Shown here one piece after another: positions 1-64,000 of a DNA stretch of 64,000 nucleotides. Under the pieces are notes generated by a model. That model made no database searches. It was given only the letters and a program-made list of their open reading frames with translations, and had not been told where the DNA came from. The position numbers and the translations under genes are program-made. Source of the stretch: a bacterium (GTDB taxonomy: Bacteria > Electryoneota > RPQS01); the NCBI GenBank assembly GCA_023382385.1, contig JAHDVH010000003.1:248001-312000 (forward strand), read 5' to 3'. Each line of letters begins with the position of its first letter. Position 1 is the stretch's first letter.

Positions 1-474
1 GAATGCGATGTGTGCTGCCTCGGGGACTTCCACCTTAACGGGCCAATCCCCATCCACAGATACAGTGAAGATTTCACTGTTGTACTGGCCGTTCAAGAAT
101 GCGGTGCGATAAGCAACTTTGCCGTCCGGTGTCCACGCCGCAACCCATTCAGCACCGGGATGATAGGTGAGCCGACGTGGTTCACCGCCGTCAGGTGAGA
201 TGACGTAGACGTCGACGTTGCCATCATAGTTCGCGCTGAAGGCGATCCACTTGCCATCGGGTGAGAACATTGCGAAACGCTCTTCACCGCTGGCGGAAGT
301 CAAGCGGCGGGCAACTCCGCCCGAGAGCGGTGCAATCCAGAGATCATTGTCCGCCACGAAGGCGATCTGATTTCCGTACGTGGTTGGCCATCGGTAGTAA
401 CCGTCCCACGGCGCGGCGAGCACTGTAAGTGCGGTAACCCAGAGAAAGGCGAGAGAGGCGAGAAGTAACTTCAT
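1..474 (-). CDS. Secreted Tricorn-like beta-propeller protein, N-terminal part (cut by window edge)
   Basis: The first 158 codons of a minus-strand gene are visible; the rest lies beyond the left edge. The ATG at 474 opens a clear signal peptide (charged start, hydrophobic core, cleavage expected near VLA-AP at about residue 21). The remainder carries PD40/WD40-like propeller strands, including two SPDG motifs and RRLT blade ends, and the GNQIAFVADNDLWI and GGVARRLT segments resemble the first propeller of Tricorn-type S41 proteases. Whether the protease half is present cannot be seen. TolB-like or prolyl-oligopeptidase-type propeller proteins are the main alternatives. It probably acts in the periplasm or outside the cell. 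Confidence 0.7.
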   Translation of the reverse strand, partial: MKLLLASLAFLWVTALTVLAAPWDGYYRWPTTYGNQIAFVADNDLWIAPLSGGVARRLTSASGEERFAMFSPDGKWIAFSANYDGNVDVYVISPDGGEPRRLTYHPGAEWVAAWTPDGKVAYRTAFLNGQYNSEIFTVSVDGDWPVKVEVPEAAHIAF

Positions 475-540
475 GGAAATACCTTATTTGCAGGACAAGG
501 AGAAAGGACTATGGGAGCAATCTGTTTCGAGTGAATTGCT

Positions 541-581
541 TAAGACAAAATGGCCCCCGAAGTATAGGACTCCGGGGGCCA
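541..581 (-). terminator. Intrinsic terminator of the T9SS cargo gene
   Basis: On the minus strand a 9-bp perfect stem (TGGCCCCCG paired with CGGGGGCCA, arms at 573-581 and 551-559) is followed by TTTTGTCTTA. It begins 18 bases after the stop codon of the gene ending at 599. The plus strand has no U-run after the hairpin, so it should act only for minus-strand transcription. Confidence 0.85.
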
Positions 582-598
582 AATTAAGTTGCATCAAC

Positions 599-2674
599 CT
601 ACTTCAGCAACATCATCTTGCGGACGGTTGTGAAGTCACCGGCCTGCATGCTATAGAAGTAGATTCCTGACGGCAGATTGGCACCGTTAAACGAAGCGGT
701 GTATTCACCTGCAGACAATGGTTCATTTACGAGCACGGCCACTTCCTGACCGAGCATGTTGACCACCGTCAAACGAACATCAGCCTGCACCGGCAGCGAG
801 AAACGGATATCTGTCTGCGGGTTAAAAGGATTCGGATAGTTCTGCTTCAGCGAGAATTCATTCGGAATCGGCAAGTTAATGTCGCGAACAGCGGACGCTG
901 TGGTATCGCCACGACCACGCAGCAGGACCGGGAAGGCCGGGTTGTTTCCTGCATTGCTGTTGATGGTAATGATGCCGTTCCAAGTGCGATGAACCGGCGG
1001 GTCGAAAGTAATCGATACATCACGGCTTTGTCCGGCGGCAACTGTGAAACTCGTCGGCGATATTGAATATGCAGGCGCAGTTGAACCCGGGGTAATCGTG
1101 ATGCTCGTGACGTTAAGCGGATCAACGCCGCCGTTGTTGAAAACGGTCAGAGTCTGCGTCACAGCAGGAGCGGCAGGATGCACGTCACCGAAGTCGACCG
1201 TATCGCGATCGGTGTCAATCACGGGGAACGGCGGAACCGCGGAAGAGGTGTCAAAGTAAACCTGCATCAAGAGGTTGCCGCCATCGTCTTCGAAGAACTG
1301 TGCACCGTTATTCGAGACTTGGAAGGCAGTCACGCCCATCGCAACATTCTCCGCTGCGTTCGGCGGATCTTCGTCGTAGCCCATCGTGATACCAGTCTGG
1401 AACAGGTATGCTGCGGCAATCTTCTGTCCCGGGAACAGCGTGACGTTGGGAGTCACGTTAATGGTGTTCCAACCCTGCACGACAGCGGGAGTTGCGGTCC
1501 ACAACGGGTTGCCGGCGGGCAGACCGGTCGCGTTGTCGATCATGTAGAAGCGGAAGTCTCCGTTGCCCGGACCGCCAACATTGACACGGAATTGCGTGAT
1601 CTTCGCAGGATACTCAGCCGGAACGAACTTCAACGCCCAACCTGAGCCAGCGCCAAAGCCAATGTAGCTGTCCGCAGTCTCTTCATTGTCGTCGTAGCGG
1701 TACCAGCGGTGATTCCCGCCTACAAAGAAACGCAGCCAAGTCGTATCGTTCTCGGTATTGTTATCTTCACCCGTCAGGACGATAGAGCGGGCGATGTACT
1801 CGCCTTCCGCGGCCGGCGTAAAGACATTGCCGGTCGAGAGTGTCGTCGTAGCACCGACGGCGAGTGCGCCGCCGATCAAATCTTCAGAGAAGACTTCGCT
1901 GCCACCCGGTCCCGTCACGGAAAGTTCAACCACGTACGCCGTGACAGGCGACGTACCAACATTCGAGATCTCCTGATCAAACAAAACGTCTTCGCCAAGC
2001 AGGAAATCGAACGCCGTTTGATTGTTCACATCATTGGATAGGTCCCCTGCAGCCAAGTCCGTGAAGACACCGCCGGAGACGCCGCCGATGCGCAGCATCC
2101 AGTCGCCGAGCGTGTTGTTGTACGTTCCGAACTTGCCCTGAGTGGAAATCTGGCTGCGACCCGCCGTATTGGCATTGTCATAGACCGGATTCCAGTTCGT
2201 GTCAAACTGTGGACCGCCGGGAACGGGTCCGAACAAGACCCAGAAATCCGAACCGCCCGTTACGGTAACTGAATTATTGAAATTCACATCGATCCAGCCA
2301 AAGTTCGGCAGCGGAGCTGCACGAACGGCGACAGCTTGCTCACCACCTGGTGCAGGGGTCGCGGTATACACAATCAACGAGCACGGAGCAGGCGAGCTCG
2401 TTCCGTCAATTGCATACATGTATCCGCTCAGGATGGTAAAATCCACCGGTGCGGTGAATCGCACACGGCACCAGTAGTTCAAGGATGTGATGAGTCCGCT
2501 TGGCGAATTGTTGTCATAAAGCAACGTATCCGGCTGCGGGTCATCGAGGACTCCGGTGATTTCGATTGAGCGGTCGCCCTGTCCTTCAGGCCAAACGATA
2601 GCAGCGTTGTCCGAAGCCATGGCGGACAGCGCGGTAGTCAGGCAGAGGAGCAGGATCCATTGGGTCCAACGCAT
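599..2674 (-). CDS. Secreted multidomain protein with T9SS type A C-terminal sorting domain
   Basis: A 691-residue exported protein. I chose the ATG at 2674, not the in-frame ATG at 2705-2707: it has a GGAGG site 6 bases upstream and directly opens the signal peptide (WTQWILLLCLTTALSAMA). The middle holds a CARDB-like beta-sandwich (SNDVNNQTAFDF onward), then a jelly-roll-like stretch, then a choice-of-anchor-D/ASH-like domain (VDFGDVHPAAPAVTQTLTV onward). The last ~80 residues are a Por-secretion sorting domain with QNYPNPFNP, NMLGQEV and GIYFYSM motifs, so it should cross the outer membrane by the type IX system and be anchored or released at the surface. It forms its own transcription unit, closed by the hairpin at 541-581. 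No enzymatic signature was seen; an adhesive or structural role is inference. Confidence 0.85.
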   Translation of the reverse strand: MRWTQWILLLCLTTALSAMASDNAAIVWPEGQGDRSIEITGVLDDPQPDTLLYDNNSPSGLITSLNYWCRVRFTAPVDFTILSGYMYAIDGTSSPAPCSLIVYTATPAPGGEQAVAVRAAPLPNFGWIDVNFNNSVTVTGGSDFWVLFGPVPGGPQFDTNWNPVYDNANTAGRSQISTQGKFGTYNNTLGDWMLRIGGVSGGVFTDLAAGDLSNDVNNQTAFDFLLGEDVLFDQEISNVGTSPVTAYVVELSVTGPGGSEVFSEDLIGGALAVGATTTLSTGNVFTPAAEGEYIARSIVLTGEDNNTENDTTWLRFFVGGNHRWYRYDDNEETADSYIGFGAGSGWALKFVPAEYPAKITQFRVNVGGPGNGDFRFYMIDNATGLPAGNPLWTATPAVVQGWNTINVTPNVTLFPGQKIAAAYLFQTGITMGYDEDPPNAAENVAMGVTAFQVSNNGAQFFEDDGGNLLMQVYFDTSSAVPPFPVIDTDRDTVDFGDVHPAAPAVTQTLTVFNNGGVDPLNVTSITITPGSTAPAYSISPTSFTVAAGQSRDVSITFDPPVHRTWNGIITINSNAGNNPAFPVLLRGRGDTTASAVRDINLPIPNEFSLKQNYPNPFNPQTDIRFSLPVQADVRLTVVNMLGQEVAVLVNEPLSAGEYTASFNGANLPSGIYFYSMQAGDFTTVRKMMLLK

Positions 2675-2802
2675 GGGATGCCTCCAGTTCTTGGTATCTA
2701 CAAACATAACAACGATTTCCGGGATTAAACCACCTATTGATTGCAGGGAATCAAAATAACGGAATTCTTGAAGATAAGGAATTTGTCAGAAAAAGGGAAG
2801 CC

Positions 2803-3396
2803 CTAATCGTTCGAATAGAGTCTTTGTTCAGCAATATAGTTGCGGACTGCTGCAGGAAGCCATTCTGATGTGTCGCGGCCTGCTCTGATTGCTCGGCGAA
2901 TGTCTGTTGCTGAGACTGGAATTAGTGGTGTTTCCAGAAGTCTGACGCGGCTCAAATACTTGTTGGGGGCTTCATTTAAGTCAATCCCCGGGCGGCGCAA
3001 GACGGCAACTCTTGCATGCGAGAAGAGGTCTTCGGGGTTCTTCCAACGGGGTAGCTCAACCAGCGAATCCGCGCCCACGATTAGCCAAAGGTCGTGTTCG
3101 CCGGGAGGAAGGTCCGCTAAGACTCTCCGAATAGTTTCCGTCGTATATGCTGGGCCGCTGACCCGCTCTTCGGTATCAGACAGTTTAAGTGCGGGGAATT
3201 CCTGCAAGGCCAGTCGCAGCATTTCCTTGCGATGGCGGTATTCAGTCAGCGGTTTGTGCAACTTATGGGGGGGATGCGGATTGGGCAGCATCCACACTTC
3301 GGGCAGGCCAAGTTCGATTCGCGCGGCTTCGACTGTGCGCAGATGACCGTAGTGGACAGGATCAAAGGTGCCGCCGAAAAGTCCGAGGTGAATCAT
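2803..3396 (-). CDS. nadD: Nicotinate-nucleotide adenylyltransferase NadD
   Basis: Transfers AMP from ATP to nicotinate mononucleotide, giving deamido-NAD in NAD biosynthesis. The 197-residue length fits the family. The nucleotidyltransferase signature GGTFDPVHYGHL lies at residues 8-19, PNPHPPHK near 38-45 contributes to nucleotide binding, and the C-terminal SATDIRRAIRAG is the family's ISSTxIR motif. The start ATG overlaps the stop of the upstream BamD-like gene as ATGA (3393-3396), which indicates translational coupling. In many bacteria nadD sits with proA, rsfS or envelope genes; here it ends an envelope operon beginning with lnt. Confidence 0.95.
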   Translation of the reverse strand: MIHLGLFGGTFDPVHYGHLRTVEAARIELGLPEVWMLPNPHPPHKLHKPLTEYRHRKEMLRLALQEFPALKLSDTEERVSGPAYTTETIRRVLADLPPGEHDLWLIVGADSLVELPRWKNPEDLFSHARVAVLRRPGIDLNEAPNKYLSRVRLLETPLIPVSATDIRRAIRAGRDTSEWLPAAVRNYIAEQRLYSND

Positions 3397-4169
3397 GGAG
3401 CTTTTGCTTGCCCGGCATCCGATTCGAGTTGGCGGCCAAGATTACCGACTGCCTGTCGAAACCTTCCCTGCGGAAAGCGGCGATTGTAGTCAGCAACGGC
3501 CGCTTGCGCACGCACATTTTCCTTTAGTTTCATCAATGCACGAATCTTATCGTAAGCTGCTTCGTCCGCAAACGACGTATCATAGTAGTCGGCCAGTATA
3601 GCATCTGAGTAAATCACCACAGAGGCATACTCTTGCAGCTTCAAGTACAGCTTCAGCCCCGCAAACTGCTTACGGGCAAGTTTCTCACGGCATTTTGAAA
3701 GGTAAACATAGGCACTGTCTGTATACTCGTTCTGCGAATACTCCTCAAGAAACCGCTGGAAGCCGCTGAGTGCCTGTTCCGTATAGGTTTGGTCCAGCCT
3801 ATAATCAGGGGTCAACTCGAACTGGCAGCGCGACTCGTAATAGGCCGCGCCAGCCGCCAGTGGGCTGGAGGGAAACTGTTGCGCGAGTCTGCGAAAGTCG
3901 TCCGCAGCGACAATGTAGTCGGCCTGCTCGAAACCGGCAAGCCCGAGATAGAAATACGCCGAGTCGATGATCGACGAACCCGAATAGTTCAGGGTAATGT
4001 CCCGGAGCAACTGCTGAGCACGATAGTAACGTTCCCGCGCGAACAGGTCTTTTGCGCGCTCCCAATCCGCATCCACCCCTTTATCGGAGATGAAGCGTGT
4101 TTGTTGCGCGCAGCCAAAGACAAGTAAGGTGAGAAGCGTAACGAAGAAGCTGCGACTGGATATGGTCAT
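3393..4169 (-). CDS. BamD-like TPR lipoprotein (outer-membrane assembly component)
   Basis: A 258-residue lipoprotein. The open frame runs upstream to 4280, but only the ATG at 4169 gives a normal lipoprotein signal (LLTLLVFGC, lipidated Cys at residue 20). The mature part is helical TPR/Sel-like, with the BamD-type layout: RAKDLFARERYYRAQQLLRDI, then DSAYFYLGLAGFEQADYIVAADDFRRL and a repeat with YVYLSKCREKLARKQF. BamD helps BamA fold outer-membrane barrels; a general YfiO/CpoB-type TPR protein is the alternative. No Shine-Dalgarno site precedes this start. It follows the small membrane-protein gene by 35 bases and overlaps nadD by 4. Confidence 0.75.
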   Translation of the reverse strand: MTISSRSFFVTLLTLLVFGCAQQTRFISDKGVDADWERAKDLFARERYYRAQQLLRDITLNYSGSSIIDSAYFYLGLAGFEQADYIVAADDFRRLAQQFPSSPLAAGAAYYESRCQFELTPDYRLDQTYTEQALSGFQRFLEEYSQNEYTDSAYVYLSKCREKLARKQFAGLKLYLKLQEYASVVIYSDAILADYYDTSFADEAAYDKIRALMKLKENVRAQAAVADYNRRFPQGRFRQAVGNLGRQLESDAGQAKAP

Positions 4170-4204
4170 TGAGGAGGTATGAACGGAATTCTGGAGCGCA
4201 ACTT

Positions 4205-4441
4205 CTACCTGCTGCGCGTTGTAAAAAGAAGTATAAACAGTCCGGCGGTGGCCCCGACGATTGCCACCGGCAATATCCAAGTCGTCAGAGCATTCTGCGA
4301 AGACAGCCCAATGGTGTCGGCACTCTGAACCACTGAAACTGTATCGCTAACCAAAGAGTCAGGCGCGGTCTGTTCCAATGCCTGAGCAAAAAGCATCTCC
4401 GACAGAACGAGGAAGAACGCTGACCGGATTAAAGTCGCCAT
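4205..4441 (-). CDS. Small membrane protein, 78 aa, with signal sequence and C-terminal TM helix
   Basis: Not recognised. The ATG at 4441 overlaps the end of the upstream barrel gene by 13 bases; an upstream in-frame ATG at 4558 would give an arginine-rich, unlikely N-terminus. The peptide has an N-terminal hydrophobic segment (IRSAFFLVLSEMLFAQA), a short polar middle rich in Ser, Asp and Val, then a strong membrane helix (TWILPVAIVGATAGLFILLF) and ends with TTRSR. Topology would be a signal peptide or anchor, ~30 periplasmic residues and a C-terminal anchor with a cytoplasmic basic tail. Its place between a barrel protein and a BamD-like lipoprotein suggests an envelope role, by inference only. 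Confidence 0.6.
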   Translation of the reverse strand: MATLIRSAFFLVLSEMLFAQALEQTAPDSLVSDTVSVVQSADTIGLSSQNALTTWILPVAIVGATAGLFILLFTTRSR

Positions 4442-5418
4442 GCGAGGGTAAACGCAGTATAGCCTTCTACCGGTCTTCCGCTTTCGTAGATTAGAGCTGC
4501 GGCAACCGATACGACGTCTTCCGGCATCCGTAAGCGATCCTCTTTGCTTCGAAACCAATTCGCGTCAAGCAGCCCCACTCCTCCGGTTAACGCAGCCCTG
4601 CGGCTTCGTGGAAACAGAATTCCGCCCGTACGTAATGCGACGGCCCGCACGGGGCGCCACTCGGCACCAACTCGCGGCTCGAGGAAGCCCAAATCATCCG
4701 ATTGAGACAGATTCATCAGCTGAAAAGCGATCGAGTATTCCTGCTGCTGGAGTGCGACGGATGCAGTAGTGCCTTGATCAACTCTGCGGTCTAACGGATG
4801 GAGCCAGCGCTCACCAGTCGCGGGGTACCGCTGATAGTGTAAACCCACTTGTACCCCCCGAGGTTTCAGGATGATTCCGTAACTGAAACCCTCGCCGTCA
4901 CCCTTTTGGTCCCGTGAATAGAAGTCGACCCTTCCTCCTACCTGCACACGTTGATGCAACAAAAGCGTGGCCAACAAACTTGTCTGATACTCCGTCAGTG
5001 CATATTTGTCGGGCGGTTCGCGGAAACGAGTATGGTCTGATCGTCGCATCACCGGCTCTCCGAGGATGGCCGTAGCGCCGGCCCAGCGAAAGCGAGCCGA
5101 AACTGATCGCACAAGCAGGCTCGAAATGTCCCCGATCTGCTGCAGAGAAGAACGTGTGTCGGCTGTTTGGTCGAAGTAATCCTGAAGCTGGAAACATCCG
5201 TTTCCATTCAAGACCCCCGCCGCACTGATACGGCGCTTCTGCGGGAAGGCTACAAATCCGGCGGGATTTTGCGAACCAGCGGAGGTTGAGCCATACATCG
5301 CTCCGGTGGCTGCGCCCATAGCCAGATCTCGTGACACACCGGGCTGTGGAAGAAGTGCAATCCATTCCACCGCTATCGCTTGAAGAGTGCATAGAAGAAC
5401 GGCGATGATCAGTCTCAT
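4429..5418 (-). CDS. Outer-membrane barrel-like protein, PorV/UPF0164-like
   Basis: A 329-residue exported protein. The ATG at 5418 forms an ATGA overlap with the stop of lnt and opens a signal peptide (RLIIAVLLCTLQAIA), so the upstream in-frame ATG at 5505 is unlikely. The start of the mature protein (SRDLAMGAATGAMYGSTSAGSQNPAGFV) has the feature of PorV/PorQ/UPF0164 proteins: a Gly/Ala-rich stretch followed by an N-P-A motif. Alternating beta-strand patterns follow to a hydrophobic C-terminal strand (GYTAFTLAWRL). PorV-type proteins shuttle T9SS cargo, but this family also contains uncharacterised porin-like barrels, so a T9SS role is inference. Located in the lnt-to-nadD operon. Confidence 0.65.
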   Translation of the reverse strand: MRLIIAVLLCTLQAIAVEWIALLPQPGVSRDLAMGAATGAMYGSTSAGSQNPAGFVAFPQKRRISAAGVLNGNGCFQLQDYFDQTADTRSSLQQIGDISSLLVRSVSARFRWAGATAILGEPVMRRSDHTRFREPPDKYALTEYQTSLLATLLLHQRVQVGGRVDFYSRDQKGDGEGFSYGIILKPRGVQVGLHYQRYPATGERWLHPLDRRVDQGTTASVALQQQEYSIAFQLMNLSQSDDLGFLEPRVGAEWRPVRAVALRTGGILFPRSRRAALTGGVGLLDANWFRSKEDRLRMPEDVVSVAAALIYESGRPVEGYTAFTLAWRL

Positions 5419-6920
5419 GTCTGATCCGACGCTCCGTACCTGCGAGAGCGCATCCAGAGTGCTGCTACAACTATTGACAGCAAGCCGTAATAGATAACAG
5501 GCCACGTTCGAGCCAGACGAACGGCGAGCGTTATGTCATTGCGTGCAGGGAGTTCACCGAGGATGTAACCCGCCTGGTCATATCCAACAGTCGCAAGGTA
5601 GCGGCCACTTGGCAGAACAAGTGCGCTTATTCCCGTATTCGCAGCACGGACAATCGCCCGACGAGTTGCCACGGCTCTAAGTCTGGTCAGCGCAAGATGC
5701 TGATACGGACCGCTGCTGTGACCATACCACCCGTCGTTGGTGATATGTCCAAAGAACGTTGCTCCTTTCATCACGGCATCCGCCGCAACTTCAGGGAACA
5801 CGACTTCAAAGCAAATCAGGCACGCGAACGCTGGAAGATCTTTTGCAGGAAAGACAACAACCGAATCCGCAGGTCGAAACTCCGCTTGTCCAAGATGCAG
5901 ACTTCCCAAAAACGGAAACAGCTTCTGACCGGGAATTCGTTCACCAAATGGAACAAGATGAACTTTCGCAGAACTCTCGAGCTGTAGTGAGTTGGGCCGA
6001 ATGACAAACGCGGCATTCAGTGGAACCTGTTCGCCGTCGGCATCAATAGTGTAGTCGGTAGCCCCTGTCAAGATCACGGATCCAATTCTCTCTGCGAGGG
6101 CGAGAATCGAATCAGCCGCCCAGCCGCGATACCGTAATGGCATCGGTACGGCAGTTTCGGGCCAACTCACGAAATCGACATCCTGGCCCTCTAACTGGCG
6201 GGTCAGATCAAGATGATCGTGAAGGATATCCGCGCCGCTCATCTGCCACTTAATTTCGGCTGGAGTATTGGCTTGAACAGCGGCCGCGCGAAAAGTCGAT
6301 GGCGACCAGTCAGTTTGAGTTGAACGCCATGTCCCAAAAATCACCGGAACAACGATCAGGCATATTGCGATATAGGCAAGATCCCTACGGCGGGCGCTCC
6401 AAGAGACAAAGAACAATGCATTGGACGACAGAACCCAAAACGAAAGACCGGGCACGTCGATCCATTCCGCAATCTGAATGGCCGATATCGATGCGGAAAG
6501 AGTCAGTCCCCACACCGCCCAAGGGAAACCCATCTCGCCGGTTCCCCAGAAGATCTCCAAAGCAATATAGAGCACGACAAAAAGCGTCGCCGCTTCCACG
6601 ACGGAAAGTGCCTTGGCAGTTCGATGCACCGCCCAAGCGACCACGCCCCAAATGGTTGCCAGGATGGCCACCATTAACGCGGCAGCGACGGCGGACATAA
6701 GCCACGGTGCTCCGGAGTTCAGGCCTACCCAATAGAGGATCCCTGCAAAGAACAGATAGCCTGCTCGCCAAGCGCGGCCAAAGACTTTTGCTTCCGAAGT
6801 GTCAGTCGCAGACCACAGGAAGGGAATCAGTGCGACGAACGCCAACGGCCAGAGCGAAACAGGGGGAAAGGCCAGGGCTCCCAGGACGGCCGACAGCCAA
6901 AACCCCCACCTGCGATTCAT
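5415..6920 (-). CDS. lnt: Apolipoprotein N-acyltransferase Lnt
   Basis: Adds the third acyl chain to the N-terminal cysteine of lipoproteins in the inner membrane. The 501-residue length is normal. About six N-terminal membrane helices precede a periplasmic nitrilase-type domain. The catalytic triad is visible: Glu255 in SWPETAVP, Lys319 in SAKVHLVPFGERIP and Cys370 in CLICFEVVFPEV. A C-terminal membrane helix (WPVIYYGLLSIVVAALWM) closes the protein. It lies 2 bases downstream of an oxidoreductase gene and overlaps the barrel gene by ATGA. Its presence supports a diderm that triacylates lipoproteins and routes them to the outer membrane, consistent with the BamD-like lipoprotein in the same operon. 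Confidence 0.95.
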   Translation of the reverse strand: MNRRWGFWLSAVLGALAFPPVSLWPLAFVALIPFLWSATDTSEAKVFGRAWRAGYLFFAGILYWVGLNSGAPWLMSAVAAALMVAILATIWGVVAWAVHRTAKALSVVEAATLFVVLYIALEIFWGTGEMGFPWAVWGLTLSASISAIQIAEWIDVPGLSFWVLSSNALFFVSWSARRRDLAYIAICLIVVPVIFGTWRSTQTDWSPSTFRAAAVQANTPAEIKWQMSGADILHDHLDLTRQLEGQDVDFVSWPETAVPMPLRYRGWAADSILALAERIGSVILTGATDYTIDADGEQVPLNAAFVIRPNSLQLESSAKVHLVPFGERIPGQKLFPFLGSLHLGQAEFRPADSVVVFPAKDLPAFACLICFEVVFPEVAADAVMKGATFFGHITNDGWYGHSSGPYQHLALTRLRAVATRRAIVRAANTGISALVLPSGRYLATVGYDQAGYILGELPARNDITLAVRLARTWPVIYYGLLSIVVAALWMRSRRYGASDQT

Positions 6921-6922
6921 CG

Positions 6923-7951
6923 CTAACTTTCCGCGCCGATCAGCACTTCGCGGTTTTCGGAGGCGGAACGATACGTTGCCTCAATCACTTCGAGAATATG
7001 GGCGGCATCATCCGCTGGTGAGACGAGCTTCGCTTTGCCGTTGATGACATTGTAGAAGTGCTCAAACTCATACTCGAAAGACTTGTTGTACAAAGTTTGC
7101 GGCCGAAGCTGCGGGCCTGCTGGCGTTACATTGACCAAGCTGCCGTGAATCTCTTTTGTAATTTTCAAAGGATTCAGCTCTGCGAGTCCTTTGTTTCCGC
7201 TAAACACCGTCATTGCCGCAGACTCGTCCGACAAGTAGGCCCACGTCGCGTTAAGTTGCAGTGCCGCGCCATGCTGGAAACAGTAGTAGGCCGAAAACGT
7301 GTCTTCAACTCGAAGACTTAGACGATCCTTGGATGTCGTCGCCGTAACACGCTTGATCTTCGGCTTTCCCAACACCCACCAGCACATGTCCAGCAGCTGG
7401 AGTCCGAGGTCCATCAGGACTCCGCCGCCCGAGATTCGAGATTCATGCAGCCATGGACTTCGTGACCAAGTTTCTTTGCGCTTCAACCAATTCGCACGCA
7501 CCACCCGGACGGTTCCCAATTCTCCCCCCTGAACGAACTCGTGGAGCACCATGACGTCAGGACGAAAGCGAAGATTCATTCCGACCATGAGTACACGTCC
7601 GGAGTCCTTGGCAGCCTCTGCCATCCGCCTTGCTTCTTCCGACTTACGGGCCATCGGCTTTTCAACCAGCACATGCTTGCCAGCGTAAAGCGCACCGAGG
7701 GTCAGGGCGAGGTGGGAATTCGTCGGTGTATTAATATGCACGGCATCAATTTCCGGATCGGCAAACAGCCTCTCTGCGTCACCATAAAACTTGGGAATGC
7801 GTTCCCTTTCCGCAATGGCCGCAGCTTTGGCGTAATCGTTATCAGCAATCGCCACGAGGTCAGCGAGACCACTCTTCTTAATAAGTGGAATGTGAAAGAG
7901 CTGGCTGACGCCGCCTGCCCCAACGAGTCCGACTCTGAGTTTTTCGGGCAT
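6923..7951 (-). CDS. Gfo/Idh/MocA family NAD(P)-dependent oxidoreductase
   Basis: A 342-residue dehydrogenase of the glucose-fructose oxidoreductase/inositol dehydrogenase family. The dinucleotide-binding GLVGAGGVSQ motif is at residues 8-17, and the VLVEKPMA motif (E-K-P, the lysine taking part in catalysis and cofactor binding) is near 95-102, followed by GMNLRFRPD and a C-terminal substrate domain (GGGVLMDLGLQLLDMCWW). The substrate cannot be read from sequence; such proteins oxidise sugars, cyclitols or UDP-sugars. It lies 14 bases after ruvX and 2 bases before lnt, so it is probably cotranscribed; a role in envelope sugar metabolism is only suggested by that context. Confidence 0.85.
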   Translation of the reverse strand: MPEKLRVGLVGAGGVSQLFHIPLIKKSGLADLVAIADNDYAKAAAIAERERIPKFYGDAERLFADPEIDAVHINTPTNSHLALTLGALYAGKHVLVEKPMARKSEEARRMAEAAKDSGRVLMVGMNLRFRPDVMVLHEFVQGGELGTVRVVRANWLKRKETWSRSPWLHESRISGGGVLMDLGLQLLDMCWWVLGKPKIKRVTATTSKDRLSLRVEDTFSAYYCFQHGAALQLNATWAYLSDESAAMTVFSGNKGLAELNPLKITKEIHGSLVNVTPAGPQLRPQTLYNKSFEYEFEHFYNVINGKAKLVSPADDAAHILEVIEATYRSASENREVLIGAES

Positions 7952-7965
7952 TCTTGGTCTCTGAG

Positions 7966-8382
7966 TTACTGAGGACTTTCCTCTTCATCCAAAAACGACT
8001 GCAGCAGCAATATCGCTGCCGCCATGTCGAGTTTACCGCGTTGTTTGCGCTGCGAAATTCCAATACTGGAGAGCGATGCACTTGCCGAATGCGAAGTGAA
8101 GCGTTCGTCATGAAGTTTCACGGGAATGCCCAGCTTTGCAACACTGTCGGCAAATCGGCGAGCCGCCAATGCGGAAGCCCCCTCACTGCCCTTCAGTGAA
8201 ACGGGCAAACCCACGATGATGAGGTCGATATCTTCCTCACGAATCGTCTTGGCAAGCAATGGATAAAAAGCAGACTCTTCGGCAGGCCAGACTGCAAGTC
8301 CAACCGCCAGTCGCCGTGCTTCATCCGAAATCGCAACTCCAATGCGGCGCGTTCCCCAGTCCAATCCGAGAACGCGCGGCAT
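7966..8382 (-). CDS. ruvX: Pre-16S rRNA nuclease / Holliday-junction resolvase-like RuvX (YqgF)
   Basis: A 138-residue RNase H-fold protein of the YqgF family, which matures the 5' end of 16S rRNA and was earlier proposed as a Holliday-junction resolvase. The first catalytic Asp is in VLGLDWGTRRIGVAISD (residue 7), the second acidic position follows HDERFTSH, and the third is in GKLDMAAAILLLQSFLDE. Length is normal. It starts 2 bases after the HU-like gene's stop, so the two probably share a transcript. Confidence 0.93.
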   Translation of the reverse strand: MPRVLGLDWGTRRIGVAISDEARRLAVGLAVWPAEESAFYPLLAKTIREEDIDLIIVGLPVSLKGSEGASALAARRFADSVAKLGIPVKLHDERFTSHSASASLSSIGISQRKQRGKLDMAAAILLLQSFLDEEESPQ

Positions 8383-8384
8383 TG

Positions 8385-8711
8385 CTACAGTTCGCCAGCC
8401 GGAATCTGGTCCAGAGGAGTTTTCAGAGACTCCTTGAGCAGCTTGCCCGGTTTGAAATGCGTTTTGCGGCGCGCCGCGACGTAGATGATTTCATTTGTCT
8501 TGGGGTTGCGCGCCTTTGGCTTGGGTTTGGTCTTCTTTACCTCGAAGACCCCGAAATCACGGATTTCAATCCGCAATTCCGGCTCGTCTCCCGCCATAAT
8601 TTCGCGCAGCACGGTAAACGTATCGTTTACCACCTTGGCAACCGTGTCGGGCCGCTCATTGCTCCGCAGGGCTACACGCTCTACCACATCTTTCTTGATG
8701 TAAGTTCGCAT
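8385..8711 (-). CDS. HU/IHF family DNA-binding protein
   Basis: A 108-residue nucleoid protein of the HU/IHF fold. It has the N-terminal helical pair (VVERVALRSNERPDTVAKVVNDTF), the strand region IEIRDFGVFEVKKTKPKPKARNP with the proline-tipped DNA-binding arm at R-N-P, and TNEIIYVAARRKTHFKPGKLL, which matches the conserved end of HU. The tail (KESLKTPLDQIPAGEL) is about 15 residues longer than E. coli HU. A strong GGAGGAGG site sits 4 bases before the ATG. HU versus IHF subunit cannot be decided. The gene follows rel after 77 bases. Confidence 0.9.
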   Translation of the reverse strand: MRTYIKKDVVERVALRSNERPDTVAKVVNDTFTVLREIMAGDEPELRIEIRDFGVFEVKKTKPKPKARNPKTNEIIYVAARRKTHFKPGKLLKESLKTPLDQIPAGEL

Positions 8712-8788
8712 TCAGCCTCCTCCGCTGATCCTCTGAGAGTTTCTATCTGTTCTCTTGCGCAATATTCAATAAACCTTGCTTACTCGGA

Positions 8789-11050
8789 CTACATCGGCAT
8801 CATGCCGGACGGAATCTCCTCGTCGAGTCGTTCAACATGGACAACTCCGGGGATGGCCCGCATACGTTTCAACACTCGCTGCAAATGCTGCAGTGATTTC
8901 ACTTCCAGTACGAACCGGCCAACCGCGAACATGTCTTCCCGCTTCATTTCGATGTACATGATGTTCACATCTTCCTTGGACAACGAAACCGTCAGGTCTC
9001 CCAGCAACTGCGAGCGGTCCTCAGCCATGATCCGCACGCGTACGTTGAACTTGGCTTCGCGGTCTGCATCCCATTCAACTTTAATATTGCGCTCGGGATG
9101 ACGCATCAAAAATGGGACATTCTTGCAATCCACGCGATGCACGACAACGCCCTTGCCGGTGCTGATGAAACCGGTTATCTGGTCGCCCGGCAAAGGCTGG
9201 CAGCAGGTGCCGAAACTGATAGCAACCTGGCCCATGCCCTGGATGCGAATGCCGGCTTCGCTTCCCTTTACGCGACGGATGACCTTTGACAACACATTGG
9301 CCACCGGACTTGACGGCACCGGCTCGGGCACCAACTTGCGGACGACGTGCTCAAGTGTCAAATCACCCGCTCCAAGTGCTGCGAAGAAGCTGTCCAACGC
9401 GTTATGACCGAAGAGCTGAGCCGCTTCCGTCAGCTCCTTATCGGTCTTCTTGTTCCGCAGTCTTGTCAGTTCTCGAGTCAGCATTTCGCGGCCGAGTCGT
9501 TCAGACTCTTCAAAGTGCTGCTCCTTGAGCCACTTCTTGATCTTGTTGCGCGCCCGACTTGTCTTGACGAATTGGAGCCAGTCGGGATTAGGTCTTTGAT
9601 TCGGCGAAACGATGATCTCAACCACGTCACCGGAATGCAATGCCGTTTTGAGCGTCGCAATCTGTCCGTTTATCTTCACCGCCATCGCATGCAGTCCGAC
9701 ATCGGTATGTACTGCGAAAGCAAAGTCCACCGGCGTCGATCCAACGGGCAAAGTCAAGAGTTTTCCGCGCGGGGTGAAGACGAAGATTTCGCCCTCAAAC
9801 AGATTGATCTTGAGGTCCTCAAGATACTCGCGCGAGTCATTGGCCTCGGACTGATTGTCCAACAAAGAACGTAACCACTCAATTTGGCGATCGAGTTCCT
9901 TGCGGCTTTGGTCGCCCTCTTTGTACCGCCAGTGCGCCGCAATTCCGAACTCTGCGCGGCTGTGCATATCGTCCGTGCGAATTTGAATCTCAATCTTGCG
10001 CCCGTCCGGTCCGAACACTTTCGTGTGCAGCGACTGATACATGTTGGACTTGGGCGTTGCAATATAGTCCGTGAACTTGTCTTGGATCGGGGTGTATAGC
10101 GAGTGCACGATTCCAAGCGCGTAGTAGCACTCTTCGGACTTCGGGACGATAATGCGGATGGCCAGCAAATCGAGAATTTCTTCGAATGAATAGCCGCGCG
10201 TCTTAATCTTATTATAGATCGAATAGAGGTGCTTCGGTCTGCCGATTACCTGACCCTTGATCCCTGCTTTCCGCAATTCGGCCTGAATCCGCGCCGTTTC
10301 GCGATGAATGATGCGCTCCCGCTCGTTGCGCTTCAGCGAGACTTTTTCGGCGAGCTCATGATAGGCCCGCGGATTAAGAACCTTAAAGGCGAGATCTTCG
10401 AGTTCCCATTTGACCTGATAGACTCCGAGCCGGTGCGCAAGGGGAGCGTACACGTCCATCGTCTCGTGCGCGATGCGCTCTTGCTGCTTTCGACTCATGT
10501 GGCCGATCGTACGCATATTGTGTAACCGGTCGGCAAACTTGATCAGGATCACCCGCAGGTCATTGACCATCGAAAGCAGCATCTTATGCAGATTCTCCGC
10601 CTGCTGCTTCTCTTTCGATTCATATTTCAGCTCGGGGATCTTGGTAACACCGTCCACCATCTTGGCAACGCCGTCACCAAACGCCGCGCGCAGTTGGCTC
10701 ATCGTGGTTTCCGTGTCTTCCACGACGTCGTGCAGCAAACCGGCGGCAATCACGTCCTCGCGCATATGCAACTCGGCAAGGATCTCCGCGACTGACAAGA
10801 GATGCGTGATGTAAGGCTCGCCCGAGAGTCGCCTCTGGTTCTTGTGCGCATCATAGGCGAAATGAAACGCCCGTTCCACCAGGCTGAAATCGGCCTGCGG
10901 AAAAACCGTCAGCAGTGCGACGCGAATAGAATCGAGCGCGCGCACAAACTCCGGCTCGATCCGCTCATACTGCGGACCGGCAAGCGGAGGAAGGACAGTC
11001 GCACTGTTTTGTGCTTCTGCTTCCACGAGTTTACGCGCGGACTCGGCCAT
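8789..11050 (-). CDS. rel: Bifunctional (p)ppGpp synthetase/hydrolase Rel (RelA/SpoT family)
   Basis: A 753-residue long RSH enzyme controlling the stringent response. The hydrolase domain keeps its HD pair (His107-Asp108 in GLLHDVVEDTE) and the ADRLHNMRT motif, so hydrolysis should be active. The synthetase domain follows (GRPKHLYSIYNKIKTRGYSF, then DYIATPKSNMYQSLHT and EIQIRTDDMH), also intact. A TGS domain starts at IFVFTPRGKLLTLPVGSTP, a zinc-finger/helical linker lies around ISFGTCCQPLPGD, and an ACT domain fills the last ~75 residues. No second RSH gene is in view. It is 26 bases downstream of dnaB. Confidence 0.95.
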   Translation of the reverse strand: MAESARKLVEAEAQNSATVLPPLAGPQYERIEPEFVRALDSIRVALLTVFPQADFSLVERAFHFAYDAHKNQRRLSGEPYITHLLSVAEILAELHMREDVIAAGLLHDVVEDTETTMSQLRAAFGDGVAKMVDGVTKIPELKYESKEKQQAENLHKMLLSMVNDLRVILIKFADRLHNMRTIGHMSRKQQERIAHETMDVYAPLAHRLGVYQVKWELEDLAFKVLNPRAYHELAEKVSLKRNERERIIHRETARIQAELRKAGIKGQVIGRPKHLYSIYNKIKTRGYSFEEILDLLAIRIIVPKSEECYYALGIVHSLYTPIQDKFTDYIATPKSNMYQSLHTKVFGPDGRKIEIQIRTDDMHSRAEFGIAAHWRYKEGDQSRKELDRQIEWLRSLLDNQSEANDSREYLEDLKINLFEGEIFVFTPRGKLLTLPVGSTPVDFAFAVHTDVGLHAMAVKINGQIATLKTALHSGDVVEIIVSPNQRPNPDWLQFVKTSRARNKIKKWLKEQHFEESERLGREMLTRELTRLRNKKTDKELTEAAQLFGHNALDSFFAALGAGDLTLEHVVRKLVPEPVPSSPVANVLSKVIRRVKGSEAGIRIQGMGQVAISFGTCCQPLPGDQITGFISTGKGVVVHRVDCKNVPFLMRHPERNIKVEWDADREAKFNVRVRIMAEDRSQLLGDLTVSLSKEDVNIMYIEMKREDMFAVGRFVLEVKSLQHLQRVLKRMRAIPGVVHVERLDEEIPSGMMPM

Positions 11051-11076
11051 GTTTCGAACAATACTTCCAAATTCAA

Positions 11077-12573
11077 TTAAAACGGCGTGTCATCAATTGG
11101 CGGCAGCGAATTATCACCATAATCGGCGCCTCCTTCTGATGCGACTGCTTCGTGTGATACTTCACCCGATTCCAACGGCGCGAACATGGTATACTCTTTC
11201 AAGAAAGTCAGCGCCACAGACCCTGTCGGGCCATTTCGATTCTTGGCAACGATAATCTCAGCAAGTCCCTGGATCGGGTAAGAATGACTTCCGATTTCGT
11301 AAGTCGGGTCTTTCTTCCCCTTGTAGATATCCTTGTAGTATTCAGGACGGTAAACAAACATGACGACATCCGCGTCCTGCTCGATTGCGCCTGAATCGCG
11401 CAAGTCAGACAGCATCGGTTTGCGGTCTCCTCCCCGCGACTCCGGAGCGCGAGAGAGCTGGGAAAGGCAGATAATGGGAATCTTTAGCTCTTTCGCAAGA
11501 TTCTTCAAAGACGCAGAAACATAAGCGATCCATTGCTGCTGATTATCCGGCATCTTAGGCGGAGAGATCAACTGCAAGTAGTCGATCACTATGAGATTGA
11601 TTCTGTGCTCAAGCCACAACTGCCGTGCGCGGGCACGGAGGGTACTCATGTCCAAACCTGGCGTATCGTCAAAGAACAACTGATAGTCGGCGAGCCGACC
11701 TGCTGACATTGACAGACGGCTGTACTCTTCCCGCGTCATTCGACCTGTCCGCACGCGCTGCAAACTGATGTGCGACTCTCCTGAAAGCATTCGGAGCACC
11801 AACTGTCGCACGTCCATTTCAAGGGAGAATATTGCAACGCTGGCATTCCCGCGATGCGCGGCTCCGACCGCGATATTCATGGCAAGTGCAGTCTTCCCCA
11901 TAGAAGGCCGAGCTGCTATGATAATCAATTCACCAGGGTTAAAACCGGTCGTAAAGTCATCGAGTCTATCAAAGCCCGAAGTCAACCCGTGCAAATGGCC
12001 CTCTCGGGTTTTCATCACTTCAATGTGATCGATCGTCGACTTGACGGCATCCCAAGCGCTTATCGCATTGCGACCGCGCCTGCGGCCAATCAGATTCACA
12101 AGATCGCTTTGCACTTTTTCAAAGACCACATCGGCTCGCGCAGTGGGATCTGTAGCCGCAGTCGCAGCCTCGGCACTTAACGCGATAACATTTCGCAGGA
12201 GCGCCTTTTCATGCACGATTGCCGCATAGTGCTCTATATTCGCCGAAGTCGGCACTTCAGCCGCAAGCTCACTGAGAAACGGGACTCCGCCCACTTCCTC
12301 AAGCTTACCAAGTCTCCGCAACTCCTCAGTGACCGTGATTAGGTCGATTGGCTCACGACGAATGTCAAGCTCGCCCATACACTTGAAGAGAGATCTGTGG
12401 TGCGGGCGATAGAACGATTCGGGTTCCACCAGATGTGCTATTCGAGCAAACGCAGCGCCGTCGGAGAGCAGGGCACCCAACAGGGCACGTTCCATCTCGG
12501 GAGATTGCGGCGGAACCTTCACCCCGGTAAGATCTGGCGCTTGTGCGCGTTCTGAAACAGCGGGATAGGTCAC
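11077..12573 (-). CDS. dnaB: Replicative DNA helicase DnaB
   Basis: Hexameric 5'-3' helicase that unwinds the replication fork. The 498 residues comprise the N-terminal primase-interacting domain (from ~25, beginning PQSPEMERALLGALL) and the RecA-like motor. Walker A is ARPSMGKTA at 221-229 and Walker B LIVIDYLQLI at 327-336; the arginine-finger region QLSRAPESRGGDRKPMLSDLRDSG is intact and uninterrupted, so there is no intein. The start is GTG at 12573 with an AGGAG site upstream. The acidic tail (DYGDNSLPPIDDTPF) is typical. It follows the uracil-DNA glycosylase gene after 92 bases. Confidence 0.96.
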   Translation of the reverse strand: MTYPAVSERAQAPDLTGVKVPPQSPEMERALLGALLSDGAAFARIAHLVEPESFYRPHHRSLFKCMGELDIRREPIDLITVTEELRRLGKLEEVGGVPFLSELAAEVPTSANIEHYAAIVHEKALLRNVIALSAEAATAATDPTARADVVFEKVQSDLVNLIGRRRGRNAISAWDAVKSTIDHIEVMKTREGHLHGLTSGFDRLDDFTTGFNPGELIIIAARPSMGKTALAMNIAVGAAHRGNASVAIFSLEMDVRQLVLRMLSGESHISLQRVRTGRMTREEYSRLSMSAGRLADYQLFFDDTPGLDMSTLRARARQLWLEHRINLIVIDYLQLISPPKMPDNQQQWIAYVSASLKNLAKELKIPIICLSQLSRAPESRGGDRKPMLSDLRDSGAIEQDADVVMFVYRPEYYKDIYKGKKDPTYEIGSHSYPIQGLAEIIVAKNRNGPTGSVALTFLKEYTMFAPLESGEVSHEAVASEGGADYGDNSLPPIDDTPF

Positions 12574-12665
12574 CGCGCAATAACTCCTATCGAAATGACC
12601 GGTGAAGCATTACTTTGTCTTTGGATTCACTAAAGGCAAAGTGTTACTCCGGACCGGCAAAAATA

Positions 12666-13364
12666 TTACAACTTGTCGAAGAGTTCGCGCAACATCCTGA
12701 AGTCGGCATCCCCATAAAGCTTCTGGGTCATATTGCGCAGATAGTACGCGGGGTGATAGGTCACCAGCAGTTTCATTCCCTGCCACTGCATCACACGACC
12801 TCTGAGTTCCTTCATCGGGAGGTCAGTACCAAGCAGCTCGTTTGCCGCATGCTTACCAAGACAAACGATGATATCCGGGCTTATCAGAGAAAGCTGAGTG
12901 CGCAAATACGGTCGGCAAGTGGCTTTCTCTTCGGGAAGAGGATCGCGGTTTCCCGGCGGACGGCATTTCAACGTATTGCAGATATAGACGTCCCGGCGAT
13001 CAAAACCTGCCGCTGCGAGCATCTCATTCAGCAATTGACCGGCCCGCCCGACAAACGGAATGCCGGTTTGATCTTCTTCTTGACCCGGCGCTTCGCCGAC
13101 GAAAACTATTCGCGCTCGCGGGTTGCCATCGCCAAACACGAACTTGGTTCGCGTATTGCCAAGTGAACAACGAGTGCAGGAGTTTATATTCTTCTCGAAT
13201 TCCGCAAGAGAGTTGGGAAGAGGAACAACTGCGCCGTCAAGCACTCTCAATTGAAGCAACTCGGGTTCTACGTACTTTCTCAAACTGCTCTCTGGCAAAT
13301 AGACTTCATCTTCAAAGAGCGAGAGTGTCCTGAGATACTCAATTGCGGCTCGGCCGGAACTCAT
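12666..13364 (-). CDS. Uracil-DNA glycosylase, family 4 (4Fe-4S)
   Basis: Removes uracil from DNA to start base-excision repair. The 232 residues contain the family 4 active-site motif GEAPGQEEDQTGIPFVGRAGQLL, cut here as GEAPGQEEDQ plus PFVGRAGQLL, the HPAYYLRN motif, and four cysteines for the iron-sulfur cluster (CTRC near 63-66, then NTLKCRPP and ATCRPYL). The first ~55 residues are an extension relative to the compact thermophile enzymes. The start ATG overlaps the stop of coaBC as ATGA (13361-13364). Confidence 0.92.
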   Translation of the reverse strand: MSSGRAAIEYLRTLSLFEDEVYLPESSLRKYVEPELLQLRVLDGAVVPLPNSLAEFEKNINSCTRCSLGNTRTKFVFGDGNPRARIVFVGEAPGQEEDQTGIPFVGRAGQLLNEMLAAAGFDRRDVYICNTLKCRPPGNRDPLPEEKATCRPYLRTQLSLISPDIIVCLGKHAANELLGTDLPMKELRGRVMQWQGMKLLVTYHPAYYLRNMTQKLYGDADFRMLRELFDKL

Positions 13365-15193
13365 GCCACAGGTTCAGTCTTGGCAGCCTTCTTCTTGGCT
13401 CTCTTTGCAGTCTTCTTCTCCACCCGTTCTGCGACTGCCGGCGTAACCTCTGCCTTCTTTTCCGCCTGAGGTTTGGAGACTTTCTTTGCGGATTTCTCTG
13501 GTGCGGCTGTTGGCACGGCCGCCTTCACCAGAGGAACTTCAACAGGCTTTGCGACTTTCTTCTTGTCACGTGGAAGTTTCTTCTTCGGCGACTTTGGCGT
13601 TTCAGCCACAACTGGTTTTGGCAAACTTACGACTGTTGATTCCGTCCTGACAGCGCTATCGGGTTGCGGCGTCATCTGCTTTGCGCCCATCGCGGCGGCT
13701 TGCCGCTCCCGACGTTCGCGTGCACGGCGGCCGCCTCTGCGCGACTTCTTTTTGCCACCCTGCGCGGGCACAGTCATGTCTGCCTTTGGCGCCACGCCGT
13801 TCAAAGGCTTGGCGGTCTCTTCAACCTGTTCTTCAAGATCAAGGCCTGCAAGATCCACAAGTCCCGGTCCGGCGGTTGGCGCAACGTATGTCAATTCTTC
13901 AGCGAGGTCGCGGTCAAGTTCGAGATCCTGCTCCGGTTCCGGCAGCGGATTTCGATAGATCTCCATGACCGCGTTCAGAATCTCGCGCGCAACCTCACGC
14001 TTGCTTTGAAGCGGCAGATCCTGCACATTGCCCGTTCGATGAATAATGAACACCTGATTTGTTTCGCCCTGAAACCCGCTCCCTTTGGCCAAGGGGTTAT
14101 TGGCAACCACGATGTCGAGGTGCTTTTCACGCAGCTTGCGCAGCGCGTTCTCCAAGACGTTTTCAGTCTCCAGCGCAAATCCAACGATGATGCGGTTCCC
14201 TTTGTTCTGAGACATGCTTTTCAGGATATCTTCAGTTGGCACCAAATGCACGTCAGGATCCGGCTCGCCCTTTTTTATCTTGTTCGTCGCAGTGGAAGCA
14301 AATGTGTAATCACTCACAGCTGCCGACATCAAGAGTATGTTGCAGTGCGGAAACTCGCGTTTAACCGTTTGAGCCATTTGTGAGGCTGTCGTAATACGCA
14401 GCAATCTGACTCCGCTCGGGGGAATGACATCCGTCGGCCCACAAATGAGCGTGACTTCCGCACCGCGCTCACGGGCTTCTTCAGCGAGTGCGAAGCCCAT
14501 TCGGCCGGATGCACGGTTTGTTAAAACCCGTACCGGATCCCAGCTCTCTTCGGTTCGCCCGGCAGTGACAAGCACGCGCACACCTCGGAGATCTTGGGGA
14601 GCGCTTAGCAAATGATGAACTTCAGCAAAGATCGTCGCTGGCTCAGCCAATCTGCCGACGCCCGGGTCCTCGCCCGGACGTGCCATTTCTCCAGATTCCG
14701 GAGGCACGATTCGATAGCCGTGGCGCTTCAGCGTACTGACATTTTCCTGCACTGCGGGATTGGCCCACATGCGCGGATTCATCGCTGGACAGAGAATTCG
14801 ACGGCGCTCGCAAGCGAGCAGAATTGTAGTCAGAAGGTCATCGCCCAAACCATTCGCGACACGTCCCAGGTGATCGGCTGTCGCGGGCGCAACCACAACG
14901 ATGTCCGCCCACGTTGAGAGTTCCGTATGCCATGGCGATTCCTGCCCCGGCCCGGGAAACATCTCGACGAAAACGGAGCGTGCGGTAATCGCCTCGAATG
15001 AAAGCGGAGCTATGAACTTGGTCGCGGCAGGTGTCATCACAACCTGCACTTTTGCTCCGGCCTGAATAAATAAACGTGCGAGTTCCACCGCTTTGTAAGC
15101 GGCAATTCCCGCCGTCACGCCCAGCAGAATCCTCCGACCGGCGAGGTCCCCACTCGGTCTCAGATCCCTCTCAGGGCGGCGGTTACTCTTCAT
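13361..15193 (-). CDS. coaBC: Bifunctional CoaBC with a ~198-residue lysine-rich C-terminal tail
   Basis: Phosphopantothenate-cysteine ligase plus phosphopantothenoylcysteine decarboxylase, two steps of coenzyme A synthesis. Residues 20-190 are the flavoprotein decarboxylase: GVTAGIAAYKA, catalytic His89 in WHTELSTWAD, and PAMNPRMW at 136-143. The usual clamp cysteine is not seen in the corresponding SGEMARPGEDPGVGR stretch. Residues 202-410 are the synthetase: TAGRTEE, LTNRASGRMG, GFALETE and DIVVANNPL. A normal CoaBC ends near 410; here about 198 residues follow, rich in Lys, Arg, Ala, Pro and Val, including KKKSRRGGRRARERRER and AKKKAAK. It overlaps rpoZ by 11 bases, in the familiar yicC-gmk-rpoZ-coaBC order. 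Confidence 0.93.
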   Translation of the reverse strand: MKSNRRPERDLRPSGDLAGRRILLGVTAGIAAYKAVELARLFIQAGAKVQVVMTPAATKFIAPLSFEAITARSVFVEMFPGPGQESPWHTELSTWADIVVVAPATADHLGRVANGLGDDLLTTILLACERRRILCPAMNPRMWANPAVQENVSTLKRHGYRIVPPESGEMARPGEDPGVGRLAEPATIFAEVHHLLSAPQDLRGVRVLVTAGRTEESWDPVRVLTNRASGRMGFALAEEARERGAEVTLICGPTDVIPPSGVRLLRITTASQMAQTVKREFPHCNILLMSAAVSDYTFASTATNKIKKGEPDPDVHLVPTEDILKSMSQNKGNRIIVGFALETENVLENALRKLREKHLDIVVANNPLAKGSGFQGETNQVFIIHRTGNVQDLPLQSKREVAREILNAVMEIYRNPLPEPEQDLELDRDLAEELTYVAPTAGPGLVDLAGLDLEEQVEETAKPLNGVAPKADMTVPAQGGKKKSRRGGRRARERRERQAAAMGAKQMTPQPDSAVRTESTVVSLPKPVVAETPKSPKKKLPRDKKKVAKPVEVPLVKAAVPTAAPEKSAKKVSKPQAEKKAEVTPAVAERVEKKTAKRAKKKAAKTEPVA

Positions 15194-15488
15194 ACTTTTT
15201 CTGAATCTTTCCGTCTACCATTTCGCGCAGTGAGAGTACAACGGGCTTGTCGAACACGAGTTTCTCGCGTTCAATTTCTTCAATCTCTACAGAATCATCG
15301 CCGCTTTCGGCACGCGCTCGCGCCGCAGCCTGCTCGAGCATCTCAGTCTGACCCAGATGGCGATCAACGCGCCGTTTTTGCAGCTCTCCAATTTGGCGTG
15401 CGCGGCGCGCAATGATTAACACGGCTTCGTATACATTTTCTGCTTTGCCGACAAACGATTCGGGATGGGTGTCAAGTGAGTAAGGCAT
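15183..15488 (-). CDS. rpoZ: RNA polymerase omega subunit RpoZ
   Basis: A 101-residue omega subunit, which assists folding of beta' and RNA polymerase assembly. The diagnostic helix is NVYEAVLIIARRARQIG (residues ~19-35), followed by an acidic C-terminal half (SGDDSVEIEEIEREK). The ATG at 15488 is preceded by AAGGAAG; the in-frame ATG at 15575 would lie inside the end of gmk and adds an unlikely basic N-terminus. Placement between gmk and coaBC is the classical arrangement and strongly supports the call despite the short length. Confidence 0.88.
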   Translation of the reverse strand: MPYSLDTHPESFVGKAENVYEAVLIIARRARQIGELQKRRVDRHLGQTEMLEQAAARARAESGDDSVEIEEIEREKLVFDKPVVLSLREMVDGKIQKKYEE

Positions 15489-15549
15489 GTCTTCCTTGTT
15501 TAGTTTCCTGTTGGAGTTCCCCCCCGTTTCCGGGAATCCACCTCTTTTG

Positions 15550-16119
15550 CTATACCGAGGGCCAACGCGCTTCAATGCAGGTCAGCACGTCAGTAACGGC
15601 CTGTTCAACTTCCTGATTTATGACTACACAGTCAAAGCACTTTGCCTGTGCCAATTCCATTTCGGCTCGGGCGAGTCTTCGCTCGATTATGTCTGGTGCA
15701 TCCGTTCCGCGCCTGACCAATCGTTCCTTGAGGACTTCCAGCGATGGTGGCTGAATGAAAATGGTCAGAGCTTGAGGGTAAAGTCGCTTGATACTTGCAG
15801 CTCCCTTGACGTCCAAGTCCAACAGCAATGTCCTACCGCTTTCAAGCGCGTGATCAACGTCAGACTTAAGCGTTCCATAGAGATTGCCGTGCACGTTCTC
15901 GTATTCCAGAAACTCACCAGCGGCAATCTTTTCTTCAAACTTCTCCCGAGACAGAAAGTGATAGTCTTCTCCGTCTCTTTCCTCGTCGCGAGGCGGCCTG
16001 GTTGTTGCACTGCAAGAGAATTCCCACTCGGGGTGCTTCTGGCGAATATGCCGGATGACAGTGGTTTTACCTCCGCCGGCAGGAGCCGCAAATACGACCA
16101 GACGACCCGTTCTATTCAA
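15550..16119 (-). CDS. gmk: Guanylate kinase Gmk
   Basis: Phosphorylates GMP to GDP with ATP. The 189 residues include a P-loop of the form AAPAGGGKTT (residues 10-20), the GMP-binding segment SATTRPPRDEERDGEDYHFLS, and EFLEYENVHGNLYGT. The P-loop differs from the common GPSGAGKST in its first residues, but A-P-x-G-x-G-K variants are usual in FCB bacteria. The start codon is TTG at 16119, overlapping the yicC stop by 8 bases, which suggests translational coupling. Confidence 0.95.
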   Translation of the reverse strand: MNRTGRLVVFAAPAGGGKTTVIRHIRQKHPEWEFSCSATTRPPRDEERDGEDYHFLSREKFEEKIAAGEFLEYENVHGNLYGTLKSDVDHALESGRTLLLDLDVKGAASIKRLYPQALTIFIQPPSLEVLKERLVRRGTDAPDIIERRLARAEMELAQAKCFDCVVINQEVEQAVTDVLTCIEARWPSV

Positions 16120-16990
16120 GATTCTGGACTTGCTCTCGCAACCGCTCGATTTCCTCGCGGATGCTGACCGTCAAGTGTGACACTTCGAGGCTTGACGTCT
16201 TTGAAGCGATTGTGTTAGCCTCGCGATTCATCTCCTGCAGCAGGAAGCCCAGCCGCTTACCGACTTGACCCGTTGGACTAGTAAGAGTTTTGCGAAACGC
16301 GGTTAAGTGTCCATCAAGCCGGACGCATTCTTCCGTGATGTCGAGGCGATCAGCAATGAGCGCAAGCTCAAGTTCGAGCCGATTTTCATCGTAGGATTCG
16401 TTGCTGACCAAGCGCTGGACTCGATCCTTTAGCTTCTCCAAAGTGCGAGTCGGCAATCCCTCCTGCGCCAGCTTAACCTCACTTAACGCGGCCGAAATCA
16501 AATCCAGCCTGCCAAGCATGTCCCGCATCAGTACGTCGCCTTCCTGCCGCCGCATCAGTCTAAGATTCTGAATCGCCAGTTCTGTCGCGGCCAAAGATAA
16601 CTTCAAGAGTCGATCGGTGACTTCCGGCGCATCAACAGGAGTGGTAACCTCCGGGAACTGAAGCAAATGGTCGAGATGCACGGTTTCACTGATGCGAAGT
16701 TCTGCACAGAGCTCCTGCAACTGTCCGGAAATCCGCTTTGCCGCATCAATGTCGATGCGTGCAGCTGTGGGCAGTCCACTGCGATTCTCGGTCAAGGTCA
16801 GCGAGATCTTTCCGCGCTCTACGCCTTTCCTGCAGAGTTCGCGCAACTCTGCTTCAAAGATCAGCAATGTCCTCGGTGCACGGAATCCAAAGTCAAAGTA
16901 TCGGTTATTGAGCGTTCTCAGTTCCGCGCCGACTGTCAGTCCGTCTTCAGTGACTTCGCCCCTGCCGAAACCGGTCATCGAGTATATCAT
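16112..16990 (-). CDS. YicC/YloC family endoribonuclease
   Basis: A 292-residue member of the YicC family, recently assigned RNA endonuclease activity in E. coli. The hallmark N-terminus MIYSMTGFGRGEV is present, followed by ELRTLNNRYFDFGFRAPR; the C-terminal DUF1732 part carries GKRLGFLLQEMNREANTIASK and the ending HLTVSIREEIERLREQVQN. It starts the yicC-gmk-rpoZ-coaBC run conserved in many bacteria, and overlaps gmk by 8 bases. Confidence 0.93.
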   Translation of the reverse strand: MIYSMTGFGRGEVTEDGLTVGAELRTLNNRYFDFGFRAPRTLLIFEAELRELCRKGVERGKISLTLTENRSGLPTAARIDIDAAKRISGQLQELCAELRISETVHLDHLLQFPEVTTPVDAPEVTDRLLKLSLAATELAIQNLRLMRRQEGDVLMRDMLGRLDLISAALSEVKLAQEGLPTRTLEKLKDRVQRLVSNESYDENRLELELALIADRLDITEECVRLDGHLTAFRKTLTSPTGQVGKRLGFLLQEMNREANTIASKTSSLEVSHLTVSIREEIERLREQVQNLE

Positions 16991-17028
16991 GATCTGCGTA
17001 ATGGCGAAGTGAGGTTGTCCATGGCAAG

Positions 17029-18003
17029 CTAAAATATCACCCCAACCGAAACGCGATGCGTCAGGCCGAGGTCTTCGTGGTCTTCCAATGCGGCATGTAC
17101 GGCCAGACTGCCGAAGTGTAACCCTGCGCCAGCCGTAAATCGTTCTCCGTTCATCCCGCCCCGTAGCGCAACGGTGTTCGCAATCAAGTACTCGGCGCCG
17201 ATGTGCGGCTCGATCGAGACAGGTCCTGCGTCTACGACTTCCGCTTCACCACGACTCTCAAATCGCGTCTCTGCATCAGCTGCAAGAGTGAGTTCCGCGT
17301 TCATGGCATGCAACGGAGCAGACCAACTTCCTCCAACTACGAGGCTCGGCAGAATTGACTCTGTTCGACCTGTTGACCAAGCCATCGTCGACGTAGTCAC
17401 GTCTTTGATTACGGCTCCAATTTCACTGCGATCGCCAACTGTTCGGTGAACGCCAACGTCGAAGCCTAAACCGATTGCGGTCTCACTCGCCACTGTCTTG
17501 TTCAAGAGCTTGGCTGTTCCGCCGACGTCCCACCCACGGCCAAGAGTCTTTCCCCCGGAAGCCATCACCGCCCATTCATGATCTCCCGTTTGTCCATCTG
17601 CAATTACGCGATTCGCGTCGGAGAGTGGCTGGGTAGGATCTTCAAGCTTCGTGAGCGGAATATCTGTGACCCTTGAATACAGAACTGTCACGGCACCAGC
17701 CACATGATTGTGCATCGGGGTGGCGTATGCCAAGTAATCATAAGTAAAAAGGTTGTCAAACTGGGAAGCATGCATGAATTCAACTGAGCGCTTCGACAGT
17801 CCGGCAAGGCTTGCGGGATTGTAGTAACCCGCAGTTGCCGGCAATGGGGATGCAGTTGCTGCACCGCCCATAGCAAGTGCGCGTGCACCTGCCCCTAGGT
17901 CCAGAAACTCCCCAGCGTAGCGACCGATAACCCATTGCGCACAAGCGGTTTGGGTCATAACCATGAGGGCCACAACAATCCCCCAGCATCGCATGATCAG
18001 CAT
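17029..18003 (-). CDS. PorV/PorQ family outer-membrane protein
   Basis: A 324-residue exported barrel. The frame is open upstream to 18198, but only the ATG at 18003 has a ribosome site (GGAG, 6 bases upstream) and directly opens a signal peptide (CWGIVVALMVMTQTACAQ). The mature start FLDLGAGARALAMGGAATA and the PATAGYYNPASLAGL motif are the PorV/PorQ signature. The rest alternates Gly/aromatic strands to a C-terminal HRVSVGVIF. PorV proteins in Bacteroidota serve as T9SS shuttle components, but the wider family includes uncharacterised barrels. The 191 bases upstream (18004-18194) contain no gene and no promoter I can call with confidence. Confidence 0.75.
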   Translation of the reverse strand: MLIMRCWGIVVALMVMTQTACAQWVIGRYAGEFLDLGAGARALAMGGAATASPLPATAGYYNPASLAGLSKRSVEFMHASQFDNLFTYDYLAYATPMHNHVAGAVTVLYSRVTDIPLTKLEDPTQPLSDANRVIADGQTGDHEWAVMASGGKTLGRGWDVGGTAKLLNKTVASETAIGLGFDVGVHRTVGDRSEIGAVIKDVTTSTMAWSTGRTESILPSLVVGGSWSAPLHAMNAELTLAADAETRFESRGEAEVVDAGPVSIEPHIGAEYLIANTVALRGGMNGERFTAGAGLHFGSLAVHAALEDHEDLGLTHRVSVGVIF

Positions 18004-18194
18004 GCCTTGCTCCAATCGTTGCATCTTAAGTCCATCGTCAACACGCGATACACAACGATTACAAACTATCATAATCTTGCATATTGAGCGGTGAAGTACA
18101 AAGCTGTGATCAATAATACTGTGGCGGAGTTCGCCGATGGCCCTCCACTTATTTGGCCTATATTCTGTAAAAATAAGGATAAACTGATGGAGAG

Positions 18195-20804
18195 TCAAGA
18201 ACTTTTGGACGGCTTTGCACTCTCGCGATTTTCAACTAAACTCTTAATTTCATATAATTTAGCCAGTGCATCGCGAGGAGTTAAGTCATCCAGATTGAGG
18301 CTTCGGAGGGCATCCGTTACTCTCTGAGTATCGGATTCAAATAGAGTTAGCTGGACACGGGGAGTGTTTATTGGGGGTGGTTGATTGGACTTGGCGGGGT
18401 TTTCTTCCCAGCTTGGAAGCAGTTCCCGCGCTCGCTTGACGACTTCGTCAGGCAATCCGGCCAAACGTGCGACTTCGATTCCATATGAGCGGTCAGTTTC
18501 GCCGCGTGAAATCCGATGGAGAAAAACAACGCGATCCCCCCATTCCTCAACGTCCACCCGCGCGTTAAAGATCCGAGGGAAAAACGTGGTCATCTTATTT
18601 AATTCGTGATAGTGTGTTGCAAAGAGCGTTTTGCCGGCAACTTCTGAGTGTTCATGAAGATACTCCGTGATTGCCCATGCCAATGAAAGTCCGTCATAGG
18701 TAGATGTCCCGCGGCCAACCTCGTCAAGGATCATCAGCGACTTGCGAGTAGCATGCCGCAGAATGTTTGAGACCTCTGACATTTCCACGAGAAAAGTCGA
18801 CTCACCTCCGGCAAGATTGTCACCTGCTCCGATCCGCGTAAAGATGCGGTCTACTACTCCAATTTCTGCAGACTCAGCCGGAACAAACGATCCCATCTGT
18901 GCGAGCAAGACTATCAGAGCGGCTTGACGCAAGTAGGTGGACTTACCTGACATATTCGGTCCAGTGAGGATCATAATCTGCTGTTCGTCCGGATCCAGGT
19001 AGAGATCGTTGGGAATAAAACCGCTTCCTTGCGAGACCAAGTGTTCGACGACTGGGTGACGGCCTTTCGTAATACTTAGTTTCACCCCATCTCCCACTCG
19101 AGGCCGAACAAATTGACGCTCACGAGCAATCATCGCCAAACTGACAAGAACATCTAACTCTGCAAGCGCGCGTGCGATCTTTGTGAGTTCTTGAGCGCGG
19201 CTTACCAGTTCTGCGCGCAAGGATTCCCAGATTTCCTCTTCAATACCGGCGATTTTCTCGTCGGCGTGAAGAATCTTTTCTTCCCATGACTTCAGTTCAG
19301 GTGTAACATAGCGCTCGGCGCCTGTCAACGTCTGTTTGCGAATATAGTCCGCCGGTATGCGGTCCTGATGAGCGTTGGTCACTTCAATGTAGTACCCGAA
19401 GACCTTGTTGTAACCTATCTTCAGCGATGGTATACCGGTTCTATTGCGCTCCTTGACTTGATGCTCCTGCATCCAAGTCCGTGCTCGTGTTCCAATGGTT
19501 CGCAATTCGTCGAGTTCTGCGGAGTAGCCGACTCTGATGGCCTTGCCCTCACCAATCATCGCTGGCGGATCTTCAACAAGGATTGATGAGATCAGACCAG
19601 TGATTTCCTGCGGCATGCGAAGCTCGCTTTCCAAACGACACAGAGGAGATCCCGATTGTTTTGTCAAGAGCTTTAAAACAGCCGGAAGTTTCTCAAGCGT
19701 GTTTCGAATCGCCACTGCGTCGCGCGGGGACGCACGCCGAGTTGTCAGGCGGGAGAGAAGTCGTTGCAAATCCGACGTATCACGCAACTGGTCGGAGAGC
19801 TGATTGGCCAGTTGTGCATCCAGATAAAGCGTCTCTACTGAGTCCAGGCGCAGATTGATCTCAGCAATGTCCGTCAGAGGAGCGAGTAGCCACCGACGAA
19901 GAAGTCGTCCGCCAGCCGCTGTGCGTGTGCGATCTATCGCCGCAAGCAGCGTCGCATCGCGCCTGCCGCTAAGTGACTCCACCAGTTCGAGATTCCTTCG
20001 TGTGGATGCGTCGAGCACCAGCTCACGGCCGACACTAAACACTCGAAGGTCCGGAAGTAACTCCACCGGGTTCTTATGCTGAGCTCTCAAGTAGTGCAAA
20101 AGCGCACCCGCAGCTTGCACGGCAGGAGACATGTCATTCAATCCATAGCCTTTCAGATTCGCAACATTCAGGTGCGTCCGTAAAGCTCGGTCTGCTCCGT
20201 CTTCTGCAAAGTGCCAGCGCGGCACAGGCGTGATTGTGCAATCCGGTAGTTCAGTCAGCAACTCGCGCGAGCGTATCTCTTCCTCCGCTGACACGATCAA
20301 CTCTGCCGGTTCCAACGCCTGCAAGCGAGCTGGAAGCTCGGACAGGGGTAAAATTCCAGCAAAGAACTCCTGCGCGGTTACATCTGCATAGGCCAGACCG
20401 CAATGCGCTTCATCCAAATACAAAGCTGCAAGATAGTTGTTTCGCTGCTCTTCTAACTGATTGACCGAAAACGTCGTTCCAGCCGACACAACTTCGGTAA
20501 CACCACGCTTGACGATACCTTTAGCTTGCCTGGGGTCCTCCAACTGATCGCAGACTGCGACACGGTATCCTGCACGTGTCATTCTGCTAAGATAGTTTTC
20601 CAGCTGATGGTGCGGAAATCCCGCAAGTGGAACATCGCCTTCTTTGCCGTTGTTGCGTTTGGTCAGCGTCAACCCAAGCACTTCCGAGGCAGTTCTTGCG
20701 TCATCGTAGAAAAGCTCGTAGAAGTCACCCATGCGGTAGAACAGGATCACGTCCGGGTACTGGGACTTGATCTCAGCGTACTGTTTGAGCATGGGTGTTG
20801 ACAT
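18195..20804 (-). CDS. mutS: DNA mismatch repair protein MutS
   Basis: Recognises mismatches and small loops. The 869 residues include the mismatch-binding N-terminus with the F-x-E element (RMGDFYELFYDDA, near residue 25-37), the connector and lever domains, the ATPase with Walker A TGPNMSGKSTYLRQ (~615-628) and Walker B LMILDEVGRGTSTYDG, and the C-terminal helical domain. A QLTLF motif at about 818-822 matches the beta-clamp-binding consensus, typical of MutS1. No mutL is in the window. It is 78 bases downstream of the SPOR-domain gene, separated by a GC-rich hairpin. Confidence 0.97.
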   Translation of the reverse strand: MSTPMLKQYAEIKSQYPDVILFYRMGDFYELFYDDARTASEVLGLTLTKRNNGKEGDVPLAGFPHHQLENYLSRMTRAGYRVAVCDQLEDPRQAKGIVKRGVTEVVSAGTTFSVNQLEEQRNNYLAALYLDEAHCGLAYADVTAQEFFAGILPLSELPARLQALEPAELIVSAEEEIRSRELLTELPDCTITPVPRWHFAEDGADRALRTHLNVANLKGYGLNDMSPAVQAAGALLHYLRAQHKNPVELLPDLRVFSVGRELVLDASTRRNLELVESLSGRRDATLLAAIDRTRTAAGGRLLRRWLLAPLTDIAEINLRLDSVETLYLDAQLANQLSDQLRDTSDLQRLLSRLTTRRASPRDAVAIRNTLEKLPAVLKLLTKQSGSPLCRLESELRMPQEITGLISSILVEDPPAMIGEGKAIRVGYSAELDELRTIGTRARTWMQEHQVKERNRTGIPSLKIGYNKVFGYYIEVTNAHQDRIPADYIRKQTLTGAERYVTPELKSWEEKILHADEKIAGIEEEIWESLRAELVSRAQELTKIARALAELDVLVSLAMIARERQFVRPRVGDGVKLSITKGRHPVVEHLVSQGSGFIPNDLYLDPDEQQIMILTGPNMSGKSTYLRQAALIVLLAQMGSFVPAESAEIGVVDRIFTRIGAGDNLAGGESTFLVEMSEVSNILRHATRKSLMILDEVGRGTSTYDGLSLAWAITEYLHEHSEVAGKTLFATHYHELNKMTTFFPRIFNARVDVEEWGDRVVFLHRISRGETDRSYGIEVARLAGLPDEVVKRARELLPSWEENPAKSNQPPPINTPRVQLTLFESDTQRVTDALRSLNLDDLTPRDALAKLYEIKSLVENRESAKPSKSS

Positions 20805-20832
20805 GATATTGAAAATACTTCAGTCGTGAAAC

Positions 20833-20851
20833 GCCGCCCCTCGGGGACGGC
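20833..20851. other. GC-rich inverted repeat between SPOR gene and mutS
   Basis: An 8-bp stem with a 3-base loop (GCCGTCCC/GGGGCGGC on the minus strand, one G-U pair), lying 31-49 bases downstream of the SPOR gene stop. It is followed on the minus strand by GTTTCAC, not a proper U-run, so it may stabilise an mRNA end or act as a weak or factor-dependent terminator. Confidence 0.45.
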
Positions 20852-20882
20852 GCGGTAAATGAGATAGGTTTCTACTGAGGAG

Positions 20883-21809
20883 CTAAGGTGAAGTTACCAA
20901 TACAGCAGGGCAATTGTGCTTCGCTTTGATCTGATCCCCGATTCGGCGAGCAATCTCCTTCTTTGCATACCCACCCACGCGAACTTGCAGCAAGTGATCC
21001 TTTGGCACCAGTTCAACTCTATATCCGTCTTTACGAAGTTTCTCGGCAAATTTGTTCGCGTTCTCGTGGTTGCCAAAAGCACCGACCTGGATGTACCACT
21101 CTCCTGCATCCGTTGCATCGAAATCAATTGGAGTCGTAGGCTCCGTTAGAACTTGGACATCTGGAGTGACTTCCTGCTGCTGCAGAGCTGCCGGCACGTC
21201 TGTTTCGGCGTTCGGCTTGGTCAGCTTCTTCTCGTCCTTCAGACCAGCTGCCTGCAGCTCGTTCACTGATTCCGCGGCTTTCGCATTGTAGTCAAGCGTA
21301 AAACCTGATTCTGTTGCCTCGCGTGACTTCGCTTCTAAGGAGTCGGGCTGTTCAGAATGCTGCTCCTCGCGGGCCTGACGCGAGGGATCCAGCCTTTCCA
21401 CGTTTGACCTTGTGGATTTCGCAATCAGCGGCCTCTCGACCTCATACGCAGAGGGTGAAAAGTTCTCCGGTCCACCGGTCGACTTCCCGGGCGCAGCTTC
21501 CAACACGAGCGCCGAAATGTCGATTCCCATGCTTGCGGCTTGCAACAATCTTTCCTGTGCAAACTCGTCGCAGTCGGTACCGGGGAATCGTGCAGAAATC
21601 TCTCGATAGATAAAACACGCCTCAATTGCATTAGGCTCACGAAGAGCGTCAAGCAGAAGCTGGTACCGCTCTGGAGCGCCGGACTCTGCGATGATCTGTT
21701 GCGCCTCCAGTATGCGGCCCTCACGAAGCAAGTCAACTGGCGACTTTTTCACCGACTGGGCCAGACATGCCGAAGACAGCATGAGCATTGTCAAACAAAG
21801 TCTAAACAT
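20883..21809 (-). CDS. Secreted protein with C-terminal SPOR domain
   Basis: A 308-residue exported protein. The ATG at 21809 overlaps the lapB stop by 8 bases and opens a signal peptide (FRLCLTMLMLSSACLAQ); the upstream in-frame ATG is inside lapB. After a short helical domain (residues ~25-100, ILEAQQIIAESGAPERYQLLL) comes a long low-complexity linker rich in Glu, Ser, Lys and Ala, then the SPOR domain (EWYIQVGAFGNHENANKFAEKL to the end), which binds denuded glycan strands at division sites. It probably acts in the periplasm at the septum. Its coupling to lapA-lapB suggests linked envelope functions. Confidence 0.85.
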   Translation of the reverse strand: MFRLCLTMLMLSSACLAQSVKKSPVDLLREGRILEAQQIIAESGAPERYQLLLDALREPNAIEACFIYREISARFPGTDCDEFAQERLLQAASMGIDISALVLEAAPGKSTGGPENFSPSAYEVERPLIAKSTRSNVERLDPSRQAREEQHSEQPDSLEAKSREATESGFTLDYNAKAAESVNELQAAGLKDEKKLTKPNAETDVPAALQQQEVTPDVQVLTEPTTPIDFDATDAGEWYIQVGAFGNHENANKFAEKLRKDGYRVELVPKDHLLQVRVGGYAKKEIARRIGDQIKAKHNCPAVLVTSP

Positions 21810-22944
21810 TGTACGTGTCAACTTTGTGACATTGAGGACACAACCAAATCGGCTCGCGGGAGACATGGCCGCAACTCGAACAGGAATACTCGTAATTCTC
21901 CTTCATCACACGCGAAAGCACGTCGCGCGACATGTTCAGTACTCCGTCCACATCATGCACGTCATGATAAAGGCGAATCAAGCGGCGTCGCAGCCAAAGG
22001 CTGTCGGGATTCTGCTCCAGCCCATCGCGAAGAACGGTAATCGCTCCACCAGCATCACCTTTCTTGCGCAAAAAGCGCGAAAGAGCCGCGTAAGCATGGA
22101 CGTTTTGCGGGTAGCTTTGAATCACGCTGCGGTATATCTGCTCGATTTCCGAGAATCTACCCAGGTCGAATAGCTGCGATTCCAGTCGCTCGAACGCCAC
22201 ATAGCTCTGTGCGGGATTCACGTCAATCAATCGACGCCAAATCTTGACGGCATCTTCTATGCGCCCCTCACGAACATAAGAATCGCCCCAGTAGAGATAC
22301 GGCGCAACCAGCATAGCATCATGCTTAATCGCTTGACGAAATTGGATGCGGCCGTCACGTTCTTTGCCGCCTGAGCAGATTCGCTGGCCTTCGAGAGTCT
22401 TGAGAATCGCGAGCCTTCTTGCCGCAGACGATGTACTGAGACCATTGAGCTTTTCGGCGGTCTCATAAGCTTGTTGCCATTGGCCCTGAGATGCAAGCAA
22501 TTCGCTTTTGTTCTGCAGAGCCCAAGCATCCTTCTTCGAAACACCCAACATCTGATTCACGCACTCAAGAGCGCGTCCGGTATCACCGGCACGAAGATAG
22601 TCATCCGTCAGAGCCCGATAGACATCGAGCTTCTGGCGGTCCGAGATATCACCGCGCAACGTCAAGGACCGATGAATCTTTATTGCGCGGGCAAGATCTC
22701 CGGATTGAGCGTAGAGTGCTCCAAGCCTCAGGTACGCATCAATATTTTCTGTGTCAGACGTTACGGTTTCGCGCAACTTTTGTATTGCGCGAGCGGTATC
22801 GCCGTCCAGCACAGCTTTCAATCCCTCCGCGTAAGGCGTAGTCTGGGAGACGCTGCGACGGACTTTCCAGTCTTTGAAGTAAGTCGCAGCACCAATTCCA
22901 CCGGCGACCAACAGAAGTAAAAAGAGAAACTCAAAGAAGCTCAT
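21802..22944 (-). CDS. lapB: LapB (YciM)-like membrane TPR protein with C-terminal rubredoxin-type zinc ribbon
   Basis: A 380-residue protein with the full LapB architecture: one N-terminal membrane helix (EFLFLLLLVAGGIGAATYF), basic juxtamembrane segment, about nine TPR repeats (from ~38 to 340) and a C-terminal metal site with two CxxC knuckles (YSCSSCGH and WLCPQCHK). In E. coli LapB links the FtsH protease to LpxC and so sets lipopolysaccharide synthesis. The same role here is inference; this lineage's LPS status is not known from the window. Start overlaps lapA by ATGA (22941-22944). Confidence 0.87.
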   Translation of the reverse strand: MSFFEFLFLLLLVAGGIGAATYFKDWKVRRSVSQTTPYAEGLKAVLDGDTARAIQKLRETVTSDTENIDAYLRLGALYAQSGDLARAIKIHRSLTLRGDISDRQKLDVYRALTDDYLRAGDTGRALECVNQMLGVSKKDAWALQNKSELLASQGQWQQAYETAEKLNGLSTSSAARRLAILKTLEGQRICSGGKERDGRIQFRQAIKHDAMLVAPYLYWGDSYVREGRIEDAVKIWRRLIDVNPAQSYVAFERLESQLFDLGRFSEIEQIYRSVIQSYPQNVHAYAALSRFLRKKGDAGGAITVLRDGLEQNPDSLWLRRRLIRLYHDVHDVDGVLNMSRDVLSRVMKENYEYSCSSCGHVSREPIWLCPQCHKVDTYNV

Positions 22945-23261
22945 GACGGATTGACTCCTGTGCCGGAAGTGTCTTCTTCAAGCGCGAAATTCCGCAGGCG
23001 CTCAAGCTCGTTTTGCAGCGCTTGATTTCGTCGCTTTTGCGCAGATATCTCACTTCGTAAGCGCAATTGATTTACAATGGCCACAAGCATGCTGGCCGCG
23101 TATCCCACTAATGCGGCCAGAAAGAGCATGAAGGAAAGCGGCAGATCCGGCGATTTCCATCCTATCAGCTCAATATGCACCTTGGGATCGGCATTCTGAG
23201 ATAGAAAACCGACCAAGAAGAATACTACAATCAGAATTATCAGCCAGCGAAGAATCCACAT
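22941..23261 (-). CDS. lapA: LapA-like (DUF1049) small inner-membrane protein
   Basis: A 106-residue protein with two membrane helices (ILRWLIILIVVFFLVGFLSQN and LPLSFMLFLAALVGYAASMLV) and a C-terminal coiled-coil-prone cytoplasmic segment (RLRSEISAQKRRNQALQNEL). The NADPKVHIELIGW stretch between the helices is the DUF1049 hallmark. It directly precedes lapB with an ATGA overlap, as in gammaproteobacteria. Confidence 0.87.
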   Translation of the reverse strand: MWILRWLIILIVVFFLVGFLSQNADPKVHIELIGWKSPDLPLSFMLFLAALVGYAASMLVAIVNQLRLRSEISAQKRRNQALQNELERLRNFALEEDTSGTGVNPS

Positions 23262-23285
23262 GGCAATATCTCCATTTGTTGCGCG

Positions 23286-24677
23286 TCAGGACAGGCGCGC
23301 GCCGTGGAAGGTAAAACCCGACAATGCTTCCAATCGCACCTGCACAAGGTCCCCGACGCTCTCGCCATTCATTGAAAGAACTACGGGTCGAAAATCGGGT
23401 GTGCGGCCCGCCCACATGTTCTTATCCTTTGGCGCAGTGCCCTCTATCAATACGCTTGTCTGTTTTCCAAGTTGCGCCTCGTTACGCTCACGCGCGATAG
23501 ACTGCTGCAGAGTGATCAGACTCTCGAGGCGCTCTATCTTAACATTCTCTGAAACATCATCCTTCAAGCGCGAGGCCGCCTTGGTGAGGGGACGTTCCGA
23601 GTATTTAAACATGAAGGCCGTATCGTAGCGCACTTCTTGCATCAGTCTAAACGTATCCAGGAACTCGTCGTCGGACTCTGTGGGAAATCCTACTATTACA
23701 TCCGTTGAAAGCGCGAGATCAGGAATAATCTTTCGTGCCAGCTCAATGATCTCAAGATACCGCTCTCGAGTGTAAGGGCGGTTCATTTCCTTCAACACGC
23801 GATTATTCCCTGATTGCACAGGCAGATGCAAATAAGGGCAAATCTTCTCGTGGTCTCCCATGGTACGTAACAATTTCTCGGAAATATCCGAAGGATGCGA
23901 CGTCATGTAACGCACACGGGAGATACCAGAAATGCCGGCTACTGCAAGGAGGCAGTCCGCAAAATCGCGGCCTTCCCAGCGATAGGAGTCCACGTTTTGA
24001 CCCAACAGCATGACATCACGAACGCCCTGTTCGACCAAATGTTCGACTTCACGCAGAATGCTGGGCAGAGGGCGGCTGCGTTCGCGTCCACGAGTTCGAG
24101 GCACCACACAGAAGCTGCAGAATTTGTCGCAACCTCTGATGATCGTCACGAAGGCTGTCACTCCACCATGATGCCGCGGTAACACATCATCGTAAAGTTC
24201 TTCGCGCAGCAACGTGGTTTCCAGCAAGCCTGGAGTTCCGGGCGGGGAGATGAAACGCTCTTCAAGCAGAATCGGTAACCGGCGATATGAGTCCGGGCCG
24301 ACCACCATGTCCACGTAGGGATGCGACTCCAACACCTCTTTCCGCTTGGCTTGCGCGACACATCCAAGTATCCCTATGACCATTGAAGGATTCTGCTTCT
24401 TGAGCGACGAGAGATTTGCAAGCTGTCCCAACGCCCTTACTTCAGCGGTTTCGCGTATCATGCACGTGTTCACGAGCACCACATCGGCCGAATCAGGCGA
24501 ATCGCAAAAACGATAGCCGGCCTCGCCAAGCATGCTTTCAATCGTCTGCGAGTCCGAAACGTTCATCTGACAGCCGTACGTCTGAATGAAGATGCGCGGG
24601 CCATTGCCGTTTACTCCGGCCAACGGGGCTCGTGCCGTCTCGGGCAGGTTGTGGGAAAGCGTAACTAACTCGTGCAC
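23286..24677 (-). CDS. miaB: tRNA-2-methylthio-N6-dimethylallyladenosine synthase MiaB
   Basis: Radical-SAM methylthiotransferase acting on A37 of tRNAs reading UNN codons. The 463 residues show the N-terminal UPF0004 domain with three cluster cysteines (QTYGCQMN, VNTCMI, ILGCVAQ), the radical-SAM CxxxCxxC (CDKFCSFCVVPRTRGRERSR, given here as GCDKFCSFC plus PRTRGRERSR), and a C-terminal TRAM domain. MTAB, the close paralogue, is less likely because of the YGCQMN and RGRERSR motifs. The start codon is GTG at 24677, 3 bases after the sfsA stop. Confidence 0.95.
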   Translation of the reverse strand: MHELVTLSHNLPETARAPLAGVNGNGPRIFIQTYGCQMNVSDSQTIESMLGEAGYRFCDSPDSADVVLVNTCMIRETAEVRALGQLANLSSLKKQNPSMVIGILGCVAQAKRKEVLESHPYVDMVVGPDSYRRLPILLEERFISPPGTPGLLETTLLREELYDDVLPRHHGGVTAFVTIIRGCDKFCSFCVVPRTRGRERSRPLPSILREVEHLVEQGVRDVMLLGQNVDSYRWEGRDFADCLLAVAGISGISRVRYMTSHPSDISEKLLRTMGDHEKICPYLHLPVQSGNNRVLKEMNRPYTRERYLEIIELARKIIPDLALSTDVIVGFPTESDDEFLDTFRLMQEVRYDTAFMFKYSERPLTKAASRLKDDVSENVKIERLESLITLQQSIARERNEAQLGKQTSVLIEGTAPKDKNMWAGRTPDFRPVVLSMNGESVGDLVQVRLEALSGFTFHGARLS

Positions 24678-24680
24678 GGT

Positions 24681-25370
24681 TTACAAATCAATTGTGATGG
24701 GTTTGTTTAATCTAATTTCCGACTCAGACACGAAAGCTTGCATTGCGAGGAGCTTCACTCCTGTTTGATAAGCATCTCGCAGTGTTGTCCCGTATACCGG
24801 ATCAATTTCGTCAGCAGGTGAGAATTTTCGCGCGAGGTGGTGCTGTACAACGTAGAGCATGTAGGCTTCGCGGCCCGACAAGACAAACTCCATGAGTTCA
24901 TGCAGGTGTCGCGTTCCGCGCTCGGTCACGCTGTCGGGAAACTGAGCAATTCCATCTTCGACCAAAGTCACGTTCTTGACTTCAAGCAGCGCGTCCTCGT
25001 CGCCCAACATGAAGTCGATCCGAGATCCGCTTGGTAACTTATGTTCGCGGCGGAATCTGGTGAACTTTGAGAGTTCCGGAATTGCACCCTGCTCGAGTGC
25101 TTCCGCCGTTATCACATTCGGCACCTGCGTATTGATGCCTACCCATGATCCGGCAATTTCAACCAACTCCCAAGTGTAGGGAATCTTGCGCGTCGGAGAA
25201 TCCGAATAACTGATCAGGACGGGTGCACCGGCGATACACAGACCCTTCATGCTGCCCGTGTTCGGTGTCACTGCCGTTATCACGCCGCCTTCATCAAGCA
25301 AGATGTCAGCCAGGAACCGTTTGTAACGCCTGACCAGTTGTCCCCGCAAAAGTGGTTTTGGCAGCAACAT
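24681..25370 (-). CDS. sfsA: Sugar fermentation stimulation protein SfsA
   Basis: A 229-residue SfsA homologue, a DNA-binding protein with a nuclease-like fold whose physiological role is unclear. Family features are RRYKRFLADILLD, the HVPNTG-type segment changed to AVTPNTGSMKGLC, WELVEIAGSWVGINTQVPN, SRIDFMLG and EVKNVTLVEDGIAQFPDSVTERGTRHL with the conserved E-x-K and D-F catalytic-like acids. It lies between hisS (24 bases) and miaB (3 bases). Confidence 0.93.
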   Translation of the reverse strand: MLLPKPLLRGQLVRRYKRFLADILLDEGGVITAVTPNTGSMKGLCIAGAPVLISYSDSPTRKIPYTWELVEIAGSWVGINTQVPNVITAEALEQGAIPELSKFTRFRREHKLPSGSRIDFMLGDEDALLEVKNVTLVEDGIAQFPDSVTERGTRHLHELMEFVLSGREAYMLYVVQHHLARKFSPADEIDPVYGTTLRDAYQTGVKLLAMQAFVSESEIRLNKPITIDL

Positions 25371-25394
25371 CGCGTGATGGAGCGAGGCAATTCC

Positions 25395-26756
25395 TCAGGA
25401 TCCACCTTCAGTCGTGAGTCCCAGCTGCCGGCAAAGCGTGGATGCAAGTCGGTCCGCTGGAAGTGTCACCTGTTGCTGCGTTCGCAAGTTCTTGAGTGAA
25501 ATTTCACCACGCGCACGCTCGTCAGGACCGGCAATAACGACAAACGGGATTCTCTGCTGATCAGCGTATGAGAATTGTTTCTTCATGCGGTCATCGTCAT
25601 ACCAGATCTCTACGCGTAGTCCTGCACGCCTAAGCTCCGCCGCAAGCTCAAGATAGTTCGCAACGCCCGCATCATCAAATCTCGCAATCAAGACCTGTGT
25701 TTCCGATGGTTCCGACGCAAATTTCTCAAGTTGAGTCAGCGCAGTTTGAATGCGATCCAAACCGATCGTTGTTCCGGTTGCCGGTACATTTGCTTTTGAG
25801 AATGTTGAAACCAAGCCGTCATACCGACCTCCGCCCGACAATGAACCAAGGTGCGGAAGCGCGGGCAAAACGGTTTCAAAGATCGGTCCGGTGTAGTAGT
25901 CAAGACCGCGAGCAAGCGTCGTGTCGAAGGACAGCCTGCCTTCGGATACTCCTAATTCGTGTGCGGCTTGAAACACCGTTTCAATTTCAGAGAGTCCCGC
26001 TTGTGCCGCCTCATCCCTCGAAATCATGTTGCGAGCAGACGAGAAGTCGGGAGATGTTCCTCCTGAAGCCATAAGTTCAGTAACTCGCTTACGGGCGTCT
26101 GCGGCGGGAATGCCATGTCTTGAGAACTCTTCCTCCACTCCGTCCCAACCTATCTTGTCCAGTTTGTCGAGACATCGGCAGAAGTCGAAGAAGTGTGATT
26201 GGTCGCCAGTGATCAAGTGCGAAAGGCCAGCAAGGAACTTGCGGGATGAGAGCCGAATTCGGAAATCCTCAAATCCAATCGACGCAAGGACCTCGTGTGT
26301 CAGTGCGAGTATTTCCGCGTCTGCGAGTGGTGATTCCGTTCCAAGAATGTCGGCATCACACTGCACAAACTCACGATATCTACCCTGCCGCGGCTGAGGC
26401 CGGTCTGCTCTCCACACCGGCTGAATCTGATAGCGTTTGAATGGCCGAGGCAGTTCCGCATACTGTGCGACCACGCGAGCCAAAGGAACCGTTAAGTCAT
26501 ACCGCAATGCTATCGCACTTTCTACAGAGTCCTCTGCGTCGCCACGCGCCCGCCGAATCTCGTAGATCAGTTTGTCATTTTCTTCCGACTTTCCGGTCAG
26601 TATTTCGAGATATTCGATTGCCGGCGTTTCCAGAGGCTGAAAGCCGTATCGCCGGTATGCCTCTTCAATCACGGCCAACAAGCGCCGTCTGGGAATCAGT
26701 TCAGAAGGCAAGAAATCGCGAGTACCGCGAAAAGTGCGAGGCTCGATTCTACTCAA
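25395..26756 (-). CDS. hisS: Histidyl-tRNA synthetase HisS
   Basis: Class II aminoacyl-tRNA synthetase. The 453 residues include motif 1 (AYRRYGFQPLETPAIEYLEIL), motif 2 (FKRYQIQPVWRADRPQPRQGRYREF, seen as QIQPVWRADRPQ and GRYREFVQCDAD), the histidine-specific LARGLDYYTGPIFE, motif 3 (TGTTIGLDRI) and the anticodon-binding domain (TQVLIARFDD to the end). The start codon appears to be TTG at 26756. A strong intrinsic terminator lies only 25 bases upstream in the same orientation, preceded by a possible promoter, so expression may be set by attenuation (see the leader features). Confidence 0.95.
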   Translation of the reverse strand: MSRIEPRTFRGTRDFLPSELIPRRRLLAVIEEAYRRYGFQPLETPAIEYLEILTGKSEENDKLIYEIRRARGDAEDSVESAIALRYDLTVPLARVVAQYAELPRPFKRYQIQPVWRADRPQPRQGRYREFVQCDADILGTESPLADAEILALTHEVLASIGFEDFRIRLSSRKFLAGLSHLITGDQSHFFDFCRCLDKLDKIGWDGVEEEFSRHGIPAADARKRVTELMASGGTSPDFSSARNMISRDEAAQAGLSEIETVFQAAHELGVSEGRLSFDTTLARGLDYYTGPIFETVLPALPHLGSLSGGGRYDGLVSTFSKANVPATGTTIGLDRIQTALTQLEKFASEPSETQVLIARFDDAGVANYLELAAELRRAGLRVEIWYDDDRMKKQFSYADQQRIPFVVIAGPDERARGEISLKNLRTQQQVTLPADRLASTLCRQLGLTTEGGS

Positions 26757-26780
26757 ATTGTAAGCTACTGTTTAGTATAA

Positions 26781-26804
26781 ATAAAAAGCCCCGCAAGCAG
26801 GGCT
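26781..26804 (-). terminator. Intrinsic terminator in front of hisS
   Basis: On the minus strand AGCCCTGCTTGCGGGGCT forms a 7-bp stem (one U-G) with loop CUUG, followed directly by TTTTTATTTAT. It ends the ade transcript or the short leader RNA upstream of hisS. Confidence 0.85.
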
Positions 26805-26853
26805 GACGTGGAGCACATTGCCTCCCACGGTTTAGGTCCACCCAGCTTACCTA
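26781..26853 (-). ncRNA. Candidate hisS leader / small RNA with competing terminator and antiterminator folds
   Basis: About 73 bases between a possible promoter and the terminator. Three structures can be drawn: a hairpin CGTGGGAG/CTCCACG (26807-26829); the terminator (26787-26804); and a helix pairing 26840-26850 with 26793-26803 (10 pairs, one U-U mismatch), which uses the terminator's own 5' arm and loop. The last two exclude each other, as in attenuators. No known riboswitch or T-box could be assigned. It may equally be a free small RNA or just the ade 3' end. Confidence 0.4.
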
Positions 26854-26860
26854 TCCAGTC

Positions 26861-26889
26861 AATATCTGAGTTTTGAGCCGAAAAATCAA
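26861..26889 (-). promoter_or_regulatory. Possible sigma70 promoter for the hisS leader
   Basis: Minus strand TTGATT (26884-26889), 17-base spacer, GATATT (26861-26866); matches 4 of 6 at each box. Transcription would begin near 26853, just upstream of the structured leader, and 20-50 bases after the ade stop. Confidence 0.4.
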
Positions 26890-26911
26890 GGGTATAGCTC
26901 TTACTGCAGGG

Positions 26912-28636
26912 CTAATTGTCCGGAACCGCAAGGTCGATCACGGAGAACTTCTCGACGTCGACCAGCCCATGATCTGTTAACTTCAGGCTTGGGATCACGG
27001 GGAGAGCGAGAAAGGAAAGCGCCATAAACGGTGAAGAGAGTTTGGAACCCAGTTCTCGTGCCGCATGATGCAACGCTTCAATCTCGGGTGTCACCTCTCT
27101 GGCGGACTTATTTGTCATTAAACCTGCGACGGGCAGGGACACCGAAGCGGTTACTTTCCCATCTCGAACCACCACCCAGCCGCCCTGAATCTCGGCAAGT
27201 CTTTGCGCCGCTATGAGCATGTCTTGATCATCCATGCCCACACAAATGATGTTATGAGAGTCATGACCAACGGTGGACGCGAGCGCACCGTCCTCCAACC
27301 CGAATCCGCGAACAAATCCCTTTCCCACATTGCCATTCTTGCCGTGCCGTTCAATCACAACAAGTTTTGCGATATCTTGCGTGGAATCTGCGTGCAATAC
27401 TCCGTTACGGACGGGGAGACTGGCAGTCGAGCGGCCGGTCACAATCTGGTCAGGGATCACGTCAATGACGTTTACTTGCTTTGTCGACGCATTGACTACA
27501 AAACTCTCGGTGGAAAGTGGCGGGAGGGTTACCGTTTCGGATACCGCTGAGACATCACTTTTTTTGATTGGAACGAGCAATTCGCCTTCACGAGCCACTT
27601 CGATACCTCGTCGGAAGACGCGCAGGGGGCGAAATTCCTTCAGGTCTTCAAGCACGACCAAATCCGCATGGCGTCCCGGCAAAACCGCCCCGGTGTGTCT
27701 GACCCCAAATATCTGTGCAGTGTGAGTGCTCGTCATGGCAACAGCAAGAATAGGATCTAACCCGAGTGATACCGCCTTTCGCAGTGTTGCATTCATATGT
27801 CCTTCAATAAGCAGTTCGTCTGCATGCCGATCATCAGACACAAATGCGAAGCGATGAGCATTTTCCGGTCTAACCAGCGGCAGAAGGTTTCTCATGTTCT
27901 TCGCGGTTGATCCTTCACGAATGAAAACCGCCATGCCGCGGCGGAGCTTCTCCTGTGCTTCCAGAAGCTGCGTGCTCTCATGATCCGTGGCAATACCTGC
28001 GGCAGCGTACGCATTCAACCACTTGCCGCTGACACCAGGAGCATGTCCATCGACCGGTCTGCCGTTTGCCAAATCTACTTTGCGGAGCACAGACTCATCG
28101 CCCAGAATCACGCCGGGGAAATTCATGACTTCCGCGATGCCGAGAACTCGGGGATGAGTCAGAAATGTCTGCATGTCCTTCCACTCAAGAACTGCGCCGG
28201 CTGTTTCCATGTGTGTCGCGGGAACACAAGACGGAATCATGACCCAAACGTCCAGAGGGAGATTCTCTGAACTGTCCAGCATGAACTGAATGCCGCGAAC
28301 GCCAAGCACGTTTGCAATCTCGTGCGGGTCGCAGAACACACCACCAGTGCCGAACGGAACGACCGTACGGGCAAACTCCGGCGGTGTCATCAATGTTGAC
28401 TCGATATGAATATGCCCGTCTAAGAATGCGGGTGCAAGATAACGACCTTTAAGGTCAATCGTCTCGCGTGCTTCGTAGTCACCGATTCCAGCAATCCGGC
28501 CTTCGAATACTGCAACGCCCGCCTCTTCAATCTCATAGGAAATCGTATTGATCAGGCGGGCGTCTTTCAAGAGCAGGTCGGCGGGTCGGTCGCCTCGGGC
28601 GACCTCGAGCAGACGTTGCTTGGAGGAAACATCCAC
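26912..28636 (-). CDS. ade: Adenine deaminase Ade
   Basis: Amidohydrolase converting adenine to hypoxanthine in purine salvage. The 574-residue length fits. Metal ligands are in LDGHIHIESTLM (residues ~73-84), with the family's FCDPHEIANVLG, GHAPGVSG, DHEST and FVSDDRHADEL motifs; the C-terminal MALSFLALPVIPSLKLTDHGLVDV stretch is characteristic of this enzyme. Two-metal (Mn or Fe) chemistry is known for the family. Start is GTG at 28636, 16 bases after the MCE gene, so it is probably cotranscribed with it. Confidence 0.93.
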   Translation of the reverse strand: MDVSSKQRLLEVARGDRPADLLLKDARLINTISYEIEEAGVAVFEGRIAGIGDYEARETIDLKGRYLAPAFLDGHIHIESTLMTPPEFARTVVPFGTGGVFCDPHEIANVLGVRGIQFMLDSSENLPLDVWVMIPSCVPATHMETAGAVLEWKDMQTFLTHPRVLGIAEVMNFPGVILGDESVLRKVDLANGRPVDGHAPGVSGKWLNAYAAAGIATDHESTQLLEAQEKLRRGMAVFIREGSTAKNMRNLLPLVRPENAHRFAFVSDDRHADELLIEGHMNATLRKAVSLGLDPILAVAMTSTHTAQIFGVRHTGAVLPGRHADLVVLEDLKEFRPLRVFRRGIEVAREGELLVPIKKSDVSAVSETVTLPPLSTESFVVNASTKQVNVIDVIPDQIVTGRSTASLPVRNGVLHADSTQDIAKLVVIERHGKNGNVGKGFVRGFGLEDGALASTVGHDSHNIICVGMDDQDMLIAAQRLAEIQGGWVVVRDGKVTASVSLPVAGLMTNKSAREVTPEIEALHHAARELGSKLSSPFMALSFLALPVIPSLKLTDHGLVDVEKFSVIDLAVPDN

Positions 28637-28652
28637 TATGTGGTTCCCATGT

Positions 28653-29537
28653 TTAGAAAATCACAATCTTCTGGCGCATACCCTTGGTTCGAAGATGATG
28701 CGACAGAGAGTCCACCTCAATCAAAGTTTCATTCAAACGATTATATAGCTCATCGTCGGTGAGTAATTTGCCCATTGTGCCTTCGCCTGAGTTGATTCTG
28801 GCCATAAGCAACCGCATTTGGTCGGCCGCCGCCGTCAGCGAGGTCATAGCAGAATCTACTCCGGCCAGCGTGCCGTCAGACTTGTCGTTGAGTTTCTCAG
28901 TCAGTTCGCGTGCCGAGGCCATCGCAGCCCGCAAGTCTGATAACGATGCCTCGAGAGTACGGCGATTGGTTTGCAGCATTTCATTGCTTTGCTCCGCAAC
29001 TCCTGCCGCATTGCGCATCAGTCGATTGAGATTGCTTTGATTGGACGTATCTCCGAGCACGGTATGAACATCTAACAGGACAGAGTCCAGGTGGCCTAAC
29101 GTGGTTTCCAAACGGTCGGTGAACTCCTGGAATTTCCCCATAACAGCCCCCACACCCTGCGGTTCAGTACCGCGCAGAGGTTGAGAAATATCTGCAAGGG
29201 GAAGTTCGCTACCGGTGTAGATCGAAAGAACTTGTCCTGCCATTACCGTAGGAGATTCGATGGTGGCGACATAGTCTGAGTATAGCTTTACGTCTTCATC
29301 AATGCTCGCTGTAACCCTGACGAATCCGTCAAAGAACTGAATGCGGTTCACTCGGCCTTTTACCACACCGTTGGCAAGCGTGTTTGCGCCGTTCTCAAGA
29401 CCACCTGTCGTCTTAAAGATTATCGTCACTGTATAGCGCTTGGCATTCAAGCGGTAGCCCTTACCCCAAATGATCCCGCCGATCAGAATGACCAGCGATG
29501 CCAACACCGCCGCACCGACTTTGATTTCCTGTTTCAT
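28653..29537 (-). CDS. MlaD/MCE family lipid-transport protein
   Basis: A 294-residue protein with one N-terminal membrane anchor (VGAAVLASLVILIGGIIWGKGY), one MCE domain (~36-115: TVTIIFKTTGGLENGANTLANGV and PTVMAGQVLSIYTG) and a long helical tail (~130-260) that would form an extended periplasmic bundle. MCE proteins form hexamers that carry phospholipids between membranes. The ABC partners (MlaE/MlaF-like permease and ATPase) are not next to it. It follows the PTS IIB gene by 4 bases. Confidence 0.87.
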   Translation of the reverse strand: MKQEIKVGAAVLASLVILIGGIIWGKGYRLNAKRYTVTIIFKTTGGLENGANTLANGVVKGRVNRIQFFDGFVRVTASIDEDVKLYSDYVATIESPTVMAGQVLSIYTGSELPLADISQPLRGTEPQGVGAVMGKFQEFTDRLETTLGHLDSVLLDVHTVLGDTSNQSNLNRLMRNAAGVAEQSNEMLQTNRRTLEASLSDLRAAMASARELTEKLNDKSDGTLAGVDSAMTSLTAAADQMRLLMARINSGEGTMGKLLTDDELYNRLNETLIEVDSLSHHLRTKGMRQKIVIF

Positions 29538-29541
29538 TTAC

Positions 29542-30039
29542 TTATCCGCGATAGGCCACCGGTTTGGTGGCGGGAAGGTCTTGACATGAGATGCGAACAC
29601 CCCGTCGGAGCATTTCATCGAGTGCCATGCGATCCCAATTAGATAGATAGACATAGGGGACAAGCTCTTCAGAACCCTCGCGGAAATGCAATCCGCCGAG
29701 GTGCAGTTTTTTTAAACCTACGCCCTTGTGAATCAGCTTGAGCGCGTCGCCAGGGCTTTCCAGTACAAGCATGGACTTCGTTGCGGCATAATTGCCGTTG
29801 GTCAATCCGGCTACGGCGTCATCCATGGAGACAATTTCCACGCGAACATCGTCAGGAACCCCCGCTTTGAGTGCTGCGGAAAGCCCCCGATCAGCTACGA
29901 CCCGATCATTTGCAAGGACTAGATGCTCCAATCCCAACGCATGCGCCCAACCCACGACCACCTGGCCATGAAGCAACCGGTCATCAATTCGAATGATGGG
30001 GAAGTCGCTTTTCTTGCGACCCCAGGGAAGTGAAATCAT
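29542..30039 (-). CDS. PTS mannose/sorbose-family IIB component
   Basis: A 165-residue EIIB of the mannose class. The phosphorylatable histidine is His24 in IIRIDDRLLHGQVVVGWAH, the family signature; the LVLANDRVVAD and KKLHLGGLHFREG segments also match. The phosphoryl group would come from the IIA protein encoded just upstream (ATGA overlap, 30036-30039). No IIC/IID permease genes are found here, so it may act as a regulator, not a transporter part. Confidence 0.9.
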   Translation of the reverse strand: MISLPWGRKKSDFPIIRIDDRLLHGQVVVGWAHALGLEHLVLANDRVVADRGLSAALKAGVPDDVRVEIVSMDDAVAGLTNGNYAATKSMLVLESPGDALKLIHKGVGLKKLHLGGLHFREGSEELVPYVYLSNWDRMALDEMLRRGVRISCQDLPATKPVAYRG

Positions 30040-30413
30040 GCAGGGAGGCGAGACTGAATACCGCGCATCGCATCACGCTCGATGGTTTCGGCAAGTTCAG
30101 AGAGTGGAAGTTTGTCCCGTTTCGTGAAGAAGGACAGTAACATGGGCAAGTTCACCCCAGATACAATTGAGGCTTTCCCCGGCAGGTGAACAAGCCCGCA
30201 ACACGCCATGAACGGCGATCCGCCGCAAAGGTCTACCATGATGATCGTCGGCTCGCTGGTGAGCAAGTCTCGGACGCGGGATTGGATCTGGTCGAGGGAC
30301 AACCCGGAGTTTGAAAGCACGTCAACACCTTCCTGAGGTCCCAGGACTGAAACCGCGGCATCGTACAAAGACTGGCCGAGCGAACCATGGGTGACTAGAA
30401 TCACGTGCGTCAT
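30036..30413 (-). CDS. PTS mannose-family IIA component
   Basis: A 125-residue EIIA of the mannose class with the active His9 in MTHVILVTHGSLG and the conserved IIMVDLCGGSPFMACC segment. It would accept phosphate from HPr and pass it to the IIB protein. It starts 8 bases downstream of hprK, which points to a regulatory phosphorelay such as those in deltaproteobacteria and alphaproteobacteria where an orphan mannose-type EIIA sits with hprK. Confidence 0.92.
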   Translation of the reverse strand: MTHVILVTHGSLGQSLYDAAVSVLGPQEGVDVLSNSGLSLDQIQSRVRDLLTSEPTIIMVDLCGGSPFMACCGLVHLPGKASIVSGVNLPMLLSFFTKRDKLPLSELAETIERDAMRGIQSRLPA

Positions 30414-30421
30414 ATCAAGGG

Positions 30422-31405
30422 TTACTCGAAGTCTTTCTCAAGGTAAGACTGCAATCTCGATTTGTTGTCCATGACTTCCGTCAAAGTCCTGCTGAATTCG
30501 CGTGCAGGGTGGAACCCATAGACCTTCAAATGCAGGTTCAAAGCAATAGCCTCGGCAATCACCGTGATATTCTTGCCGGGATAGATTGGAAGCACGACGT
30601 GGGGGATTTTGACACCGAGATACTCTTTGAAATTCTCGTCCAACCCCGTCCGCTCATAGTCCATGTCCGCGCGCCACTCGACCAACTCGACCTCAGTCTC
30701 AACGCGCTTCTGCTGGCGAACTGCACGAACTCCAAACATGGCGGCCACATCAATAATCCCAACGCCGCGAATTTCCATGTAGTGTTTTAGAAACTCGCGG
30801 CCGTGTCCCATCAGAACATTTTCCGCAGTGCGGGTTAAAGAGACAATGTCGTCCGATACCAGTCGATGTCCGCGTTCAACCAGATCCAAAGCTACTTCTG
30901 ATTTGCCGATACCGCTGCGCCCCGTGAAAATCAGCCCTGTTCCGTAGACGTCCACCAATGACGCATGAATCGTCGTAGACGGAGCAAACTTCTGATCCAG
31001 ATAGTCGGAAAGCAGGTGCGTAGTCTCGGTCGTTGTCAACGGCGACGAGAATACTGCGACACCTGCTTTGTCCGCCGCCTCGCCCAATTCCGGGAGCATC
31101 GGATTATCGTTCGTGATGATCAGGCAAGGAATCTCGAATTCGAAGAATCTTGAGAGAGATTTCTTACGATCAAGCGTCGACAGTGACTCGAGGAACTTCA
31201 CCTCGGTGTTTCCCAGAACCTGAATCCGGTCGTACGTAAAGAGCTCTATGAACCCAGCCAATGCGAGCCCGGGCCGGTGGATTTCCTTCTGTGTGATTTC
31301 GCGCGTCAATCCCCGCGGGCTGTTGCGGAGCTTAAGATTCAGTCGGTCCTGGTTTTCTTGATAAAACGCGCTGACCTGCAGTCGCTCGGCCATACTTGCG
31401 CTCAC
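30422..31405 (-). CDS. hprK: HPr kinase/phosphorylase HprK
   Basis: Bifunctional enzyme that phosphorylates or dephosphorylates the regulatory serine of HPr. The 327 residues show the catalytic His147 in TIHASLVDVYG, Walker A GRSGIGKS at 162-169, LVSDDIVSL and the signature EIRGVGIID (211-219); the C-terminal GKNITVIAEAIALNLHLKVYG is also typical. Start is GTG at 31405 or ATG four codons later at 31393. It follows hpf after 3 bases. HPr itself is not encoded in the window. Confidence 0.95.
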   Translation of the reverse strand: MSASMAERLQVSAFYQENQDRLNLKLRNSPRGLTREITQKEIHRPGLALAGFIELFTYDRIQVLGNTEVKFLESLSTLDRKKSLSRFFEFEIPCLIITNDNPMLPELGEAADKAGVAVFSSPLTTTETTHLLSDYLDQKFAPSTTIHASLVDVYGTGLIFTGRSGIGKSEVALDLVERGHRLVSDDIVSLTRTAENVLMGHGREFLKHYMEIRGVGIIDVAAMFGVRAVRQQKRVETEVELVEWRADMDYERTGLDENFKEYLGVKIPHVVLPIYPGKNITVIAEAIALNLHLKVYGFHPAREFSRTLTEVMDNKSRLQSYLEKDFE

Positions 31406-31408
31406 AAC

Positions 31409-31699
31409 TTAGTGGCGTGTCTGCAATCTATCTTTATGCTTCTTGATCTGTGCTTCGAGTTTGTCCACTGCAAGGACTATTGATTTGCGGAAGTCTTCGG
31501 ATATGGCCGAACCTATCAACACAGTGCCATCCACGCTAACCCGCACATTGGCACGTTTCTCTTGCTTGTTAAAAGTGAACTGGATTTCGCAATTCAAAAT
31601 GTCATCCGCAAACTTCAAGAGTCGTTGAACTTCCTGTTCGGCAAATTCCCGTAAGCTGTCCGTGGCGTTGAAATGAACTGCGGTAATCTGAGTTCTCAT
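31409..31699 (-). CDS. hpf: Short ribosome hibernation-promoting factor (HPF/RaiA family)
   Basis: A 96-residue HPF of the short type, which binds the decoding centre of idle ribosomes. Features are QITAVHFNATDSLREFAEQEVQRL, the strand FTFNKQEKRANVRVSVDG and the basic C-terminal helix KLEAQIKKHKDRLQ. The long-type dimerisation domain is absent. It overlaps the xerC stop as ATGA (31696-31699) and precedes hprK, an order also seen in proteobacterial rpoN-hpf-pts clusters. Confidence 0.9.
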   Translation of the reverse strand: MRTQITAVHFNATDSLREFAEQEVQRLLKFADDILNCEIQFTFNKQEKRANVRVSVDGTVLIGSAISEDFRKSIVLAVDKLEAQIKKHKDRLQTRH

Positions 31700-32679
31700 G
31701 GCTCTGTCCTTTGGGGGGTATTGTCCCCGCCGATTTCGTCTGTGGTTTTGGTCTCGTCGGCATGCGGGTGAGCCTGTTGGTAGGCTTTTCGCAGGCGGCG
31801 AGCTGTCACGTGCGTATAGCGCTCGGTCGTCCGAACTGATGCATGACCGAGCAATTCCTGTACCGCACGAAGGTCTGCACCTCGCGCAAGTAAGTGCGTT
31901 GCAAAACTATGTCTTAGCTTGTGCGGACTGGCTTCCGGTAAAAGGCTGCCCAGCCGCGACTTGATGATTTTCGCTGCCCTGAAGCGACTGAGCGGTTTTC
32001 CGCGGTCAGATAGCCACAGAGGGTCCGACGGACAATCAGGAAACTGCCGTCCACGACTTGCCAGGTAGTCCTGCAGGGCCTGAAGCGACGCCAGGGAGAG
32101 CGGGACGACCCTTTCCTTGCTTCCTTTGCCTAAAACGCGCGCAGTTCCGCGACGTATGTCGATGTCCGACAAACTTAATCCTAAGGCCTCGGAAATTCTG
32201 AGTCCCCCGCCATATAGTAGCTCGAGAAGAGCTCGATCCCGCACATTCGGCCATGTATCACCAAGACTATCCAGAGACTCGGCTAACGCAGATTCGGAGA
32301 AGATATGCGGTAGCGGCTTCTTCACCCGAGGAGGGTCAAGCAGTGCAACGGGATTCTGGGTAATTGCGCTATTCCGCAAAAGAAACTTCGAGAAGTCACT
32401 CAATACGGCGCGCTTGCGTTGCAGCGTCGAGGGGGCTAAGTCGTCGGCGGCCCAGCGATACATGATGTCTCGCAGGTTCTCATACATCCAATCAGCGATT
32501 TCGGGAGTACGATCAAGCTGACTCTTGAGGCTCGCGATAGCTTGAAACAGGTCACGCTTGTACGCAGCTTGAGTGTGCGGCGAGCGTTTGCGGCGAGCAA
32601 GGTCCTGCACATAGGCGTCCACGAAGGACCCAAGACTTATGACTTCGCCGCCTGCTCTATCTCGATTTTGTGCTTGCAT
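31696..32679 (-). CDS. xerC: Tyrosine recombinase XerC/XerD
   Basis: Site-specific recombinase, probably resolving chromosome dimers at dif. The N-terminal SAM-like domain (SPHTQAAYKRDL) and catalytic domain are complete: LLYGGGLRISEALGL (Arg), GKGSKERVVPL (Lys), SPHKLRHSFATHLL (His-x-x-Arg), LGHASVRTTERYTHV (His and the nucleophile Tyr). The frame is open to 32751, but the ATG at 32679 limits overlap with the topA end to 43 bases and fits family length (327 residues). topA-xerC neighbourhood is known from Firmicutes, which argues for a housekeeping gene and not a mobile integrase. XerC versus XerD is not decided. Confidence 0.9.
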   Translation of the reverse strand: MQAQNRDRAGGEVISLGSFVDAYVQDLARRKRSPHTQAAYKRDLFQAIASLKSQLDRTPEIADWMYENLRDIMYRWAADDLAPSTLQRKRAVLSDFSKFLLRNSAITQNPVALLDPPRVKKPLPHIFSESALAESLDSLGDTWPNVRDRALLELLYGGGLRISEALGLSLSDIDIRRGTARVLGKGSKERVVPLSLASLQALQDYLASRGRQFPDCPSDPLWLSDRGKPLSRFRAAKIIKSRLGSLLPEASPHKLRHSFATHLLARGADLRAVQELLGHASVRTTERYTHVTARRLRKAYQQAHPHADETKTTDEIGGDNTPQRTEP

Positions 32680-35102
32680 TTCGGACATTGGTGGATAAGA
32701 CCTGCTTTCAGGTTCTTCTCCTCCATATAGTTGTTCCCGCAGGCCGGACACTTTTCCGCGATCGGTCTGTTCCAGCTGACAAAATCACAGTTGGGATAAT
32801 TGGAGCATCCGAAGAAGAGTTTTCCCCGTCTCGATTTGCGTGCACTGATCTTTCCGCCACAGCCTTCGCGGGGACAGTCAATGGCGTTGGGGTCAGGCAT
32901 GGGCAGGATCGTCTTGCACTCGGGATAGCCTGTGCAACCTAAGAACCAGCCGAAGCGGCTGCGCTTGGGCGCCATCTGCTTCCCGCATTTCGGGCAGGGA
33001 GTTTCCGGCACTTCAGGCGCTTTCTCCCCTTCCAGCGGCTCAGTATAACGGCATTCGGGGTAATTCGTGCATGCGATGAACTTGCCCGCACGACCCCACT
33101 TCATGACCAATTCTCCGCCGCACTCCGGACAAGGCTTGTCCAGCACTTCCTGAGTGCCTTTCTTTATCTCGTCACGATTCTGCTTCACACGTTCGAGGTC
33201 GGCCGAAAATGGTTTGTAGAAGTCTTTCACGACCTTCTGCCACTTTACACCGTCATTCTCAATGGAGTCCAGCTCTTCTTCCATTTGAGCAGTGAACGAC
33301 ACGTTAAACACGTCCGGGAATTGCTCAATCAAGACCTTGTTGACGGCCTCGCCAAGCTCGGTCGGCTGGAAGCGTCGCTGCTCATTTGTGATGTACTTGC
33401 GTTTAACGAGTACCGAGATGATTTGAGCGTAGGTGCTCGGTCTTCCAATCCCGAGTTCGTCCAGAGTTTTCACCAAAGAGCCGGCATTGTATCGGGGAGG
33501 CGGCTCCGTGAAGTGCTGCGTGGGGGTAACTCTCTCCGCTGGATACTGCTTGCCAACCTTCAGTTCGGGCAGCTCATTGGTCATTTCCGTTTCAAGCTGC
33601 TCGCGCGCATCATGCGGCGTTTCGTCAGCCACTTCCGCAAGGACTTGCAGATGGCCCGGGAAAAGCATACGACGGCCGTTGGCGCGAAACTCGTACTTCC
33701 CGACCTCAAGCGTCGCGGTCGTCACTTCAAAGCGAGCCTCTTCCATTTGCGACGCAACAAAACGCTTCCAAATCAATTCGTATAACTTGAATTGTTCAGG
33801 CTTCAAGTATTTCTTGACTGACGACGGGTCGCGGGTCACATCCGTCGGACGGATCGCTTCATGCGCGTCTTGAGCCGCGTTCTTGGTCTTGAACAGGCGA
33901 GGATGGGCGGGCAGATACTCTTTTCCGTAGCGGTCCACGATGAACTCACGCAAGTGGGTCAAGGCTTCCGGAGAAACTCGCACGGAATCCGTACGCATGT
34001 ACGTGATTAGTCCGACCGAACCATCCTTGCCCAACTCCACGCCTTCATAGAGTTGTTGAGCCGCCGACATGGTTCTATCGTTGGAGAAACTTAATCGCCG
34101 TGCCGCATCCTGCTGCAGAGTCGATGTCGTGTACGGCGCGGAGGGCGAGGACTTGGTTGGGCGGGACTTGAGGTCCGTTAACTTGAACTCTTTTCCCGTG
34201 CATTCCTTGACAATTGCCTTCGCAGATTTCTCGTCCGAGACTTCCGCCTTCTTGCCGTCGATCTTTGAGAGTCTGGCTTCGAATGTCTCTTGCTTGCTTG
34301 CTGTAAGCAAGGCGGCAATCGTCCAATACTCCATCGGAGTAAAAGCGCGAATTTCGGCTTCTCGTTCACATATAAGCCGTAATGCAACCGATTGGACTCG
34401 GCCTGCCGACAGGCCACGAGCAATGATTTTCTGAAGCAGGGGAGACACTAAATAACCTACGAGGCGATCCAGCACACGGCGCGCCTGCTGCGCGTCCACT
34501 TTCTTACCGTCCAACTCACCCGGACGCGAGAGTGCCTTCTTGACGGCATCCCGCGTGATCTCGTTAAAAAGAACTCGGCGAATCTTCGTCTTGTGCTGAG
34601 GGTCTATCTCCTCTGCTATGTGGAAGGCGATCGCCTCGCCTTCGCGGTCAGGGTCCGTCGCAATAAACACTTCCGAAGCATCCCGCGCATTTCGGCGGAG
34701 CATCGTCAAAACGTCTTCTTTCCCGCTTATCGTGACGTACTCGGGTTCGAAATTATTCTTAAGGTCAACTCCGAGTTTCTTCTCTGGGAGGTCGCGCACG
34801 TGGCCTACTGATGCGGCCACCGCATATTCCTTCCCGAGATAACCCGACAAAGTGCGCGCCTTCGCCGGTGATTCGACAATAACGAATTTGCGCCCAACCG
34901 CTGACACTTCGTGCATTGCAGCACTGCGGGACGGCCTCCTTGTCGCCGCGCCCGTTCGCGCAGCCGATGCCTTTTTTGAGGAAGTCGCTTCTCGCGACAC
35001 AGACTTCTTTGACACCTTTTTTGTGGCGGAGGACGTCTTCTTTGCCGCAGTTTTTGCGGATTTTGACGCGCTTTTCTTCTTTGTTGTTTTCTTGGTCGGC
35101 AT
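32637..35102 (-). CDS. topA: DNA topoisomerase I TopA with lysine-rich N-terminal tail
   Basis: Type IA topoisomerase relaxing negative supercoils. Residues 1-62 are an unusual Lys/Ser/Ala-rich tail (KKTTKKKSASKSAKTAAKK type). The Toprim domain starts at ~72 with KFVIVESPAKA (Glu77) and has the TDPDREGEA acids (151, 153); the catalytic Tyr369 is in GLITYMRTDS. The C-terminus has four zinc-binding units, the first three of topoisomerase type (CPECGG...CTNYPEC, CPKCGK...CTGYPEC, CGGK...CSNYPNC) and a last CPACG...CPKC ribbon. Total 821 residues. A hairpin lies just upstream of its AAGGAT ribosome site. Confidence 0.96.
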   Translation of the reverse strand: MPTKKTTKKKSASKSAKTAAKKTSSATKKVSKKSVSREATSSKKASAARTGAATRRPSRSAAMHEVSAVGRKFVIVESPAKARTLSGYLGKEYAVAASVGHVRDLPEKKLGVDLKNNFEPEYVTISGKEDVLTMLRRNARDASEVFIATDPDREGEAIAFHIAEEIDPQHKTKIRRVLFNEITRDAVKKALSRPGELDGKKVDAQQARRVLDRLVGYLVSPLLQKIIARGLSAGRVQSVALRLICEREAEIRAFTPMEYWTIAALLTASKQETFEARLSKIDGKKAEVSDEKSAKAIVKECTGKEFKLTDLKSRPTKSSPSAPYTTSTLQQDAARRLSFSNDRTMSAAQQLYEGVELGKDGSVGLITYMRTDSVRVSPEALTHLREFIVDRYGKEYLPAHPRLFKTKNAAQDAHEAIRPTDVTRDPSSVKKYLKPEQFKLYELIWKRFVASQMEEARFEVTTATLEVGKYEFRANGRRMLFPGHLQVLAEVADETPHDAREQLETEMTNELPELKVGKQYPAERVTPTQHFTEPPPRYNAGSLVKTLDELGIGRPSTYAQIISVLVKRKYITNEQRRFQPTELGEAVNKVLIEQFPDVFNVSFTAQMEEELDSIENDGVKWQKVVKDFYKPFSADLERVKQNRDEIKKGTQEVLDKPCPECGGELVMKWGRAGKFIACTNYPECRYTEPLEGEKAPEVPETPCPKCGKQMAPKRSRFGWFLGCTGYPECKTILPMPDPNAIDCPREGCGGKISARKSRRGKLFFGCSNYPNCDFVSWNRPIAEKCPACGNNYMEEKNLKAGLIHQCPKCKHKIEIEQAAKS

Positions 35103-35118
35103 ATCCTTCAGAAAGCAA

Positions 35119-35144
35119 AAGCTTCGAGCACAGGCTCAAAGCTT
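35119..35144 (-). promoter_or_regulatory. Hairpin in the topA leader
   Basis: On the minus strand AAGCTTTGAGC pairs with GCTCGAAGCTT (11 bp, one U-G) around loop CUGU, 17-42 bases before the topA start and directly upstream of its ribosome site; TTTTGCTTTC overlaps and follows the 3' arm. It could be a weak terminator or affect translation. A perfect 10-bp palindrome GTAACGTTAC lies next to it at 35150-35159. Confidence 0.5.
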
Positions 35145-35234
35145 AGTGAGTAACGTTACGAATGGCAGCCGAATTGTGCGGCTAATTCCATGAAAATCCG
35201 TGGATTCTGCCCGTTTTTCAGGCAAGCTTCCGTC

Positions 35235-35711
35235 TTAATGTATCAGTTCAGGCGACATGCGAGCCGAGGCAGCCGGCATCATGCTTTCACCGGGAAGCAA
35301 CTCTTTCTCAAACAGATGGGTGGCCACCATGAGTTTCATCTCAGAAACATCGGCGGCAGGCGATCCCATCATCACGCATCGCTCAATGAGCTCTTCAGTA
35401 TCGCCGTGAGTCAACACACCCAAACGGAGTAACTGCAGGATATGGCCCAGAGCTTCACTACTGATGTAATTGGATTCAATCTCGTGCAGGACACGATAGG
35501 CATTGGGATTGACCGGCTCCTGAATCTGCGAACGCTGCCTCGTCCCTGCCATGCGGTGATTGAACACCGAAAAGGCCGTCGCCACTTCACGCCGAGAAAA
35601 ACCCTGTCGAATCAAGTCTTCAGAGATACCATCAATTTCATCCAGATTTACACGGCGAGATTCAATTTCGCCGATTACATACAAAATAATCTCAACGATC
35701 CGTTGGTCCAT
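35235..35711 (-). CDS. smg: Smg/DUF494 family protein
   Basis: A 158-residue protein of the Smg (DUF494) family, whose molecular role is not known. The ATG at 35711 has an AGGAAGG site 7 bases upstream; the in-frame ATG at 35756 lacks one. Family features are the N-terminal RIVEIILYVIGEIESR, a helical FSRREVATAFSVFNH segment, RVLHEIESNYISSEALGHILQLLRLGVLT, and the LIERCVMM end. In proteobacteria smg lies just before topA, as here, which supports the call. Confidence 0.87.
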   Translation of the reverse strand: MDQRIVEIILYVIGEIESRRVNLDEIDGISEDLIRQGFSRREVATAFSVFNHRMAGTRQRSQIQEPVNPNAYRVLHEIESNYISSEALGHILQLLRLGVLTHGDTEELIERCVMMGSPAADVSEMKLMVATHLFEKELLPGESMMPAASARMSPELIH

Positions 35712-35826
35712 GCAGTGGCCTTCCTTGTTACCTCCGAAATCGGGGGTTGGTTCCACGGTAAAGCTGCCGGCATTCTAAGTGAAGGGCAGTATTACTTTTA
35801 GCCATCAGTCTCCCTGCTACCGCCTC

Positions 35827-35855
35827 ATTGTAAGGAAAAAAACTGCTAAAGGCAA
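35827..35855 (-). promoter_or_regulatory. Sigma70-type promoter for smg-topA
   Basis: Minus strand TTGCCT (35850-35855), 17-base spacer containing T7, then TACAAT (35827-35832, 5 of 6). It lies in the 150-base gap between secA and smg and would drive the smg-topA-xerC-hpf-hprK-PTS run with a leader of about 110 bases. Confidence 0.6.
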
Positions 35856-35861
35856 GCCTTC

Positions 35862-38800
35862 TCAGCCTGAAACTTCTTCGGTCGCGCCGTGGCACTTCTT
35901 ATACTTTTTCCCGCTTCCACAAGGACATGGGTCATTTCTACCCACGCGAGCCCCGACCCTTACCGGTTCCTTCTTTCCGACCTGCGTGGCACCGCCAGCT
36001 TGCGCAGAAGGCTGGCCGCCCCCTTGTGTGGACGCTTGACTATAGGCTAATCCTGCCGCGCTTGCATGGGAATACGTCATAGCAGGAGTCCTGCTTACTC
36101 TCGGTTGCGACGGGATTTCACCGCCCTGCTGCTCCGCCTGGAGGCGATAGCTGAAAATAATTCTAAGTGCATCGGCGTTGACCTCGTCCAACATCCCCTG
36201 GAAGAGCTTGAAACCCTCCTTCTTATACTCAATCAACGGGTCCTTTTGACCATAGGCGCGCAGACCGACGCCCTCTTTGAGACCATCCATCGCATACAGG
36301 TGGTCTTTCCACTTCATGTCAATAACGCGGAGGATTGCCTGTCTCTGCAGTTCACGGAACAATTCCTCTCCAAGCAGGGCTCCGCGGTTGGCTCGTGCCT
36401 CTTCAATCTTGCGGGTCAGACTATCATGCTGTTGTGCAGGGGAAGAGTGGAAGAATTCCTCATCGCGCGACAGATCGATGAGAAATGTCCGCATAATTTC
36501 TTCGGTGAAGGCTTCGCGATTCAGGTCATCGCCCTCACCGTGCTTCTCGAAAATGTAATCCACATAGTCGCCGATCATTTCGTCGATCAGCGCAGAGGGG
36601 TCTTCGCCTCGCAAGGCGATGTTTCGGCGCGAGTAAACAACCGAGCGCTGCTGGTTCATTACATCGTCGTATTCCAGCAAGTGCTTGCGGATAGAGAAGT
36701 TATATTCTTCGACGCGCTGTTGAGCACGACTAATCGAACGGGTTATCATACCCGCCGAGATGACCTCTCCTTCCTTCAGTCCAAGGCGGTCCATGACGGA
36801 GGCCATCCGATCCGAGCCAAAAAGACGCATCAAATCATCTTCAAGGGAAACGTAGAACTGACTGGATCCGGGGTCACCCTGACGACCCGCGCGGCCGCGA
36901 AGCTGACGGTCAATCCGGCGAGATTCGTGACGCTCTGTTCCCAGAATGAAGAGACCGCCCTCCGCATTGGATTTGTCGTTCTCATCGCCAGACCAGTTGA
37001 CGACGCCCGGTCCCAGTTTGATATCTGTGCCGCGACCGGCCATGTTGGTCGCGATCGTGACCGCACCGATTTGACCTGCCTTGGCAATGATTTCCGCTTC
37101 CTTCTGATGTTGTTTAGCGTTTAACACCTCATGCGGAATTCGACGACCCTTCAGCATGCGCGAAAGCAATTCTGAAGCTTCAACCGACGCAGTTCCTACG
37201 AGCACGGGTTGGCGATTCGTGTGCAGCTCGGCAATGCGTTCGACAATTGCGTTATACTTCTCGCGCTTCGTGCGGTAGATGAGATCGTTCATGTCATTAC
37301 GACGTATCGGCTGATGCGTCGGAATGACCATAACTTCAAGCTTGTAAATCGAGTAAAACTCAGACTCCTCCGTCTCCGCAGTTCCCGTCATGCCCGCGAG
37401 CTTGCTATAGAGTCTGAAGTAATTCTGCAGTGTGATCGTGGCGATCGTCTGTGTTTCCCGCTCGATCTTGACGCCTTCCTTGGCCTCAATCGCCTGATGC
37501 AATCCGTCAGAATACCTGCGTCCAGAAAGGATGCGGCCCGTGAACTCATCCACGATTTGCACCTTACCATCCTGAACGACGTACTCTACGTCCTTTTCGT
37601 AAAGGCAATAGGCTTTCAGAAGCTGCGCAACATTCTGGACACGCTCTGCACGGTGTGCGTAGACGCTCTGCATTTCGGTCTTCTTGGCCGCACGCTCCTC
37701 CGCGGAGAGGGATTCATTCGCGTCCAATTTCGCAAATTCATCCGCGAGGTCCGGGAGCAGGAAGAGATCCGGGTCGCCGCCATAGTATTTGGTTAACTGC
37801 AGGCGTCCCTGCTCCGTCAAATCGGTCTGATGCGATTTCTCTTCGATCGAGAAATACAGCTCCTCGTCGAGCTCGTGCATCTTCTTGTCGCGAAGATACT
37901 CATTTTCAACGCGTTGACGTAGCTGGACGTTCGACGGCTCCTGAAACAACTTCAGAGTGCGCTTGTGCTTGGGGTAGCCGCGATGAAGTTTCAGCAATCG
38001 CTTGCCAACTTCATATTCATCGAACTTCGGCTCAGTCAACATCTTTTCGACTTCGTCGGCAAGTCGAATTATCAACTGTGATTGCAGCCGCACCAGCTGT
38101 TCAACCGGCGGTTTCATCTCGTCAAACCGCTGTGTGGAGTGCTCGACCGGCCCAGAGATAATCAGCGGAGTACGCGCTTCATCAATCAGCACGCTGTCCA
38201 CTTCGTCGACGATTGCAAAGTGATGTCCGCGTTGCACAACATAGTCCATGTGCAGGGCCATGTTGTCGCGCAAATAGTCAAAGCCAAACTCGTTGTTTGT
38301 GCCGTAGGTGATGTCCTTGCCGTACTCTTCTCTCCGACGATGGGGCGGCATGTCCGAAGTAATAACACCTACAGACAACCCGAGCATTTGAAAGACCGGA
38401 CCCATCCATTCGGCGTCGCGTTGAGCCAAGTAGTCATTGACCGTGACAAGGTGCGCACCTTTCCCGGGCAATGCATTCAAGTACAATGCAAACGTTGCGA
38501 CGAGAGTCTTACCTTCACCCGTCGCCATTTCAGCGATTTTCCCTTGATGAAGTGCAATTCCACCAATGATTTGCACATCATAAGGAATCATGTTCCACGT
38601 CACCTTTTGCCCGCGAACTTCGTATTCGTGGCCAACTAATCGACGGCAGGCATTCTTCACGGCGGCGTACGCTTCGACCATCAGGTCATCAAGTGTTTCC
38701 CCGTCTGCCAAGCGCGCCCGAAACTCATCAGTTTTCGCGCGGAGTTCATCGTCGGTCAGCGATTGGAATTCAGCTTCCCATTTATTCACGGCTTCAACCA

Positions 38801-38870
38801 GAGGACGCAGCTTCTTTGCCGCGCGGTCGTGCTTTGTGCCGAATATCTTGGAGAGGATTAGGTCGAACAT
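35862..38870 (-). CDS. secA: Preprotein translocase ATPase SecA
   Basis: Motor of Sec-dependent export. The 1002 residues show [25 protein letters not shown] (Walker A near 110-120, seen as [11 protein letters not shown]), the [13 protein letters not shown] and [16 protein letters not shown] motifs, [19 protein letters not shown], the [12 protein letters not shown] and [12 protein letters not shown] motor II motifs, and a C-terminal SEC-C zinc site ([18 protein letters not shown]) that binds SecB or phospholipid. A Gly/Ala/Gln-rich linker precedes the zinc site. An AAGGG site lies just before the ATG. Confidence 0.97.
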
Positions 38871-38904
38871 GATCCCTTAGGTGTCGTACTTTGAGGAATG
38901 ATTC

Positions 38905-38924
38905 GGGCGGCACGTTTGCCGCCC
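38905..38924. other. GC-rich inverted repeat between phosphoesterase gene and secA
   Basis: A 7-bp perfect stem (GGGCGGC/GCCGCCC) with a 6-base loop in the 77-base gap, 24-43 bases downstream of the phosphoesterase stop on the minus strand. No U-run follows, so it may be a weak or factor-dependent terminator, or an mRNA-end stabiliser. Confidence 0.45.
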
Positions 38925-38947
38925 TTCCGTTGCTGCAACAGATTTCC

Positions 38948-39628
38948 TTACATTCCGATGAATAATCTTGAGGCCAGAAACTCCGGCAATCCCGCGTCGC
39001 GAATCGCTTGTGCGGCTTTCAGGATGTCGTAGCTAACACGACTCCAGCGAAAACTGCCGGTCTCCGTGTCAAAAACCACATAGCTTGCCTGTGGATTTCT
39101 GTCCCGAGGTTGACCGACTGATCCAACGTTGATAATGCGACGATTCTCAGGGCCGGCAAAGTGTGCTGGAATGTGAGAGTGCCCAATGAAGGCAGTACGG
39201 CCAGGCGGCATTGCGTCAAAATGCTGAATGGCTTCGTCGGGGTTATGAATGTAGTTCCACGCGCCCGGGTCCTTGGGAGTCGCATGAACACACAGTACAC
39301 TCTCGACAGAATGAACGAGCGGCAGACCTTTAAGCCAGTTCAGATGGCTGTCGTCCATCACGTTTACCGACCATTCAATCGCAGAACGCGCGTACGCATT
39401 AAAGAACTGCATCGGTGTCAAACCGCAAAGCGCAGAGTCATGGTTACCCATAACGCAGGCGAAGCATTTCTCGCGTACAAGCTCGCAACAGTCATTAGGA
39501 CTTGCACCGTATCCAACAATGTCGCCAAGGCAGATGATTGACGCGAGGCCCTGGCGCTCACAATCTTCAATAACCGCTTCGAGGGCAGGCAGGTTCCCGT
39601 GAATGTCTGAGATGATTCCAAGTTTCAT
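38948..39628 (-). CDS. Calcineurin-like metallophosphoesterase (YfcE/MPE type)
   Basis: A 226-residue phosphoesterase with the full metal-binding set: GIISDIHGN (D-x-H), CLGDIVGYGASP (GD), VMGNHD (GNHD), CVHATP and FIGHSHIPAHF (G-H-S-H), and NVGSVGQPRD. Its closest recognisable group comprises small single-domain bacterial phosphodiesterases; the substrate is unknown. It overlaps the nusB stop as ATGA (39625-39628), so it is translationally coupled to it. Confidence 0.87.
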   Translation of the reverse strand: MKLGIISDIHGNLPALEAVIEDCERQGLASIICLGDIVGYGASPNDCCELVREKCFACVMGNHDSALCGLTPMQFFNAYARSAIEWSVNVMDDSHLNWLKGLPLVHSVESVLCVHATPKDPGAWNYIHNPDEAIQHFDAMPPGRTAFIGHSHIPAHFAGPENRRIINVGSVGQPRDRNPQASYVVFDTETGSFRWSRVSYDILKAAQAIRDAGLPEFLASRLFIGM

Positions 39629-40071
39629 TGGGGTTCCGCAGCAGCGTGCTTCTGTTTGCGTGTATCAGTCTTCTTGAGCTCCGCGCAAACCGCATCGAGA
39701 ATACCGTTCACGAAGCGACCGCTCTGCGCGGTTGAATACTGCTTCGCCAGTTCGATTGCTTCATTAATCGTGACTTTGAACGGTATGTCGTCAAAGTACA
39801 AGAACTCGGCTATTGCCATACGCAGAATAATCAGGTCAAGAACGGCGAGCCTTGCGAGGTCCCACTTCTGGACCGCTCGGCGAATTGCTTGGTCAATCTG
39901 CTCATCTCCTGAAGCCGCGGCGTCGCAGAGCTTGCGGCAGAACTGCATATTCTGATCCTGCCGAGCGCCTTTCAAGATATCCGTAAAGCACTGTTCAACC
40001 GGATAGCCCGTTAAGCGCACCGCATAGAGTACCCGTAGTGCCCACTCGCGCGCCGATCGTCTGCTGCGCAT
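39625..40071 (-). CDS. nusB: Transcription antitermination factor NusB
   Basis: A 148-residue all-helical NusB, which with NusE/S10 binds boxA RNA in rRNA transcription. The N-terminal RRSAREWALRVLYAVRLTGYP replaces the common RRxARExALQxLYQ, and the C-terminal half shows DLARLAVLDLIILRMAIAEFLYFDDIPFKVTINEAIELAKQYST with the invariant NEAIELAK-Y-S segment and GRFVNGILDAV. It starts 20 bases downstream of ilvE. Confidence 0.92.
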   Translation of the reverse strand: MRSRRSAREWALRVLYAVRLTGYPVEQCFTDILKGARQDQNMQFCRKLCDAAASGDEQIDQAIRRAVQKWDLARLAVLDLIILRMAIAEFLYFDDIPFKVTINEAIELAKQYSTAQSGRFVNGILDAVCAELKKTDTRKQKHAAAEPQ

Positions 40072-40091
40072 GAAACTCTTTCTTTTAAGCC

Positions 40092-41051
40092 TTACAGCCA
40101 GTAATGTAAGCCGAGCGCGTCATCCCGGCGTCCTTCGATCATGTCGAAGTATGCGGTCTGGATTCTCTTCGTTATCGGTCCGGCCTTGCCTTCTCCGACG
40201 ATGACCTTATCCACCGATCTTACGGGAGTGATTTCCGCTGCGGTTCCCGAGAAGAATACTTCATCCGCTATATATAGCATCTCGCGCGGCACCAAACCTT
40301 CCGTCAGAGGAATGCCCATCTCATGTGCCAATTGAATCACGCAAGCACGCGTAATCCCCGGCAGCACCGATGCTCCGAGCGGCGGAGTAACGATCTTACC
40401 GTCGCGAACCACAAAGACATTCTCGCCAGAACCTTCGGAAATGTAACCGTTTGTATCAAGAGCAATGCCTTCGGTGAACCCGAAATTGGTCGCGTCAATG
40501 ACGTGCAGCTGTGAGTTAGCGTAATTGGCCGCCGACTTGGCGAGAGCAGGCATGGTGTTTGGCGCAATGCGACTCCAGCTTGAAACCATGACATCCACTC
40601 CCAGCTCAAGTGCTTCAGTTCCCAAGTACTTCCCCCAGCGGAGCGGGATCACGACGCACTCGGTCGGACACTCACGGGGGTGAACTCCCAGCGAGTGATA
40701 CCCCCGGAACAACAAGGGACGCAAATATGCTTCATCCATGTTGTTCGCCAACACAACCTCGGCACAGGCCAATTCAATCTGCTCATGCGTAAACGGGATG
40801 GGCATGCGATAGATCTTTGCCGAGTCAAGCAAGCGGCGAATGTGCTGCTTCAAACCCCAGATTGTTGTACCGCGCCCGGTTTTGTATGCACGAATGCCCT
40901 CAAATACGGCTGACCCGTAGTGCATCGCGTGAGTTGCCACATGAACGGTCGCTTCTTCCCAACGGATCAGCTTGCCGCTCATCCAAATCTTTAGAGTTTC
41001 GTCAAAGCGGGACTTTGCCACTTTCCGCTCCTCTTGTATGGTCGTTTCCAT
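40092..41051 (-). CDS. ilvE: Branched-chain amino-acid aminotransferase IlvE
   Basis: PLP-dependent fold IV transaminase interconverting Leu, Ile and Val with their keto acids. The 319 residues show the HYGSAVFEGIRAYKT motif, catalytic lysine in ALAKSAANYANSQL, ALDTNGYISEGSGENVFVV and PGITRACVIQLAHEMGI. D-amino-acid transaminase or ADC lyase are less likely given HYGSAVFEGIRAY. The start overlaps the acyl-CoA dehydrogenase stop by one base (TAATG). Its place at the end of an acyl-CoA catabolic run suggests that leucine/valine breakdown is the main direction here. Confidence 0.93.
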   Translation of the reverse strand: METTIQEERKVAKSRFDETLKIWMSGKLIRWEEATVHVATHAMHYGSAVFEGIRAYKTGRGTTIWGLKQHIRRLLDSAKIYRMPIPFTHEQIELACAEVVLANNMDEAYLRPLLFRGYHSLGVHPRECPTECVVIPLRWGKYLGTEALELGVDVMVSSWSRIAPNTMPALAKSAANYANSQLHVIDATNFGFTEGIALDTNGYISEGSGENVFVVRDGKIVTPPLGASVLPGITRACVIQLAHEMGIPLTEGLVPREMLYIADEVFFSGTAAEITPVRSVDKVIVGEGKAGPITKRIQTAYFDMIEGRRDDALGLHYWL

Positions 41052-42193
41052 TAGTTGCTCAATAGGTTTCTTGCAATAATTGTACGTTGTATTTCAGAAG
41101 TGCCTTCATAAATTTCCGTGACTTTTGCATCGCGAAGCATTCGCTCGACCGGGAAATCCTTCAGGTATCCATTTCCGCCATGAATTTGGACAGCTTCCAT
41201 CGCGACACGCATGACGATATCCGAAGCAAAGAGTTTTGCCATCGCGGCTTCGTGAGTAAAACGCTGACCGGTGTCCTTCTTTCGAGCGGCGCTGTAATTG
41301 AGTAGTCGTGCCGCTTCGGTTATCATCTCCATATCCGCAAGCTTGAATTGAATCGCTTGAAACTCTGAAATGGGGTGGCCAAACTGCTCGCGGATTTTTG
41401 CGTATTTGACGGCCTCTTCGAGCGCACCTTGCGCCAACCCGATTGCCTGAGCCGCTATCCCGATGCGGCCGCTGTCCAGCGCAGTCATCGCCACCTTGAA
41501 GCCGTCGCCTTCCTTCCCAAGCATGTTCTTGGACGGTACTCGGCACTCTTCAAGAATGATCATGCAGCAGTCCGAAGATCGAATGCCCATCTTCTTTTCA
41601 TTTGCGCCTCGTCTGAAGCCCGGCATCGTCGCGTCAACGATGAAGGCTGAAATGCCTTTTGCCTTCTGTGCTTTATCGGTCCGAGCCATCACAATATAGG
41701 TGTCAGACATCAGACCGTTGGTGATAAATGCCTTTTCTCCGGTCAAGATGTAGTCATCTCCGTCCTTTACGGCTGACATCATCAATCCGCCTGCGTCCGA
41801 GCCGACTCCAGGTTCAGTCAAACAAAAGGCACCAAGCAGCTTGCCTTCGGCAAGTGGCTTCAGGTATCTCTCGTGCTGATCCGGTGTTCCAAACTTCTGC
41901 AGTGGATAACAGACGAGCGAATTATTCACGGAGACAATCACACCTACTGAAGGATCTACTCGTGAGAGTTCTTCAATGACGATCGCGTAGGTGACGGTAT
42001 CCATACCTGCGCCGCCGAGATTCTCCGGAGTGTTGACCCCCATAAATCCAAGCTCACCTATCTTCTTGATTATGTCCTTGGGAAATTCGCTGCGCTCATC
42101 GCGTTCTGCCACGGTCGGGCGGATTTCCCTTTCAGCGAAGTCACGTATAACGCTTTTGACCTCAAGCTGCTGTTCAGTTAAGAGATGATCCAT
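41051..42193 (-). CDS. Acyl-CoA dehydrogenase, short-chain (butyryl-CoA) type
   Basis: FAD-dependent enzyme of 380 residues. [17 protein letters not shown] and [18 protein letters not shown] match the flavin/substrate loops, and the catalytic Glu is in the C-terminal [18 protein letters not shown], the position used by short- and medium-chain acyl-CoA dehydrogenases (isovaleryl-CoA dehydrogenase has Ala here). It would introduce a double bond in butyryl-CoA or a related acyl-CoA. Neighbours are ybjQ, hbd and thiolase upstream and ilvE downstream. An electron-transfer flavoprotein is not in the window. Confidence 0.92.
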
Positions 42194-42250
42194 TTATGAT
42201 AGTTTGCTGAATGAGGAATGATGTCTAATTCTGTATTGACCAAACACTTG

Positions 42251-42574
42251 TCACGCGGAAACCTTGACAGCAGTTCCCGAGGCGGAAACCATCAGCATTG
42301 ATCCGCCTGATCCAATGACTTCGTAGTCAAGATCCACCCCAACGACCGCATTCGCGCCGAGTGCGCGGGCATTTTCCGAGAGTTCCTGCAACGCAAGATC
42401 ACGTGCTTTTCTCAATTCATTCTCATAGGCGGCGCTGCGCCCACCCACTATGTCACGAATTCCCGCAAAGAGATCCTTAAAGATGTTTGCTCCTACTATC
42501 GCCTCACCGGCAACAACGCCAAGATAACCTTCAATTTTGCGCCCTTCGACGGAAGGAGTAGTTGTAATAATCAT
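42251..42574 (-). CDS. YbjQ/UPF0145 family protein
   Basis: A 107-residue YbjQ family protein forming a small alpha/beta oligomer; sometimes annotated as heavy-metal-binding but its role is not established. Features are the start [24 protein letters not shown] and [20 protein letters not shown]. It lies between hbd (9 bases) and the acyl-CoA dehydrogenase gene (57 bases) and is probably part of the same transcript. Confidence 0.9.
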
Positions 42575-42583
42575 CTCTGCAGC

Positions 42584-43438
42584 TCAGTTTGCATAGTTAT
42601 AGAACCCGCGCCCGGACTTGCGGCCCAAGTAGCCGGCGGCAACGTACTTTCTAAGCAGCGGGCAAGGACGATACTTTGTGTCGCCCAAATCTCGGTGCAG
42701 CACTTCCATGATCGCCAAGCAGACATCCAGACCAATCAGATCGGCCAATGCAAGCGGGCCCATAGGATGGTTCATGCCGAGTTTCATGACACCGTCGATG
42801 GCTTCGGCTTCGCCGACGCCCTCCATCAGACAATAGACTGCTTCATTGATCATCGGCATCAGAATCCGGTTGGAAACGAAGCCTGGGAAGTCGTTAACGG
42901 TGATAGGCGTCTTCCCCAGTGCCTCAGCGAACTTGACCACTGCTTCATGCGTAGCATCATCCGTTGCAAGTCCGCGAATAATCTCAACCAACTGCATCAT
43001 GGGCACTGGATTCATGAAGTGCATTCCAATGAACTTTTCAGCACGTTTCGTTGCTGCGGCAATCTGAGTGATCGAGATTGTGGAGGTGTTTGAAGCAAGA
43101 ATAGCCTCAGGTTTTGCCAACGCGTCAATCTTGCCAAACAGATCTTTCTTTACGGCCTCATTCTCAACGATTGCTTCGATGATGATATCCGCCCTGGACA
43201 CATCTTCGAGCTTTAAGCTTACATGAAGCCGGCCGAGTGTCGCTGACTTCTCTTCCTCGGTAAGCTTGCCCTTACTGACTTGGCGCGCGAGGTTTTTGTC
43301 AATAGCACCAAGAGCGCGATCGAGCAGCCCTTGATTCACTTCAATCAGATATACATTGCATCCATTCTGGGCACAAACGTGAGCAATACCGTTACCCATT
43401 GTGCCGCCGCCGATGACGGCTACAGTTGAAATACTCAT
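42584..43438 (-). CDS. hbd: 3-Hydroxybutyryl-CoA dehydrogenase
   Basis: NAD(P)-dependent 3-hydroxyacyl-CoA dehydrogenase. The 284 residues show the Rossmann [17 protein letters not shown] (residues ~9-25), [15 protein letters not shown], the catalytic His in [17 protein letters not shown], and [19 protein letters not shown]; the C-terminal domain has [19 protein letters not shown] and ends [11 protein letters not shown]. Length and motifs match single-domain Hbd, not the fused FadB type. It lies between thiolase and ybjQ. Confidence 0.94.
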
Positions 43439-43520
43439 GAGGATTCTCTTATGGTCTCTCCGGTTGGATTACGGAATTCCGTCCGGAACAATTTGTGTGA
43501 TTTAGCTGCACTAATGAGGT

Positions 43521-44702
43521 CTACAGCATCTCGACTGCCAATGCCGTCGCTTCTCCACCGCCGTTACAAATTCCAACTATGCCGCGCTTTCCGCCGCGAT
43601 CCTGAAGTGCATGAATCAGTGTTACCAAAATACGGCAACCTGAAGAGCCGATGGGATGGCCCAGCGCGACTGCTCCTCCCCAGACATTTACCTTCTCAGA
43701 CTTGACGCCAATTTCCTTCGCGTTATAGAGACCAACAACCGCAAAAGCTTCGTTCAATTCGAACAGATCTACATCCGTTGCCTTCCAGTCAATCCGGCGC
43801 AGCAGTTTCTGCACTGCCGGAGCCGGCGCTGTAGCAAACCACTCGGGGGCATGGCTGTAGGTTGTGTAGCCGACGATCCTTGCAAGTGGCTTGAGGCCAC
43901 GTCGCCCGGCTTCCTCGGACGACATCACCATAACAGCCGAAGCACCGTCATTTATCTTGGAGGCATTTGCAGCAGTGATCGTTCCGTCTTTCTCAAAGGC
44001 CGGTTTTAGCTGCGCCATCTTGTCGAAATTCACTTTGCCTGGTTCTTCATCCACATCGACAGAGACTTCGCCTTTCCTGTCCTTAATGACAACCGGCACG
44101 ATTTCACTATTGAATTTGCCGTCTTTAATGGCTGCCTGTGCTCTGCGATAAGATTCAGACGCGAACTCGTCTTGCTGCTCACGACTAATCTTGTGCTCGC
44201 GCGCGCACATTTCTGCACACTGTCCCATGTGGATGTTCTTGTACGGATCCCAGAGACCATCGAGGATCATCATGTCATTAAGCGCACCGTGTCCGAGACG
44301 ATAGCCACCGCGGGCACGGTCCAAAACGTAGGGAGACATCGACATGTTTTCCATTCCCCCAGCAAGCATAATTTTCGCTTCGCCAAGCGATACCGTCTGT
44401 GCAGCGGACATGACAGCACGTAGGCCGGATGAACAAACTTTGTTCACCGTCCACGCCGACGACGTGTCGGGAATTCCGGCAAATAGTGCCGCCTGTCGCG
44501 CGGGCGCCTGTCCGACGCCGCCCTGCAGGACTTGACCAAGAATTACTTCGTCGACTTCGCGAGGCTCAACTTGTGAACGATCGAGATTTGCCTTAAGGAC
44601 ATGTGCGGCCAGCGCTGTGGCCGGCACAGCCGCAAACGATCCCATGAAAGATCCAATGGCCGTGCGCGCTGCGCTAGTAATAACAGGTGTGTTTGGGTGC
44701 AT
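43521..44702 (-). CDS. Acetyl-CoA C-acetyltransferase (thiolase)
   Basis: A 393-residue thiolase that cleaves or condenses acetoacetyl-CoA. Catalytic Cys90 is in [12 protein letters not shown], with [11 protein letters not shown], the active His in [13 protein letters not shown] and the second Cys in [15 protein letters not shown]. The GHPIGSSG form is typical of biosynthetic/AtoB-type enzymes. It is the first gene of a short run (thiolase, hbd, ybjQ, acyl-CoA dehydrogenase, ilvE) and has a promoter-like sequence just upstream. Confidence 0.93.
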
Positions 44703-44719
44703 GACTTTAAAATCACCGA

Positions 44720-44750
44720 TTTATAGTTGTAAATTGAACGGAATTGTCAG
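44720..44750 (-). promoter_or_regulatory. Possible promoter of the thiolase-hbd operon
   Basis: Minus strand CTGACA (44745-44750, 5 of 6) and TATAAA (44720-44725), with a 19-base spacer that is longer than ideal. The start codon at 44702 would leave a leader of about 10 bases. Confidence 0.4.
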
Positions 44751-44761
44751 TGTGGAAAAAA

Positions 44762-45616
44762 CTACAAGGTTAAGTGTTGAAACTTGAATTCTCCGGGAGC
44801 TATCTCTCGCAGGTGTCCGACTCGGTTGCGGGGCGCATGGACGAGGACGACAGCGTCCATGTCTTTAGCAGCCTGCGTCATAAACTTCAACTTTGCCTGT
44901 CTTAACTCTTCTGGATTCTGGTCGTACGACATTCCGCTTTCAAGTGAAAGTTGTGCCGTCGTGGGAAGCACGTCGCTGAGGTACATCACACGCTTTCCTC
45001 CTTGCGGACCGATCCGCACAACCTGATGGCCGGGCGAATGACCGCCACTCCAATGAACGCTTAGCCAAGGCAGAATTTGCTGGTCTTCCTCGTCAATCAA
45101 GTCAAGTCTGCCCATGCTAACGAGTGGTTCGAAATCCTCCGGCGCATAGCCGTCGTCTCCGGCGGCGACGCCGTCGCGGGCACCTTGAAGCTCTCGGCGC
45201 TGCAGGACATAACGCGCCTTGGGAAACGTGGGTTCAAGCTGGCCTCCGTGTCCGACAGTCGTGCACGCTCCGGCGTGATCCCAGTGCAAATGTGTCAATA
45301 CGACCGTATCAACCTGTTCGCGACGAACACCAAGCTCTTTTAGCTGCGACAATACTCGGCGCGGCCAATCGAGATTGTAGTTTCGTCGCTGCGCAGCGCG
45401 CTCTTTGTCTCCGGTACCAGGGTCTATCAGCACTGTCCTATCTTCGCTTCGGACAAGAAGACTATTGAAGCCTACCTTGATTCGAGGACGAAATCTGGTT
45501 TTGTCAAGTAACTCGGCACTGCGACCTCTTGAAATCTTAACAAACGTCTCTGGTCGCAACTCGAATAGCCCGTCATCGAGCAAATCCAGACGAAGGCCAC
45601 CTAAGTCAAATTTCAC
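44762..45616 (-). CDS. Metallo-beta-lactamase-fold hydrolase
   Basis: A 284-residue MBL-fold protein. Metal ligands are in VVLTHLHWDHAG (H-x-H-x-D-H), the WSGGHSPGHQ (His), YLSDVLPT (Asp) and LVHAPRNRVGH (His) segments; VLIDPGTGDK precedes them. The substrate is unknown; relatives include lactonases and thioesterase-like hydrolases. Start is GTG at 45616. It lies in the acyl-CoA cluster between the acyl-CoA dehydrogenase and thiolase, so an acyl-CoA or lactone substrate is possible, by inference. Confidence 0.82.
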   Translation of the reverse strand: MKFDLGGLRLDLLDDGLFELRPETFVKISRGRSAELLDKTRFRPRIKVGFNSLLVRSEDRTVLIDPGTGDKERAAQRRNYNLDWPRRVLSQLKELGVRREQVDTVVLTHLHWDHAGACTTVGHGGQLEPTFPKARYVLQRRELQGARDGVAAGDDGYAPEDFEPLVSMGRLDLIDEEDQQILPWLSVHWSGGHSPGHQVVRIGPQGGKRVMYLSDVLPTTAQLSLESGMSYDQNPEELRQAKLKFMTQAAKDMDAVVLVHAPRNRVGHLREIAPGEFKFQHLTL

Positions 45617-45673
45617 GTCATGCCTCTGCTTGCGAATACCAAGCTAAGCCTTGGCACCATTCCCCAAAAGCGC

Positions 45674-46840
45674 TCAGGACTGATCCCATTCTTTAAGAAT
45701 CGAACGTGCGATCACCATGCGCTGAATCTCGGATGTTCCTTCGCCGATTTCCGTCAGTTTGTTATCGCGAAACATGCGTTCGACAGGGTATTCACGTACG
45801 TAACCGTATCCTCCGTGAAGCTGTATCGCTTGAGACGTTACGCGAGCGGACATCTCGCTGGCAAAGAGCTTTGCCATAGCGGCTTCCCTTGAGAAGTCTT
45901 CTCCGTTATCTTTCCGCCGGGCGGCATCGAAAATCAGATGACGCGCGGCTTCGATTTGCACGTGCATGTCAGCAAGTTTAAACTGGGTCGCTTGAAAGTC
46001 CGCGATCCGCTGATCAAATGCCTTGCGACCGGTGGTATACTTTAGAGTTTCGAGATAGGCACCTTCCGCAAGTCCCAAGGCCATCGCTCCGATTGAGATT
46101 CTGCCTCCATCGAGCGTCATGAGCATCTGTTTAAAGCCTTCGCCGGGTTTGCCTAATAAATTCTCTTTGGGGACCTTGACGTCATTGAAGTGTAAGACCA
46201 CCGTATCAGATCCACGGACGCCAAGTTTTCGTTCTTTCTTCCCGACAGCAAATCCTTCCCAATCTCGTTCGATAATAAAGCAGCTTATTCCCCGTGTACC
46301 TTTACCCTTCTCGGTGATCGCGCTTACGACGTAGGTCTTTGAGTGAGAACCGTTCGTGCAGTAAATCTTCGTGCCGTTGAGCAAATAGTGATCACCCATA
46401 TCCACGGCAGCCGTTTTGGTCGCCCCCGCATCGCTACCAGCTTGAGGTTCCGTTAAACCAAAACCTCCCATGTGCGCACCAGCACACAGCTCAGGCAAAT
46501 ATTTCTTCTTTTGCGCCTCAGTACCAAACAGATAAATCGGCCCGCAACCTAACGAGATGTGCGCGGCCAAACCCAACGCAGTAGAGCCGCATACTTTTGC
46601 GATCTCCTCGACAGCGAGCGCGTAGGACACATAGTCCATTCCGGCGCCGCCATACTCATCAGGATAAGGTATTCCCATCAATCCAAGCTCACCCATTTCC
46701 GCAAAAATCTCTTCGGGGAATCGCTCGGTTTCATCAATTTCGGCGGCTATGGGCTTGATTTTAGTCTCAGCAAAATCGCGCACCATGTCGCGCAGCATTT
46801 TCTGCTCTTCAGTTAGTGGCAGTCTGTCGCCCAGATTCAT
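45674..46840 (-). CDS. Acyl-CoA dehydrogenase (short/branched-chain)
   Basis: A second FAD acyl-CoA dehydrogenase, 388 residues, distinct from the one at 41051-42193. GGFGLTEPQAGSDAGATKT and the C-terminal [21 protein letters not shown] are typical; the EGTSEI glutamate occupies the standard catalytic position. True isovaleryl-CoA dehydrogenases carry GAGTSEI here, so this is not a canonical LiuA even though it lies next to methylcrotonyl-CoA carboxylase genes. It may act on isovaleryl-, 2-methylbutyryl- or other short acyl-CoAs. Confidence 0.9.
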   Translation of the reverse strand: MNLGDRLPLTEEQKMLRDMVRDFAETKIKPIAAEIDETERFPEEIFAEMGELGLMGIPYPDEYGGAGMDYVSYALAVEEIAKVCGSTALGLAAHISLGCGPIYLFGTEAQKKKYLPELCAGAHMGGFGLTEPQAGSDAGATKTAAVDMGDHYLLNGTKIYCTNGSHSKTYVVSAITEKGKGTRGISCFIIERDWEGFAVGKKERKLGVRGSDTVVLHFNDVKVPKENLLGKPGEGFKQMLMTLDGGRISIGAMALGLAEGAYLETLKYTTGRKAFDQRIADFQATQFKLADMHVQIEAARHLIFDAARRKDNGEDFSREAAMAKLFASEMSARVTSQAIQLHGGYGYVREYPVERMFRDNKLTEIGEGTSEIQRMVIARSILKEWDQS

Positions 46841-46855
46841 CGAGTTTTGTCTTCT

Positions 46856-47050
46856 TTAAGGTTCGTCGTAGAGATTGTCTAATGGATTATCGCCTGCGCC
46901 CTCGTTGCGCTTGCGATTCTTGCGCAACTCCTCCCGCAAGGCTTGATACTCTTCTGAAGAGATATCTGCATCACGCAATGCGCGTTCGAGCCTCTCGATC
47001 TCAGCGCTTCTTTGCTTTTTCGGAGGCAGTGGTTTTTCGGTGTTAGTCAT
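46856..47050 (-). CDS. Small hydrophilic protein, 64 aa, predicted helical
   Basis: Not recognised. The ATG at 47050 overlaps the TIM-barrel gene stop by 8 bases; the stop is 15 bases before the acyl-CoA dehydrogenase. It is highly charged (PPKKQRSAEIERLERALRDA and SEEYQALREELRKNRKR), predicted as one or two helices, with an acidic disordered end (GDNPLDNLYDEP). The DISSEEYQALREEL stretch is reminiscent of SHOCT-type helices but too short to assign. Its overlap with the neighbour suggests it is translated. Confidence 0.5.
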   Translation of the reverse strand: MTNTEKPLPPKKQRSAEIERLERALRDADISSEEYQALREELRKNRKRNEGAGDNPLDNLYDEP

Positions 47051-47849
47051 TTCTAAGAGGGAGTAAGGATGCCAATACTTGTTCAAGATAGTCATTGGAT
47101 GCCTTCGCATCCTCGATGGACACTTCCAATGTGACGGAAGGGCGCGCACCTCTGGAAAGCAATGGTCCTATCACAGAAGCGATGTTGACAACGCCTTTGC
47201 CGAGCGACCAATGCAAGTCGGCGTTTCCGTCGTTGTCACTTAAGTGTAAGTGAACTATTTGCTCTGAAAACCGCTCAATCCAGTCTGTAGCAGGAATCCG
47301 GGAAAAGCATGCAGCATGCCCTGTGTCAAAACACATCCCGAGATACGGATGCTGGATCCGCGCAAAAATGTCTTCGAATAGGCTCGTGTCCGGTTCGTAC
47401 GTATTCTCTACGGCGAGCACAATGCTGTTCTCTGAAGCAACCTCAAGGAGAATACGCAGTTTACTGCAAAAAGAGTCAAGCCACTTTTCGCGTGCGGTCG
47501 GCGGATACTGCGGCAAGAAACCAGTGTGAAGCACCATTAGCGGCGAACCAAGTACACGCGAGGCCTCGATCCCCGCCGCCAAAGATTGAAATGAATACTC
47601 TGCAATATGATCGTCTTTGCTCGCAAGCGCAAGACTATTGAAGGGTCCATGACAAGAAACTTGTATCTGAGCGTCAGCGAGATCATCCGCAAGTCCGAGA
47701 AGCACATCCCACTTTGTCTTCGGCCATAACGACTCCGTACTCCCGAACATCACTTCCACACCAAGTCCAAGTTCTACGAGCTGCGGAATTGCATCCGTCA
47801 CGCTTCGACTGTCCACGTACACACAGCGCGGAGTCAACGTGCTATTCAT
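47043..47849 (-). CDS. Sugar phosphate isomerase/epimerase-like TIM barrel (AP endonuclease 2 superfamily)
   Basis: A 268-residue xylose-isomerase-like TIM barrel. Features are the VSCHGPFNSLALAS segment, VLHTGFLPQYPP, LAVENTY (metal Glu), GMCFDTGHAACFS (Asp-x-x-His), VHLHLSDNDGNADLHWSLGKG and VTLEVS, which together give the usual divalent-metal site of this superfamily. The substrate is unknown; endonuclease IV is less likely because its full set of metal ligands is not seen. It overlaps the BCCP gene stop by 8 bases. Confidence 0.82.
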   Translation of the reverse strand: MNSTLTPRCVYVDSRSVTDAIPQLVELGLGVEVMFGSTESLWPKTKWDVLLGLADDLADAQIQVSCHGPFNSLALASKDDHIAEYSFQSLAAGIEASRVLGSPLMVLHTGFLPQYPPTAREKWLDSFCSKLRILLEVASENSIVLAVENTYEPDTSLFEDIFARIQHPYLGMCFDTGHAACFSRIPATDWIERFSEQIVHLHLSDNDGNADLHWSLGKGVVNIASVIGPLLSRGARPSVTLEVSIEDAKASNDYLEQVLASLLPLRND

Positions 47850-48333
47850 CTGACTCCAGACTAATCAAAAGGGCATCTGCAGAAACAGTCTGACCGACCG
47901 CAATTTCAACCTTTGATATCTTGCCGTTCCGCGGTGCGCGCAAATTATGCTCCATCTTCATCGCTTCAAGGACAGCCACAATGCGGCCGGCCTCGACAGC
48001 CTCACCGACCGCCACATTCAATTGGATGATTGTTCCCGGCATCGGTGAGCGAATCTCATTCTGAGACCCTCCGACAGCTGATTCCAAAGCACTTACTTCA
48101 ACTTCCAGAAGGTCAAGTATCCGGCCGTCGATCCACACAAATATTCGGTCTTTCTGGCGTGCGGCAAGCGTTCGATAGCGTTTTCGATCGCCATCCAGTA
48201 TGAGTTGGCGACCACTGCAATCGCAACGAAAAACCGCCGTTTCATCGCCTCGCGACACTTCGATCACATCGGGCGACCTGTGAACGATCGTAGCGGTCAG
48301 TTGCTGATTACCCAATCGAAACGATTGACTCAC
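47842..48333 (-). CDS. Biotin carboxyl carrier domain protein (BT + BCCP half of a split carboxylase alpha subunit)
   Basis: The carrier part of an acyl-CoA carboxylase. I chose GTG at 48333, which overlaps the biotin carboxylase stop as GTGA; an ATG at 48375 would overlap by 46 bases. Of 163 residues, the first ~85 form beta-strands with VWIDGRILDLLEVEV, as in the BT domain of 3-methylcrotonyl- and propionyl-CoA carboxylase alpha subunits. Residues ~90-163 are the biotinyl domain with the modified lysine in VLEAMKMEHNLRAP. The two genes together give the length of one intact alpha subunit (663 residues). Confidence 0.9.
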   Translation of the reverse strand: MSQSFRLGNQQLTATIVHRSPDVIEVSRGDETAVFRCDCSGRQLILDGDRKRYRTLAARQKDRIFVWIDGRILDLLEVEVSALESAVGGSQNEIRSPMPGTIIQLNVAVGEAVEAGRIVAVLEAMKMEHNLRAPRNGKISKVEIAVGQTVSADALLISLESDE

Positions 48334-49832
48334 GCCCCAGCTCCAGCGGTTCTCCAATCTCCCAAGGTATGCCATGGCGATTTAGCTGACGGCTCGCCTT
48401 CGACTGTGTTGGCCGCAACTCTCATTCGGGAAGATTCATGCGCGGATGCAAGCAACGCTGCAAGCGCCTCGGCTGTTAAAACTGGCTCGGACCAGTTAGA
48501 AAAATGTTGCTCGATGAAATGCGTCGAGAGATTGCCAGCCAGAAATTCTGGGTGCGCAAGAACATCTTGCATGTACCCAAGAGGTGAGCGAACCCCCAGC
48601 AAAATGTAGTGTTTCAGGGCATCTCGCATGCGCGCGATCGCGTGATCTCGGTTGTCAGCCCAACAGATGACCTTACTCAATATCGGATCGTAGAACACCG
48701 GCACATCAAAGCCTTCACGGATACCAGAGTCGACGCGCAGCCCAGGCGCATGCGGCTCTTCCAACCTCAAGATCGTACCACACGAGGGCAAGAATCCATT
48801 CGACGGATCCTCGGCGTATACACGACACTCTATGGCGTGGCCGCGAAACTGAATCTCATTCTGTGTCTTTGGAAGAGGCTCGCCCGAAGCCACGGCAAGC
48901 TGCCAGGCAACGAGGTCTTCACCGGTAACCATTTCCGTAACGGGATGTTCAACCTGCAGGCGGGCATTCACTTCGAGGAAATAGAATCTATCCCCATCCA
49001 GAAGGAATTCGACGGTACCTGCATTTAGATAGTTTGCGGCTTTTACAATGCTTATTGCAGCTTCACCCATGCGTTCCCTCAGCTCCGGGGTGAGTGCAAC
49101 GCTTGGTGACTCTTCAATAATCTTCTGATGTCGCCTTTGAACAGAGCACTCTCGTTCGCCAAGATGCACCGCGTTCCCGTGCGCGTCACAGAATACTTGA
49201 AACTCAACGTGTCGAGGGTTGTCAATGTACTTTTCGAGATACACTGCTTCGTCGCCGAAGGCTGACTTCGCTTCCCGGCGAGCCGCGTCAAACGACTGCT
49301 CGACATCCTCGGGAAATCGAACGATTCTCATCCCCTTGCCGCCGCCACCTGCAGCAGCTTTAATTAAGACGGGAAAGCCAATCTTCGTAGCTTCGTTCAG
49401 GGCTTGTTGCGCCGTCGCATCAGGCAACAGTGCGCCGGGCGTGATCGGCACCTGCTGTGCTGTTGCTAATTCACGCGATGATATCTTGTCTCCCAGTCGG
49501 CGCATCGCGATTGCAGGTGGTCCAACGAAAATCAATCCGGCGAGCTGCACCGCCTCGGAGAATCGAGGATTTTCTGAGAGAAACCCGTAACCCGGATGAA
49601 TAGCTTCGGCGCCATGTTCCCGAGCCGCAGCGATAATCTTCTCGATATCCAAGTAGCTTTCTGAGGCGGGAGAGGCTCCAATATGCACTGCTTCGTCCGC
49701 GATCTCCACGTGCAGCGCGTCACGATCTGCATCACTGTATACCGCGATTGTGCGGATTCCCAGAGCGCGAGCCGTCCGCATGACTCGCACTGCAATCTCG
49801 CCGCGGTTTGCAATCAGCAAAGAACGGATCAC
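48330..49832 (-). CDS. Biotin carboxylase subunit of a methylcrotonyl-CoA carboxylase-type enzyme
   Basis: ATP-dependent carboxylation of biotin. The start is GTG at 49832 (GTGA overlap with the crotonase stop), giving the classical N-terminus VIRSLLIANRGEIAVRVMRT; the in-frame ATG at 50033 lies inside the crotonase gene. The 500 residues contain HPGYGFLSENP, ATP-grasp KAAAGGGGKGMRIV, EKYIDNPRHVEFQVFCD, and FYFLEVNARLQVEHPVTE, ending SPWHTLGDW, where a fused alpha subunit would run into its BT domain. Neighbours make methylcrotonyl-CoA the likely substrate; propionyl- or geranyl-CoA carboxylases are alternatives. Confidence 0.9.
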   Translation of the reverse strand: MIRSLLIANRGEIAVRVMRTARALGIRTIAVYSDADRDALHVEIADEAVHIGASPASESYLDIEKIIAAAREHGAEAIHPGYGFLSENPRFSEAVQLAGLIFVGPPAIAMRRLGDKISSRELATAQQVPITPGALLPDATAQQALNEATKIGFPVLIKAAAGGGGKGMRIVRFPEDVEQSFDAARREAKSAFGDEAVYLEKYIDNPRHVEFQVFCDAHGNAVHLGERECSVQRRHQKIIEESPSVALTPELRERMGEAAISIVKAANYLNAGTVEFLLDGDRFYFLEVNARLQVEHPVTEMVTGEDLVAWQLAVASGEPLPKTQNEIQFRGHAIECRVYAEDPSNGFLPSCGTILRLEEPHAPGLRVDSGIREGFDVPVFYDPILSKVICWADNRDHAIARMRDALKHYILLGVRSPLGYMQDVLAHPEFLAGNLSTHFIEQHFSNWSEPVLTAEALAALLASAHESSRMRVAANTVEGEPSAKSPWHTLGDWRTAGAGA

Positions 49833-50611
49833 CGAGGCGGACTCCAAGACGGCGGCCGTTTCTCCAACAGGGCGGAAAGCCCTTCCTGTCCTTCCGGACT
49901 GACTCGTTGTCGAGCAATCCTGACGGCTGTGAAGTCGCGTGACTCTGTTATCGTTAGTCGTGGCACTTCTCGAAGTAGTTCTTTTGTCAGAGTCTGAGCA
50001 GATGATGCCGAAAGCAGCAACTCGTTGACCCACCGATCGACCGCGTCATCAAGCTGATCCTCGGGAACGACCTCGTTCGCAAGTCCTATTCGTAGGCAAT
50101 CTTCAGATGATATTCGACGGCCCGTCAGGAACAGCTCTCTCGCACGACCTTCACCGATCTTGCGTAGAACGAATGCTGAAATCGTAGCCGGGACAATTCC
50201 CAGCCTCACTTCACTAAATGCGGTCTGCGCATCACTTGCCATGATCACAATGTCGGAACAGCAAATCAAACCTGCACCGCCTCCAAATGCGCCGCCTTGA
50301 ACTCGCGCGATAATCGGCTTAGGAAACTCATATGTTGCGCGAAATAGATCAAACAGCCTCTTTGCATCGCGCAGATTCTCTTCTTCAGAGACGCCAATCT
50401 GTGAGCGCATCCAATTTACATCCGCGCCGGCGCAGAAGGTCGGCCCGTCTGCGGCGAGGACAAGCACCCGCAACTCAGGGTCGCTTGCAAGGTGTGTTAT
50501 GGACTCCGTCAGTTCGGCAATCATTTCCGCGTTGAATGCGTTGCGAACGTCCGCTCGCATCAGCATGAGCCGCGTAATCGGTCCGCTCTTCTCAATTCGC
50601 ACGAAGCTCAT
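49829..50611 (-). CDS. Enoyl-CoA hydratase/isomerase family, probable methylglutaconyl-CoA hydratase
   Basis: A 260-residue crotonase-fold protein. RVQGGAFGGGAGLICCSDIVIMAS forms the oxyanion hole region (seen as GGAFGGGAGLICCSD), and FSEVRLGIVPATISAFVLRKIGEGRARELFLTGRRIS follows (as EVRLGIVPATIS). The EVRLGIVPATIS form and its place between the carboxyltransferase and biotin carboxylase genes match liuC-type methylglutaconyl-CoA hydratases. It overlaps the membrane-protein stop as ATGA and the carboxylase start as GTGA. Confidence 0.87.
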   Translation of the reverse strand: MSFVRIEKSGPITRLMLMRADVRNAFNAEMIAELTESITHLASDPELRVLVLAADGPTFCAGADVNWMRSQIGVSEEENLRDAKRLFDLFRATYEFPKPIIARVQGGAFGGGAGLICCSDIVIMASDAQTAFSEVRLGIVPATISAFVLRKIGEGRARELFLTGRRISSEDCLRIGLANEVVPEDQLDDAVDRWVNELLLSASSAQTLTKELLREVPRLTITESRDFTAVRIARQRVSPEGQEGLSALLEKRPPSWSPPR

Positions 50612-51060
50612 CGGGCACTCTCGCGTCTTGCGGTTTCAAGCGCAAGTTGGAGTTGCTGAATCCTCGCGGATCCCACGACATAATGGCGCTTACCGGTTCG
50701 GATAGCCAAGCCTTCCCCAAGTCGCATGTTGTAGTAGATCTTTCCGCGAAACTTGTGAATCCCCACACCCGCCAACAGTGGAATTTGCTCTGGGCCAATG
50801 ACTTCGATCTCGGAAATGGGAATGCGCCGTGTCCATAATTTTGGCCCAAATGAAAGAACTGCGGACGTTACAAGTGTGTGCATTCGCATGAAAGCGCCGA
50901 TAAACGTACTCATGCCGATACCACATGCAAACATCAACAGAATCAGCGGGAGAGGCATGGTGGTGAATAGCGGAATCACAAAGAAAGCGGCGCCTGACAT
51001 AAAAGCGAGCGGACCGCGCAAGGGAATTTCCTGAGATTCTTCAAAGATCGGTGTCTCCAT
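50608..51060 (-). CDS. Membrane protein with PH-like domain, inserted in the carboxylase operon
   Basis: A 150-residue protein with two closely spaced membrane helices (GPLAFMSGAAFFVIPLF and PLPLILLMFACGIGMSTFIGAF) followed by a compact beta-rich domain (SFGPKLWTRRIPISEIEVIGPEQ, then HKFRGKIYYNMRLGEGLAI and RTGKRHYVVGSARIQQL) resembling bacterial PH-like domains of the YcxB/DUF type. The specific function is unknown. It lies 2 bases downstream of the carboxyltransferase gene and overlaps the crotonase start as ATGA, so it is translated with the leucine catabolic genes. Confidence 0.75.
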   Translation of the reverse strand: METPIFEESQEIPLRGPLAFMSGAAFFVIPLFTTMPLPLILLMFACGIGMSTFIGAFMRMHTLVTSAVLSFGPKLWTRRIPISEIEVIGPEQIPLLAGVGIHKFRGKIYYNMRLGEGLAIRTGKRHYVVGSARIQQLQLALETARRESAR

Positions 51061-51062
51061 AC

Positions 51063-52673
51063 CTACATGCGGTAGACACCCGGCTGATACTCTGGTACCG
51101 GTGCATTGGCGGACATGGCGATACCGAGACCAATCGCGTCACGGGTGGACAAAGGATCCAGTATGCCGTCATCCCAAAGGCGTGCTGTTGAGTAATAGGG
51201 ATTCCCCTCGCGCTCGTATTGCTCAAGCACTGGCTTGCGAATGTTCTCGGCGGCTTCGTCTGAAAGAGTCTGCCCCTTCGCCTCCAATTGCTCACGTTTG
51301 ACTTGAACCAACACGTCTGCAGCCTGTTGTGACCCCATAACGCTTATTCGAGAATGCGGCCACATCCAGAGAAGCCGAGGACTATAGCCCCTTCCACACA
51401 TGGCATAATTCCCCGCACCCGCCGAGGAGCCTATCACCACGGAAAACTTTGGAACATTGGCGCATGCAACCGCGTGCACCATTTTTGCTCCATCTGAAGC
51501 GATTGCCCCGTGCTCGTATTCTTTGCCGACAATAAAGCCGGTAATGTTTTGAAGGAACACCAGTGGGATCTTACGTAGACAACACAGCTCGATGAAGTGT
51601 GCACCTTTCTTGGCAGACTCTCCGAACAGAACGCCGTTATTCGCAATGATCCCGACAAGATAGCCGTGAATCCGTGCAAACCCGCATATCAAAGTTGTTC
51701 CATAACGAGCTTTGAATTCCTGAAAGCGAGATCCGTCCACGATGCGGGCGATGACTTCCTTCATGTTGAACGGTTTGCGCACGTCCACCGGGACAAGTCC
51801 GAGCAACTCTTTAGGATCGTAGTAGGGTTCTTCCGGCGAAGTCTGATCAAACTCGAATTTCGGCCTTGGACCAAGCGATTCAATAATCGAACGCGCAATG
51901 TCGAGCGCATGCGCATCGTTCTCGGCAAAGTGATCGGCAACTCCGGATACCCGAGTATGAACGTCCGCACCACCAAGCTCCTCAGCGGTGACTTCGATGC
52001 CAGTCGCTGCTTTAACGAGAGGGGGTCCTCCAATAAAAATCGTACCGGTTCCCTTTACGATCACGGTTTCGTCTGACATCGCGGGTACATATGCGCCACC
52101 CGCCGTACACGATCCCATGACGATTGCGACTTGCGGAATTCTCTGTGCGCTTAAATTTGCCTGATTGAAGAAGATCCGCCCGAAATGGTCGCGGTCGGCG
52201 AAAGTTCCCGCCTGCTCAGGCAGAAAGATACCCCCCGAGTCCACCAGATAGACGCAGGGCAGATGGTTGTGCAGCGCTATTTCCTGTGCCCGCAGGTGTT
52301 TCTTGATCGTCATCGGGAAATACGTTCCCCCCTTGACGGTAGCGTCATTTGCTACCACGAGAACCTCGCGGCCATGCACAACACCAATCCCTGTCACGAT
52401 TCCCGCTCCGGGCGCTTCATCTCCGTACATTCCAATGGCCGCAAGGGGGCTTAGCTCGAGAAAGGGAGAATGAGGGTCGAATAGGCGATTTAGCCGCTCG
52501 CGAACAGGCAACTTGCCGCGTTCAACGTGACGATCGATATGCTGCTGAGGTCCGCCGGCCGGGAAAAGCAAGTTCAGCTTGGCGCGCAATTCGTCGACGA
52601 GCGCACTCATCGCCTTCGCGTTTTCAGCAAAGCCCGGGTCGGAGGTGCGAATGTTGGTCGAAAGCCGTTTCAA
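51063..52673 (-). CDS. Methylcrotonyl-CoA carboxylase carboxyltransferase (beta) subunit
   Basis: A 536-residue acyl-CoA carboxyltransferase. The N-terminal helix plus [19 protein letters not shown] and [20 protein letters not shown] are typical (seen as [18 protein letters not shown]), as are the oxyanion holes [16 protein letters not shown] and [28 protein letters not shown] and [18 protein letters not shown] match the methylcrotonyl-CoA subfamily. Start is probably TTG at 52673; an ATG at 52610 would drop the first 21 residues. This opens the operon. Confidence 0.92.
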
Positions 52674-52688
52674 TGAGCGCCTGTGGAA

Positions 52689-53555
52689 TCAGTTTGCTTC
52701 GTTGGACTTGCGAATCGTAATTGTCCCATTGGCCGTGCTACAGTCTACCTTGTGTTGGCCACCATTGACTATGAGTTCCAAGTTCTCGCCTATTATGCCG
52801 CCATCGTTGGCGTCGCCCCAGTCTGTCTTAATGGACCCCTTGACCATGGAACTTCCTTTAATAGTGAAGCTTGACGATTCCGGCACGGCGATGTCAATCT
52901 CACCATTTGCGGTCGATGCGAAAATATCTCCGGCAAGCTGCTTCAGGATTCTGACAGACGCTCTGCCATTCGCTGTGCTCACATGGCAGCTGCCATGCAA
53001 ATCTGAGGCTTGGATCGCGACTTTGCCGTTGGCGCACGAAGCATCAAGTCGTCCAGTGACGTTGGCGTCACTGATAAAATGGATTTCTCCGTTCGCGCAA
53101 GACAACTCTGCATCGCTCGTCATCTCGCGCACGTTGAGAGTTCCATTTGCGCAGGAGCCTTGCAGTTTCACGGTGCCCGGAGCTCTTACATCAAAATCAA
53201 GATTCGCAACAACGTCTGCGAGGTCTTTCGCAAATTTGGGATACACACCAGCGATCCTGACTTCTGCGCCCTCTTTCCTTACTGTGGGCTTTAGCCCCTC
53301 GAGATATCTTTGCCCTTCCTCAAGGTCTTGTGCGCGGACCTCAACGTAAGCGACCACGGAAATCGCTTGACGTTCTTCACCGCTCAGATCAAGTCTTCCA
53401 TTGACCAATTCGCAGGCGAGAAACTTTACGCCCGCGGCCGATTCTTCAAATCGGACGGTATCCCGATAGACATACTCATTGCCTTCCTTTACGAATTCTG
53501 CGGCAAGCAGCTGCGAACAAAGGAGTGCAATACCAAGCGTGACGAAAGTCTTCAT
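52689..53555 (-). CDS. Exported DUF4097-like beta-solenoid with CANG/TANG ladder
   Basis: A 288-residue exported protein. The ATG at 53555 opens a signal peptide (KTFVTLGIALLCSQLLAAE). The C-terminal half is built of short rungs ending in a Cys/Thr-Ala-Asn-Gly turn: SCANGTLNV, SCANGEIHF, SCANGKVAI, STANGRASV, STANGEIDI and STANGTITI, spaced about 20-25 residues except before the last rung. This is the DUF4097/putative adhesin fold, a right-handed beta-helix. Function is unknown. It lies 13 bases downstream of another exported protein gene and 15 bases before the carboxylase operon. Confidence 0.75.
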   Translation of the reverse strand: MKTFVTLGIALLCSQLLAAEFVKEGNEYVYRDTVRFEESAAGVKFLACELVNGRLDLSGEERQAISVVAYVEVRAQDLEEGQRYLEGLKPTVRKEGAEVRIAGVYPKFAKDLADVVANLDFDVRAPGTVKLQGSCANGTLNVREMTSDAELSCANGEIHFISDANVTGRLDASCANGKVAIQASDLHGSCHVSTANGRASVRILKQLAGDIFASTANGEIDIAVPESSSFTIKGSSMVKGSIKTDWGDANDGGIIGENLELIVNGGQHKVDCSTANGTITIRKSNEAN

Positions 53556-53568
53556 GAAAAATCCCGAC

Positions 53569-54357
53569 TTATCGACTGGTTGGGAGCGGTACTTCAAATC
53601 TGGGTTCAACATCAACCGCACGGTCACGCAAGTTTAAGCAATGCGTCCCGTACCCCAAGCGCACGAGACCAAGTGGTGGGATTCCCGTACTACGATAGGC
53701 GACCACCTTCGCGCCCTCTGCGCCGGACCCCCGGTACACAGTCACTGGAAATGTGCCGGAATAGAGTTTTAATTCTGTCTTCTCTCCGGGTCGCGGCTGA
53801 TCAAGCCGATCATCATCAAATACACTCTGCGGCAAGACGAAGCTGACATTGGAGAATGGCTCTTTGTTCATCCGCCAAAGTCCGCGATAAACCTCGCCAA
53901 TCTTCTCCCCGCGTTCTACAACAAGATCGAAGTCCACGCTTGGTCGATCGGTCTCGAGGCTCTTGTAGGTTGCTTGCAGCCAAGCGGCATTCTTGCCCAT
54001 CCAGGATACGCCACCGTGATATGTGATCGAAAGATGAGCAATGACAGGGCCGAATGGACCGGTAGACTCTTTCCATTCCGTCAATGCATAGACCGCCATT
54101 ACGCCTGACACCTCGTCATCAAGAAATCCGCGATACAGCAGGTGACGAACCCACGTCAACGCCTGGGAACGAAGTCGTGCAGCGGGATCATCTTGTACCG
54201 CCTCTTCCTGAACAGGCTGTGGTATGGAGTCAGTCCGCAGCGTATCGACGACCAGCGTGTCTAACTGCGCAGGCTCCAAGCTGTACGGATACTGTGCAAA
54301 CGCAACGGTTGCAATGAACAGCCACAGAGCAAGTATTTGAGTGCAACGGCTACGCAA
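53569..54357 (-). CDS. Exported protein of unknown function, 262 aa
   Basis: Not recognised. Start appears to be TTG at 54357, opening a signal peptide (ILALWLFIATVAFAQYPY). A Pro/Asp-rich linker with TLVVDTLRTDSIPQPV follows, then a domain of about 200 residues with an HLLYRGFLDDEVSGVMAVYAL segment and strand patterns (VIAHLSITYHGGVSWMG and SVDFDLVVERGEKIGEVYRGL). The end is PRFEVPLPTSR. It lies between a regulatory-like-domain protein and the DUF4097 protein in a recJ-led run. Possibly a bacterial envelope lipid- or polymer-handling protein; that is not supported by any motif. Confidence 0.6.
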   Translation of the reverse strand: MRSRCTQILALWLFIATVAFAQYPYSLEPAQLDTLVVDTLRTDSIPQPVQEEAVQDDPAARLRSQALTWVRHLLYRGFLDDEVSGVMAVYALTEWKESTGPFGPVIAHLSITYHGGVSWMGKNAAWLQATYKSLETDRPSVDFDLVVERGEKIGEVYRGLWRMNKEPFSNVSFVLPQSVFDDDRLDQPRPGEKTELKLYSGTFPVTVYRGSGAEGAKVVAYRSTGIPPLGLVRLGYGTHCLNLRDRAVDVEPRFEVPLPTSR

Positions 54358-54359
54358 TC

Positions 54360-54830
54360 TTAGAACGTCGCGTTTCTTGTATTCTTTATGAGCACTTCGG
54401 TCATCTTTTTCGGCTCGACCACAACGGCTCCCTGAACCCCGTCACCGTCCCATCCGTTTGCGTACCAGCTGTCCCCGTCCTCAACGAAGAGGCTGTACTT
54501 TCCCTCTGAAACGGGGATAGTGAATCGCCCTTTTTCATCACAAACCGTCTCGGCAACCAGCGGAGAAGCAATGGAATCAGCGCTCACCCCCGGGAGTCCC
54601 TTTACCGGCTCATGTAGCCTGACACGCAGTCCCGCACCGGGTTTAATCTGATTATTGCGCCTTGCCTCATCCACCGGCGGCATGAAATTGCCCTCCCAAA
54701 TCTCGACGCGACCCGTTACACCACTTATCGGCGCAGGCGCGTCCTGATTCTTAGCCTCGCGTCGTCCCATCCCAATTACGCTGGCAGCCAATAGAAACAT
54801 GGCCACGATCTTTAATGGTCTCTTGCTCAT
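54360..54830 (-). CDS. Exported protein with carboxypeptidase-regulatory-like domain
   Basis: A 156-residue exported protein. The start ATG overlaps the recJ stop as ATGA (54827-54830). An N-terminal hydrophobic segment (LKIVAMFLLAASVIGMG) is followed by a linker, then a beta-sandwich: VTGRVEIWEGNFMP, LRVRLHEPVKGLP, CDEKGRFTIPVSEGKYSLFVEDGD (the GxFxxxLxxGxYxLxV pattern), and VVVEPKKMTEVLI. This matches the carboxypeptidase-regulatory/SdrD B-like fold found in secreted FCB proteins. Role unknown. Confidence 0.65.
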   Translation of the reverse strand: MSKRPLKIVAMFLLAASVIGMGRREAKNQDAPAPISGVTGRVEIWEGNFMPPVDEARRNNQIKPGAGLRVRLHEPVKGLPGVSADSIASPLVAETVCDEKGRFTIPVSEGKYSLFVEDGDSWYANGWDGDGVQGAVVVEPKKMTEVLIKNTRNATF

Positions 54831-56524
54831 CGCAGGTCCTTAATGCGGAGTTGCGTCGTCTTGCGATTCTGGTATTCGTTCTCTTCAATTACGTATACCA
54901 TCTCGAACTCACGGCGGCCATTCATAAAACGATCGATTCGCTCTCCAAGATTGAATCCGATGGCCTCGAATTGCAGACCGTTTTGTGTTGCTACTAACTT
55001 TAGATGGTTCTGGCCAACAATGCGGGGAGGATATGCCGTCCCGAGGTCCCGAGTTACAAATGTCGGACGTGTATTCTGAGGTCCGAATGGTTCAAAACGT
55101 TTCAATGTTTGAACAACTTCGGGTGTTATCTCGTCCAGCGAGATTTCGCTCTCGATCCGCACCTTGCGCACCAGGTCGTCTTCAGTCATCAGGTCTCTGC
55201 AGGCTTCCTCGAATCGCTGCTTGAATGCGGAAATATTCTCTGCGGGAATTGTGAGACCCGCAGCATATTTATGTCCGCCGAACTGTTCGAGCAAATCTGA
55301 GCACGCCTTCAGCGCATTGAATATATCGAAATTGGATACCGAACGAGCGGAACCTTTCCCCATACCGTTCTCGACTGAAATCATGACCGTTGGACGATAG
55401 AATCGTTCGATGAGTCTCGACGCCACGATTCCAATAACACCTGAATGCCAGCCTTCCCGAGATAGCACAATCGAGTGACGCTCCTGCGGGTTCATCGTAT
55501 ACCGGATTTCCTCAAGCGCCTGACTGAGCGTATCGTTGTCGATTTCCTTGCGGCGGCGATTCTCCTGCTCCAAGACTTGAGCTACCTCACGTGCCTGCTG
55601 GGCATCGCGCGTAGTTAGGAGCTGCACGGCTCGCATTGCGCTTCCCATGCGACCAACCGCATTGATCCGCGGAGCAATATTGAAGACTATCTGCCCGACA
55701 TCAATCTTACCCCCTCGCACTCCCGCTGACTCAATCAGGCTCGCGAGTCCCACTTCCGGAGAGACATTGAGCTTCTCAAGCCCCTCTTTTACCAGCACCC
55801 GATTCTCATCAATCAAAGGAACGATGTCCGCAGCGGTCCCGAGTGCCACAAGGTCTATGTAGCGGAAAGCGTAATCCGAATCGAGGCCGAGAGTCTTGGT
55901 AATGCCTTGTGCGAGCTTGAACGTCACCCCTACGCCGGCGAGTTCGCTGAAGGGGTAACTTGAATCCTTGCACTTTGGGTCAAGCACTGCAAGTGCATCG
56001 GGCATTTCGTCGGCCGGCTCGTGATGGTCACTTATGATCAAATCGAGGCCGAGCGATTTTGCGTAAAGAGCCTCCGCCACCGATGTGATGCCGCAATCCA
56101 CGGAGATGACCAGATCCGCTCCCTGCTTCTTCACTTCGTCGAGACCGGCCTGCGATATCCCGTAGCCTTCATTCTGCCGATCGGGAATATAGGCCACAAC
56201 GTCGCCGCCGAGGTCGCGCAGAAACAAATAGAGCATCGAGACCGAAGTTATCCCGTCTACGTCGTAATCACCGTAAATCGCGATGCGTTCGCGCCCCTGA
56301 AGGGCTTCAATAATGCGATCCACGGCGCGCTCCATACCTGGAAGGAGGAATGGATCGTGCAGCTGCGAGGGCGATGGATTGAAAAATCTATCCACCGCAT
56401 CAGGTGTGTCCATTCCGCGATTCAATAGAATCCGCGCAATGGTATAGGGGACTTTGGCTTGTCGGCTTAAGCGCTCGATCTCCTCATGTGGCCGACTCTC
56501 CACCATTTCCCATTTGGGTTGCAT
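54827..56524 (-). CDS. recJ: Single-stranded-DNA-specific exonuclease RecJ
   Basis: DHH-family 5'-3' exonuclease in recombination and repair. The 565 residues show YGDYDVDGITSVSML (motif I), SVDCGI, VISDHHEP (DHH), and AVLDPKCKDSSYPFSELAGVGV; the DHHA1 domain carries FGGHKYAAGLTI and the OB-like C-terminal end continues to LRIKDLR. No N-terminal truncation. It starts about 100 bases downstream of the rnpB 3' end and overlaps the next gene by ATGA. Confidence 0.95.
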   Translation of the reverse strand: MQPKWEMVESRPHEEIERLSRQAKVPYTIARILLNRGMDTPDAVDRFFNPSPSQLHDPFLLPGMERAVDRIIEALQGRERIAIYGDYDVDGITSVSMLYLFLRDLGGDVVAYIPDRQNEGYGISQAGLDEVKKQGADLVISVDCGITSVAEALYAKSLGLDLIISDHHEPADEMPDALAVLDPKCKDSSYPFSELAGVGVTFKLAQGITKTLGLDSDYAFRYIDLVALGTAADIVPLIDENRVLVKEGLEKLNVSPEVGLASLIESAGVRGGKIDVGQIVFNIAPRINAVGRMGSAMRAVQLLTTRDAQQAREVAQVLEQENRRRKEIDNDTLSQALEEIRYTMNPQERHSIVLSREGWHSGVIGIVASRLIERFYRPTVMISVENGMGKGSARSVSNFDIFNALKACSDLLEQFGGHKYAAGLTIPAENISAFKQRFEEACRDLMTEDDLVRKVRIESEISLDEITPEVVQTLKRFEPFGPQNTRPTFVTRDLGTAYPPRIVGQNHLKLVATQNGLQFEAIGFNLGERIDRFMNGRREFEMVYVIEENEYQNRKTTQLRIKDLR

Positions 56525-56625
56525 GGTTATTCCTGTATGTCATATAAACAAAAATCTTGGTTGAGTGTTGGTTACTCGTTCCGTGGTTTGCGACGAGACG
56601 TCGAAAACTGTGTCCAAAAAAAAAT

Positions 56626-56973
56626 GGGGTTCGCCTGTAAGCCGAATTCTGTACCCTTGCGGGTGGTGATCATCTGTCTGGGTTGATGATTACTCATCAC
56701 CTCGGGCGGCCTACCCACCGGATCCTATGCTCCGCGAGCAACGGAGACTCCCGGCATACTTGGCCTTGCTTCGAGCGGGGTTTTCCCTGCCGCATCCATT
56801 ACTGAATGCGCGGTGCGCTCTTACCGCACCATTTCACCCTTACCCTTGCGGGCGGTGTATTTTCTGTGGCACTTTCCGTTGCGTTGCCACACCCGGCTGT
56901 TAGCCGGCGCTCTGCTCTATGAAGTTCGGACTTTCCTCGCCTGACAAGTCAGGCGCGATCACCCGGCGAACCC
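56626..56973 (-). ncRNA. rnpB: RNase P RNA, bacterial type A
   Basis: The catalytic RNA of RNase P. Minus strand landmarks are GAGGAAAGTCCGAACT (CR I), ACAGAAAATACACCG, GGGTGAAATGGTGCGGTAAGAGC (CR IV part), and the 3' GGTACAGAATTCGGCTTACAGG (seen as ACAGAATTCGGCTTACAGG). The ends pair as P1 (GGGTTCGCC with GGCGAACCC). Length is about 348 bases. A run of nine U's (56616-56624) follows the last pair by two bases, so P1 plus U-run is probably the transcription stop. It lies 12 bases downstream of the RNase H gene; no separate promoter is evident, so it may be processed from that transcript. Confidence 0.93.
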
Positions 56974-56984
56974 TGCAATCTTAC

Positions 56985-57437
56985 TCATCGCTTTTCCGCG
57001 TCATCCAAGGCCCGGTTAACCAACTTGTCGGCGTCCTTATTTTCTTCCCTGCGAACATGCCGGATGCGCGGAGTCAGGCCGTTTAGCAACTTCTTCTTCT
57101 GCTGGACTTCGCTGTTCAGTTCCTGCAAGCGTGGTTCCTTGATCTTCCACTCTCCCAGTACCTGGTTGACGATTAGCAGACTGTCACACGCGATTCGAAG
57201 GACCGATGCTCCGCTGCCTTTGATCAGAGGGTTGGCGGCGCAGACTTCCAGCAGTCTTATCAGCGCACGATACTCCGCTTCGTTGTTTGTCGCGCGGCCA
57301 ATGTAGGAACCTTCTTCATAGAGAAGTGTGCCGTTGTCGTCATGAACAACGACTCCGATTGCCGCCGGGCCGGGATTGCCGCGCGCGCCGCCGTCAATGT
57401 GCGCGTGAAGTTCGATGGAAGACTTACCCAAGTGCAT
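56985..57437 (-). CDS. Type I RNase H (reverse-transcriptase-like/YpdQ family)
   Basis: A 150-residue RNase HI domain of the YpdQ/archaeal type that degrades RNA in RNA-DNA hybrids. The catalytic set is present: Asp15 in HIDGGARGNPGPAAIG, Glu55 in TNNEAEYRALIRLL, Asp in LRIACDSLLIVNQVLGEWK, and Asp in ENKDADKLVNRALDD. It lacks an N-terminal hybrid-binding domain. It is 26 bases downstream of the zinc-ribbon gene and 12 bases upstream of rnpB. Confidence 0.9.
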   Translation of the reverse strand: MHLGKSSIELHAHIDGGARGNPGPAAIGVVVHDDNGTLLYEEGSYIGRATNNEAEYRALIRLLEVCAANPLIKGSGASVLRIACDSLLIVNQVLGEWKIKEPRLQELNSEVQQKKKLLNGLTPRIRHVRREENKDADKLVNRALDDAEKR

Positions 57438-57463
57438 GCGCGCTACGACGATTTCGACGGAGG

Positions 57464-58204
57464 CTAATCGAGATCAGCAGGGGCGACAAATCGGCCACAC
57501 GCCTCACAGGCATAAATATCCCGCGATTGGCGGATCACGACCTGAGTCTGCGGTGGAATCAAGGCAAAGCAACCGCCGCAGGCCTCACCAACGAGAACCG
57601 CGATGCCGCGACCGTCCTTCGCATCCCGAATGCGCTCATAATGAGCAAGCAGCCGCGGATTGATGCTTTGAGCAAATCCTGCCCGACGCTCGAGAAGACT
57701 TCTCTCTTCTCCCTCAGTCTCTTTCAACTTCTGCTCAAGCTCTACCTCGCGCGCCACTTTGTCTGACTTCAATTGCTCCAGCTCAGCTTGCTTGTCCTCG
57801 ACCACTTGAGCCAGTTCGATGGCCCGTTCTGTGTTCGTCGAAATCAGCAACTCAAACTCCGCAATCTCCCGCCTTGCAGTATCCTGCTCAAGCGTGATTG
57901 CGTCGTACTCGCGAGTCGTGGTCACAGCATAAAGCTGTTGCTGATACTTGGCCAGCAAGTCTCTCGCAGTAGCCAACTTATGGCCGCTCTCGCCAGCTAC
58001 CCTCTCTGCCTTCTTGCGTTCCTCTTCTTTAGCGGTGATGTACTCCTCGTACTCTGCGATTTGAGCCGCCAAGGCTTCCACCTGTTCTGGTAGTCCTCCG
58101 CGCTCCTCCGCAATGTCCGCCAATTCTAAATCAATCTCCTGAATCTCGGTCAGCGCCTTGAGCGTCTGCCGAACTTCCTCGGGCGTTGCTTCCTGAATGA
58201 TCAC
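57464..58204 (-). CDS. Coiled-coil protein with C4-type zinc ribbon (CT398/zf-RING_7 family)
   Basis: A 246-residue protein with a long coiled coil over residues ~10-185 (repeated Leu/Glu/Lys heptads such as ELEQLKSDKVAREVELEQKLKE) and a C-terminal zinc ribbon: VLVGEACGGCFALIPPQ with CxxC, and DIYACEACGRFV with the second CxxC. The family includes Chlamydia CT398, reported to bind sigma54, and putative membrane/flagellar chaperones; its function here is unknown. Start is GTG at 58204. It starts 32 bases after a terminator that ends the tRNA transcript. Confidence 0.85.
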   Translation of the reverse strand: MIIQEATPEEVRQTLKALTEIQEIDLELADIAEERGGLPEQVEALAAQIAEYEEYITAKEEERKKAERVAGESGHKLATARDLLAKYQQQLYAVTTTREYDAITLEQDTARREIAEFELLISTNTERAIELAQVVEDKQAELEQLKSDKVAREVELEQKLKETEGEERSLLERRAGFAQSINPRLLAHYERIRDAKDGRGIAVLVGEACGGCFALIPPQTQVVIRQSRDIYACEACGRFVAPADLD

Positions 58205-58235
58205 TCTTTCTGCCTGCCTTCAACTTCGTGGTGCC

Positions 58236-58275
58236 CAAAAACGAGAAAAGGTGCGCGAAAACTGGTCCGCACACC
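58236..58275 (-). terminator. Intrinsic terminator after the tRNA
   Basis: On the minus strand an 8-bp stem (GGTGTGCG/CGCGCACC, one U-G pair, arms 58268-58275 and 58250-58257) with a 10-base loop is followed by TTTTCTCGTTTTTGG. It lies about 126 bases after the tRNA and just before the zinc-ribbon gene, so it should separate the two. Confidence 0.7.
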
Positions 58276-58400
58276 CTGTTCGAACTACATTTCCCTGCCC
58301 ACGTGCCATAATTCGGTTTCCAACCTGTTTTCCCGACGACAGCGTGGTGCGCAAGACAAGGAACTCCTTTTCATCGCTGATACCGGTGGTTGCCGCACGG

Positions 58401-58473
<73 letters not shown>

Positions 58474-58569
58474 TGCATTCGCCGGCCGCCCCGCGCCTCG
58501 TGCAGGCGATGGCCAGGTTCTGCCTCACACTTCACACAGCTCCGCAGCTCCAAACCAGCGTAGACTCTT

Positions 58570-58597
58570 AATATACAAACCTCCCGTGACTTGTCAA
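58570..58597 (-). promoter_or_regulatory. Strong sigma70-type promoter for the tRNA
   Basis: Minus strand perfect TTGACA (58592-58597), then a TATATT (58570-58575) with a 16-base spacer; TATTAA with 18 bases is an alternative reading. Transcription would start near 58562, about 90 bases before the mature tRNA. Confidence 0.75.
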
Positions 58598-58697
58598 GCC
58601 AAAATTCTCACCCATGAGAACACATAAACTTAATTAAATAAATAATTTAGCGCGACAAAGCCCTTCCAGCGAGAGGGAGCCGCACGCTTTTGTTCGC

Positions 58698-59381
58698 TCA
58701 CAAATCATACCTTATGAATAGAGTCGGGTGAAGATACCACTTGTGGTACTCAAAACCGTCCTCTTCAGTATATGCACCCGCGAAATTGCGCGACAGTTCC
58801 CACTCTGTCCCGAATGCAAGGTGCTGATGCCTGTATTGAAACTGAGGCTCGGCTTGAACGGAGACAGGATTGTCGCCGTAATTGTTTGAATTCCAATCCA
58901 CATACCCTAAGAACTCGAATCTGGACTTTTTGATTGGCAGGAACCAGACACCTGTCAACTGCCAGCCCAAGTCTGACGCAAACTCTTGACGCAAAAGAGT
59001 TTGCAACTCGATTACGGCACTTCCTATTCGCAATTCTGTTAGCGCAAGTCCTGCTAACACCGTGCGGGGAATGAGTTTCCCTCCAGTTTTGTCAAAACCG
59101 GTGACCCCGTCATTAAACTGGATTGTTGCGTTAAGATCTGTCCGTTTAATCTTTGCAAAAGCGAAATGCCGGGAAACTTCGAAATAGGACTGAGTTTGCC
59201 CTGTTTTCCCGAAATCGAAGTCGGCAAAGAAGAAACTTGAGCCCAGCCGATCTCCGCTCCAAATCTCAACGGTTGACGTGAAGACTTCACGATTGAAGTC
59301 ACGATGAAGCTGGCCGTTCACGAACGTGTCCGCGGCGTGGGCTGCAGCAGCAATCAGGAGACTAAGTGCCATCAGGCGCAT
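58698..59381 (-). CDS. Tsx/DUF5020-like outer-membrane protein
   Basis: A 227-residue exported barrel. Signal peptide MRLMALSLLIAAAAHAAD. The mature sequence (QLHRDFNREVFTSTVEIWSG, GSSFFFADFDFGKTG, YFEVSRHFAFAKI, and RHQHLAFGTEWELSRNFAG) resembles the DUF5020/nucleoside-specific channel (Tsx) family of Bacteroidota, with 10-12 strands ending in PTLFIRYDL. Nucleoside uptake is a family-based guess. The 165-base upstream gap to the divergent HAD gene holds its promoter; an AAGGAAAA site lies before the ATG. Confidence 0.65.
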   Translation of the reverse strand: MRLMALSLLIAAAAHAADTFVNGQLHRDFNREVFTSTVEIWSGDRLGSSFFFADFDFGKTGQTQSYFEVSRHFAFAKIKRTDLNATIQFNDGVTGFDKTGGKLIPRTVLAGLALTELRIGSAVIELQTLLRQEFASDLGWQLTGVWFLPIKKSRFEFLGYVDWNSNNYGDNPVSVQAEPQFQYRHQHLAFGTEWELSRNFAGAYTEEDGFEYHKWYLHPTLFIRYDL

Positions 59382-59504
59382 ATCCGGTTTTCCTTGTTAA
59401 CTTTGGGCCTTGGAGGTTTTCCGGGACTCTCAAGCGAGGGAGGCAATACATTCATATTAAGATAGTCTGACTTTCACAGATAATCAATCCTTAAAGCATC
59501 CGCC

Positions 59505-59533
59505 TTGACTATCTCGCTGTCCTGTCTTAAATT
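59505..59533 (+). promoter_or_regulatory. Sigma70-type promoter for the HAD phosphatase gene
   Basis: TTGACT (59505-59510, 5 of 6), 17-base spacer, TAAATT (59528-59533, 4 of 6). With the usual 6-7 base gap transcription starts near 59540, only about 8 bases before the ATG at 59548, so the message would be leaderless or nearly so, and no Shine-Dalgarno site is seen. Confidence 0.55.
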
Positions 59534-59547
59534 GCATTGGTATAGAT

Positions 59548-60237
59548 ATGAAGTTGCTTGTTTTCGACATAGATGGCACCCTAACCCACCTTGACGGCGC
59601 GACGCGCAGAGCTTACTGGCGAGCGTTCCGCGCGGTCTTCGGCGTCGAACCCGTCACGGATGGCGTGTCGATGCACGGCCGGACAGATCCCCTGATCTTC
59701 CGCGAGTGCTTTGAAAGGACAGGTTTGGGCGGAAACTGGCGCAACGCGTATCAGGAGTTTAAACCTCGATATCTCGAGGCGCTTCCAGAATCCATTCGTA
59801 ATACAGAGAGGACTCATTTGCACGTCGGTGTGCGTGAGTTGCTTGTTTCCCTTTCAGAGCGTCCGCACGAATTTGCATTAGCTCTCGGCACCGGCAACAT
59901 GGAAGCGGGCGCTCGAGTGAAAATCGGCTATTTCGGTCTGAATGACTACTTTCCCGTAGGAGGTTTTGGAGACGAGCACGAAGAGCGTCACTTGATTCTA
60001 CAGGATTCTATCACCGCCTCACATGCCTACTACGGGCGATTGTTTTCGCCGGAAGAGACTTGGGTTATCGGTGACACAGAGCACGACGTTTACGGTGCGC
60101 AGCGGCTCGGCCTGCGCACCCTGGCGGTTGCAACGGGGGGAAAATACTCGGTCGAGATGCTGAAAGCGACAGGTGCGGAAGAGGTTCGCGCAGACTTGAG
60201 CGCGACGGCGGAATTGCTTGAACTCTTCCGAAACTAA
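59548..60237 (+). CDS. HAD-superfamily phosphatase (phosphoglycolate phosphatase-like)
   Basis: A 229-residue HAD hydrolase, first gene of the plus-strand group. Motif I FDIDGTLTHLD (nucleophile Asp7), motif II in LALGTGNMEAG, a Lys in the cap-adjacent region, and motif IV WVIGDTEHDVYGAQRLG are intact. Cap type C1. The substrate (phosphoglycolate, nucleotides or sugar phosphates) cannot be read. Its end overlaps the EamA transporter start by 20 bases. Confidence 0.87.
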   Translation: MKLLVFDIDGTLTHLDGATRRAYWRAFRAVFGVEPVTDGVSMHGRTDPLIFRECFERTGLGGNWRNAYQEFKPRYLEALPESIRNTERTHLHVGVRELLVSLSERPHEFALALGTGNMEAGARVKIGYFGLNDYFPVGGFGDEHEERHLILQDSITASHAYYGRLFSPEETWVIGDTEHDVYGAQRLGLRTLAVATGGKYSVEMLKATGAEEVRADLSATAELLELFRN

Positions 60238-61171
60238 GGCTGTCCTATCCCGCCGGCTGACGCTTTTCCTGCTCATGCTCACTCATGTCGGAGTGACTGG
60301 CTTCGGGTATGTCGTCAACAAGCTTGCGCTTCGCGAGTTCAATCCTTTCGCATATGGATTCTGGCGGTTGCTGATCGGCCTCTTCGGGCTTTCAACATTA
60401 GTTATTGTCACACGGTCGTGGCCAAGAATCGACAAGGTAGACTGGCCCAGGGTTTTAGTGTTGGCGCTGGTCGCCGTGCCTGTCAACCAGTTGATCTATC
60501 TGGTCGGGATGAGCAAAACCATGCCTTCCCATGCCTCTTTGCTCTATGGCACGACCGCTGTATTTGCGTTGTTTCTGTCTTCCGCTTTGGGCTACGAGCG
60601 TATTCGTCGGCATAAGGTCGTGGCGATCATTATTGCACTTTGCGGACTCGCTTTAGTCGTTACGCAGGGAGGAGCTATTGACACAAGCTCGGATCTGTTC
60701 CTGGGTGACGTCTTGATATTTACAGCTGTGCTGGCTTGGGCAACCTATACCGTGGTCGGCAAGCCTTTGGTCAAGAAATACGGCGCCTTGCCGTCGACAT
60801 GCGTAGTATTGATAATCGGATCAATCATCAGCCTGCCGTTCCTGGTAATACCGGCGCGTATGCAGGATTACACAGATATTACGTGGATTGGCTGGGGCGG
60901 CACTTTCTACGCAGGAATTGTGTTGACTGTTCTTGCCTACAATGTCTGGTACAGGATTCTGTCGATGGTCGACCCTTCGCAAGTCGCAATTCTGACTACC
61001 CCGCAACCGGTGGTCGCAACTACTCTCTCGACCTTTCTTGTCGGTGAAGTTGTCGGCTGGCCGTTAGCACTGGGTGGAGCCCTTGTGATTGCCGGAATTG
61101 TGCTTATGGACGCTCCTGCCTTCGCGAAGCATGCCGGAAATTTACGAAGAAGAGTCACGGGATTGCAGTAA
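60218..61171 (+). CDS. EamA/DMT family transporter
   Basis: A 317-residue permease with two EamA repeats, about ten membrane helices (first TLFLLMLTHVGVTGFGYVV, with REFNPFAYGFWRLLIGL after it; second repeat begins LFLGDVLIFTAVLAWATYTVVGKP). The start appears to be TTG at 60218, overlapping the HAD gene; the next ATG (60275) would cut into the first helix. Substrate unknown; families include amino-acid, sugar and drug exporters. Confidence 0.83.
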   Translation: MNSSETKAVLSRRLTLFLLMLTHVGVTGFGYVVNKLALREFNPFAYGFWRLLIGLFGLSTLVIVTRSWPRIDKVDWPRVLVLALVAVPVNQLIYLVGMSKTMPSHASLLYGTTAVFALFLSSALGYERIRRHKVVAIIIALCGLALVVTQGGAIDTSSDLFLGDVLIFTAVLAWATYTVVGKPLVKKYGALPSTCVVLIIGSIISLPFLVIPARMQDYTDITWIGWGGTFYAGIVLTVLAYNVWYRILSMVDPSQVAILTTPQPVVATTLSTFLVGEVVGWPLALGGALVIAGIVLMDAPAFAKHAGNLRRRVTGLQ

Positions 61172-61180
61172 GAGGTTTGA

Positions 61181-61702
61181 ATGTCTATCGCTGGCAAAAA
61201 AGTTGCGGTGCTCGTGGAACATCACTACCAGGATCTTGAAGTATGGTATCCCGTGATGCGCTTACGCGAAGCCGGAGTGAAAGTTCACTTGATCGGCACT
61301 GGATCTGCACCCGAATACGCAGGCAAATTCGGATATCCTGCTAAAGTGGACAAAACTGCAGACAAGATAAAGGCTGCCGGTTATGACGGGCTCGTCATAC
61401 CTGGTGGTTGGGCTCCTGACAAACTAAGGATGTCCGAAGCGGTCTTGTCTCTCGTGCGCGAGATGGATCGCGCAAAGAAACCGATTGCGTGTATTTGTCA
61501 CGGAGGATGGGTACTCGTTTCCGCAGGCGTTTTGCGCGGACGGAAAGTAACGAGTTATGTGGCGATTCGCGATGACATGGTGAACGCGGGCGCGAAGTGG
61601 GTAGACGAAGCCGTCGTGGTGGACAGGCACCTCATCACCTCGCGCAAGCCTGACGACCTGCCGGTTTTCATGATTGAATTTTTGAAGCAGCTTGCCGCCT
61701 GA
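61181..61702 (+). CDS. DJ-1/PfpI family protein (deglycase/protease-like)
   Basis: A 173-residue DJ-1/PfpI protein with the nucleophile Cys in PIACICHGGWVLVSAG, the elbow Glu at the VEHHYQDLEVWYPVM segment (VAVLVEHHYQDLE), and DGLVIPGGWAPDKLR. The YhbO/PfpI subgroup has been assigned deglycase or protease activity; which holds here is unknown. It is 10 bases downstream of the transporter and 4 before polX. Confidence 0.88.
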   Translation: MSIAGKKVAVLVEHHYQDLEVWYPVMRLREAGVKVHLIGTGSAPEYAGKFGYPAKVDKTADKIKAAGYDGLVIPGGWAPDKLRMSEAVLSLVREMDRAKKPIACICHGGWVLVSAGVLRGRKVTSYVAIRDDMVNAGAKWVDEAVVVDRHLITSRKPDDLPVFMIEFLKQLAA

Positions 61703-61705
61703 CGC

Positions 61706-63385
61706 ATGACTCGCGGTGAAGTGGTTGCATTGCTGGAGGAGTACGCGCTGCTTCTCGATTTACTTGATGAAGAGGCGTTCCGCGCACGCGCTTTCGCGAA
61801 TGCGGCCCGCCAACTCACGCAAGTGTCTGCAACTCTCGAAGAGCTTCTGATCGGCTCACGCCTGAAGATGGTTAAGGGTGTAGGTGCCGCGATTGAACAA
61901 GCGATACGCGACATTGCAGAGAGCGGAACATTTACTGAACTCGAACGTGCGAGGGACCGCGTTCCCCCTGGCGTATTAGACTTAATGCGCGTTGATGGTC
62001 TCGGTCCCAAAAAGGCTCGCGTACTGTGGCGCGAGGCACATATCTCTTCACTTGAAGAGCTGGACTCGGCCATCATGGCAGGCAAGCTTTCCGCTCTTTC
62101 AGGCTTTGGGGGCAAAACCCTTGAAAAATTCCGGGCCAGCATTGCTTTCCTGCAAACAATCGGCAAACGCAGGCTCCGGCATCATGCCAAAAGAATTGCG
62201 GCGGCGCTGACTGAACAAATCTTGGCACTTCCGCACGTCGACTCAGTTCACTTCTGTGGAAGCCTGCGTCGCAACTGTGAAACGATTGGTGATCTTGATT
62301 GCGCCGTGTGCGCATCACGTGAGCATCATAAGACCTCACGAGAGCTGATTTCGAGAATCGACGCTATCACGTGGAACAACAAGGACGGAGAGATTTGGTC
62401 TGGACGCACGACGGAAGGAATGGACATCGAGTTGTCCGTTTGCGCTCCCGATGAACTTGGGACAAGGCTTGTGCTCGCCACCGGTTCAAGAACTCACGTT
62501 GCCGAACTCCTGCGCCGCGCGGGTGAACTGCCCAACTCGCCGACTGAAGAACAGCTATACGGTATGCTCGGGCTTCAATTCGTTCCACCTGCACTGCGAG
62601 AGCAAACCACAGAGCCACGATTGTTAGGGGAACCTACGTATCCGTGCCCTGTTGAGAAGAAAGACATTCGAGGAATATTGCATATTCATTCGAACTACTC
62701 TGACGGACATCACTCCATTCGACAGATGGCAGAAGCCGCGATGCTGCGCGGCTATGAGTATATCGGGATTGCCGACCACTCCAAGTCGGCGGCTTACGCG
62801 GGAGGGCTTTCCACGGATCGCGTTATGGAACAGTGGGAAGAGATTGACTACTTGAATGATGAGCTTGCGCCGTTTCGCATTCTCAAAGGCACTGAATGTG
62901 ATATCCTTGCTGACGGAAGTTTGGACTACGATGACGGTCTTCTGCGGGGATTTGATTACGTCGTTGCGTCAATTCATCAGGGTTTTCATATGTCCGAAGA
63001 CGAGGCAACGACTCGCTTGTGCCGCGCTCTCGAGAATCCACACGTAGACATTCTTGGTCATGCCACCGGGCGTTTGCTCCTCAGGCGTGAAGGTTATCCA
63101 GTCAATCACGAAAAACTTTTGGAATGCGCGGCCGAGTACGGGAAATCGATCGAGTTGAACACGAATCCGCATCGTCTGGATCTTGACTGGCGGTGGTTCA
63201 AGCGCGCTATTGAACTCGAGATTCCCATTCCTCTGAACCCTGACGCGCACGCCGCAGATGGACTCGACGATATTGAATACGGTCTTGATCTGGCTGCTAA
63301 AGGACCGATCACGCAAGCACTTTGCCCTTCCGCATGGAGTGCTCACGAGTTCCTGCAATGGTGTCAAACTCACCCCCATCGATGA
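61706..63385 (+). CDS. polX: PolX: DNA polymerase X fused to PHP phosphoesterase
   Basis: Bacterial PolX with gap-filling polymerase and PHP exonuclease/AP-endonuclease activities. The 559 residues comprise an N-terminal helix-hairpin-helix region (MVKGVGAAIEQAIRDI and RVDGLGPKKARVLW), the nucleotidyltransferase with GSLRRNCETIGDLDCAV (Asp-x-Asp) and GMDIELSV (third Asp), and a C-terminal PHP domain with LHIHSNYSDGHHSIRQM, IADHSKS, EIDYLNDELAPFRILKGTECDI (seen as GTECDI), ASIHQGF and NTNPHRLDL metal motifs. Both active sites look intact. Confidence 0.93.
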   Translation: MTRGEVVALLEEYALLLDLLDEEAFRARAFANAARQLTQVSATLEELLIGSRLKMVKGVGAAIEQAIRDIAESGTFTELERARDRVPPGVLDLMRVDGLGPKKARVLWREAHISSLEELDSAIMAGKLSALSGFGGKTLEKFRASIAFLQTIGKRRLRHHAKRIAAALTEQILALPHVDSVHFCGSLRRNCETIGDLDCAVCASREHHKTSRELISRIDAITWNNKDGEIWSGRTTEGMDIELSVCAPDELGTRLVLATGSRTHVAELLRRAGELPNSPTEEQLYGMLGLQFVPPALREQTTEPRLLGEPTYPCPVEKKDIRGILHIHSNYSDGHHSIRQMAEAAMLRGYEYIGIADHSKSAAYAGGLSTDRVMEQWEEIDYLNDELAPFRILKGTECDILADGSLDYDDGLLRGFDYVVASIHQGFHMSEDEATTRLCRALENPHVDILGHATGRLLLRREGYPVNHEKLLECAAEYGKSIELNTNPHRLDLDWRWFKRAIELEIPIPLNPDAHAADGLDDIEYGLDLAAKGPITQALCPSAWSAHEFLQWCQTHPHR

Positions 63386-63837
63386 CGAATCAATCAGCAT
63401 CAAGGCTCTTCCAAAAACTCCCCGATGCGGACTTCCGTTCTCGCTGCCAGACATTGTGTGAGTTGCTTCGCCGAGATAACTCGGCATACGACTGGGTGGG
63501 CATCTACTGGGTAGACGGTGACGATCTCGTGCTCGGCCCCTGGTCGGGGAAGCAAGCAACTGAGCACACGCGCATTCCGATTTCACAGGGCATCTGCGGC
63601 GCAGCTGTTCGCGAGGGGCAAACCATTATCGTGGAGGACGTGCAGAATGATCCGCGATACCTTGCGTGTTTTCTCGAAACTCGCTCGGAAATCGTCGTTC
63701 CAATTCGTGCCGACGGCCTAATCATTGGCGAAATCGACATTGACGGCAAGCGCGTACGCGAGTTCGACGATAGAGACCAGGAATTTCTGGAAGAGCTATC
63801 GGAACTAATCGGTCGCGAGTGGCCGGGGCGATGGTGA
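63382..63837 (+). CDS. GAF-domain protein, free methionine-R-sulfoxide reductase-like but missing one Cys
   Basis: A 151-residue single GAF domain. The start ATG overlaps the polX stop as ATGA (63382-63385). DWVGIYWVDGDDLVLGPWSG, RIPISQGICGAAVREGQTIIVEDVQNDPRYLACF and SEIVVPIRADGLIIGEIDID follow the fRMsr/YebR pattern. Two of the three fRMsr active-site cysteines are at ICG and LAC, but the residue before RIP is not Cys (EHTRIP), so it may be a related signalling GAF or use another resolving residue. Confidence 0.75.
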   Translation: MTNQSASRLFQKLPDADFRSRCQTLCELLRRDNSAYDWVGIYWVDGDDLVLGPWSGKQATEHTRIPISQGICGAAVREGQTIIVEDVQNDPRYLACFLETRSEIVVPIRADGLIIGEIDIDGKRVREFDDRDQEFLEELSELIGREWPGRW

Positions 63838-64000
63838 ACGACTCGCCGCTGATGATCTCCGTATCCGGAGTGCGCGGCATCGTCGGGCAAAGCATGACTG
63901 CCGAGGTTTGTTTGCGGTGGGCACAGGCATTTGGAAATCAATGCGCGCCCGGACCAGTCGTCGTGGGTGGCGACAGCCGTATCAGCAAGACAATGATGCG
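63831..64000 (+). CDS. Phosphoglucomutase/phosphomannomutase family, N-terminal part (cut by window edge)
   Basis: The first 56 codons of an alpha-D-phosphohexomutase. ATG at 63831 overlaps the GAF stop by 7 bases; GTG at 63834 is the alternative. Visible are LMISVSGVRGIVGQSMT, LRWAQAFGNQ and VVVGGDSRISK, the N-terminal phosphoglucosamine mutase/PMM signature (GlmM or PGM/PMM); the phosphoserine motif lies off the window. Supplies hexose-1-phosphate for envelope sugars. Confidence 0.85.
   Translation, partial: MVNDSPLMISVSGVRGIVGQSMTAEVCLRWAQAFGNQCAPGPVVVGGDSRISKTMM

Follow-up and report, generated by a model that had tools for sequence, protein, structure and literature searches.

A weak terminator between a conserved promoter and hisS: a candidate attenuator in a small bacterial clade

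Background

The region upstream of the histidyl-tRNA synthetase gene hisS raises the question of whether the intrinsic terminator found there closes the transcripts of the preceding gene or acts as an attenuator in the leader of hisS itself. In the window, by which we mean the whole 64,000-nucleotide stretch that was analysed, ade and then hisS follow each other on the minus strand, and the gap between them carries a promoter, a middle hairpin, a terminator and its U tract. The features are as follows.

25395-26756, minus strand: hisS, histidyl-tRNA synthetase (TIGR00442, 377 bits, above cut-off), with a TTG start at 26756
26777-26786, minus strand: U-rich tract of the terminator, merging into the AU-rich translation start region (from the sequence)
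26787-26804, minus strand: intrinsic terminator stem-loop, -10.6 kcal/mol (from fold and shuffles; hairpin at the same distance in G001 and G006)
26807-26829, minus strand: middle hairpin, enclosed by the proposed antiterminator (from RNA folding)
26840-26854, minus strand: early transcribed region, in which transcription is predicted to begin near 26854; the proposed antiterminator has its 5' strand at 26850-26840 (from family conservation and nascent-RNA pairing)
26861-26889, minus strand: hisS promoter, TTGATT-17-GATATT, in which CTCAAA..TC of the spacer is also conserved (from family conservation)
26912-28636, minus strand: ade, adenine deaminase (TIGR01178, 615 bits), its stop 108 nt 5' of the terminator stem

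The window's genome is referred to as G000 and its hisS leader as L001, and leaders L002 and L003 are those of genomes G001 and G006; the three form one clade in the hisS tree (support 97/100). The TTG start and the N-terminus PRTFRGTRDFLP of hisS are kept across the family. The gene upstream of hisS varies: L001 and L006 have ade there, several genomes have a sigma-54 activator, and further genomes have other genes.

Results and discussion

A conserved promoter upstream of the terminator

The promoter boxes, TTGATT (26889-26884) and GATATT (26866-26861), are separated by 17 nt, in agreement with the upstream spacing favoured in this genome, where TTGAC or TTGAT is followed by TA 18 nt later. 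Each of the 11 family genomes carries a block of the form TTGMTTTTC..CTCAAA..TCGCATAWTA ahead of the hisS start, and the distance from promoter to start codon is 97-110 nt in ten of them and 43 nt in L009. A search with the 30-base promoter motif returned exactly one copy per genome, always at hisS, in the six genomes matched, the window's own copy being too diverged for the mismatch limit; since the full motif is single-copy and specific to hisS, the possibility that it is a general motif of the genome was ruled out. The sequence-only reading had proposed a weak promoter here, and the element is indeed present, however it is well conserved in the family and not merely weak; judged by this conservation, the predicted promoter exceeds chance.

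Transcription would start near 26854. As the conserved promoter lies 5' of the terminator, transcripts of hisS should pass through it. The early leader (UUAGGUGAAUU), with its UAGGU-type block, is conserved in the family, including genomes that have no terminator, and its conservation therefore does not stem from antitermination.

A terminator confined to three leaders

The terminator is a G+C-rich stem-loop, AGCCCUG-CUUG-CGGGGCU at 26804-26787 on the minus strand, directly followed by the U tract UUUUAUUUAU to 26777. Described as strong in the sequence-only reading, it is present and rarer than chance, its strength of -10.6 kcal/mol being equalled by 0.7% of leader shuffles; the fold energy of the leader as a whole is ordinary (z -0.66). 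The distance from stem end to hisS start codon is about 30, 30 and 29 nt (29-31) in L001, L002 and L003, respectively. The terminators of these three leaders are unrelated in sequence, and for each of them no more than 0.7% of shuffles of the leader concerned reach its strength. In all three genomes the terminator thus stands between the promoter, with its predicted start site, and the start codon of the gene. No such terminator was found in the seven other family hisS leaders tested, nor at the corresponding position elsewhere in the phylum.

One might argue that a second hisS promoter overlaps the U tract and that the terminator only blocks transcription arriving from upstream, as TATACT in L001 and TATAAT in L002 occur just past the stem. 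However, these hexamers lack a -35 element at 16-18 nt, L003 carries no comparable hexamer, and the AU-rich block is conserved as a translation start region where the terminator is absent; we consider this explanation very improbable.

Comparison with terminators at gene ends

A stem-loop followed by a U tract is equally the form of an ordinary gene-end terminator. In G000, 404 kb of contig C3 were surveyed for such terminators (340 kb of stretches were taken for the survey). The 40 that were found have a median of -18.2 kcal/mol, only two being weaker than -10.6 kcal/mol, and nearly all lie 20-45 nt, mostly 20-30 nt, past the stop codon. The gene-end terminators of this genome are uniform, with stems of about -18 kcal/mol. 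Against this class the hisS terminator is an outlier, being weaker, misplaced relative to ade (108 nt from its stop) and downstream of the hisS promoter. It is therefore too distant and too weak to be the usual end of ade, and the 3' end of ade, offered in the sequence-only reading as the simpler alternative, is a poor fit.

In L002 and L003 an upstream open reading frame (Sigma54_activat) crosses the hisS promoter and stops inside the hisS leader, its stop codons occupying leader positions 16-18 and 18-20, with the terminator stem 26-30 nt later. In G001 and G006, then, the terminator has the distance of a gene-end terminator, though not the strength. This frame has also stayed open across the promoter in L001 (LDFSAQNSDIDWIG, resembling LDFPSKNSDINRLG). 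These observations bear on the main rival explanation, in which the terminator is the leftover or still working end of the gene upstream of hisS and no switch exists. In the ancestor of the clade the sigma-54-activator gene would probably have ended in the leader, a terminator would have arisen behind it, and ade would later have replaced the gene; the terminator would now end ade transcripts, hisS tolerating partial read-through. The spacing of 26-30 nt past the sigma-54-activator stop, which is the usual one for a gene end, keeps this origin as the main rival, and it is further favoured by the open frame across the promoter in L001 and by the lack of any other terminator 20-45 nt past the ade stop. 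However, besides the weakness and remoteness of the stem in the window's genome, the terminator has been retained after the loss of the upstream gene, L006 has ade directly upstream and no terminator, and a plain terminator downstream of the conserved hisS promoter would cut the expression of its own gene. We give this gene-end explanation a substantial chance, short of an even one. In a likely course of events, the terminator would first have closed the sigma-54-activator gene and then have persisted in the hisS leader as a partial stop.

A competing fold in the nascent leader

The sequence-only reading had suggested that 26840-26850 can pair with 26793-26803 in exclusion of the terminator, around a third hairpin at 26807-26829. 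These coordinates proved exact: the alternative helix consists of GUAAGC (26850-26845) with GCUUGC (26798-26793), a U.U mismatch, and GGGU (26843-26840) with GCCC (26803-26800), giving 10 pairs and one mismatch, and the middle hairpin is also present by RNA folding. A middle hairpin is kept in G001 and G006, but not its sequence. For the predicted nascent transcript to 26793, the alternative helix is the minimum-energy fold, with a mean pairing probability of 0.89; in the longer transcript the terminator is favoured (0.87 versus 0.09), by only 1.4 kcal/mol.

The geometry is similar in L001, L002 and L003 although their sequences differ. In all three the first 15 nt fold onto the 5' arm and loop of the terminator, with nascent pairing probabilities of 0.89, 0.81 and 0.78, respectively. 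The later balance between the folds differs, the terminator being favoured by 7 kcal/mol in L002 and not at all in L003, so that the balance itself is not conserved. Alignment with relatives had been suggested as a check for compensatory changes. The helix does recur in the three genomes, where positions 12-14 pair at equal offset, G12-C and G13-C are kept, and two-sided changes are seen at position 7 (A-U/G-C/G-C) and position 14 (G-C/A-U/G-C); such recurrence in three sequences is suggestive only and no proof of covariation.

The helices had been inspected by eye before testing, and the control figures that follow are hence optimistic: for L001, L002 and L003, respectively, the pairing is reached by fractions of 0.052, 0.045 and 0.004 of full shuffles of the upstream part, by 14, 23 and 5% of sequences in which just the first 22 nt were shuffled with composition kept, and by 1.7, 11.8 and 0.1% of random genomic 50-mers. 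In L001 and L003 the terminator arm pairs better with the first 22 nt than does any of the 40 gene-end terminators, and in L002 this pairing falls in the top 12.5%. Among 10 family leaders compared, each of the three arms has its best partner in its own leader; plain duplex energies are not cognate-specific, the leader of L003 pairing better with the arm of L001 than with its own, which makes this test a weak one. The alternative helix is thus moderately beyond chance against genomic controls and weakly so, at about 0.05, when composition is kept.

An eight-base repeat was also observed: AGCCCTGC at the ade stop (26913-26906) recurs at 26804-26797, where it opens the terminator. When the longer transcript is folded, the copy at the ade stop pairs with the loop and 3' arm of the terminator, and in this way it could also hinder termination of transcripts reading through from ade.

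The positions of the sigma-54-activator stops permit a further explanation, in which ribosomes ending the upstream gene cover the antiterminator strand, the terminator folds and read-through transcription stops, whereas transcripts initiated at the hisS promoter, which are not translated in this stretch, form the antiterminator and are extended, so that hisS is insulated from upstream transcription. The stop in L002 and L003 is placed such that a ribosome terminating on it would occlude the antiterminator's 5' strand (positions 4-16), and the scheme would explain where the promoter lies as well as the gene-end distance. However, this scheme is wholly inferred and concerns two genomes only, G001 and G006, because the ade stop of the window lies upstream of the promoter, and we regard it as unlikely. 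If true, it would be a hybrid of insulator and attenuator of a kind not met in the literature consulted.

The hisS leader as a candidate attenuator

Taking these alternatives into account, we favour, at a probability of roughly 0.45, the reading in which the hisS leader of this clade of three genomes is a candidate attenuator with set or regulated read-through. The conservation of the promoter, the position and rarity of the terminator and its unlikeness to gene-end terminators come from the computation itself. In the proposed mechanism, hisS would be transcribed from its own conserved promoter with a leader of roughly 73 nt, and the weak intrinsic terminator, 29-31 nt ahead of the start codon, would close this leader. 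While the transcript emerges, its initial 15 nt would pair with the terminator's loop and 5' arm, delaying or preventing the folding of the terminator, and part of the transcripts would thereby read through into hisS. The antiterminator would have to form in the cell, and something would presumably shift the balance.

The attenuator suggested by the sequence-only reading is partly supported: within the leader, the terminator follows a conserved promoter, and the competing fold recurs, however only in three genomes; among the 11 family genomes the switch is not conserved beyond L001, L002 and L003. The histidine, purine or stress signal suggested to set the choice gained no support, since neither a T-box, a His-rich leader peptide nor a sensor was found.

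Comparison with known classes of leader

The statement that no T-box or other known class is recognisable agrees with the database searches. Scanning the window, the leader and its relatives against Rfam detected no leader family, and the T-box model RF00230 had no match in the whole genome, in the leader at E<=5 or in the relatives. By eye, GGGUGGACC in the leader resembles a T-box core, but it is absent from the relatives and was rejected; likewise, mimicry of tRNA-His by the middle hairpin was discarded, as the loop sequence is not kept in relatives.

According to the survey of Naville and Gautheret (2010, PMC2965389), T-box riboswitches occur upstream of hisS in Firmicutes and in some Chlorobia and Gammaproteobacteria. 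They share with the present case a choice between terminator and antiterminator in the hisS leader; however, the window's leader is only about 73 nt long and has no Stem I or specifier, and the relatives have no conserved T-box sequence. The leader-peptide attenuators of the enteric his operon and of Bacillus hisS*/hisZ (PMC2965389) are also short, with mutually exclusive folds before a histidine gene, whereas the three leaders here have no short reading frame holding a run of His codons, each leader reading frame containing at most one His codon. There is also a resemblance in form to the unclassified premature 5' terminators of the same survey (PMC2965389), which are also weak, occur upstream of hisS and change fast in sequence; the hisS case here differs in being limited to a clade of three genomes. 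It is further stated there that 5' (attenuator) terminators are weaker on average than 3' terminators and that hisS is known to change between attenuator types (PMC2965389), and a further type would therefore not be surprising.

Shared by only three related uncultured bacteria, the hisS-leader element may represent a switch outside the known classes. If real, it would be a tRNA-synthetase attenuator in a candidate phylum that uses neither T-box nor leader peptide, and one caught early in evolution, arising in a small clade from the end of an upstream gene.

Other leader hairpins

Two further hairpins were noticed. At G000:C3:126900 (minus strand) a terminator-like hairpin of -15.3 kcal/mol lies 39 nt before a gene whose product, judged by eye, resembles a glycine-cleavage T protein, and is possibly another leader terminator.

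In the window, a terminator-like hairpin at 35143-35118 (minus strand) lies 17 nt before topA (32637-35102; DNA topoisomerase I) and has the form AGCUUURAGC-NNNN-GCUYRAAGCU followed by a UUU tract. It matches no Rfam family. Of the 13 genomes of the order, 11 have it as a single copy, which always lies upstream of topA, and a covariance model detected it in no other of 39 phylum genomes. The stem is almost invariant, 100% paired and with zero two-sided changes counted, and is therefore conserved in sequence. It looks like a conserved topA leader element, better conserved than that of hisS. Just 5' of this hairpin the block GTGAACCTGTCACAGTTTTCGCAGTTTAA (L149-L153, L156) was seen in seven family genomes, whereas the window's genome and the sister family have diverged versions; the block is a candidate promoter or operator.
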